Source of the DNA: Candidatus Kerfeldbacteria bacterium
Lineage (GTDB): Bacteria > Patescibacteriota > Patescibacteriia > UBA9570 > XYC2-FULL-38-9
Assembly (NCBI GenBank): GCA_018500015.2
Contig: JAHBAR020000005.1
Location: 1 to 40,766 of the forward strand
Length of the DNA: 40,766 nt
Direction: 5' to 3'
Shown one piece after another: positions 1-40,766 of the stretch (positions within the stretch are counted from its first letter, which is position 1; each line of letters begins with the position of its first letter). The notes under the pieces were generated by a model, which was given only the letters and a program-made list of their open reading frames with translations, made no database searches and was not told the origin of the DNA. The position numbers were made by a program, and so were the translations under genes.

Positions 1-6
1 AAGCCT

Positions 7-39
7 TGGTCGGACGGGTCAGATGTGAATAAGAGACAG
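7..39 (+). other. Residual Nextera/Tn5 adapter (imperfect read-1 adapter plus 19-bp mosaic end): library artefact
   Basis: 21-39 AGATGTGAATAAGAGACAG matches the Tn5 mosaic end AGATGTGTATAAGAGACAG at 18/19; the preceding 14 nt (7-20) match TCGTCGGCAGCGTC at 10/14. Confidence 0.85.
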
Positions 40-119
40 GGGGGGGCCACATCGGGGCGGAGGTCTCCCCGCAGGCCCTCTCGGGCCTCGCCGGTCTGGA
101 CGGGTTCGTCCCCGTCCGC

Positions 120-551
120 ATGGAGAGTGGGCAGTGCAATTCTGTCCACCTCTCCGCCGGTTGGGGGATTACCCCTGATCGGGACGGCGAGGCCCACCTC
201 GACTCGTGGCAGGCCTTCGGGTCTGCCACCTCGACCTACGCGGTTTCGGCCGCGTACCAGTGGGGAGCCTCGAAGGGCCTCAGGCTCTTCGAGGTGGGCG
301 GGGGGGTTTCCGCCATCCGGGTGCACCCGGATGGCACCCCGGACCTGTACCAGGCCGGCCCTCGGGTCGCCTGGATGCCGCGCTTCGGTGCGGCGCAGGT
401 CGAGGCCTGGCTCCGGCCGGGCCTCATGTGGGGTTTTGCGGAGAGTGGATCCGCAGGATGGTCGGCTGCCTTCGGGCAACCGACCATGGCCAGCGCCTTC
501 CGCTGGCAGCCCACGTTGGGGGGAGGGGTTAGCCTTCTGCTCCGTCCCTGA
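120..551 (+). CDS. Possible C-terminal fragment of a hypothetical protein (beta-barrel-like, ends in ...GGGVSLLLRP), belonging to the GC-rich segment
   Basis: Frame is open from right after the mosaic end (codon 33) to TGA 549-551; alternating hydrophobic/aromatic strands; stop lies inside a hairpin. Other frames are also open because of high GC. Confidence 0.35.
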   Translation: MESGQCNSVHLSAGWGITPDRDGEAHLDSWQAFGSATSTYAVSAAYQWGASKGLRLFEVGGGVSAIRVHPDGTPDLYQAGPRVAWMPRFGAAQVEAWLRPGLMWGFAESGSAGWSAAFGQPTMASAFRWQPTLGGGVSLLLRP

Positions 552-603
552 GGAAAGGGACGGAGCAGCACCCCCGTTGGCCTGACAAGCCGTTCGGGGG
601 TGC
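541..603 (+). terminator. Two tandem hairpins, terminator-like
   Basis: TCCGTCCC(541-548)/GGGACGGA(557-564) and GCACCCCCG(568-576)/CGGGGGTGC(595-603), both perfect. Confidence 0.45.
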
Positions 604-642
604 ATCGACATTCGGGCAAAACAATACATACAGGGCATCAAA

Positions 643-708
643 GGAGTGGCGCGGCGTTGTAGAGAAATACAGAAACACTTTCTCTCCGCCGCGCCATCAC
701 TCCTTTTT
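643..708 (+). terminator. Long imperfect hairpin followed by T-run
   Basis: GGAGT(643-647)/ACTCC(699-703), GGCGCGGCG(648-656)/CGCCGCGCC(687-695), AGAGAAA(661-667)/TTTCTCT(679-685), then TTTTT. Confidence 0.45.
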
Positions 709-772
709 CTCTAAACGAGCGTGTTCGCTCCGCTCTCATGGTATATTTCTTTGTCGAGACCTCCGCTGCTCC

Positions 773-877
773 TTCCTCGAACTGTGCTCATGCTTGTGAA
801 GCTGATTTCTCAGACTGATAAGCACCTTCGTTTATAGAAAAAGCTAAAAAACCACTGAATGTACTCGGTGGTTTTTT
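773..877 (+). repeat. 105-bp direct repeat, copy 1
   Basis: Aligned base by base with 1691-1795; single mismatch (861 g / 1779 t). Confidence 0.95.
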
Positions 878-878
878 T
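851..878 (+). terminator. Rho-independent terminator inside repeat copy 1
   Basis: ACCACTGA(851-858)/TCGGTGGT(865-872) followed by T7. Confidence 0.7.
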
Positions 879-901
879 GTTCCTTTAACCAACTCTTTTT
901 T

Positions 902-933
902 AAAGGGGCAGCCCTTTTAAGGGCTGCCCCTTT
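902..933. repeat. 15-bp-arm palindrome AAAGGGGCAGCCCTT-tt-AAGGGCTGCCCCTTT
   Basis: Perfect inverted repeat with 2-nt spacer. Confidence 0.9.
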
Positions 934-944
934 TCGGACCGGCA

Positions 945-1541
945 CTATGACCTCAGATAAATTTCATACTGCTTTGGAAAATTTTCTTTTGCCACTCCAA
1001 AGTATCCAAAAAGCACTTCTGGCAAAGTTTTTATATCTAACCAAGAATATGGGGAGTGCCCTTGGATGTACCATTGGGCACTAGAGTATTTGTATTTAAT
1101 AATGTCGGCGCCACAATCCTCAGCGTTTTTGTGAACATATTTTGAAACGCTGATTAGGTCCTCAGTATTCTCTATGAGACGAGAGCCGTATTTAGCACGA
1201 AACACATGATTTATATGCCCATACTTTTTGTTATAGTATGTAGTGTATCTTTGTATTATCACTTGCATAAATAAAGAAATTGATCGTTCTTTAGTTTGTT
1301 TGAACATGAGATGAAAATGATTTGGAATTAAGCAGTAGGAGAGTATGGTGATATCGTTATAAAAGTTGACTTTTTGGTTTTTACTCGTTGGGTTTAAGTA
1401 ATGACTTATTAAAGAAAGGAAATAATTATAGTCACTTTCGTCGTGAAAAATTTTTTCTTTATTATTCCCACGATCGAATGCATGATAATATCCGCCGGCT
1501 AAAAACGAGCGAGTAACATACTTTGATGGCATAAAAAACAC
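945..1541 (-). CDS. REP-associated tyrosine transposase (Y1/IS200-like, HUH)
   Basis: Motifs AGGYYHAFDRGNNKEKIF, YCLIPNHFHLMFKQ (HUH-type), and SVSKYVHKNAED typical of Y1_Tnp/RAYT proteins; start may be the internal Met at codon 4. Confidence 0.85.
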   Translation of the reverse strand: MFFMPSKYVTRSFLAGGYYHAFDRGNNKEKIFHDESDYNYFLSLISHYLNPTSKNQKVNFYNDITILSYCLIPNHFHLMFKQTKERSISLFMQVIIQRYTTYYNKKYGHINHVFRAKYGSRLIENTEDLISVSKYVHKNAEDCGADIIKYKYSSAQWYIQGHSPYSWLDIKTLPEVLFGYFGVAKENFPKQYEIYLRS

Positions 1542-1630
1542 CGCTAAAAATAAACAAGGAGGGCGGTATTTTTGAGGGTTGGTGATTATTTTTATTGTAC
1601 GCTCTTATCAATTTTTTGTAAAAGCCGGCC

Positions 1631-1661
1631 CCTAAAAGGGCAGCCCCTTTTAGGGCTGCCC
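1631..1661. repeat. Palindrome related to 902-933
   Basis: GGGCAGCCC(1638-1646)/GGGCTGCCC(1653-1661). Confidence 0.8.
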
Positions 1662-1690
1662 TAGTTCTGCCCTAGTTCGCTACTCAACTT

Positions 1691-1795
1691 TTCCTCGAAC
1701 TGTGCTCATGCTTGTGAAGCTGATTTCTCAGACTGATAAGCACCTTCGTTTATAGAAAAAGCTAAAAAACCACTGAATTTACTCGGTGGTTTTTT
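1691..1795 (+). repeat. 105-bp direct repeat, copy 2 (includes terminator 1769-1795)
   Basis: 104/105 identical to 773-877. Confidence 0.95.
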
Positions 1796-1807
1796 AATAA
1801 CCAGTTT

Positions 1808-2083
1808 TTAAGAGCCAAACACTTTTTTCTCCAAACGTTCAACACTAGAAATCATAGCGAATCGTTCAGTGTTAAGGTGGTCAAGTTTCTGCATTATCGT
1901 ATCAAGATTTGTATTGATGTTATCAAAAGTTTTTTCCGAACGTTCTTGAAATTTTTCTAATCTTTCAAAGCGCTCATTTGATTCCATTCGAAATAGACGC
2001 ATTTCATCTCGAAAATATTTGAATTCCGTATAGAATCCTTGAAGGGTTATCTTTTTCTTTTTTGGTGCGACGTTCCTTTTCAT
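1808..2083 (-). CDS. Small coiled-coil hypothetical protein
   Basis: 91 aa; basic N-terminus then heptad-like ERFERLEKFQERSEKTFDNINTNLDTIMQKLDHL. Confidence 0.6.
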   Translation of the reverse strand: MKRNVAPKKKKITLQGFYTEFKYFRDEMRLFRMESNERFERLEKFQERSEKTFDNINTNLDTIMQKLDHLNTERFAMISSVERLEKKVFGS

Positions 2084-2243
2084 ATAACTCGTTACTATTA
2101 AACGAGGGTGATTAAATTACTATACTCCTTCACATATACAATTTCAATACATTTTTTACACACTTTATACACGTTCTTTAGCGAAGCACCACAGGAGAGC
2201 GCGCACCTGTACCCAAGGGCAGGGAAGGGTGTGAAGGCTGGAT

Positions 2244-2272
2244 TTGACAGAAAAAGCAGAAAATTGTATAGT
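2244..2272 (+). promoter_or_regulatory. sigma70-type promoter for secE-nusG-rplKA
   Basis: TTGACA(2244-2249)-N17-TATAGT(2267-2272). Confidence 0.8.
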
Positions 2273-2306
2273 GCGTGTCGGCCCACAGGGGCTTTTTAAA
2301 ATCCAT

Positions 2307-2507
2307 ATGGAACCAGAACAAAAGAAAGGAAACCCTATTTTTCGCTACTTCTCAACAGCTGTTGCAGAGTTGCGCAAAGTAAGCTGGCCTTCACGCTCTG
2401 AAGCATGGCAAAAAACACAGGTTGTTATCGTGTTTAGTCTCATCTTCGCTGTGTTTTTGGGTGCCGTGGATTTTCTCTTGAGTAATCTTATTCAGTTGTT
2501 TTTATAA
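2307..2507 (+). CDS. secE: Preprotein translocase subunit SecE
   Basis: MEPEQKKGNPIFRYFSTAVAELRKVSWPSRSEAWQKT...single TM; directly precedes nusG. Confidence 0.93.
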   Translation: MEPEQKKGNPIFRYFSTAVAELRKVSWPSRSEAWQKTQVVIVFSLIFAVFLGAVDFLLSNLIQLFL

Positions 2508-2510
2508 TGT

Positions 2511-3056
2511 ATGCCTAAGCAGACCGCTCAATTTGGTCGACAATGGTACGTGGTGCACACCTCGTCAGGATACGAAGAAAACGTTTCAGACAATCTTCGC
2601 AAAAGAATCGAATCTCTCGGCATGGAAGAAAAAATCTTCGACGTGCTTGTACCGAAAGAAAAGAAGATCAAGATCCGCAACGGCAAGCGCAAAGTGGTGG
2701 AAGAGAAACTCTATCCCGGCTATGTGCTCGTCAACATGGTGGTGACCGACGATTCCTGGTACGTCGTGCGCAACACGCCGCACGTCACAGGCTTCGGCGC
2801 AACTGGCATGACACCAAAACCGCTCTCTGAAGAAGAGTGGAAAGGGTTGCAACGTCGCATGGGCATCGAAGAACCAACGTTCACGATCGATGTGCAAGTG
2901 GGCGAAACAGTCCGCATTGTCGACGGTCCATTCAAAGAGCTCGAAGGCAAAGTTTCGTCGGTCAACGGCGATCGCGGCACTGTCACTGTCATGGTGTCGA
3001 TGTTCGGACGCGAAACTCCAATCGAACTCGATTCTCTCCAAGTAAAAAAACTCTAA
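2511..3056 (+). CDS. nusG: Transcription termination/antitermination protein NusG
   Basis: WYVVHTSSGYEENV, YPGYVLVNM, VRIVDGPFKELEGKV KOW motif. Confidence 0.97.
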   Translation: MPKQTAQFGRQWYVVHTSSGYEENVSDNLRKRIESLGMEEKIFDVLVPKEKKIKIRNGKRKVVEEKLYPGYVLVNMVVTDDSWYVVRNTPHVTGFGATGMTPKPLSEEEWKGLQRRMGIEEPTFTIDVQVGETVRIVDGPFKELEGKVSSVNGDRGTVTVMVSMFGRETPIELDSLQVKKL

Positions 3057-3065
3057 TTCACATAT

Positions 3066-3491
3066 ATGGCTAAGAAAGTAAAGACGCAAGTCAAACTCCA
3101 AATTCCAGCAGGCGCTGCAAATCCAGCTCCTCCAATCGGTCCAGCACTCGGTCAGCACGGTGTTGCTATCGCAGATTTTTGCAAGCAATTCAACGACCGC
3201 ACCTCATCACAACGCGGTGACATTTTGCCAGTCGTGATCACTATCTACGAAGATCGCAGCTTTGATTTCATCCTCAAAACTCCTCCTGCAGCTGAGCTCC
3301 TCAAAAAAGCAGCAAAGATTCAGAAGGGCTCAGGGAAACCAAATCTCGAAAAAATCGGGAGCATCACCAAAGCTCAATTGCGCGAAATCGCAACAGTGAA
3401 GATGCCTGATCTCAACGCAAACGATGTCGATGCTGCAATGAACATCATTGCTGGTACGGCTCGTCAGATGGGTCTCGAGGTTAAAGAATAA
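3066..3491 (+). CDS. rplK: 50S ribosomal protein L11
   Basis: [30 protein letters not shown]. Confidence 0.98.
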
Positions 3492-3541
3492 TATTAATCC
3501 TGTGGGAGAGTAGGGAACTATTCGCTCGCACCACAATTTTT

Positions 3542-4219
3542 ATGAAACACTCTAAACGCTATTCCGCTGTTTCGACCAAAATCGACAGCACAAAAGCTCT
3601 CACTCTTGCTGATGGCATCGCCCTCATCAAAGAGTCCCCGGTAAAATTCGACGCTGGTGTTGAAATCCACGTTCGTCTCGGCATTGATCCATCAAAGTCC
3701 GACCAAATTGTTCGTGGTACAGTCGTGCTTCCACACGGTTCTGGTAAAACGAAAAAGGTGATTGCCTTTGTTCCATCAAGCCTCGAAGCAGACGCAAAAG
3801 CAGCTGGTGCTGACATCATCGGTACAGATGATGTCATCAACGAAATCAAGAACACCGGTAAATGTTCGTTCGATGTTGCTGTTGCAACCCCTGACATGAT
3901 GAAAAAGATTGGTGTGATCGCAAAAATTTTGGGTCAACAGGGTCTCATGCCATCTCCAAAGACTGAGACAGTTGGCACAGATGTGAAGAAAATGATCTCT
4001 GAACTCAAAGGTGGCAAAGTCGCATATCGTTGTGATGACGGTGCTAATGTTCACTTGCTTGTTGGCAGAGTTTCGTTCGCACCTGAGCAACTGACTGCAA
4101 ACATTACTGCTGCTATCGAATCCATCACCAAAGCAAAACCGTCTGAGTCAAAAGGTATTTACCTCAAGAGCGTGGTCATTGCTTCCAGCATGGGTCCCGG
4201 CATCAAAGTCTCATTGTAA
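3542..4219 (+). CDS. rplA: 50S ribosomal protein L1
   Basis: [36 protein letters not shown]. Confidence 0.97.
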
Positions 4220-4227
4220 AAACTTTT

Positions 4228-4253
4228 ACACCCGCTTGAAGGCGGGTGTTTTT
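4228..4253 (+). terminator. Rho-independent terminator after rplA
   Basis: ACACCCGC(4228-4235)/GCGGGTGT(4242-4249) then T-run. Confidence 0.85.
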
Positions 4254-4257
4254 GTTT

Positions 4258-4287
4258 ACCACGTCGTTCACGAACGACGTGGTTTTT
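4258..4287 (+). repeat. REP-like palindrome/second terminator: ACCACGTCGTTC-ac-GAACGACGTGGT + TTTT
   Basis: Perfect 12-bp arms; core resembles 28911-28930. Confidence 0.85.
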
Positions 4288-4315
4288 GTGCAGCGGAACT
4301 ACTGAAGAGGTAACA

Positions 4316-4420
4316 GCGGGCGGGACCAATGCGGGTTTCCTAGACGAAGCGCAGCAGTGCATCAGTATGCCAATGATGTACTGCGAGCACGGCTAGGGAA
4401 GCATTGGTCCGAAAGCTCGC
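4316..4420. other. 105-nt multi-helix structured element (candidate ncRNA or palindromic element)
   Basis: Nested arms: GCGGGC 4316-4321/GCTCGC 4415-4420; GGACCAATGC 4323-4332/GCATTGGTCC 4401-4410; TTTCCTAG 4336-4343/CTAGGGAA 4393-4400; GCAGTGCATCA 4354-4364/TGATGTACTGC 4374-4384. Confidence 0.7.
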
Positions 4421-4432
4421 GTATGTTATACT
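4404..4432 (+). promoter_or_regulatory. Promoter of dTTP operon, leaderless start at 4441
   Basis: TTGGTC(4404-4409)-N17-TATACT(4427-4432), 8 nt before ATG. Confidence 0.7.
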
Positions 4433-4440
4433 CATTGAAT

Positions 4441-4956
4441 ATGAAGCGACCTTCTTGGGACGATTATTTCATGGCGATTGCACGCATTGTCGCGACGCGC
4501 GGCACATGTGATCGTTTATATGCCGGCGCTGTTTTGGTGAAAGATAAACGCATCATGTCATCTGGGTACAATGGCTCTCCTCCAGGGCTCCCACACTGTG
4601 ATGACGTTGGTCACTTGCTCGAAGAAGGGCATTGCGTGCGCACCATTCACGGCGAGCACAACGCGCTTTTGCAAGCAGCAGTGATTGGCGGTGGTTCAAC
4701 AAAAGGCTCCACAATGTATTCTGTCTATAGCCCATGCATTCATTGCGCGAAATATATTGCAGCAGCAGGAGTCGTGCGCGTCGTCATTGGAAAAATGTAC
4801 CGCAACGCTGGTGTGCTCGAGTATCTTCAGAATGCGGGAATCGAAACTATATTGTATCAACCATCCGAACACTGGAATGATCGCGTGATAGATATTTTTC
4901 AAGCCGACATTGAAGAGCGTAAAGAAAAACCAATAACACTCACTGAAGAGAAATAA
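4441..4956 (+). CDS. dCMP deaminase family protein
   Basis: Zn-binding TIHGEHNALL and SPCIHCAKYI; ORF track starts upstream at 4357, but MKRPSWDDYFM is the likely N-terminus. Confidence 0.9.
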   Translation: MKRPSWDDYFMAIARIVATRGTCDRLYAGAVLVKDKRIMSSGYNGSPPGLPHCDDVGHLLEEGHCVRTIHGEHNALLQAAVIGGGSTKGSTMYSVYSPCIHCAKYIAAAGVVRVVIGKMYRNAGVLEYLQNAGIETILYQPSEHWNDRVIDIFQADIEERKEKPITLTEEK

Positions 4957-4957
4957 T

Positions 4958-5491
4958 ATGCGCATTGTTGGTTTAAGCGGACCAAAATTATCGGGGAAGG
5001 GGACCATCGCACGCTACCTCATTGACCACAAACATGCTGTGGCTTTTTCGATGTCTGGCGTTCTTTCTGACATTGCAAAACGCATGTACATGGAGAACAC
5101 CCGTGCGAACCTCATTGCAATCGCAACAGGTTTACGTTCACAGTTTGGGCAAACGATTTTGGCCGAAGTGCTCGCAAAAGACATTGCGCGTTCTCAGAAT
5201 GAACTCATAGTTATCGATGGTATTCGTCTCAATAGCGAGGTGGATATTTTTTCTAAGCTCACAGGGTTTGAGTTGTGGTACGTCGATGCATCTGTTGAAG
5301 AGCGTTTTCAGCGCGCAAAAATGCGTGGTGAAAAAGTTGAAGAGACGACGATGACATTTGAAGAGTTTGTTGCGCAAGAGTCGGCTGTGACTGAAAAAGA
5401 AATTCAATCCTTACGCTTGCGCGCTCAACACGTGCTTGACAATGTGACCTCAATGGATGATTTGTATCAGGAAATCAACACGCTTCTATGA
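4958..5491 (+). CDS. P-loop nucleotide kinase-like (dephospho-CoA kinase/AAA_18-type, probable deoxynucleotide kinase)
   Basis: GLSGPKLSGKGTIARYL P-loop; context. Confidence 0.7.
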   Translation: MRIVGLSGPKLSGKGTIARYLIDHKHAVAFSMSGVLSDIAKRMYMENTRANLIAIATGLRSQFGQTILAEVLAKDIARSQNELIVIDGIRLNSEVDIFSKLTGFELWYVDASVEERFQRAKMRGEKVEETTMTFEEFVAQESAVTEKEIQSLRLRAQHVLDNVTSMDDLYQEINTLL

Positions 5492-6933
5492 GCGAGAATA
5501 CGTGGCCAATCTATTTTGCTGAGAACTTGATTGTTGGCAATCTCAACTCTTCTGTTGCGGTCGCAACACTCTGGACGCCAAAAGAGGCGTTTGGTAAGCG
5601 TTTGAAAGCGGATAGCTACTGCGTCATGGGTCAGTTGTATTCCAACGATGGAATCAACGCTATTTTGCGTAACACACTCGCACGCCCACAAATTCGAACA
5701 ATCATTCTATGCGGACAAGATAAGATTGCTTCCGCAGATTCGCTTACGTGCTTGGTGAACAATGGCATCAACGAAAAGGGGGAGGTAATAGGCAAAATTG
5801 AGTCACGCGTTGAAAAAGAAATCCCAAAGGAAGCGGTTGATCTCTTTCGTGCGAATGTCAAAGTCGTTGATATGCGTGGCGTGCTCAAGGTGGAAGAAAT
5901 TCAAGCGGCAATTGATGCGGCTCAAGCTGACAATGCACCTTGGGCTGAACCACAGATGTTTCCTGAGCCAGAAATTTCTGCGGACTGGTTTCCATCGGAA
6001 AATTCAACGTATACATTCCGTGGTAAAACTGTTGCACATGTGTGGCCCAAAATTTTGCACAGCATCATGCGTTTTGGTGAAGAAAAAATGACGCACTACA
6101 GCACCAAGCAAAAAGAGTTGTGGAATGTGGTTGCTGTCATCACCGACGAAGACCCAGAACATATTGAGTGGGCACCCTATTTTAATTTTACAAAAGAACA
6201 TTTCGAAGGATACAAACCGCAAGTGATGACTGCGGAACCTGTACCGTCGCTTGCGTACACCTACGGCATTCGTTTACGCGATCATAATGGTGTCAACCAA
6301 GTGCAAAGCATCATTAAAAAAATCAAAGAAGAATATTTTACACGTCGTGCTGTTGCTGTGCTTTGGAATGTTGCCATTGATGACGACTCAACGCATCCGC
6401 CGTGTCTGACTGTTGTGCAAGCTGCAGTGAAATACGACAAGTTGTATCTCACATGCTATTTGCGTAGCAACGACATGTTCCGCGGATGGCCAGAAAATAT
6501 TTTGGCGTTCCGCACTATGCAAAAAGAGATTGCAGACGCTGTTGGTCTTCCTATGGGCCCACTTACGTCGATTTCTGAATCAGGACATGTGTATGAAGAA
6601 AGTTATGTGCAGGTGAAAGAAGTGATTGATCAAGCGTATCCAAAATTGCCATGTGAACAAGATCCTCGAGGCAACTATGTGTTGAAGGTAGATAAAACAA
6701 AACAAGAGATTCAAGTCATCCACATGTCACCTGAGGGTCGTAAAATTGGCATGTACAATGGCACCACAGCGATGGGTATTTTTAATGATATTGCCAATAA
6801 TGGCGGTATCTCTGTTTTTGTACACGCGCTCGATCTCGGTGCTGAACTGCAAAAAGCTGAAATTGCCTTAAAGCTTGGTATTGAGTACACACAAGACCGT
6901 CCATTGCCATTAACAAAAGAAAGCTTAAAATAA
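5488..6933 (+). CDS. Thymidylate synthase with N-terminal MtrA-like (DUF4346-type) domain
   Basis: C-terminal HPPCLTVVQ...LYLTCYLRSNDMFRGWPENILAFRTMQKEIA (ThyA); N-terminal GQDKIASADSLTCLVNNGINEKGEVIG resembles MtrA. Confidence 0.85.
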   Translation: MSENTWPIYFAENLIVGNLNSSVAVATLWTPKEAFGKRLKADSYCVMGQLYSNDGINAILRNTLARPQIRTIILCGQDKIASADSLTCLVNNGINEKGEVIGKIESRVEKEIPKEAVDLFRANVKVVDMRGVLKVEEIQAAIDAAQADNAPWAEPQMFPEPEISADWFPSENSTYTFRGKTVAHVWPKILHSIMRFGEEKMTHYSTKQKELWNVVAVITDEDPEHIEWAPYFNFTKEHFEGYKPQVMTAEPVPSLAYTYGIRLRDHNGVNQVQSIIKKIKEEYFTRRAVAVLWNVAIDDDSTHPPCLTVVQAAVKYDKLYLTCYLRSNDMFRGWPENILAFRTMQKEIADAVGLPMGPLTSISESGHVYEESYVQVKEVIDQAYPKLPCEQDPRGNYVLKVDKTKQEIQVIHMSPEGRKIGMYNGTTAMGIFNDIANNGGISVFVHALDLGAELQKAEIALKLGIEYTQDRPLPLTKESLK

Positions 6934-6934
6934 T

Positions 6935-7561
6935 ATGCCAGGAACTTTTATCGTGTTTGAAGGAGGAGAGGGAAGTGGGAAGACGACGCATGCAAAGTTG
7001 CTCGCCGATTTTTTGCGCGCACAAGGTAAAACAGTAACGCTTACACTTGAACCGGGCGGTACGCAATTTGGTACAGCAATGCGCGGATTGATTTTATCTA
7101 AAGCTGAATATGATTTGACGCCGCGCGCAGAGCTGCTCTGTTTTCTTGCTGCGCGTGCACAACATGTTGCCGAGGTTATTCAACCTCGGCTTGAAAAAGG
7201 GGAGATTGTTATCTGTGATCGTTTCTCTGGTTCAACATTTGCGTACCAACTCGGTGGACGCAGTCTTCCTCAACCTGAGCTTGTGAAAGCGATGGAAGCG
7301 TACGCACGCATGGATTTGAAGCCAGATGCAGTTGTGTACCTTGATATTGATCCTGAGAGTGGCATTATGCGCAAAAAACAAGGCGGCCAAGAGCTTGATC
7401 GTCTTGATTCTGAAGCGCTGCAGTTTCACCAAAATGTTCATCAATACTTTTTACAACTCGCACAAGAGGAAAACTGGATTACAATTCCAACGGAAGGTGG
7501 AACGCAACAAGAAAACCAACAGCGCATTCGTGATGCTGTCTCATCACTTTTTAATAAATAA
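6935..7561 (+). CDS. tmk: Thymidylate kinase
   Basis: FIVFEGGEGSGKTTHAKLLADFL, CDRFSGSTFAYQ. Confidence 0.95.
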   Translation: MPGTFIVFEGGEGSGKTTHAKLLADFLRAQGKTVTLTLEPGGTQFGTAMRGLILSKAEYDLTPRAELLCFLAARAQHVAEVIQPRLEKGEIVICDRFSGSTFAYQLGGRSLPQPELVKAMEAYARMDLKPDAVVYLDIDPESGIMRKKQGGQELDRLDSEALQFHQNVHQYFLQLAQEENWITIPTEGGTQQENQQRIRDAVSSLFNK

Positions 7562-7566
7562 AATAT

Positions 7567-7989
7567 ATGCAGGTACGAATTCAAAAACTTGATCCACACG
7601 CAACACTTCCAAACTACGCACACACTGGTGATGCTGGTATGGATGTCTATAGCAATGAAGATGTCACATTGGCTCCCCAGGAGCGTCGTGCTATTAAGAC
7701 GGGGATAGCGATGGGAGTGCCTGAGGGTTACGTGGCGCTTGTGTGGGACAAAAGTGGTCGCGCACTCAAAGAAGGTCTCACAACAATGGCTGGGGTCGTT
7801 GATGCTGGATACCGTGGCGAAGTCATGATTGTGATGTTGAATACCAGCTCCACAAACGCTGAAATAAAAAAGGGACAGAAGCTTGCACAGATACTTGTTC
7901 AACCAGTCGCATCACCAGAACTTGTAGAAGTTGATTCGCTTGATGAAACAGATCGATCCACAGGTGGTTTTGGTAGCACAGGTTTATAA
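7567..7989 (+). CDS. dut: dUTP diphosphatase (trimeric)
   Basis: HTGDAGMDVYS, DKSGRALKEGLTTMAGVVDAGYRGE, STGGFGSTG. Confidence 0.95.
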   Translation: MQVRIQKLDPHATLPNYAHTGDAGMDVYSNEDVTLAPQERRAIKTGIAMGVPEGYVALVWDKSGRALKEGLTTMAGVVDAGYRGEVMIVMLNTSSTNAEIKKGQKLAQILVQPVASPELVEVDSLDETDRSTGGFGSTGL

Positions 7990-7991
7990 GT

Positions 7992-8017
7992 AGGGGGCTA
8001 TTTCAGCCCTCTTTTTT
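7992..8017 (+). terminator. Terminator after dut
   Basis: AGGGGGCT-atttc-AGCCCTCT followed by T-run. Confidence 0.7.
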
Positions 8018-8064
8018 GCATTCTCTTATGTGTCGCACAAGATATGTTTTACGACACTTGTATA

Positions 8065-8094
8065 AAACAAAAGCATTGAAAAAGCAGCTTTTGT
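8065..8094 (-). terminator. Terminator of the FtsQ-like gene (minus strand)
   Basis: ACAAAAGC(8067-8074)/GCTTTTGT(8087-8094); minus strand continues with TTTTAT. Confidence 0.5.
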
Positions 8095-8117
8095 GCGGCT
8101 CGTTATCTGTCTATGTG

Positions 8118-9275
8118 CTACTTCTCTTTAAAGTATGCTCTGTCTGTATATCGCGCATCGAAATATATAAGCTTGTCTGTATGCACTGTTCCTGAAGCAA
8201 CCGATGAGGCAAAATTATATAGCTGCGTGTGTAGATCTAAACCGGCATCGACATACACTCTAAATGTGTTGTTTTTGTCCTGAGTGACTACGTGAAGCTC
8301 TTTTGACACCATACTGTAGTCGCATGGCACGCTCACCGAAACCTGCTGCCAGCGCATCGTTGGTAATGTTGAATTTACGTTCTGATTCCCTTGGTGTAAC
8401 TCTTGTTGCTTTATGGCATCAAGTGCATCTAAGCTTTGGTCGATTGTGAGCTCGCCGTTTTTGAACTGAGTTTGAATCTCCAGCTTTTGTTGTTTGAACT
8501 CATTTGACACAGAACCTTCAATCTCATCTTCAAAAATTTGCTGCATCACATACTGAAGTTCCTGACATTCTACTTTTGGAAATATGAATTCTGAAACTGT
8601 GAGCCCAGTGTCCTTTTGAAATGTATCATAGACAGTGAGTATGTATGCAACATAATTTTTTGATGTTGCAAGCTCGCCAACAGTAAGTTCCGTGCGATTT
8701 TCATCGGTGATATGAGGCAAATTTGTTGGAAGGCTCTCAGCGCCGTTTACATACTCCGTCACAACACCCTCCCTATCCACTAAGTAGTGCGCATTATTGG
8801 CTGCCTCAGTGGCGACCCATACAATTGACGGTACGCGTTCATGCACAGTTACTGAAAGATGGTTAGGTAGCTTTGTTGAAATTTCGATGCTGTCGATAGC
8901 AAACGTTGTGCCAAATTGTTTCGTGATCGCTGAGCGCAAAGCGGAGGGTGAAAAATATGGATATGAGCGCGTCGGCAACACAATAAAACGATGTGAGTCA
9001 AGGTATGTGTTGACCGCTTCAATAAGTTGGTCATGCGGAATATATGTAGTATGCGCAACTGTCACGTCGCTGAGATAAAAAAATGAGCTGCGGATGGTGA
9101 TGTACCAAATCAAAAAGAAAACACCCACGACTGTACCAACGGCTGCGAACAGATCAGACGCAAGCATTTTCCAAATCGGTATACGTTCACCAATTTTCTT
9201 TTTACGAGAAAAAAACGGATTGGAGTTCCGTCCTGTTGAACGTGAGTATTTTTGTGTTGTAAGCCTTCCAGGCAT
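8118..9275 (-). CDS. FtsQ/DivIB-like cell division protein (POTRA)
   Basis: Basic N-terminus, one TM, then FYLSDVTVAHTTYIPHDQLIEAVN...SIEISTKLPNHLSVTVHERVPSIVW...YLVDREGVV; start chosen at MPGRLTTQ. Confidence 0.7.
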   Translation of the reverse strand: MPGRLTTQKYSRSTGRNSNPFFSRKKKIGERIPIWKMLASDLFAAVGTVVGVFFLIWYITIRSSFFYLSDVTVAHTTYIPHDQLIEAVNTYLDSHRFIVLPTRSYPYFSPSALRSAITKQFGTTFAIDSIEISTKLPNHLSVTVHERVPSIVWVATEAANNAHYLVDREGVVTEYVNGAESLPTNLPHITDENRTELTVGELATSKNYVAYILTVYDTFQKDTGLTVSEFIFPKVECQELQYVMQQIFEDEIEGSVSNEFKQQKLEIQTQFKNGELTIDQSLDALDAIKQQELHQGNQNVNSTLPTMRWQQVSVSVPCDYSMVSKELHVVTQDKNNTFRVYVDAGLDLHTQLYNFASSVASGTVHTDKLIYFDARYTDRAYFKEK

Positions 9276-9282
9276 CCTCAGT

Positions 9283-9315
9283 AGTGTAGCAGAAATACAC
9301 AAAATATGGTATAGT
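9283..9315. promoter_or_regulatory. Divergent extended -10 promoters
   Basis: Minus: TGC-TACACT (hexamer 9288-9283), 7 nt from ATG 9275. Plus: TGG-TATAGT (hexamer 9310-9315), 7 nt from ATG 9323. Confidence 0.6.
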
Positions 9316-9322
9316 ATGAATC

Positions 9323-10117
9323 ATGAATTACGAAAGAAAAACTGTTCAGATGCATTCCGGCAGCACTGTTTCTTATATAGTTTCTAAAGGAAATTTAGCT
9401 AAAACACCAATACTTTTTCTTCACGGCTGGGGTGGAAGCGCTGAGTCATTTACTGCACAATTGCTGCCAGCGCTAGAGCAGGAGAGTAATGATCATCCCC
9501 CACTCTATGCATTGGATTTTCCGGGATTTGGTCAAAGTCCAGAGCCTGCTGCGGCATGGACCGTGCAAGAGTATGCTGATTGTGTTGTGGAATTTACTCA
9601 AGCGCTCAATCTTCAAAAAGTGCATGTAGTATGCCACTCTTTTGGTGGTCGCATTACTCCTCTACTCCTCACTCAATACCCTGAACGTTTTGTGAGTGCT
9701 GTATGTATCGCGCCAGCTGGTGTGTATCATGAAAATGCAACGGCGCAACGTATGGCGCGATTAAGTAAAATAGCAGGGCGCTTTGATACTATGCCGGCGG
9801 TTTCTTTCTTGATGCGCGTGGTGCGTTCTTTTGTTCGCAAGCTTGTTGGTGCGAACGATTATGCGGCAACCTCGGGCGTGATGCAAGAGACGTTTAAACA
9901 TGTTGTCGCATCAGATGTCACGCCAGTACTTTCACGCATTACTCAACCCGTCACACTTTTTTTTGGACGCAATGATACGTACGTACCTGTTAGTGACGCA
10001 CAAGTATGGCACGATGCAATTCCACAATCGACACTGACTATTTTTGAAGATGGTCGACATGGTTTGCAATACACGCACGCAGCTCAAATCGCTCACGCTA
10101 TTTCAACACTTGTATGA
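9323..10117 (+). CDS. Alpha/beta hydrolase
   Basis: LFLHGWGGSAESF, VVCHSFGGRI, FGRNDTYVPV, GRHGLQY. Confidence 0.92.
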   Translation: MNYERKTVQMHSGSTVSYIVSKGNLAKTPILFLHGWGGSAESFTAQLLPALEQESNDHPPLYALDFPGFGQSPEPAAAWTVQEYADCVVEFTQALNLQKVHVVCHSFGGRITPLLLTQYPERFVSAVCIAPAGVYHENATAQRMARLSKIAGRFDTMPAVSFLMRVVRSFVRKLVGANDYAATSGVMQETFKHVVASDVTPVLSRITQPVTLFFGRNDTYVPVSDAQVWHDAIPQSTLTIFEDGRHGLQYTHAAQIAHAISTLV

Positions 10118-11670
10118 TCTACATTCTCCTCGCGCTCGCTTTGTGTAAAACGCTGTACTGGCTCTATGTATGGCAATTGAAAGAATATCGACTTGATCGC
10201 ATGCGTGATTTTTTGAGTACGCACACTGGCAGGCACAAGGTATGGAGAAATGTTTTTTCAGTTGCTGATATTGTTCTTCTCATCGTCAGTCTTTTGCTCG
10301 CATCGAGCCTTTCCCCCCTACTGAGTATTCTATGGGGCATTGTCTGCGGTGCTGAAGTGCTTATGTACATCCTCGCGCGCTCTTCATTCAAGCCTCGGTT
10401 TACAGCAAAAGCGCTTCTGGTTATCGCTCTCACGTTTTTCATCACGTTTTTCATCGCACAGATGAGTCGAGTTTCCGCGTTTATGCTCTTTGTGTTTACT
10501 CCTCTGCTTGTGCCGTTTATTGTCACGGCAATCATTCTTTTATTTAATCCTCTCTCTCGCATTGCGCGTGGAGTTGTTATTTCTATCGCAAAACAACGTC
10601 TTGAACAGATGAAGGAAAAACCAATCGTAGTAGGCATTACAGGAAGTTTTGGTAAAACGACAACAAAAGAATATTTAAAAACTATTCTTTCAGAAAAATT
10701 CCGCGTGATGATAACGCCCGCGCATGTCAACGTGGATATTGGTGTTGCGCGTGCAATTTTGAAGTTGCTCAAAGATGATACACAGGTGTGTATTGTTGAA
10801 ATGGGCGCATATCGTCAAGGTGAGATTGCTGCGATTTGTCGTATGGTAAAGCCGCACATTGGTATTATCACGGCGATTGCTGATCAGCATCTCAGTTTGT
10901 TTGGCGATGTGAAAATAATTCAACAAACAAAAGGTGAGCTCATTCAAGCGTTGCCTGAAGATGGATTGTGCGTTGTGAATCAAGATTTTATTCTTGCTAC
11001 CGAAGCAGCAAAGTTGTGGTCAAAGGCACCGGTGTATACGTACAGCACCAATCGACCGGCAAATATCACAGTAAGCGAAGTTGAAGCAAAACGAAACGCT
11101 GTTCAAGCACGGTATCGTGGTAAGCGTTTGAATTTTTCATTCACAGCGCCAATGCATGGCAAGCACTTGTTGAGCAATGTACTCGCGGCTATTACTGTCG
11201 CTGAACACCTTGGACTTTCACAAGAAGAGATTGTTCGAGGACTTGAAAAAATAGATACCCTTGAAGGTACAATGCAGCTTGTGACGGGCAAAACAGGCGC
11301 AACCGTAATTGATGACCACTACAATAGTAATCCAGAAGGGTTTACTGCAGCGCTTGAATATCTGAACACATTTAATGGTCAACGAAAAATTGTCGTAACA
11401 CCTGGGATGCTCGAACTTGGCACTGCTTCTGCTGAGCGTCACCATGATGTTGGAAAAGCAATTGCCGATAACGCTGATGTATGCATTATCACCAAAAAAG
11501 ATTTTGCTCAAGATATTATTACTGGAATCGAGACATCTGCTCGTCGTATTGAATTCCATGTGTGTTCCTCGAGTGAAGAAGCTGTTGGGCTTATTGAAGG
11601 GACGAGTGAGAAAGATTGCATTTTGCTTGAGGGCCGTTCAACAACTCCAATTATCAATGCGTTGATTTAG
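10114..11670 (+). CDS. Membrane-anchored Mur ligase family protein (MurF-like)
   Basis: Several N-terminal TMs; GITGSFGKTTTKEYLKTIL, DDHYNSNPEGFTAALEYL. Confidence 0.85.
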   Translation: MIYILLALALCKTLYWLYVWQLKEYRLDRMRDFLSTHTGRHKVWRNVFSVADIVLLIVSLLLASSLSPLLSILWGIVCGAEVLMYILARSSFKPRFTAKALLVIALTFFITFFIAQMSRVSAFMLFVFTPLLVPFIVTAIILLFNPLSRIARGVVISIAKQRLEQMKEKPIVVGITGSFGKTTTKEYLKTILSEKFRVMITPAHVNVDIGVARAILKLLKDDTQVCIVEMGAYRQGEIAAICRMVKPHIGIITAIADQHLSLFGDVKIIQQTKGELIQALPEDGLCVVNQDFILATEAAKLWSKAPVYTYSTNRPANITVSEVEAKRNAVQARYRGKRLNFSFTAPMHGKHLLSNVLAAITVAEHLGLSQEEIVRGLEKIDTLEGTMQLVTGKTGATVIDDHYNSNPEGFTAALEYLNTFNGQRKIVVTPGMLELGTASAERHHDVGKAIADNADVCIITKKDFAQDIITGIETSARRIEFHVCSSSEEAVGLIEGTSEKDCILLEGRSTTPIINALI

Positions 11671-11671
11671 T

Positions 11672-12931
11672 ATGCCTCGACTTCTTTCAACAGACGCTTC
11701 GCCAAACACAACACCACATGATGCGTTGCGTTCTATTGTGCAGATTCTGAATCCATGGACGCTATCTCGAAAAAATACACGTCATGTAGATGAAGTACAA
11801 CGTTTTTTTGTGGAGAGTTTTGGAACGCAGAATGTGTTTACGTTTTTGCGTGGTCGTAGCGCACTCTCACTTACTCTTGAAAGTCTTGGCATCACCTCAG
11901 GCGATGAAGTATGCATTCAAGCATTCACCTGCGTTGTAGTTCCGAACGCTATTACCGCTCTCGGTGCAACGCCTGTGTATTGCGATGTTGATGACAGTTA
12001 TAATCTTACTGCAGATAGCATTCACGAAGTACTGCAAAAGCATCCTCGACTCAAGGCTGTGGTTGTCCAACACACATTTGGTGTTGCGGCTGATATGGAT
12101 GCTATTGTGGCTTTGTGCAAAGAAAAAAACCTTCTCCTTATTGAAGACTGTGCGCACGCACTCTATAGCACATATAACAATAAGCTCCTTGGAACGTTTG
12201 GAGATGCAGCTATTTTTTCTTTTGGTCGTGACAAAGTTATCTCTTCTGTGAACGGTGGTGTAGCTGTCCTTCGCTCCCCTGCTGCTGCAGAAAAGATGAA
12301 AATGCTTATTCAAGAAAAAGTGATTCATATCCGCACAGCAGATGTGTATAAGCATCTTCTCCACCCATTTGTTTTTGAAGTTGGCAAAATCCTTTTTGAG
12401 TTCCATCCAGCCTTGTGCAATGGTTGGATTGAGATTTTTAAACATACACGCTTAATCCCCCTTGTTGTTACTGAGAAGGAAAAAGAAGGAGCGCAAGAGG
12501 TGCATTATCACCTGCCCAACCCTCTCGCCTACCGCGCTCTTGTGCAGCTGCGGTCTATTAGAACAACTCTTGCGCATCGAGCAGATATTTCAAAAGTCTA
12601 CGCTGGATTGTTGCCGATAGATACTTTTTTTCCTCAACACATCCCTTCATACGCATCAAGTTCGTTATTGCGATATACCATTCACCATGAACAGATCCCT
12701 CAGATTGAAGGTGAGCTCAAAAAGCACGGCGTATATCTTGGTCATTGGTATGACACTGCGATTGCGCCTAAAGATACCTCTCTTGAAGGAGCAAAATACA
12801 CTGTAGGTATCTGTCCAAAAGCAGAAAAATTAACCATGAGTATCGCAAACCTACCGACACATCTGTCTATTACTGAAGATGATGCGCGGATGATTGCTGA
12901 TGTCATACTCAAAAATAGCAAAAAAGTATGA
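11672..12931 (+). CDS. DegT/DnrJ/EryC1/StrS aminotransferase family protein
   Basis: GDEVCIQAFTCVVVPNAITALGATPVYCDVD, EDCAHALYS, FSFGRDKVISSVNGG. Confidence 0.88.
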   Translation: MPRLLSTDASPNTTPHDALRSIVQILNPWTLSRKNTRHVDEVQRFFVESFGTQNVFTFLRGRSALSLTLESLGITSGDEVCIQAFTCVVVPNAITALGATPVYCDVDDSYNLTADSIHEVLQKHPRLKAVVVQHTFGVAADMDAIVALCKEKNLLLIEDCAHALYSTYNNKLLGTFGDAAIFSFGRDKVISSVNGGVAVLRSPAAAEKMKMLIQEKVIHIRTADVYKHLLHPFVFEVGKILFEFHPALCNGWIEIFKHTRLIPLVVTEKEKEGAQEVHYHLPNPLAYRALVQLRSIRTTLAHRADISKVYAGLLPIDTFFPQHIPSYASSSLLRYTIHHEQIPQIEGELKKHGVYLGHWYDTAIAPKDTSLEGAKYTVGICPKAEKLTMSIANLPTHLSITEDDARMIADVILKNSKKV

Positions 12932-13971
12932 ACACATATCGTATTCAGGAAAATTTGCCTGTTGACCAATGGGAAGATTTTCTTTCTCAACAGCCCTTTG
13001 CTCCTTTTTTGCAGTCGGCTCACATGGAGAAGCTGCATCAAGAGCTCCATGATAAAACATGGCGCATTGCTGTGATGCAGAATGATCAGTGTGTCGGTGT
13101 GTGTTTCGCAACGCTTGTCACCGCTCGTCGTGGGTGGTATCTCTATATTCCGTACGGTCCAGTGATTGTTCCAGAACATATGGATTCATTACCTCAACTC
13201 ATGGAGTATCTTAAAGAGTTTGCCCGAAAAGAGCGCGCTGATTTGATTCGATGTTCCCCGTTTGTAGAAAACACTCCAGAAAATCAAGATCGCTTCGCAG
13301 CTCTCGGTTTTCAGAAAGCGCCAATGCATGTGCTTGCTGAGCACCTCTGGCTTCTTGATCTCGTTCAAGATGAAGAATCGCTTCTTAGAGGAATGCGTAA
13401 GACGATGCGCAATCTTATTAAGCGTGCAGAAAAAGATGGTGTAACGATTTCGACCTCACAAAACCCAGAAGATATTGAGAAGTTTATTAAAGTGCACAAA
13501 GAAACCGCATCACGCCATGGCTTTACGCCGTATACCAATAGTTATTTTCGTGCACAGGCCAAAGCGTTCTTGCCGCATGACCTTGGCATGCTGTATTTTG
13601 CGCATTTTGAAGGAAAAATTATCAGCGCAGCATTTATTATGTATTACGGCGATAGTGGTTCGTACCATCATGGTGCTTCGCTTTCAGAATACAACAAAAT
13701 CCCCGCTTCATATCTGCTGCAGTGGCAAGCAATTCAAGAAGCAAAACGTCGAGGCAAGCGCATCTACAATTTTTGGGGCATTGTTCCTGAGTCACAGTAT
13801 CAATCTCGCTTTCTGAAGCGCGCACATCCGTGGATTGGCCTTTCAAAATTCAAAACAGGCTTTGGTGGCAGAGAGTATCTTCTTCTCCATTGCCAAGATT
13901 TACCTCTCACAAAAAAATACTACCTCACGCGCGCCATCGAAACTCTCCGTAAAATGAAACGCGGATATTAA
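12928..13971 (+). CDS. FemAB/FemX-like peptidoglycan bridge aminoacyltransferase (GNAT fold)
   Basis: AHMEKLHQEL..., LLRGMRKTMRNLIKRAEKDGV, YYGDSGSYHHGAS, IYNFWGI. Confidence 0.88.
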   Translation: MNTYRIQENLPVDQWEDFLSQQPFAPFLQSAHMEKLHQELHDKTWRIAVMQNDQCVGVCFATLVTARRGWYLYIPYGPVIVPEHMDSLPQLMEYLKEFARKERADLIRCSPFVENTPENQDRFAALGFQKAPMHVLAEHLWLLDLVQDEESLLRGMRKTMRNLIKRAEKDGVTISTSQNPEDIEKFIKVHKETASRHGFTPYTNSYFRAQAKAFLPHDLGMLYFAHFEGKIISAAFIMYYGDSGSYHHGASLSEYNKIPASYLLQWQAIQEAKRRGKRIYNFWGIVPESQYQSRFLKRAHPWIGLSKFKTGFGGREYLLLHCQDLPLTKKYYLTRAIETLRKMKRGY

Positions 13972-13972
13972 T

Positions 13973-14740
13973 ATGTTGTACGGAGATGCTGGTTGGGAAA
14001 AATCGTGGAAATCATTTGAAGATAGCGGGAATATTGGTATTACGCATGTCACGAATCCAGCTTTATTCAAAGAAATTGACAAGGCCTTGAGTGAGCAAAC
14101 AAATGCTACTCTTCTTGATATTGGTGCTGGCTCAAATTCTTTAGCACTTTCTTTTTTATACGAAAAAAAAGGTCGAACTCAACTTGTAGATACATGGATT
14201 TCAGTTGAAGGTTCTAAAGAACTCATTCGTGAAAGTAAAAAAAATATTGAAGAACATGATACAGATGAAAAAATATCCCTTATCCCTCATCACGTTGAAG
14301 CCGCGAATCCGCTGCCACTTGAAGATCATTCTATAGACATCGCACTTTCTCGTCACATGTTGATGCATTTGTCTACTATAGACTTACACGCTCATATGAA
14401 AGATTTGCGCCGAGTGTTAAAAAGTAATGGAGTGTACATTGCTGCAATTCTGAATCCAGAGTATGAACAATGGAAACGAGCACAAGCCGGTGAAGTTGTT
14501 TTAATAAATGACCAGCAGTATGAATATTCTTTTTTACCAAAAGAGGCGCCTGGAAACCACACATTTATTCAGCACTTTAAAGATCGCTCGACTCTTGAAA
14601 AGATATTTTCTGAATCATTTACAATCAAAAAAATAACTGAGTGTTTTCCGGTTTCAGATGAGTTCAAAAAAACTCACGCACGCTACTATATGAAAGATAC
14701 GCCAATGACTCTAGTATACGTTTTACAACCATTACCATAA
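13973..14740 (+). CDS. Class I SAM-dependent methyltransferase
   Basis: LLDIGAGSNSLALSFL, LPLEDHSIDIALSRHMLMHL, LRRVLKSNGVYI. Confidence 0.8.
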   Translation: MLYGDAGWEKSWKSFEDSGNIGITHVTNPALFKEIDKALSEQTNATLLDIGAGSNSLALSFLYEKKGRTQLVDTWISVEGSKELIRESKKNIEEHDTDEKISLIPHHVEAANPLPLEDHSIDIALSRHMLMHLSTIDLHAHMKDLRRVLKSNGVYIAAILNPEYEQWKRAQAGEVVLINDQQYEYSFLPKEAPGNHTFIQHFKDRSTLEKIFSESFTIKKITECFPVSDEFKKTHARYYMKDTPMTLVYVLQPLP

Positions 14741-14744
14741 CCTT

Positions 14745-15362
14745 ATGCCTACAATCTCGGAACTCAAAAAACAATCTGGTGCAAAATACTTCGTATCATT
14801 TTTTGGAAAAACCTCAGTTCCAGTGACTGCGCCTGATTATCAGCTAATGAAAAAAATTGCTGCGTATGTTGTTGAACATGGCAGCGGAGTAATTCATGGT
14901 GGCTACACAGGCGGCATGATGGAGGCTGTAAGCTTGGGCGCACAAGAGGTCATTGCTCAAAAAGGTTTGTCGCAGCATTATGACATCGGCGTGCTCCATG
15001 CTTTGCACGATCTCACACACGGTCAACGTACGCTCAATAGCGTATTCACCGATGCCATGCCAGACACGTTTGATCGCTTACGTGCAGTGGTTAGTGGTGA
15101 CGTCAACATAGTCTGCTCTATTGGTGGCGATGGCACAGAGCTCGAGGCTTCATATGTGTTTTCAGAAAATACATTTGCAGAAAAACCAACGCCATTGATT
15201 TTTGTACAAACAGAAACAGGTACACAGTGGAGTGAAATCATCGATACAAAAATTCGAGTACTTTCGCACGATCAAAAAAGTAGAGCCGATTTTCCATGGC
15301 TCTACTTCGCGCACTCCTTTGAAAAGTGCATTCACATTCTCAACTCCCTACTTTTTCGGTAG
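14745..15362 (+). CDS. LOG-family (lysine-decarboxylase-like) protein
   Basis: YFVSFFGKTSVP, VIHGGYTGGMMEAVSLGAQE, SIGGDGTELEASYVF. Confidence 0.65.
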   Translation: MPTISELKKQSGAKYFVSFFGKTSVPVTAPDYQLMKKIAAYVVEHGSGVIHGGYTGGMMEAVSLGAQEVIAQKGLSQHYDIGVLHALHDLTHGQRTLNSVFTDAMPDTFDRLRAVVSGDVNIVCSIGGDGTELEASYVFSENTFAEKPTPLIFVQTETGTQWSEIIDTKIRVLSHDQKSRADFPWLYFAHSFEKCIHILNSLLFR

Positions 15363-16625
15363 GATCTTCTCTACCCCACCCATGAACGGTCGCAAGACTT
15401 CTGGGATAGTAATAGTTCCGTCTGCGTTCTGATAGTTTTCTAATATAGCAATCGGTGTACGTGAAAGTGCGACAGCTGTGCCATTGAGTGTATGAACGTA
15501 CTCTTTTTTACCTTCTGCATTCACGTGCTTAATGTTTAAACGACGCGCTTGAAAATCCGTGCAGTTTGAGGTTGATGTGATCTCTCCCCAGTCGTTTTTC
15601 ATCGGCATCCATGCTTCAAGGTCATACTTGCGATATGCTGGTCCACCAAGATCACCTGTGCAAATATCGACAACGTGGTATGGGAATCCTAAACCTTGTG
15701 CAATTTCTTCTTCGATTTGGCGCAACTCTTCGTGCAATGTGTCAGATTGTTCTGGCGCGCAAAAAATAAACATCTCTACTTTCGAGAATTGATGGACGCG
15801 ATATAATCCGCGTGACTCTTTGCCGTATGCGCCTGCTTCTGTGCGGAAACAATGTGAAAGGGCAACAATCTTTTTTGGTTTTTCCAACTCTCCTTGAGCA
15901 AATGTATGATCACGGTAATATCCCGCAACAGTGATTTCAGCCGTTGCAATAAGTGAAAGATCAGTCCCTTCAATAGAATAAATCTGCGTTTCATCGCCGC
16001 GTGGTTGATAGCCTGTGCCCATCAAAATTTCTTGGCGTGCAAGATCAGGAGTGAGCATTGGGGTGTACCCATGCTTCACGCAGACAGACATTGCGTACTG
16101 AATAAGAGCAAGTTCGAGCAACGCCGCTTCATTTTTGAGATAATAAAATCCTCTACCAGACACTTTTGCTCCAGTTTCAAAATCAAGAATATCGAGCTCT
16201 TGTCCCAAAGTTACGTGGTCTTTTGGGGTAAAGGTAAACTGCGTAGGCTCTTTAAAGCGAGAAATTTCTTTGTTCTGTGTGTCATCGGTTCCTACTGGAG
16301 AATCAGGGTGCGTTCGATTCGGTACCTGCATGAGCAAATCCAAAAATCTTCCTCGCACAGCCTCTGTCTGCGTCTCAAGATTAGCAATTTGTTCTTTGAG
16401 CTCTTTCCCCTTCTCTACATACTGAAGCTTCTCTTCCTTTGGTGCTTTTTGAATAGCTTCGGCGTTGGCATTTTTTGCAGCGCGAGCAGCATCTAACCCT
16501 TGGGTGAGTGTTCGCACTTCAGTATCAAGTAAAAGAAGTGAGTCAATATCAACATTCACTCGACGATTTACGCAATTCTTTTTGACCTCTTCAATGTTGT
16601 TTCGAATGTATTGAATGTCTAGCAT
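15348..16625 (-). CDS. serS: Serine--tRNA ligase
   Basis: MLDIQYIRNNIEEVKKNCVNR; TEAGAYGKESRGLYRVHQFSKVEMF; SNCTDFQARRL; start moved from 16682. Confidence 0.97.
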   Translation of the reverse strand: MLDIQYIRNNIEEVKKNCVNRRVNVDIDSLLLLDTEVRTLTQGLDAARAAKNANAEAIQKAPKEEKLQYVEKGKELKEQIANLETQTEAVRGRFLDLLMQVPNRTHPDSPVGTDDTQNKEISRFKEPTQFTFTPKDHVTLGQELDILDFETGAKVSGRGFYYLKNEAALLELALIQYAMSVCVKHGYTPMLTPDLARQEILMGTGYQPRGDETQIYSIEGTDLSLIATAEITVAGYYRDHTFAQGELEKPKKIVALSHCFRTEAGAYGKESRGLYRVHQFSKVEMFIFCAPEQSDTLHEELRQIEEEIAQGLGFPYHVVDICTGDLGGPAYRKYDLEAWMPMKNDWGEITSTSNCTDFQARRLNIKHVNAEGKKEYVHTLNGTAVALSRTPIAILENYQNADGTITIPEVLRPFMGGVEKILPKK

Positions 16626-16636
16626 AGTCAATTGAA

Positions 16637-18724
16637 TTACAATCCTAACTCTGCTGCGCGTTCTTGCATAGCCTTGAGACAAATCTCAACGGCTTCATCG
16701 AATGGAATGCCTGTAAGTGCCTCACATTGTGAAAGCATTGTTCTATCAACGCCACGCGCAAATGATTTGTCTTTTATTTTTTTCTTGAGCGAAGAGAGCT
16801 TCACTGAAGCTAGTTTTTTGTCGGGTTGCACGAATGCGCACGCAGAAATCAAGCCAGTGATTTGCTCTAAGGATTTTAGTGCTTTTGACATCATCGTTTT
16901 TGGCTCAAGATTATGCTGATGGTTGTGCTCGCGAACAGCATCCACGATCAATGGATGAACGTTGAGATCTTGTAACATCTGTGCACCGACAATACTATGG
17001 CGATCGATCTCAGGCGCTTTTTCATAATCAACATCGTGCAACACGCCAGCAATCTCCCAGTTTTCAGGCTGTGCTGCGCTGAGACGTGTGCCAAGTGCGC
17101 GCATAATAATACCTGTTGCCCGATTATGTCGACGTAGATTTTCATCGGTGATATTCTCGAGCATGAGCGCTAGAGCTTTTTCGTATGTGATTCCAGCGTC
17201 AAACGTCTCAGTAGATTTATCAGCGTCTGTGCTTGTTGTTTGGGCTTCTGACGAGTTTTGTTGTGTAGATTCATTCTTTGGACGAAGCAACGGAAACGCA
17301 ACGCATTCACGAATTGGCTTGTCCATGAGGAATGAGAACAAGCGCTCAGAGACACCAAAACCACAGGTTGGTGGCATGCCCACCTTGAGCGCAGCAACAA
17401 AATCAGCATCGTGCATCTGCGCTTCATTATCACCTGCTTCGCGCATTTTTGCCTGTTCCTCAAAACGTTCTTCTTGGTCAAACGGATCGTTGAGCTCGCT
17501 GTAGCCATTCCCCTGCTCGCTACCCGCGACAAGCACTTGGAAGCGCTCGACTAATCGTGGATCCTCTGGTTTGCGTTTTGAAAGTGGCGACACTTCAACT
17601 GGGTGGTTGATTAAAAACGCTGGTCCGCCAATTTTTTTGCGGCAGACTTTCCACAGCGTATCAATCATGCGACCGCGCGTGTTTGTTTCTGGATTTAATC
17701 CCAACTCTTTGCATTTTCGTTGAAGTTCTTCATTAGAAGCATCAAGAACATTGATACCAAGTTCGTTTTGGACAGCCTCTACATAATCTATCTCCTTCCA
17801 TGGTTGGTCAAAATTGACCTCAAAACCACGGATAGTGAATTGCAGCCTGCCAAACGCTTGCATAATACAGTGCTTGTACATGCGCTCAACGAGCTTCATG
17901 CCGTCGCGATAGTTTGCGTAGCCCCAATAGAACTCCATTTGTGTGTAATCTTGGAGGTGCTCTGGTGAAATACCTTCATTGCGAAATTGTCTTCCGAGCT
18001 CAAATGTTTTGTCAAAACCTGCAACCATCAGTCGTTTTTGCCACAGTTCGCCCATTGAAATGCGTAAATACAAATCAATATCAAGTGCGTTGTGATGAGT
18101 GATAAAGGGTTGAGCGTCTGCGCCGCCCGGAGTTGATTCTAGGACAGGTGTTTCCACCTCAATAAAACCTTCTTCAACTAAAAAAGATCGCATTGCGTTC
18201 CAAAAACGACTTTTGCGCACGAGCATCTCGCGCATTTCAGGGCGCATAATCATGTCAACATACCGTTTGCGAAATCGCGTCTCTTCGTCTTGAATGCCGT
18301 GCCATTTGTCTGGAAGTCCGGCTACAGATTTTGTGAGCATTATAGCGTCAGAAACCATTACAGACTCCTCACCTTTTTGGGTGATAAAAGCTGTGCCTTT
18401 AACTTGAACAATATCTCCAACATCAAAAAAGTCTTCGACAAATGTATATAATTTTTCGCCAGCTGTATCATGTGAAAAAACGAGCTGAATCGTGCCCGTA
18501 TGATCTTCAAGCTGCATAAACATCAGCTTGCCGTGGCCGCGTTTGAGACGTAAGCGACCAGCAACGGTGTGCTTCGCGCCACTCTGTTGAAGAGTCGAAA
18601 ATTCGGCACGGAACTGAGCAATGGTGATGCTGCGATGGCCATGTGGTAAAAATGGGTCTATGCCAATCTCGCGCAAACGAGTGACCTTCTGTTTGCGTAA
18701 GTCGTGTTCGTTGAGTTCTGTCAT
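16637..18724 (-). CDS. lysS: Lysine--tRNA ligase (class II) fused to C-terminal HD-superfamily hydrolase domain (~16637-17188)
   Basis: LysRS core (VAGFDKTFELGRQFRNEGISPEHLQDYTQMEFYW; GFGVSERLFSFLMDKPIRECVAFPLLRPK), then Q/S/T-rich linker, then HNRATGIIMRALG...EIAGVLHDVDYEK...DAVREHNHQHN...DKSFARGVDR. Confidence 0.93.
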   Translation of the reverse strand: MTELNEHDLRKQKVTRLREIGIDPFLPHGHRSITIAQFRAEFSTLQQSGAKHTVAGRLRLKRGHGKLMFMQLEDHTGTIQLVFSHDTAGEKLYTFVEDFFDVGDIVQVKGTAFITQKGEESVMVSDAIMLTKSVAGLPDKWHGIQDEETRFRKRYVDMIMRPEMREMLVRKSRFWNAMRSFLVEEGFIEVETPVLESTPGGADAQPFITHHNALDIDLYLRISMGELWQKRLMVAGFDKTFELGRQFRNEGISPEHLQDYTQMEFYWGYANYRDGMKLVERMYKHCIMQAFGRLQFTIRGFEVNFDQPWKEIDYVEAVQNELGINVLDASNEELQRKCKELGLNPETNTRGRMIDTLWKVCRKKIGGPAFLINHPVEVSPLSKRKPEDPRLVERFQVLVAGSEQGNGYSELNDPFDQEERFEEQAKMREAGDNEAQMHDADFVAALKVGMPPTCGFGVSERLFSFLMDKPIRECVAFPLLRPKNESTQQNSSEAQTTSTDADKSTETFDAGITYEKALALMLENITDENLRRHNRATGIIMRALGTRLSAAQPENWEIAGVLHDVDYEKAPEIDRHSIVGAQMLQDLNVHPLIVDAVREHNHQHNLEPKTMMSKALKSLEQITGLISACAFVQPDKKLASVKLSSLKKKIKDKSFARGVDRTMLSQCEALTGIPFDEAVEICLKAMQERAAELGL

Positions 18725-18725
18725 A

Positions 18726-19196
18726 TTACACTATCGAAATGATTTCAAATGGAACTTCACCTGTGGGTGTTTTTACGTTGACCTTGTCGCCAACTTCTTT
18801 GTTGAGGAATCCTTCACCAAACGGTGATTCGTTGGAGATTTTGAAAGAGGCAGGATCTGCTTCTGACGAGCCAACGATCGTATACGATGTTTTTGCTTTC
18901 GTTGATGTATTTTTCACTTCAACTGTGGAACCAATTTGAACCACTTTTGTGTTTTTTTTGTGAGCGATCACTTCAACATTTTTAAGCATTTGCTCAAGTT
19001 CAAGAATACGACTTTCAACAAATCCCTGCTCTTCTTTTGCCTCGATATATTCTGCATTTTCAGAGAGATCACCAAGCTCTTTGGCATCAGCAATGCGCTC
19101 GGCAATTTCCTTGCGTTTTGTGGTTTTCAACTCATCCAATTCATCTTGCATTTTCTTCAGCCCATCTCCTGTAACAAAGTTTTTTTTCGTATTCAT
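18726..19196 (-). CDS. greA: Transcription elongation factor GreA
   Basis: RIADAKELGDLSENAEYIEAKEEQGFVESRI; ISNESPFGEGFLNKEVGD. Confidence 0.96.
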   Translation of the reverse strand: MNTKKNFVTGDGLKKMQDELDELKTTKRKEIAERIADAKELGDLSENAEYIEAKEEQGFVESRILELEQMLKNVEVIAHKKNTKVVQIGSTVEVKNTSTKAKTSYTIVGSSEADPASFKISNESPFGEGFLNKEVGDKVNVKTPTGEVPFEIISIV

Positions 19197-19229
19197 AAAA
19201 AAGTCGAAATTTTCACTATATGGTTATAG

Positions 19230-19258
19230 AGTGTATGGGAAGGAGATAAAGGTGTCAA
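19230..19258 (-). promoter_or_regulatory. Promoter of greA-lysS-serS
   Basis: Minus strand TTGACA(19258-19253)-N17-TACACT(19235-19230). Confidence 0.75.
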
Positions 19259-19271
19259 GACACGAAGCTTG

Positions 19272-20771
19272 TTAATCGAGCTTCTTTTTTAAGATTTCTG
19301 TTACCACTTGCGGGTTCGCCTTACCTTTTGAAGCTTTCATCACCTTCCCAACCAAGAACATCAATGCTGCTTGCTTCCCTGCTTTATAATCGGCAACACT
19401 CTGTGCGTTTTCATTCAGCACTCCCGAGATATATCTTTCAAGTTCGTCACTATCCGAACTCTGTTCAAGATTATGTTCACGCATGATGTCAGAAGGGTCG
19501 CCACCTGTCTCAAACATAATTTGTAAAATCTGTTGTGCTGCAGATGAATTTACTTTTTTCTCGTAGACCAATGCGAGAAGTTCTGCAAAATTTTCAGCAG
19601 TGATTTTTATATCCACAAAAGCGGTGTTTGTTTTGTTGCACAATTTGAAGAGTTCAGACGAAATCCAGTTGCAAGTGAGTCGAGAAAGTGTGCTGCTATA
19701 TGTTGCCAACATCTCTTCCCGTGATCCTTCTGTTGAATCGAGCTGGCTCAACCAGCTGCGCAACTCTGAGATTGTATCTTCAAAAAATTCTGCTACAGCT
19801 GTATCAGCACACAACACTTTTGCATCTGAAAAACTCAATCCAAACTCACTCACAAAACGCATACGTTTTGGTGTCGGCAGCTCTGGAATTGAGCGCCGCA
19901 CATTGGCAATATACTCATCTGAAAGCGTGAGTGGTGGCACATCTGGTTCCGGAAAATAACGATAATCAGCAGCATCTTCTTTTGTACGCTGCAAGACTGT
20001 TACACCCTTTGCATCATCCCAACCACGTGTCGTTGTTTTTTCTGGTGCTTGATGCTCGTTCCAAAGTTGCGTTTGACGTTCGATTTCATACGCAATGGCC
20101 CGCTCAATAGAACGAAACGAGTTAATATTTTTAATCTCTGTTTTTGGATACAATGCTGTATCGCCGACTGGGCGCAGCGAGATGTTTACATCACAACGCA
20201 TGTGTCCTTTTTCCATATCGGCTTGCGAGGCACCAATGTAACGGGCAATCTGTTGGAGCTCCATCGCAAACGCTTTTGCTTCTTGTGGAGTGCGCATGTC
20301 GGGCTTTGTGACAAGTTCAGCAAGAGGCTGGCCAGAACGATTAAAATCAACAAGTGTGCGACCTTGCGCGTCGTGTTTGAGTTTGCCAGAATCCTCTTCT
20401 ATATGTAGACGTTCAATGGCAATGCGTTTTACGTTCACATCGTCAGTAAGAATATCAATATAACCGTCGTGGCCGAGCGGGTAGTCAAATTGCGAAATCT
20501 GGTAGCCACGAGGCAGATCAGGGTAAAAATAATTTTTGCGATCAAATTTCATCCAGTTACGTACATGTAAATTGAGCGCGAGTGAGAGTTTCGTGGCAAG
20601 ACGCACGCCTTCAGCATTCAGTACTGGCAACACGCCGGGCTGTCCGGTGCAAATTGGACAAATCACCGAATTTGGCTCTGCTTCTTCAGTGTTTGCGCAA
20701 CGGCAGAACATTTTTGTTTCCGTGTTGAGCCGCAAGTGGATTTCAAGACCGATAATCGCTTCGTATGTCAT
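19272..20771 (-). CDS. gatB: Asp-tRNA(Asn)/Glu-tRNA(Gln) amidotransferase subunit B
   Basis: YEAIIGLEIHLRLNTETKMFCRC, CPICTGQPGVLPVLN, DFNRSGQPLAELVT. Confidence 0.97.
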   Translation of the reverse strand: MTYEAIIGLEIHLRLNTETKMFCRCANTEEAEPNSVICPICTGQPGVLPVLNAEGVRLATKLSLALNLHVRNWMKFDRKNYFYPDLPRGYQISQFDYPLGHDGYIDILTDDVNVKRIAIERLHIEEDSGKLKHDAQGRTLVDFNRSGQPLAELVTKPDMRTPQEAKAFAMELQQIARYIGASQADMEKGHMRCDVNISLRPVGDTALYPKTEIKNINSFRSIERAIAYEIERQTQLWNEHQAPEKTTTRGWDDAKGVTVLQRTKEDAADYRYFPEPDVPPLTLSDEYIANVRRSIPELPTPKRMRFVSEFGLSFSDAKVLCADTAVAEFFEDTISELRSWLSQLDSTEGSREEMLATYSSTLSRLTCNWISSELFKLCNKTNTAFVDIKITAENFAELLALVYEKKVNSSAAQQILQIMFETGGDPSDIMREHNLEQSSDSDELERYISGVLNENAQSVADYKAGKQAALMFLVGKVMKASKGKANPQVVTEILKKKLD

Positions 20772-20778
20772 GGCGATT

Positions 20779-20807
20779 AGTATACTTTATAGTAGAATTT
20801 GAATCAA
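20779..20807 (-). promoter_or_regulatory. gatB promoter, leaderless
   Basis: Minus strand TTGATT-N17-TATACT, 7 nt before ATG. Confidence 0.65.
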
Positions 20808-20840
20808 AGAAATTCGCCTAATGCGGACTGTGAAAATTTA

Positions 20841-22076
20841 TCAGCTCTGCTCGCTAAGCGCTCGTCCTACGGCGCGACCCATAGCCCACGACGCTGTTAA
20901 GTTGAAACCACCGGTGTAGCCGTCAACATCAAGAATCTCGCCAGCAAAATACAGACGTGGCGAAATTTTTGATTCCCCTGTTTTTGGATCCACTTCACTG
21001 AGCCTTACTCCGCCGGCTGTTACAAACTCTTCCCCGGCAGACCTGCCGATAGCATGGACTGTCATGTGCTTAAGGAAATGTGCCGCATGCATGAGCTGCT
21101 GCTTGCTCACTTGTGCACACATGGTCTGTAGTGGCAGTTGGTTTGCGCCACCGATTGCATCAACGCACGATTGCGGTAAAAAAAGATGTAGTGCGTTTTT
21201 AAATTGTTGTTTTGGGTGCGCTTCGCCGTAGGTTTTGAGTCGCTGAATGATTTGCTCTTGCGAAAGTTCAGGAGCAGCATCTATAGAAAGGGCAAGCGGC
21301 TGTTCTTTCGTGTAATGCGTAAACGCGACTTGTGATGAGAGCGCAAATACCGCAGGGCCACTAATGCCACGATGCGTGAAAACGATTGGACCAGTTGCAA
21401 AAATTTTTTTGTTATCAGCAACAGATATAGTGATGCGCTGCAATGAAACGCCGGATATATCTCTCACCCACTCCTCAGAAAGTAAAAAGGCGTTCAAGCT
21501 TGGCGCAAGAGGCGTAATAGTGTGCCCAAGCTTTTCAGCAAGCGAGTATCCGTCGCCTGTGGAGCCAGTATGGCGATACGCTTGGCCACCAAGTGCTAGC
21601 ACTACCGCGTCGCATTGATATGAAGCAAGTTTTGTTTTTACCACGTACCCTTTTTCAGATTTTTCAATACCCACAACACCCTCTTTAAAATGAACGTCGA
21701 CTTGATGCTCTCTAAACAAGCGTACAAAAACGTCTACAATATCTTGTCCTATATCAGAAACTGGAAACACGCGCATGTCCACCTCTCTTTTTAGAGGAAC
21801 GCCGTGCTCTTCAAAATAGGCTCTAATTTGGCTCGGACCAAAGGCGTAGAGGGCGTTTTGAAGGAATTTTGCACCTCGAGGGTACTTAGTTAGGAGTGTT
21901 CGAACGTCTTCAATTCCAGAAGTAACGTTGCACCTACCACCCCCAGAAATAGCTACTTTTACGCCAATTTTAGCATTTTTATCAAAAAGTACAAGATTAT
22001 GCTTTGTTCCAGACTCCGCTATAGTTGCAGCAGCCATCATTCCAGCTGCGCCACCGCCTATTATTGCTATGTTCAT
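20841..22076 (-). CDS. NAD(P)/FAD-dependent oxidoreductase (HI0933/YhiN family)
   Basis: IIGGGAAGMMAAATIAE, SGGGRCNVTSG, GGFNLTASWAMGRAVG. Confidence 0.92.
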   Translation of the reverse strand: MNIAIIGGGAAGMMAAATIAESGTKHNLVLFDKNAKIGVKVAISGGGRCNVTSGIEDVRTLLTKYPRGAKFLQNALYAFGPSQIRAYFEEHGVPLKREVDMRVFPVSDIGQDIVDVFVRLFREHQVDVHFKEGVVGIEKSEKGYVVKTKLASYQCDAVVLALGGQAYRHTGSTGDGYSLAEKLGHTITPLAPSLNAFLLSEEWVRDISGVSLQRITISVADNKKIFATGPIVFTHRGISGPAVFALSSQVAFTHYTKEQPLALSIDAAPELSQEQIIQRLKTYGEAHPKQQFKNALHLFLPQSCVDAIGGANQLPLQTMCAQVSKQQLMHAAHFLKHMTVHAIGRSAGEEFVTAGGVRLSEVDPKTGESKISPRLYFAGEILDVDGYTGGFNLTASWAMGRAVGRALSEQS

Positions 22077-22125
22077 AGTTAAATTAGGCTATTTTTTTGT
22101 GGAAAAGTCAAATGTTTGAAGAGGG

Positions 22126-22154
22126 TTGACGGGCTCATAAAAACCCTTTAAACT
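22126..22154 (+). promoter_or_regulatory. ATP synthase operon promoter (near-leaderless)
   Basis: TTGACG(22126-22131)-N17-TAAACT(22149-22154); ATG at 22164. Confidence 0.75.
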
Positions 22155-22163
22155 ATATGCGCC

Positions 22164-22394
22164 ATGAATGAACAATCGTTTATTTCCGGAGCAAAAGGAC
22201 TCGCAGTAGCGGGCATGGTGTCAAGCTACATCTTAGGACCTCTGATCTTTTTTGGAGGATTAGGATGGTATCTGACAAGTCGTTTTGGTAATCAAGCCTT
22301 TGTTATCGGTGGAGTCGGCATCGCCTTCATCGTCAGCAACATCTTGATTATCAAAAATACGACAAAGATTACCAATTACGTGAAAAAACGTTAA
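22164..22394 (+). CDS. Small 2-TM protein, AtpI/AtpZ-like
   Basis: 76 aa with two TMs, first gene of the atp operon. Confidence 0.55.
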   Translation: MNEQSFISGAKGLAVAGMVSSYILGPLIFFGGLGWYLTSRFGNQAFVIGGVGIAFIVSNILIIKNTTKITNYVKKR

Positions 22395-22411
22395 TCGTCC
22401 CCAAAAAGGAT

Positions 22412-23266
22412 ATGTCCGAAATTGATCACGCTGTCGACACAACCGTTGTCGAAACTGAAGCTGAGGTTCACGCAACTGAAGAAGCATACCAAGAGGTGCA
22501 CACTGAAACTCATGAAGAGGAGTCTCTTATTCATGTTTCGTTAAAACCAGAAACACTCTTCAACTTAGGGCCTATCCCTGTGACCAACTCACTGTGGGTC
22601 GCCTACACTATCAGCATCGCTCTTATTGTCATCTTTGCTATTGCCGCTCGCAACCTCAAGGCAGTGCCGGGCAAATTCCAACTCTTCATCGAAACTATCA
22701 TTACCGGCCTCTACAACCTTATTCACAGCCTCACAAACAACGAAAAAGTCACAAAGAGCGTGTATCCTGTATTCCTTACAACCATGCTCTTTTTGTTGTG
22801 CTCCAATCTTTTTGGCCAAATCCCTGGCCTTATGGCACTTGAATGGCACACAGGTGGACATGAAGTACATTTTTTCCGCCCTGTAACAGCTGATTATGCT
22901 GCCGTCATTGCTATCACGCTGTTCCTCTTTGTATATTGGCAGGTTACTGTTGTACGCTTTATCGGTTTCAAGGGTTTTTCCGGAAAATTTTTCAATTTTT
23001 CAGGCGTGATTCCCTTTGGAGTTGGTCTTCTCGAGATCATCGGCGAATTTGCCAAGATCATCTCACTGTCTTTCCGGTTGTTCGGTAATATCTTTTCTGA
23101 AGAAGTGCTGATCATGGTTATGCTTGCTATTGCTCCTGTTCTTGGGCCTATACCGTTTAGCCTTCTTGGCTTGCTGACCTCAGTGATTCAGGCCCTCCTC
23201 TTCCCTATGCTGATTCTCCTTTTCATGAATATGAGTATCGCAGAACATGCGAAGGGGCATCATTAA
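22412..23266 (+). CDS. atpB: F0F1 ATP synthase subunit a
   Basis: KIISLSFRLFGNIFSEEVLI with the essential Arg; multi-TM. Confidence 0.95.
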   Translation: MSEIDHAVDTTVVETEAEVHATEEAYQEVHTETHEEESLIHVSLKPETLFNLGPIPVTNSLWVAYTISIALIVIFAIAARNLKAVPGKFQLFIETIITGLYNLIHSLTNNEKVTKSVYPVFLTTMLFLLCSNLFGQIPGLMALEWHTGGHEVHFFRPVTADYAAVIAITLFLFVYWQVTVVRFIGFKGFSGKFFNFSGVIPFGVGLLEIIGEFAKIISLSFRLFGNIFSEEVLIMVMLAIAPVLGPIPFSLLGLLTSVIQALLFPMLILLFMNMSIAEHAKGHH

Positions 23267-23301
23267 ACTATCTAATTAACAAGAATAATTAACATTCTAT
23301 T

Positions 23302-23529
23302 ATGAATCCAGAAGTTGCAAAACTTTTCGCAGCAGGTCTCGCAGTCGCTCTTGGTGGCGCTTTGCCAGCCCTTGGCCAGGCAATCATGGTAAAAGCATCC
23401 ATGGAAGCTGTCGGTCGTAACCCAGCAGTGAAAGATGACGTGTTCTCACGTATGATCATTGCTATGGCATTGACTGAATCCATCGCTATTTACTCATTGG
23501 TTATTGCCCTCCTTATCTTGTTCGTCTAG
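23302..23529 (+). CDS. atpE: F0F1 ATP synthase subunit c
   Basis: Two TMs with RNPAV loop, GQ in TM1 and TESIAIYS in TM2. Confidence 0.96.
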   Translation: [75 protein letters not shown]

Positions 23530-23604
23530 CGGGTAGCCACGCTGGCCTTCTCTTCATTGAGAAGATCAGACGGGTACTCACTACTCTACTTACCAACACT
23601 CTTT

Positions 23605-24096
23605 ATGGATAAACTCATCGCGGCATTAGGCATCAATCCAACAATTCTTGCAGCACAACTCTTCAACTTTGTTGTGCTCGTGTTTTTGCTTTATAAAGTT
23701 GGTTACAAGCCAATTTTAAAATTCGTGAACGAACGCACAGCAAAGATCGAAGAGGGATTGAAAAATGCTGAGGACGCTACAAAAGCTGTACAAGATGCTC
23801 AAGCTGAACAAGCTCGTGTGATTGAAGAAGCTCGCGCAGAAGGCCGCACCATCGTGGCTAGCGCTCGTGAAGCTGCTGAAAAACAAGCTACTGAAGTGCT
23901 CGAAAAGAATGCTGCACAGGTAGAAAATATGAAGAAAAAAGCTGAGGCCGATTTGCAAGCACTTCGTACACAGATGCTCAATGAAGTTCGCGCTGAAGCT
24001 TCAGGGTTAGTTTTTTCAATTGCTGAAAAAGTATTGAAGGAAAAAGTTACGTCGTCTGAAGACAAAAAAATTGTTGAGAAGTATTTGGAGAAATAA
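23605..24096 (+). CDS. atpF: F0F1 ATP synthase subunit b
   Basis: One TM plus long charged helix; position; start chosen at MDKLIAALGINP. Confidence 0.92.
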   Translation: MDKLIAALGINPTILAAQLFNFVVLVFLLYKVGYKPILKFVNERTAKIEEGLKNAEDATKAVQDAQAEQARVIEEARAEGRTIVASAREAAEKQATEVLEKNAAQVENMKKKAEADLQALRTQMLNEVRAEASGLVFSIAEKVLKEKVTSSEDKKIVEKYLEK

Positions 24097-24098
24097 AT

Positions 24099-24491
24099 AT
24101 GAAGATCACTGCCGCACAATATGCGCAGAGTTGGTATCAGATCTTACGCGAAAGTAAAGATCGAGATGCCGCTCTGAAACAGCTTCTCGACCACCTGCAT
24201 GTGACTGGTAAGCTCAAACTCCTTCCTGAAATCGTCCGCCTGATTGGTGAGATTGAACAAAAGGAAACGGGTATGACAAAAGTTACCATCACCAGTGCTC
24301 ACGAGCTCAGCAAAGCAATCATCGAAGAGCTTCTCCAAAAAACGCTCGGGCACGCAAAAGCAGATGTTGCAACACTCATCGAACCAGAGCTTATCGGAGG
24401 AGCGAGAGTGCGAACGCAAGACGAACAATGGGATCTCTCAGTTCACGGACAGCTCAACGCAATGAAGAATCAAGTTATTAACAATCACTAA
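24099..24491 (+). CDS. atpH: F0F1 ATP synthase subunit delta (short)
   Basis: Position between atpF and atpA; C-terminal [28 protein letters not shown]. Confidence 0.85.
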
Positions 24492-24495
24492 TCAT

Positions 24496-26019
24496 ATGGC
24501 AGCTTCGAACGAATCAATTGTAGGATACCTTCAGCAAAAAATTGCAGAATACACTACATCCATCAAAAAAGAAGAAGTCGGCACAGTTGTTGAAGTGTCA
24601 GACGGCATCGTGAAGGCAACTGGCCTTGCTTCAGTGCGCTCATACGAAATGGTGAAATTTGAAAACGATGTTTTGGGTGTTGTGCTCAACCTTGAAGAAG
24701 GCATTGTTGGTATTATGGTCATGGGCGACTACACAGGCATCCGCGAAGGCATGTCGATCTCTTCGATGAACAAAATTTTGGAAGTTCCAGTTGGCGAGGC
24801 GCTGATCGGTCGCGTTGTTGATGCCCTTGGCAATCCAAAAGATGGCAAAGGCGCAATCACAACAAAGAAAACCAACCCAATGGAACGCATTGCTCCTGGT
24901 GTCATGACTCGTAAGTCTGTGCACCAACCAATGCAAACAGGTATCAAATCAATCGATGCGATGATCCCAATTGGTCGTGGCCAACGCGAACTCATCATTG
25001 GTGATCGCCAAACAGGTAAAACTGCTGTTGCAATCGACACCATTTTGAACCAAAAGGGTCAAAACATGATTTGTATCTATGTTGCAATCGGTCAAAAGGA
25101 AAACAAAGTCGCTCAGCTCGTGAATAAACTCCAAGCTGCAGGAGCTATGGACTACACGATTGTTGTTTCTGCAACTTCTTCTGAACCTGCAGCACTTAAC
25201 TTCTTAGCTCCATACGCAGGTGCTGCTATGGGCGAATACTTCATGGACAACGGCAAAGATGCCCTCATTATCTATGACGATCTTTCAAAGCACGCTGTTG
25301 CGTACCGTCACATTTCCCTCATCCTTCGTCGTCCACCGGGTCGCGAAGCATATCCTGGCGATGTCTTCTACCTCCACTCTCGCCTTCTTGAACGCGCTGC
25401 AAAACTCAACGAAGACAACGGCGGCGGCTCGATGACTGCATTGCCTATCATCGAAACTCAGGCAAACGATATTTCCGCGTACATTCCAACCAACGTGATC
25501 TCTATTACAGATGGTCAGATTTTCTTGGAAACAGCACTGTTCAACAAAGGTTTCCGTCCAGCTATCAACGTCGGCTTCTCTGTGTCTCGTGTCGGTGGTA
25601 GTGCACAAATTAAAGCGATGAAGAAAGTGTCTGGCAACTTGCGTTTGGGCCTCGCTCAATACCGTGAGCTCGAGGCGTTTGCTCAATTTGGTTCTGACTT
25701 GGATGAGTCGACAAAGAAACAGATTGAACGCGGACGTCGTTTGGAAGAGTTGCTCAAACAAGCACAATACCAACCATACGCTGTTGAAAAGCAAGTGGTA
25801 CAAATCTACGTCACAGGCAACGGCCACTTCGATGATCTTACTGTCGCAGCTATCCGCCCAGCATCTGACGCGCTCATCACCTTCATCGAAAACCAAGCAC
25901 CTGAATTGCTTGAAAAGATTGCAAAAGATAAAGAGTTCGACGGTGCTTGGGAAGACACTCTCAAATCAACTGTTACTGACTTTAAAAAGACTCTTGATAA
26001 ATCACAGTTCGTCGCATAA
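24496..26019 (+). CDS. atpA: F0F1 ATP synthase subunit alpha
   Basis: [42 protein letters not shown]. Confidence 0.98.
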
Positions 26020-26039
26020 CGCGTTGATGCCCTACCTCT

Positions 26040-26984
26040 ATGGCACAAGCCAAAGAAATTAAACAACGGATCAAATCCATCAAAAACACCCAAAAAACCA
26101 CGAAAGCGATGGAGTTGGTTTCAGGTGCAAAAATGCGCAAAGCCGTTGTTGGTGCTGTCAGCTCTCGAACTTACTCAATGCTCGCTTGGGGCATTGTTGA
26201 GCGCTTGATGCAGTATGTCGACACCACACAATATGCTCACGTGCGCTCTTTTTTTGAAGCACGCGAGATTGAAACCGGCAAAAAAACTCGCACGACCCTT
26301 GTGATGTTCAGCTCTAACCGTGGACTCTGTGGTGCCTTCAACTCCAACCTCGCAAAGATGGTTGCATCTTACGTAAGCACTCACCCGCAAGAAGAGGTTA
26401 CGCTTATCTGTGTCGGAAAAAAGGGTGCGGCGAAATTACTCGCTCGTGGCATACAACCTACTGAAGTATATGAGAAAAAAGATTCGGCGTTGAGTGACGA
26501 ATCGGTTCGCACGTTAGCACAGCAACTCTATCAACACTACAAGGCTGAACAGACAGACAAGGTGCTGATTGCATACACCGATTTCAAATCAGCGATTGCT
26601 CAAAATCCGGTAGTCAAACAACTCTACCCCATCGTAGCCTCAGATTCCATCTCAGATCTCATTGAAGACCTGACACCAGAAGAACAACAGCGACGACATA
26701 TGAAAAGGCTCTCAGACGCGCCGCCAGCGGACTACATCTACGAACCTACCGGCCTCTCAATCCTGGAATACCTTGTCCCGCGAATCGCTGAAGTCCAGCT
26801 TTACCAAGCCCTCCTCGAAAGCAACGCATCAGAACATAGTAGTCGTATGATCGCCATGAAAAATGCATCAGACGCTGCAAAAGAGATGGGTCAGCAGTTG
26901 CTCCTCGAGTTCAATAGAGCTCGTCAGGCAAGTATCACCAAAGAAATCGCAGAAATTACTGCGGGCTCAGCGGCGGTTTCATAG
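26040..26984 (+). CDS. atpG: F0F1 ATP synthase subunit gamma
   Basis: IKQRIKSIKNTQKTTKAMELVSGAKMRKA; SNRGLCGAFNSN; EITAGSAAV. Confidence 0.97.
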   Translation: MAQAKEIKQRIKSIKNTQKTTKAMELVSGAKMRKAVVGAVSSRTYSMLAWGIVERLMQYVDTTQYAHVRSFFEAREIETGKKTRTTLVMFSSNRGLCGAFNSNLAKMVASYVSTHPQEEVTLICVGKKGAAKLLARGIQPTEVYEKKDSALSDESVRTLAQQLYQHYKAEQTDKVLIAYTDFKSAIAQNPVVKQLYPIVASDSISDLIEDLTPEEQQRRHMKRLSDAPPADYIYEPTGLSILEYLVPRIAEVQLYQALLESNASEHSSRMIAMKNASDAAKEMGQQLLLEFNRARQASITKEIAEITAGSAAVS

Positions 26985-26990
26985 AACTAA

Positions 26991-28370
<1,380 letters not shown>

Positions 28371-28379
28371 TACCAAAGT

Positions 28380-28802
28380 ATGAGCACTCGCCTTCATCTA
28401 CAACTTGTGACACCTACGGGCACGCTCATGGATCGTGAAGTAGATAGCGTGACATTGCCAACTCGCGTTGGAGAAATCACCATCCTTCCAGATCATGCGC
28501 CTCTTGTTTCTGTCCTTTCAGCTGGTGAAGCTACAATCGCCGACGGCTCTTCAAAAACACCTTTTGTTGTTGCTGGTGGCGTTGTTGAGGTGTTCCAAAA
28601 TACCGTTGCTGTTCTTGCCGATACAGCTGAGGAACCGACGGCCATTGATGTGAAGGCAGCAGAAGAAAATGCTAAAAAGCTTGCGGCAAAAATCGCAGCC
28701 GAGCCTGTGATGGATAGTGCCGTATACGCAGCGCTGCTCAATGATCTTGATCGTGAACGAGCAAAGATCAACATCGGTAAAAAGTGGCAAAAAATACAAT
28801 AG
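28380..28802 (+). CDS. atpC: F0F1 ATP synthase subunit epsilon
   Basis: LQLVTPTGTLMDREVDSVTLPTRVGEITILPDHAPLVSVL. Confidence 0.95.
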   Translation: MSTRLHLQLVTPTGTLMDREVDSVTLPTRVGEITILPDHAPLVSVLSAGEATIADGSSKTPFVVAGGVVEVFQNTVAVLADTAEEPTAIDVKAAEENAKKLAAKIAAEPVMDSAVYAALLNDLDRERAKINIGKKWQKIQ

Positions 28803-28809
28803 TCTAAAA

Positions 28810-28830
28810 ACGCCCAAGTGGGCGTCTTTA
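28810..28830 (+). terminator. Terminator after atpC
   Basis: ACGCCC-aagt-GGGCGT followed by CTTTA. Confidence 0.6.
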
Positions 28831-28834
28831 ATAA

Positions 28835-28951
28835 CAACAAGATTGCTTCGCTTCCTGCCTGCCGGCAGGCAGGCGCTCGCAATGACAGCCTGTTGTCATT
28901 GCGAGGAGACACGTCGCTCGCGAGCGACGTGTCGACGCGGCAATCTTGTTG
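28835..28951. repeat. Composite REP/BIME-like (MITE-like) multi-stem element
   Basis: Outer CAACAAGATTGC(28835-28846)/GCAATCTTGTTG(28940-28951); inner CCTGCCTGCCGGCAGGCAGG(28854-28873), CTCGCAATGACA(28876-28887)/TGTCATTGCGAG(28894-28905), GACACGTCGCTCGCGAGCGACGTGTC(28908-28933), all perfect. Confidence 0.9.
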
Positions 28952-29635
28952 CTATGTTCGTTTTATCACAATCTCTTGCTGTTGCCGCACTTTTAGAATC
29001 GTACCCTCAGCGATTACGCCACGGACAAGAGCGAGAGGGTAGATGATCGATTGTTTGCCAACGATAGTTCCAGGGTTAAGCACTGCATGCGCACCAATTT
29101 CTACACCGTCCCCAATGATTGCGCCAAACTTTGTTAAGCCTGTCTTGTGGGTCCCATGAAGTGTTGTTACAGAAATCTCAGATGGTGGAGTTTTCAAGTT
29201 AGACAATACAACGCTCGCACCTAAGTGCACGCCATTACCTAACACTGAGTCACCAACATAATTAAAATGAGGGACGGCAACATCATTGAGTAGGACGCTA
29301 TTTTTTATTTCCGTACTATTCCCTATCATGCAATTTTTTCCGATGATAACATTACCGCGAATATAGGCACCAGTACGCACATGGCTTCCTTCACCAATAA
29401 TAGCAGGTCCATGAATCACTACTCCGGGTTCGATGGTAACATGTTGCCCAATAATAATTCTATCGCCTATATATGCCGCATGAGAAACGTCAGACTGAAT
29501 TGTTGAAGAGTCTACAGCGAAGTCTAAGTATTCGGAAATAATTGGTAAAATTTCCCACACATAATCTATACCATCAAAAATGCTTGCATGAGCGTAATCA
29601 GAAAGGTCAAAAAATTCACTTGGCGCGAAAGACAT
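28952..29635 (-). CDS. Left-handed beta-helix (hexapeptide) nucleotidyl/acyltransferase-like protein (GlmU C-term-like)
   Basis: Hexapeptide repeats: IIIGQHVTIEPGVVIHGPAIIGEGSHVRTGAYIRGNVIIGKNCMIGNSTEIKNSVL. Confidence 0.82.
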   Translation of the reverse strand: MSFAPSEFFDLSDYAHASIFDGIDYVWEILPIISEYLDFAVDSSTIQSDVSHAAYIGDRIIIGQHVTIEPGVVIHGPAIIGEGSHVRTGAYIRGNVIIGKNCMIGNSTEIKNSVLLNDVAVPHFNYVGDSVLGNGVHLGASVVLSNLKTPPSEISVTTLHGTHKTGLTKFGAIIGDGVEIGAHAVLNPGTIVGKQSIIYPLALVRGVIAEGTILKVRQQQEIVIKRT

Positions 29636-29640
29636 ATACT

Positions 29641-30591
29641 TTATTCTATCATGGTTTCTTCCATGCGGTCGACACGTTCAATTTTCTCCGCAAGTTTTAC
29701 GTAGTCTACAGATACTTTATCCATCGCTGTTTTTGTGTGGTTTACATGTGATTGTAATGTTTGCATCACCTCACCTAAACGCTCTGCATCCTTTTTTACA
29801 CCATGAATCGTTCCCATAATCTCTTTCGCCATTTTATTGAGGTTTTTTCCCTGCATACCCATCAAGATAACGCGCAAAAAGTAAAATAATGAGTTTGGCG
29901 AAACAAACATCACCTTCTTTTCTGCACCAACAAGATGAAGTTCGGCATCATTTCGGATAATTTCGTAGTACACAGCCTCAGAAGGAATATACATTACAGC
30001 AAAATCAACAGTGCCTTGATCAGGAAGAATATATTTTTTTGCAATGTCGTTAATGTGTTTTTTGACATCTTTCAAAAACTCTTTTGTATAACGTTCCCTC
30101 CCCTCTTCAGTTTCCTCGCTCGCAAGACGCTGATAATTTTCCATTGGGAACTTTGAATCAAGAGGGATAATCCCCTCTTCTGTGCGTACAATTGCATCAA
30201 CAATTTGTCCTTCGCGAAAACGAAATTGTGTATCGTATAGGCTTTTTGGAAAGTTCTGCTCAAGCATTTGCTCCAAGACATGCTCACCAATGTTTCCGCG
30301 CAATTTTGGACTTTGTAAAAGCTTTTGCAAGCCCTGCATGCTACGTCCAATCTCCTGCATCTGACCGATTTCTTTGCTTACACCACCAATGACCTGAGCT
30401 GCTTTATCCAAGCGCTCATTTAAACGATTAGACACATTGTCTAAACGCTCCTGCATTCCATGCACGTTTTGATTCAGCAATACAAATCCTTGATCATTAT
30501 TATTTTTACTCTTAATATCTCGCAGCGCAATAAAAATAACAACGTTGAAAATAAGAACACCGATAATAATGATAATAAGTATAATATCCAT
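29641..30591 (-). CDS. rmuC: DNA recombination protein RmuC
   Basis: Single TM plus coiled coil; LRGNIGEHVLEQMLEQNFPKSLYDTQFRF, PLDSKFPMENYQRL. Confidence 0.93.
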   Translation of the reverse strand: MDIILIIIIIGVLIFNVVIFIALRDIKSKNNNDQGFVLLNQNVHGMQERLDNVSNRLNERLDKAAQVIGGVSKEIGQMQEIGRSMQGLQKLLQSPKLRGNIGEHVLEQMLEQNFPKSLYDTQFRFREGQIVDAIVRTEEGIIPLDSKFPMENYQRLASEETEEGRERYTKEFLKDVKKHINDIAKKYILPDQGTVDFAVMYIPSEAVYYEIIRNDAELHLVGAEKKVMFVSPNSLFYFLRVILMGMQGKNLNKMAKEIMGTIHGVKKDAERLGEVMQTLQSHVNHTKTAMDKVSVDYVKLAEKIERVDRMEETMIE

Positions 30592-30593
30592 AA

Positions 30594-31466
30594 TTATTCA
30601 ATAACTTTTTCTAAGTTAAACGCTGTATACGCATTGCGGGTCGTTTGCTCAACAACCTTTTCGTACGAGACCTTTTTGACCTCAGCAATGGTTTTTGCCA
30701 CTTCACGCACATATGCAGGTTCATTACGCTTACCTCTATACGCTTGTGGAGCGAGGTATGGACTATCTGTTTCAAGTAAAATGCGATCAAGCGGCACAAC
30801 CTCAACAACATCACGCAGTAATTGCGCATTTGGAAATGTAATGATTCCTGTAAAGCCGACGTATAAACCAAGATCAAGAATTTTCTTTACCTGCGGAATA
30901 CTGCCGGTAAAGCAATGCATTGTACCTCGGACATCTTCACCAAAATCTTTTACTATATCCACGAATTCATCGTACGCATCTCTACAATGAAAAATATGGG
31001 GCAGATTCACTTCACGTGCGAATCCGAGAATTTCATACAATGTTTCTTTTTGAAGTTGAACGTACTGCTCAGTAGTTGTCGTCTCTGATCTAAAATCCTC
31101 AAGATGATAAAAATCCAATCCTGACTCTCCTACTGCAACTACTTTTTTACTTTGCGCGAGCTCATGATACAAGCGCTTATCAAAACCTTCTTGCTTCGTG
31201 GTAAAAGAATACTCCTTCCCGTCAAATTTTGATGTTTCAGTAATATCTTTTGCCAAATGAATGGGATGAATACCAATACTCGCAACCATACCTTTCCCTA
31301 CTTTTTCAGCAATCTCAACACTACGCTTACTCGTTTCATAATTGGTACCAACATTAATCATCCACACATCTTGCCCGAGCGCACGATCAATCACCTCCTG
31401 ATGATCAAGATCAAAAGCGTGAAAATTGACATGACAATGAGTATCAATCAACTTCATCGGTGTCAT
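30594..31466 (-). CDS. TatD family metal-dependent hydrolase
   Basis: LIDTHCHVNFHAF, AVGESGLDFYH, FHCRDAYDEF, LLETDSPYLAPQAYRGKRNEP. Confidence 0.95.
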   Translation of the reverse strand: MTPMKLIDTHCHVNFHAFDLDHQEVIDRALGQDVWMINVGTNYETSKRSVEIAEKVGKGMVASIGIHPIHLAKDITETSKFDGKEYSFTTKQEGFDKRLYHELAQSKKVVAVGESGLDFYHLEDFRSETTTTEQYVQLQKETLYEILGFAREVNLPHIFHCRDAYDEFVDIVKDFGEDVRGTMHCFTGSIPQVKKILDLGLYVGFTGIITFPNAQLLRDVVEVVPLDRILLETDSPYLAPQAYRGKRNEPAYVREVAKTIAEVKKVSYEKVVEQTTRNAYTAFNLEKVIE

Positions 31467-31960
31467 GGATTCAGTACCTTATCTTTGAGGGTCTGGGCAA
31501 TAAGTGGCAAGAAGAGTAGTGAAAAATGATTAATATTACGAGCGAGGAATGAGTTATTAATGACATCTACCATGTGATTATTGTCTGCAAACGTACTCGC
31601 CAACCAGAACACGACACTCAAAATGATACAGGAGAGTATAAGGCTGACAATTGCGCCAGCAATACGGTTTGCAAGTCCTACAAAAGGGATCCATTTTGCA
31701 ACGGAAAACATACGATCAACCCCTAAGGCAAGCATTCCAGCAACATGGCTCACAAGGGTCACCAGAACAAGAAAAGTGGTAATAAGTGACCACACTCCTG
31801 AACCAAACCACGACGCAACCGTGCTTGTATATTTAGTAGTTAAGTATAGTCCAAATAGTGTTGCAACAAGTGAGGTTACTTTGTAAAAAAAACCCAACTT
31901 AAACCCTGAGAGCGCTGATGAAGCGAGCCAGATGATGAGGATGATGTCGAGCCAGTTCAT
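31463..31960 (-). CDS. CvpA family membrane protein
   Basis: NWLDIILIIWLASSALSGFKLGFFYKVTSLVA, multi-TM. Confidence 0.8.
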   Translation of the reverse strand: MNWLDIILIIWLASSALSGFKLGFFYKVTSLVATLFGLYLTTKYTSTVASWFGSGVWSLITTFLVLVTLVSHVAGMLALGVDRMFSVAKWIPFVGLANRIAGAIVSLILSCIILSVVFWLASTFADNNHMVDVINNSFLARNINHFSLLFLPLIAQTLKDKVLNP

Positions 31961-31970
31961 ATGTATTTGT

Positions 31971-33398
31971 TTATGATAATCGAGGGAATAATGGATTCAT
32001 TTTAGTGATATGTGAAGAATCCTTCAACTGTCCCAAAATATTCTGGGAAGTTATAGGCATAAACGATTCCAGCGCTTTTGCGACTTCAATGAGTTTGTAG
32101 TACCAATGACCGAGCGCTTTTTTTGTAGCATCAGGTTCTGTTTCAATACTTTTCCATGGTTGCATCTGCTCAATATCTTGATTGACATTAGTGATATGGA
32201 TCCAAACTTCAGCAAGTGCTCCTGAGTAATCATAACTCATCACGTGCCGTTCAATCGCAATCTCAGGGCCATCAACTGAAACTTCAGGCACAACACCGCC
32301 ACAGTATTTTTCAATCATATTTGTCACACGCGAGCATAAATTCCCTAAACCATTTGCCAAATGTGCAGTGTACATTTCACGTAAACGCTCTTCTGAAAAA
32401 TCACCATCGTTTTGCATTGCAATTTGGCTAAGCAAAAAATAGCGAACAGTATCCACGCCATATTTTTCAACAAGAGCAAATGGATCTACGACATTGCCTA
32501 CTGATTTACTCATCTTTTGACCATCAACCGTAATGTGTCCATGAACAGCAATATGCTTTGGCGCTGGTAATCCAAGCGCAATACACATCCCTAAGAACAT
32601 GACTGAATGGAAACGGTTAATATCTTTCCCTACAAAAATACTATCTACTGGCCACCATTTTTGAAAATCTTCTACACCGTAGTGTGTGACCGTAAAATAA
32701 TTCATCAACGCCTCAAACCAGACATACATCACCTGTGAGTCGTCGTTCGGTACTGCAATTCCCCATCCGATCTTTTCCTTTTCACGCGTAATAGAGACAT
32801 CTTCAAGACCGCGTTTTACAAACTCTTTCATTTCAGAAAAACGATATTCAGGAATAACAAATTCAGGATGCAGATGAAAATACCCTTCAATACTGGTTTG
32901 AAGTTTTGAAAGGAGAAAAAAATAGTTCTCTTCAGCAGTATGTTGAATTTCAAGTGTTGGATGATCTGGGCATTTTCCGTCAACAAGATCTTTTTCAGTT
33001 TTAAATGCCTCACATCCTACACAATATAACCCTTCATAGCGACGCTTCTCGACATAGCCGCGTTCCATGAGAATATTCCATAGCGCTTGCGCAACTTTTT
33101 CGTGTCTAGGCTCTGTTGTGCGAACAAAATCAGTATGTGATATTAATAGGACAGTGCAGAGCTGCTTAAAACGCTCTGCGTAGACGTTGGTTTGTTCAAG
33201 TGGCGTACGATTATTTTTTGCAGCAGCCTGTGCAATTTTCAAACCATGCTCATCTGTTCCTGTACCAAATAGCACTTCGTGTTCGCGTGTGCGTAAAAAA
33301 CGAGCGCGGACATCGGCATACAACAGCTCAAGAGCAAAGCCAATATGTGGATCGGCATTAACATACGGAATGGATGTTGCAATTGCAATGGGCTTCAT
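31971..33398 (-). CDS. metG: Methionine--tRNA ligase
   Basis: SIPYVNADPHIGFALE, GTGTDEHGLKI, GQKMSKSVGNVVDP. Confidence 0.97.
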   Translation of the reverse strand: MKPIAIATSIPYVNADPHIGFALELLYADVRARFLRTREHEVLFGTGTDEHGLKIAQAAAKNNRTPLEQTNVYAERFKQLCTVLLISHTDFVRTTEPRHEKVAQALWNILMERGYVEKRRYEGLYCVGCEAFKTEKDLVDGKCPDHPTLEIQHTAEENYFFLLSKLQTSIEGYFHLHPEFVIPEYRFSEMKEFVKRGLEDVSITREKEKIGWGIAVPNDDSQVMYVWFEALMNYFTVTHYGVEDFQKWWPVDSIFVGKDINRFHSVMFLGMCIALGLPAPKHIAVHGHITVDGQKMSKSVGNVVDPFALVEKYGVDTVRYFLLSQIAMQNDGDFSEERLREMYTAHLANGLGNLCSRVTNMIEKYCGGVVPEVSVDGPEIAIERHVMSYDYSGALAEVWIHITNVNQDIEQMQPWKSIETEPDATKKALGHWYYKLIEVAKALESFMPITSQNILGQLKDSSHITKMNPLFPRLS

Positions 33399-33400
33399 AA

Positions 33401-34477
33401 CTATTCTGTTTTTTTATCGTCAGTTTCAAGCTCGTTTTCAACAGCTCGTTTTTGCTGAATAAAGTCTTCAATAAAGATAGAGACCACTGTAGCTACAGGA
33501 ATTGCCAAGAATATACCAATCACACCAGCGACTTTTGCGCCAATTAACATCGCTGAAATACTCACCACTGGATGTATGCCGACGGCTTTGCGCATCACCT
33601 GAGGAACGATGATTTGATTTTCCGATTGTTGAATGATAACAAAGAGGATAAGGACACCGATAGCATGCCATGGAGATTCGGTATACCCAAAAAATATAGC
33701 AGGAATGGCAGAAAGAATTGGACCAAAGTATGGGATAAGTTCTGCAAAGCCTGCGATAATAGAGAGTAGTAATGCATTTGGGACACCGAGGATACTCAAA
33801 CCAATAAATGTCAGAACGCCAATAATGCACATAAGAACAAATTGACCTCGAAGCCATGCGCCCATTTTTTGCTGTACTCTATTTAATTTCTGTATGAGAT
33901 ACGGTTGGTACGCAATAGGCGCTGCCAAACGAATAAGGTGTTTTAATGTATCTTTTTTTACAGTGATATAAAATGTAATAACAAAAACAAAGACTACTTT
34001 AGCTATGGTTCCAAAGAGGCCGGCCAGTCTGTTGAACAGACCTGAGCTGTATTGAGCAATAGCACTATTAATTTCAGAAATATGTTTTTGCACCTCCTCA
34101 AATACAGAGGCATTTGGGTTGTTGATAATTGCTTGGTATACATTATCAATCTGCTCCTTGTACGATGAAAATGTAGTCGAAAGAGATGAAAACTGCTCAA
34201 CAACAGGAGGAATAATAAGATAAAAGACGAGCACAAATGCGCAGCCTAAAAGCAAATACATGCTTAAAATCGACACCAAACGCGGGATGTGAAAACGTTC
34301 AAGAGTATCAACAGTTGGATCAATAGCTGCGGAAAACAACATTGCAACAAAAAGCATGCCAAGCACATCTCGAATAAACCAAGCCACGCACACCAGTGCG
34401 ACAACACCAAGAATCTTTACAATCGTCGAGGTTGCGACGTGAAGAGTGATGTGCTGTCGTGGCTCTGACTTCATCAT
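33401..34477 (-). CDS. AI-2E transporter family (PerM-like) permease
   Basis: Multi-TM; GFAELIPYFGPILSAIPAIFFGY, HPVVSISAMLIGAKVAGVIGIFLAIPV. Confidence 0.9.
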   Translation of the reverse strand: MMKSEPRQHITLHVATSTIVKILGVVALVCVAWFIRDVLGMLFVAMLFSAAIDPTVDTLERFHIPRLVSILSMYLLLGCAFVLVFYLIIPPVVEQFSSLSTTFSSYKEQIDNVYQAIINNPNASVFEEVQKHISEINSAIAQYSSGLFNRLAGLFGTIAKVVFVFVITFYITVKKDTLKHLIRLAAPIAYQPYLIQKLNRVQQKMGAWLRGQFVLMCIIGVLTFIGLSILGVPNALLLSIIAGFAELIPYFGPILSAIPAIFFGYTESPWHAIGVLILFVIIQQSENQIIVPQVMRKAVGIHPVVSISAMLIGAKVAGVIGIFLAIPVATVVSIFIEDFIQQKRAVENELETDDKKTE

Positions 34478-34478
34478 A

Positions 34479-35759
34479 TTAAAAATGAATTAGTTTTTTA
34501 AAAGATGCCGCTTGCGTTTTTTTGTATGGACCAACAACAACAAGGTTTGCATGTTTTGGATTAAACGTTTTTTTTGCAACGCGATAAAGATCTGCGATTG
34601 TAACTTTACGGATCCGTTTTACTGCCTCTTCTGGAGATAGGCATTCTTTTACAAACAAGGCCCCCCTACCCCACCACGAGGCCACATGTTCTGAGTCTTC
34701 TAACCGCAAGCTCATTTTGCCAGCAATATATTCTTTTGCATTGCGAAGCTCGTGCTCGGTAATAGGAACAATAGCATCGCGAATATGTTTGAGTTCTGTG
34801 ACTATTCCTATAATGGCTTGGTTGATGCGTTTAGTATCAAAACCAGCTTGTATCGTGAAGACACCCATATCTTCGTATGGAGAAATGCCTGAATAAATGT
34901 AATAACACAGCCCCTGACGTTCACGCACCTGAATGAACAGCCGAGAGCTCATGCTTGCACCGAGAATTGTAGAAAGTACTTGATATGCCGCAGAGTCCTT
35001 TTGTGTATATGTGGGACCGGGGAATGAAAGAGCGAGATGCGATTGGGCGGTTGGTTTTGTTTCTACAGTAACACGTGAACTACTCTGTGTATATGAAAAT
35101 TTTTTATATCCTGACATAGTCACGCGAGGCTTTGGTGCACGAGCAAACTGCTTTTTGAGGATACGCTCAGCATCTGCAGGCACGTTGCCAGCCAAAATAA
35201 CTACCATATTATTAGTATGGTAGTATTCATCTCGATAACGAATGATCTCTTCGCGTGAAATAGAACGAATATTCTTTCGTGGTCCAGCAATACGGTAACC
35301 GAGCGGATGATTTTTTCCAAAAATAGACATCTCTGCAAGCTCTTCAGCAGTAACCATTGGCTTGTCTTCATACATATTAATCTCTTCAACAATCACTCCC
35401 CGCTCACGGTCAATTTCTTCAGGATCAAAAATAGGGTGGAATAAAATGTCTTCAAGAATATCAATAGCCAATGGAGTATGCTGACTCGCAACTTTTACAT
35501 AGTAGCCAGTGTAGTCTTTGGATGTGAATGCATTAAAATCAGCACCAACGCCATCAAGCTCGCGAGAAATCTCTAAAGTCGTTCTGCGTTTTTCAGTGCC
35601 TTTAAAAAACAAATGCTCAATAAAGTGGGAAATTCCATTATTTTTTGGATTTTCGTGACGAGAACCAACTTTAAAAAGGATTAAAGCAGTTACAACATTT
35701 GTACCGCTCATGCGATCAATGATAACCGGAATGCCATTAGAAAGACGATAGTGTTTCAT
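34479..35759 (-). CDS. M16 family zinc peptidase
   Basis: HxxEH motif in GISHFIEHLFFKGT; VIVEEINMYEDKP. Confidence 0.95.
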   Translation of the reverse strand: MKHYRLSNGIPVIIDRMSGTNVVTALILFKVGSRHENPKNNGISHFIEHLFFKGTEKRRTTLEISRELDGVGADFNAFTSKDYTGYYVKVASQHTPLAIDILEDILFHPIFDPEEIDRERGVIVEEINMYEDKPMVTAEELAEMSIFGKNHPLGYRIAGPRKNIRSISREEIIRYRDEYYHTNNMVVILAGNVPADAERILKKQFARAPKPRVTMSGYKKFSYTQSSSRVTVETKPTAQSHLALSFPGPTYTQKDSAAYQVLSTILGASMSSRLFIQVRERQGLCYYIYSGISPYEDMGVFTIQAGFDTKRINQAIIGIVTELKHIRDAIVPITEHELRNAKEYIAGKMSLRLEDSEHVASWWGRGALFVKECLSPEEAVKRIRKVTIADLYRVAKKTFNPKHANLVVVGPYKKTQAASFKKLIHF

Positions 35760-35768
35760 GAAATTATG

Positions 35769-37157
35769 TTAAGCGCTCAGGTGCGCAGTCAGATAGTTTT
35801 GCAGTTGTGAAAGTGGTACACGCTCTTGTTGCATGGTGTCGCGATCGCGTACAGTCACGGCGTGGTCAGTGAGTGTATCAAAATCAACCGTAACACAATA
35901 TGGAGTGCCAATTTCATCTTGACGACGATACCGTTTGCCAACATTACCATTATCGTCAAACTCGCACATCCATTGTTTTTGAAGTTCTTGGAACACTTCT
36001 TTCGCACGACTTACTAGCTCCGGTTTATTTTTGAGCAATGGAAATACAGCAACTTTAATCGGTGCAAGGTGCTTTGGAAATTTTAACACCACACGCTTAT
36101 CATGATCCTCTCCTTCTTCACGATAGGAATCAGAAATGACCATAAGGAACGAACGACCAACACCAACCGATGATTCTATGATATGTGGAATGTATTTTTC
36201 GTTGCTCTTTGGGTCAAGGTATGTCATATCAACGCCAGAATGTGTACCATGTTGTGTAAGGTCATAGTTACCACGCGCATGAATGCCTTCAAGTTCTTTT
36301 GTACCAAACGGAAATGCATATTCTATATCGTATGCTTCTTTTGCATAGAATACCAAGTTTTCATGCTTGTGCCACTTGAGTTTGTTCATATCGATACCGA
36401 GGTCGCGATAGTAATTCCATCGATACTCGCGTAGACGCTCATACTCTTCCATTTCACGATCAGGATGCACAAAATATTGCATTTCCATTTGTTCGAGTTC
36501 GCGTGTGCGAAAAATAAACTGACGAGCAGTGATTTCGTTGCGAAACGCTTTACCAATTTGAGCAATGCCAAAGGGCACTTTTACGCGACAAGAATTGAGA
36601 ACATTTTTGTAATTAAGATAAATGCCTTGGCATGTTTCCCCGCGCAAATACGACGGATCAGCATTCCAGTTTTCGGTAAACTGCCCGAGGTTGGACTTTA
36701 CAAGCATGTTAAACTTTTTCGCCTCTGTAAAATTTGAGTTACCGCACTTTGGACAATGAATCTCAGATTTATGTGCGTCAAAGAGCGCATTGATTTCATC
36801 CTCAGACATTTTTTCATCAGCAACAACATCAATTGCTTCAAGCAAATGATCCACGCGCAAACGAGAATGACACTCTTTGCACTCAGACATTGGGTCAGCA
36901 AAACCACCAACGTGCCCACTTGCTATCCATGTTTTTGGATGCATAAAAATTGCAGAGTCGAGCCCAACAATATCTTGGCGTAACTGCACCATAGCCTTCC
37001 ACCATGCCGCCTTAATATTATTTGCCAGCAACACACCGTATGGTCCGTAATCATAGACAGCTGCAAAGCCGCCGTAAATTTCAGAGGATGGGTAGACAAA
37101 ACCTCTCCGTTTGCAGAGGCTTTCAATCATTTCGAGGGTAAGTTTTTGCTCCAACAT
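35769..37157 (-). CDS. glyS: Glycine--tRNA ligase (class II, single chain)
   Basis: [58 protein letters not shown]-like; [16 protein letters not shown]; ATG 37157 preferred over TTG 37163. Confidence 0.95.
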   Translation of the reverse strand: [462 protein letters not shown]

Positions 37158-37165
37158 ATGCAAAA

Positions 37166-37174
37166 ATTATACCA
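37166..37174 (-). promoter_or_regulatory. glyS extended -10 promoter, leaderless
   Basis: Minus strand TGG-TATAAT, 8 nt before ATG 37157. Confidence 0.6.
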
Positions 37175-37186
37175 TTTTTACAGAAC

Positions 37187-38977
37187 TTATGGAAGGATAG
37201 GATTTGCGTTTACAGAGCCTCGTGCAGCGCGCACAGTAAGTAAAGCAAAAGGATCAAAAGCACTTGCAAAAAGATCATTAATAATATGGGGTTGTAAACC
37301 AATCTGAAGATGATTAGGCAAAAAACGAACCTCAAATTGAGCGCCTAAATTCATTGCATCGGCCGGTAGTGAGGGAATTGTCCATTGCACTGTGCGAGTA
37401 GGCTCATCGTAAGTGAGCGTGCCAATACTAGTACTGTATGAACCTGTCCACGCTGTCATTCCCGGCAATGTTGTAGTGAGTGTAACGTCCTGCACTGGTT
37501 GGTTGCCATTGTCGACACGTAAAAAAACACGGTACCCTGTCACACTCCATGCTTCTGAGGGGAACGGACCGTAACCAATCTGTTCTCCGTTCGGGCCCCA
37601 GTACAACGCGGTTGATGCAATTGAAATACGAGAAGCAAAGCGCGTTGATGCACTTGCTGCGTACATGTCAAACGGTTGTTGAATGAGTGTTGAAAATCCT
37701 TCACCAGAAACAATAAGTGTTGAAGTTTGATATGGGTCAGCAACATACTGTGTAGGAACGCGTACGATGAATGCATGCGACGCGCCATGAGCTAGCTCAC
37801 TTATACGCGGAAAGAAGATATGATTATCAGAGATTCGTACTTGCACACCATTGATTGTTGTTTCCGAAACAATAAGCGGTCGGCCTGATAATGTACCTAT
37901 AAGGTCAATATTTTGAACAGCAGTAGTGCTCGTATTCTTGGCTGTCACAGTATACTCAACACTCTCTCCGTATACCTCTGCATCTTCGCCTGTTACAAAA
38001 ATTTCCGTATGTGGTGTAATCACACGAATAGACGCTTCGGCTGATGCGTACTGAAATTCTTGTACAGTATTTGATTCTGGAGTGTATACGGACACGAAAG
38101 GAGTGATGTACGTCTTAAGATTTTGATCCCCCGTGATGCCGGTGCGCGAAGAAAAATTACCATAGATTACAAGAGTGCCTTGCTGATGCGGCTCAATGCG
38201 CCCTAATAAAAATTCTCGTGTATCAGTCGGTCGATTTTGAGCTACACCATTCAATATACTGGCGTTGACATTAAAGTAGTCTGGTAAATCCAAAACGATT
38301 CGCCCGGAATCAAATGTTCCGCGACCGGTATTTTCATAATGCACAGTAATATCTGTTGGTAAGTCGTACGTTGATGCTCTTGGGGCTTCAACAGAAATTG
38401 AGAATGCGGAGTCGTTGATAAAAAACCTATCAGCATCGCGCACAATCTCAGAATGACTCAATGTTGTATATCCAAGATCGGCATATAAGAGATATGTCTC
38501 ACGAATATTGCCATACACAACGCCGGAAATTTCAAAAGATCCTGTTGTGTATGGAGGCAAATCACCAAGCTCAAGATCAATACCACGATGTACTTGTGAG
38601 TCGCCGCTTCCAATCAAAAATCCTTCAGGCATAGTGACATGAACCCACGCATCATGAATGCGACGACCGCCATTTGTATACTGCACATACACTGTAGTAA
38701 CTTCACCACTTTTAATTGTTGGATCAACAGTCATTGAAATGTTCACATCCGCAGGCGTGAAGTACAAAACAAACCAAAATAATAAGCCAATGTTTGTTGC
38801 CACTAATATAAATGAAACAACTGCATAGATAGTGTCAACAATAAGGTGGTGCAAGCGACCTTCATATTTATCTGTCATGTAGTGGATCATCATCGGCCAA
38901 TACAAATGCATCCACTTCCACACAATCATTTTTGTGAAGCGTGTAAAAGTTGGAAGATGCCTATGACGAAACAACAT
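37187..38977 (-). CDS. Membrane-anchored surface protein with DUF11-like Ig-fold repeats
   Basis: One TM near the N-terminus, then repeated beta-rich domains (VYVQYTNGGRRIHDAWVHVTMPEGF; VEYTVTAKNTSTTAVQNIDLIGTL). Confidence 0.65.
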   Translation of the reverse strand: MLFRHRHLPTFTRFTKMIVWKWMHLYWPMMIHYMTDKYEGRLHHLIVDTIYAVVSFILVATNIGLLFWFVLYFTPADVNISMTVDPTIKSGEVTTVYVQYTNGGRRIHDAWVHVTMPEGFLIGSGDSQVHRGIDLELGDLPPYTTGSFEISGVVYGNIRETYLLYADLGYTTLSHSEIVRDADRFFINDSAFSISVEAPRASTYDLPTDITVHYENTGRGTFDSGRIVLDLPDYFNVNASILNGVAQNRPTDTREFLLGRIEPHQQGTLVIYGNFSSRTGITGDQNLKTYITPFVSVYTPESNTVQEFQYASAEASIRVITPHTEIFVTGEDAEVYGESVEYTVTAKNTSTTAVQNIDLIGTLSGRPLIVSETTINGVQVRISDNHIFFPRISELAHGASHAFIVRVPTQYVADPYQTSTLIVSGEGFSTLIQQPFDMYAASASTRFASRISIASTALYWGPNGEQIGYGPFPSEAWSVTGYRVFLRVDNGNQPVQDVTLTTTLPGMTAWTGSYSTSIGTLTYDEPTRTVQWTIPSLPADAMNLGAQFEVRFLPNHLQIGLQPHIINDLFASAFDPFALLTVRAARGSVNANPILP

Positions 38978-38980
38978 ACA

Positions 38981-40765
38981 TTAAAACGAATTGAATATAG
39001 AAAAACTATTTGTCACAATTTCATCAACACCATCATCATCAATATCTGCTGTTGAAAGCCACACCCCACTACGGTCAGAGGTATCGTAGGCAAAAAATCC
39101 AGCTTGAAGCATTTTACCACGCCGCGTAAAGATACGCACTTGCGGACCGCCACCCTGACCCGGCGCAGTGATAATGTCGTCACGACCATCACCATTTACA
39201 TCACCAACAGCAACATGTACGCCTGTGCGATATGAAGAATCGTATGCAAAAAAACCTTGCTGGATAGCTTCACACCTACTGTTTAATACTTGGACCTGTG
39301 GTCCTCCGCCATCTCCAGCACCTACAACAATACGTAGTTTACCTTCTCTATTTTTATTTCCAACTGCAACATCAAGGCCACCATAAAAATGTCCAAATGG
39401 CGTGCATCCGCTTCCTGCCTTTTCTTCTCCAGCCATTGAATATATTTTTACCTGCGCAAGCCCCGTTCTGTTTCCAACAACAATAATATTCTTATTCTTT
39501 TTTGTCTTTCCTACCGCAATGTCTACACCGCCGGTATAGTTACTACCATAGGGCTGAATCGTTGTGAGAAGTGTCCCATTGTTCTTATAGATACGAACAT
39601 TGGTTGAGTCGGCGACAATCGTTTTTTTCTTCAATGTGTGAATTTGAGTATATGAAGTAAACGATGGAGTGTACTCAAAAAAACTATTGCGCTCTGCTTC
39701 ACCGGTTGCATTAAATGCTTTTGCATACGCACCGTTCAGATATGTGGTATGGGTGATCGTCGATAAACGATTAAGCAAAATAATTCCATCATGTGCAGGA
39801 ATGGTCACAGAGCCGACAGTCTCACCTGAGTTTGTGATAAGATCCTGTGTACCACGAATTTTTTCATACGCCTCCTTTAAATCAACAAACTGACTACTAT
39901 TGGTAGAGTTTACAAGCACTGAGGCGTGCTCAAAGTCTCTGCGCCATACACCAGCGTTAAGCGTGGTGTCATTTGGATTCTGTACATTGTACGCAGCGCT
40001 CGTAGCTTCGCCAAGCATCACCGAATACTCATCATAGTACCAACGCTCATGATGGGTTTCATCCCCACTGTCAAAACTATAGTATCCATTACCAAGAAGT
40101 GTTGATGTTAGCCCATAGCGAAATTTTTGATAGTTTGTTTGATTCTCGGAGTTCTGAACATTGGTATTTATCAACGCGAATGGATCACGTGCAATATGCT
40201 GCATCACAAAAAAATATTGCTCCATAGATGCGGTCCAACCGCCATACACTGTGTCAGGAAAATGTTCAAAGCCCACACCGTTGAGCTGTTCATAGTATGC
40301 TGTACCACCGTTTCCTGTAATAATAAAATCTTCCCGACCCTCTTCATCTGCCGCATCGCGCGTTGCTTGAAGCGCTTGAGCAATACCATTCTTCCACGCG
40401 GCATCCATAGTGGATGGTGATTCCGCGACACCATTACGGTTCAAATCTATCTGATTCGATACAAACGAAACACTTTCCCACAAGTTATCGTAAAACACAC
40501 CATCCCACACAGCATCATTAATGATACGATCACGCATCTCGTCAATAAAGAAATCACGGAAGGTGCTACCCTCAGAATCTTTCCCATAATCAGTAATGTT
40601 CATGATGGTGTACGTTGGCCACCACTCTGCTCGTGAACCGTCTTTCAGGTGAACAATCCAGTCCTCGTGTGCATCCAACCCTTCGCCAATAGCCTTGCGC
40701 ATCGTTCCTGCATCTAAGCTACTCGCATCAGGACGAATATCCACAAGAGAGATATAGGCTAACAA
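38981..40765 (-). CDS. Putative glycoside hydrolase (GHL15-like TIM barrel) with C-terminal FG-GAP/VCBS-like repeats, truncated at window edge
   Basis: WDGVFYDNLWESVSFV; EHFPDTVYGGWTASMEQYFF; C-terminal repeats GGGPQVQVLNSRCEAIQQGFFAYDSSYRTGVHVAVGDVNGDGRDDIITAPGQGGGPQVRIF. Confidence 0.65.
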   Translation of the reverse strand: MLAYISLVDIRPDASSLDAGTMRKAIGEGLDAHEDWIVHLKDGSRAEWWPTYTIMNITDYGKDSEGSTFRDFFIDEMRDRIINDAVWDGVFYDNLWESVSFVSNQIDLNRNGVAESPSTMDAAWKNGIAQALQATRDAADEEGREDFIITGNGGTAYYEQLNGVGFEHFPDTVYGGWTASMEQYFFVMQHIARDPFALINTNVQNSENQTNYQKFRYGLTSTLLGNGYYSFDSGDETHHERWYYDEYSVMLGEATSAAYNVQNPNDTTLNAGVWRRDFEHASVLVNSTNSSQFVDLKEAYEKIRGTQDLITNSGETVGSVTIPAHDGIILLNRLSTITHTTYLNGAYAKAFNATGEAERNSFFEYTPSFTSYTQIHTLKKKTIVADSTNVRIYKNNGTLLTTIQPYGSNYTGGVDIAVGKTKKNKNIIVVGNRTGLAQVKIYSMAGEEKAGSGCTPFGHFYGGLDVAVGNKNREGKLRIVVGAGDGGGPQVQVLNSRCEAIQQGFFAYDSSYRTGVHVAVGDVNGDGRDDIITAPGQGGGPQVRIFTRRGKMLQAGFFAYDTSDRSGVWLSTADIDDDGVDEIVTNSFSIFNSF

Positions 40766-40766
40766 T

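Follow-up and report, generated by a model that had tools for sequence, protein, structure and literature searches.

The stretch of DNA analysed here, which is called the window, comprises 40,766 nucleotides of one contig from a Candidatus Kerfeldbacteria bacterium of the phylum Patescibacteriota. In its first part an intergenic hairpin element lies between rplA and a dCMP deaminase gene (4441-4956), which opens a dTTP operon in the order dCMP deaminase, NMP-kinase-like protein, ThyA, Tmk and Dut; the position ahead of the first gene of a nucleotide operon, as given in a preliminary description of the locus, is thereby borne out. One open reading frame of the window (5488-6933) joins a thymidylate synthase domain with MtrA-like and PterinBD-DUF4346 domains.

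The forward strand of 4316-4420 has a minimum-energy fold of -56.8 kcal/mol (z -7.17), a value as low as which was found in none of 200 shuffles, and the helices of 6, 10, 8 and 11 bp described before are recovered exactly in it, together with two 2-bp helices and a 9-nt loop (Table 1). The reverse strand folds more weakly (-44.0 kcal/mol, z -4.66). No terminator was called at 4316-4420 and no poly-U follows it, and the two terminators which had been proposed upstream are separate from it. The first of these stands, with counterparts in three relatives, whereas the second is a copy of a dispersed palindrome. No family of Rfam (Rfam 15) matches the element, neither at the curated threshold nor at a permissive threshold applied to the region alone.

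Table 1. Features of the window around the hairpin element
Feature	Position	Strand	Observation
Core hairpin element, copy c1	4315-4422	+	Fold z -7.2; matches covariance model R1; five close paralogues
Helix 1, 5' arm GCGGGC	4316-4321	+	Partner 4415-4420; pairs kept across copies, three with changes on both sides
Helix 1, 3' arm GCTCGC	4415-4420	+	Fold
Helix 2, 5' arm GGACCAATGC	4323-4332	+	Partner 4401-4410; C-G to G-C and G-C to A-U compensations against paralogues
Helix 2, 3' arm GCATTGGTCC	4401-4410	+	Fold; paralogue compensations
Helix 3, 5' arm TTTCCTAG	4336-4343	+	Partner 4393-4400 in fold
Helix 3, 3' arm CTAGGGAA	4393-4400	+	Fold
Helix 4 (apical), 5' arm	4354-4364	+	Partner 4374-4384; 6 of 11 pairs with changes on both sides between paralogues
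Helix 4, 3' arm	4374-4384	+	Fold; paralogue compensations
Apical internal loop GCA, opposite GA at 4385-4386	4351-4353	+	Unpaired in fold; invariant in six paralogues
Native intrinsic terminator of rplA operon	4228-4249	+	Relatives G001, G003 and G004 have terminator-like hairpins at the equivalent position
Copy of second dispersed 24-nt palindrome CCACGTCGTTCNCGAACGACGTGG	4258-4283		About 18 sites in own genome; T run after it

Within the taxonomic order, rplA was found in eight relatives, and in every one of them it is followed by the dCMP deaminase and kinase-like genes. The spacer between rplA and the deaminase gene is 21-109 nt long in these relatives against 224 nt in the window, and in all eight it lacks the core and contains at most one terminator-like hairpin. 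Since the syntenic spacers are without the core, the window copy has been inserted downstream of the rplA terminator and ahead of the deaminase gene, several losses being the less likely explanation; a regulatory role for it is unsupported. The second palindrome has no visible counterpart in the relatives' spacers either, and it may have arrived together with the core or separately. A weak match of GAGGTAAC and GTTATACTC is the only hint of terminal inverted repeats at the window copy, for which no clear target duplication was found.

Copies in the genome and in other phyla

In its own assembly (1.07 Mb), blastn locates the element at six places, namely on contig C5 (the window copy), on C30, twice on C28, on C16 and on C36. 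The five other copies are 77-90% identical to that of the window, and a weak seventh match of 17 bp was rejected as chance. When the six copies are aligned, the similarity starts with AGCGGG, ends with CCCGC and stops abruptly on both sides. The covariance model R1, built from these six copies only, also finds shorter subfamilies of 85-89 nt with unchanged ends, and with covariance models about 18-20 core sites are found in the genome in total, all of these copy numbers being counts from searches by blastn or covariance models. Two genomes from the same family carry copies as well. Within the own genome some cores form inverted doublets 14-16 bp apart, half-cores adjoin full cores on C9 and C4, and near-identical flanks surround different cores at C17 and C28a. 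The second palindrome, with about 17 sites besides that of the window, lies inside or against a core copy on C26 and C45. Contig C28 also bears two long GC-rich reverse-strand open reading frames (locus L009, 3403-5172) without NCBIfam matches, the other genes of this contig being AT-richer.

For the search across phyla, a collection of species genomes was scanned with the pattern GCGGGTGRCRCC N(53-83) GRCAGGACCCGC, made from both core ends, whose expected chance count over the collection is on the order of 1 by our own estimate and higher in GC-rich DNA. At least 117 stretches match it, nearly all of them in metagenome-assembled genomes and from more than 10 phyla; among the matches listed are Patescibacteria, Omnitrophota, Acidobacteriota, Nitrospirota, Actinomycetota, Deltaproteobacteria, Melainabacteria, Chloroflexota, Krumholzibacteriota, Rokubacteria, Bacillota and others. 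The conservation of the ends among these matches proves nothing, since the pattern demanded those ends. Within the matched loci R1 gives 88 matches at E <=1, the best at 4e-10, and conversely the window copy is matched by R2, a model built from other phyla (E 4e-9). In all, 121 elements were extracted from the pattern loci, a few of which (for example L125, L156 and L160) look like chance matches in coding DNA. The core measures about 75-110 nt, with ends GCGGGTGRCNCC ... GRCAGGACCCGC, and there are 1-24 copies per carrier genome. Carriers are sporadic, amounting under strict filters to only 8 of the 146 genomes sampled in the own phylum. The pattern has no match in viral contigs and blastn no core match in plasmid and phage records, and 17 foreign loci compared with Rfam at curated thresholds gave nothing on the element. 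At one locus (L080, 4259-4415) the 3' end of the core is tandemly repeated with a 26-bp period, and in a Bacillota genome (L094, 3300-3500) a core is enclosed by GGAGAGGGACGGTTCTCCTCCACC repeats in inverted orientation, which are similar to REP palindromes.

Conserved fold and strand polarity

Among the paralogues of the own genome, both partners have changed with pairing retained in 11 of the 38 pairs, a number that none of 500 shuffles reaches, and at most two such pairs are left when the partners are slid by one to three columns. The apical stem, for instance, reads GCAGTACATCA/TGATGTACTGC in some copies against GAATCACGTCA/TGACGTGATTC in copy C28b. The covariation on which the preliminary description would have the structure judged is also found among the homologues: when 88 foreign cores are aligned by covariance model, 92.8% of the cells pair and 31 of the 38 pairs covary. 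The double-change cells number 430, against 136 +/- 10 in shuffled and at most 100 in slid controls; fitting the sequences to the model favours pairing, but the slid controls are far lower.

The unpaired positions are conserved as well. For the internal-loop mismatch beside the basal helix, G.A occurs in 79 of 121 elements and A.G in 37, so that 116 of the 121 have one or the other, and two of the remaining five are probable chance matches. The apical motif CGCAG ... GAGNAC is present in 55 of 116 foreign cores, compared with about 4 in shuffled insides. At the first pair left free by the search pattern, in loci from several phyla, G.T occurs 13 times and A.C never. Over all pairs, by a count which leans on the fitted alignment, there are 110 G.T against 25 A.C and 80 G.A against 21 T.C. 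Because a cruciform or another double-stranded role would not distinguish the strands, it is a folded single strand, the one read in the window, which is under selection; as judged from sequence comparison, the core is shown to be selected as one single strand only.

Flanking sequences and transposases

The cores are dispersed and mostly extragenic. No gene family recurs as their neighbour over the 117 loci, the largest cluster being found in 5 of them, and in relation to co-directional genes, as called from crude open reading frames, 26 cores are parallel and 24 antiparallel. Immediately beyond the core ends, at least 7 of 10 bases are complementary in 23 of 121 elements, where about 4 are expected, and direct repeats of at least 8 number 31 over 178 flanks against about 5 expected, with a few loci counted twice. 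One Melainabacteria genome (G165) has five units in which a core stands between terminal inverted repeats with GGKSTGTAAA-like ends, four of them with clear duplications of 9-10 bp (TCTATTTAG, TTCTAATCTG, TTGATGGTTG and GTCTTGAAC), and six other units with GTCAAC...GTTGAC ends and CTAG on either side. Between these two palindromic contexts blastn matches the core alone, and the homology ends at the core edges. Another genome (G166) shows TGCTCTGTCGAAAACCCAC-type ends with 9-10-bp repeats outside; terminal inverted repeats are clear around core-bearing units of both these genomes and around C17 and C4b of the own genome. The core is often located at the centre of unrelated palindromic repeats of the MITE or REP-like kind.

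No mobilising enzyme of the core was found, nor was excision of a core directly observed. In Patescibacteria, Y1 transposases occur in 9 of 10 core carriers against 6 of 27 non-carriers (p 0.0003), a co-occurrence confounded by mobile-element load. At E 1e-4 no Y1 gene was detected in 5 of the 13 carriers reached via the cross-phylum loci, one of which has 20 copies. When 33 Y1 loci were searched with R2, the core flanked none of the Y1 genes, and the single significant match (L338, 320-420) is separated from its Y1 gene by about 1.1 kb. No association was seen of a TIRYT-like motif or of the core with a place beside Y1 genes; the RAYT profile of the own genome found none near the foreign loci, and no transposase was recognised by eye in the open reading frames between cores at L051, L105 and L109. 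Y1 (RAYT-like) transposases are no more than suspects as movers of the core. The window itself contains a RAYT-like Y1 transposase gene (945-1541, reverse strand) between GGGCAGCCC/GGGCTGCCC palindromes, flanked also by direct repeats of about 100 bp (at about 763 and 1690). Four further RAYT-like genes, on C4, C13, C28 and C41 (L014, L015, L013 and L016), are each accompanied by different palindromic repeats.

Known systems and competing explanations

The closest comparison is with REP/REPIN sequences and their TnpA_REP/RAYT transposases (Y1 HUH). REP is recognised as folded single-stranded DNA of one strand, and conserved mismatches in its stem are needed for activity (PMC8266576, PMC3733652); TnpA_REP binds one strand only and needs the stem bulge (PMC8266576). 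Like REP, the core is a short dispersed intergenic palindrome, often in inverted doublets, and its strand polarity and conserved G.A loop might reflect recognition as a single strand of the RAYT/REPIN kind. However, the unpaired GTAG or CGTC tag at the palindrome foot, by which REP super-families are defined (PMC3733652), is missing in own and foreign copies, whose foot is (A)GCGGGT/ACCCGC. REP is a palindrome of 20-40 bp, whereas the core has 75-110 nt with different conserved loops, and one core type is common to many phyla. What is more, a cognate Y1 gene of the RAYT/REPIN kind is flanked by its own repeat, which is not so for the core at the 33 Y1 loci, and the Y1 genes of the own genome have other palindromes. 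The terminal inverted repeats of tyrosine transposases (TIRYT) have the motif GGGGWSAS (PMC3733652), and the core 3' arm GGYGACAG matches GGGGACAG at 7 of 8 positions, yet carriers' Y1 loci with GGGGWSAS-type flanks have no adjoining core.

Bacterial MITEs are likewise small, gene-free and palindromic, and some core units have terminal inverted repeats and target duplications, but here the conserved part is the centre and not the termini, while inverted repeats and duplication lengths vary among contexts which share the core. The attC sites of integrons are imperfect hairpins of variable sequence, with conserved unpaired features, which act as folded single-stranded DNA. The core resembles them in these respects, and differs in that GTTRRRY/RYYYAAC at the hairpin base and cassette arrays were not seen in the own and foreign copies read. 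A search of the open-access literature by sequence and topic found no description of the family. The miniature non-autonomous palindrome is a known kind of element; the core family, in which REP tags, attC sites and an Rfam entry are missing, is apparently undescribed in the literature searched.

We consider it likely that the window feature is one copy of an undescribed, non-autonomous and gene-free family of mobile hairpins, spread through unrelated phyla and within its carriers. The preliminary description had left the choice between a structured RNA and a mobile palindrome; the latter is favoured by the scattering of sharply bounded copies, by their absence from the syntenic sites of relatives, by the sporadic distribution and by the covariation of the helices, while a leader or riboswitch of the dTTP operon is not, and an RNA function of the hairpin itself is possible. 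As to the mechanism, the core would be recognised and moved as folded single-stranded DNA, or possibly RNA, by an enzyme acting in trans, in a manner that may be likened to REP/TnpA_REP or attC/IntI, and would be further amplified once caught inside MITEs moved by ordinary transposases. Movement as single-stranded DNA is suggested because it explains the strand polarity and the kept mismatches together. The full form of this proposal, in which a single hairpin family of more than 10 phyla moves as folded single-stranded DNA, settles at the centres of other palindromes and so seeds unrelated MITEs and REP-like repeats, is put forward tentatively, and we would sooner doubt than affirm it.

As a rule, a small palindromic repeat is confined to one lineage and linked to a single transposase. 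The same fold, swapping G.A pair and strand preference in more than 10 phyla, within unrelated miniature elements, would imply a widespread unnamed recognition activity, for which the covariance models of the core offer a means of search. Where phyla are poorly sampled, an intergenic hairpin with strong covariation can also be mobile DNA instead of regulatory RNA.

It is rather unlikely, though deserving of some weight, that ordinary DDE transposases move palindromic MITEs of which the core is merely the conserved centre, with no movement of its own and with a hairpin that serves MITE formation, for example by fold-back copying, and not a dedicated enzyme. The inverted repeats with 9-10-bp or CTAG duplications around the core units of G165 and G166, and the excess of palindromic flanks, would be expected in that case; they have to be set against the occurrence of one core in two unrelated contexts of a single genome, which share no homology beyond its edges, and against the different cores within the near-identical flanks of C17 and C28a. 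Fold-back correction, moreover, would erase mismatched internal loops, and the loops are kept across phyla. Still less probable is a family of structured non-coding RNA, either a trans-acting RNA or a ribozyme on mobile repeats, with its function at the RNA level. The polarity of one strand, wobble of the G.U type, the G.A exchange and the conservation of the internal loops would all be expected of an RNA, but folded single-stranded DNA gives identical signals, and the lack of an Rfam match, of any gene association and of orientation to transcription, as well as the inverted doublets 14-16 bp apart, speak against it.

The remaining two explanations concern the window copy more directly. Its place directly before the dCMP deaminase gene would suit a leader, riboswitch or attenuator of the dTTP operon, which is nevertheless highly improbable, as the other copies adjoin unrelated genes and poly-U is missing after the element; a riboswitch or attenuator was rejected on the empty syntenic spacers of the eight relatives, where the same gene order exists without the element. 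An assembly artefact or a chance palindrome is a practically negligible explanation. Assembly flaws do exist, as an adapter-like stretch at the contig start indicates, but the element stands 3.7 kb away from this end with correctly ordered core genes on both sides, has further copies on other contigs and in other genomes, and shows covariation. The contig start (1-600 of the window) contains cagatgtgaataagagacag, which differs from the Nextera mosaic end by a single base; the roughly 600 bases after it have 65-70% GC, in contrast to the remainder, and the end is probably chimeric or derived from an adapter.
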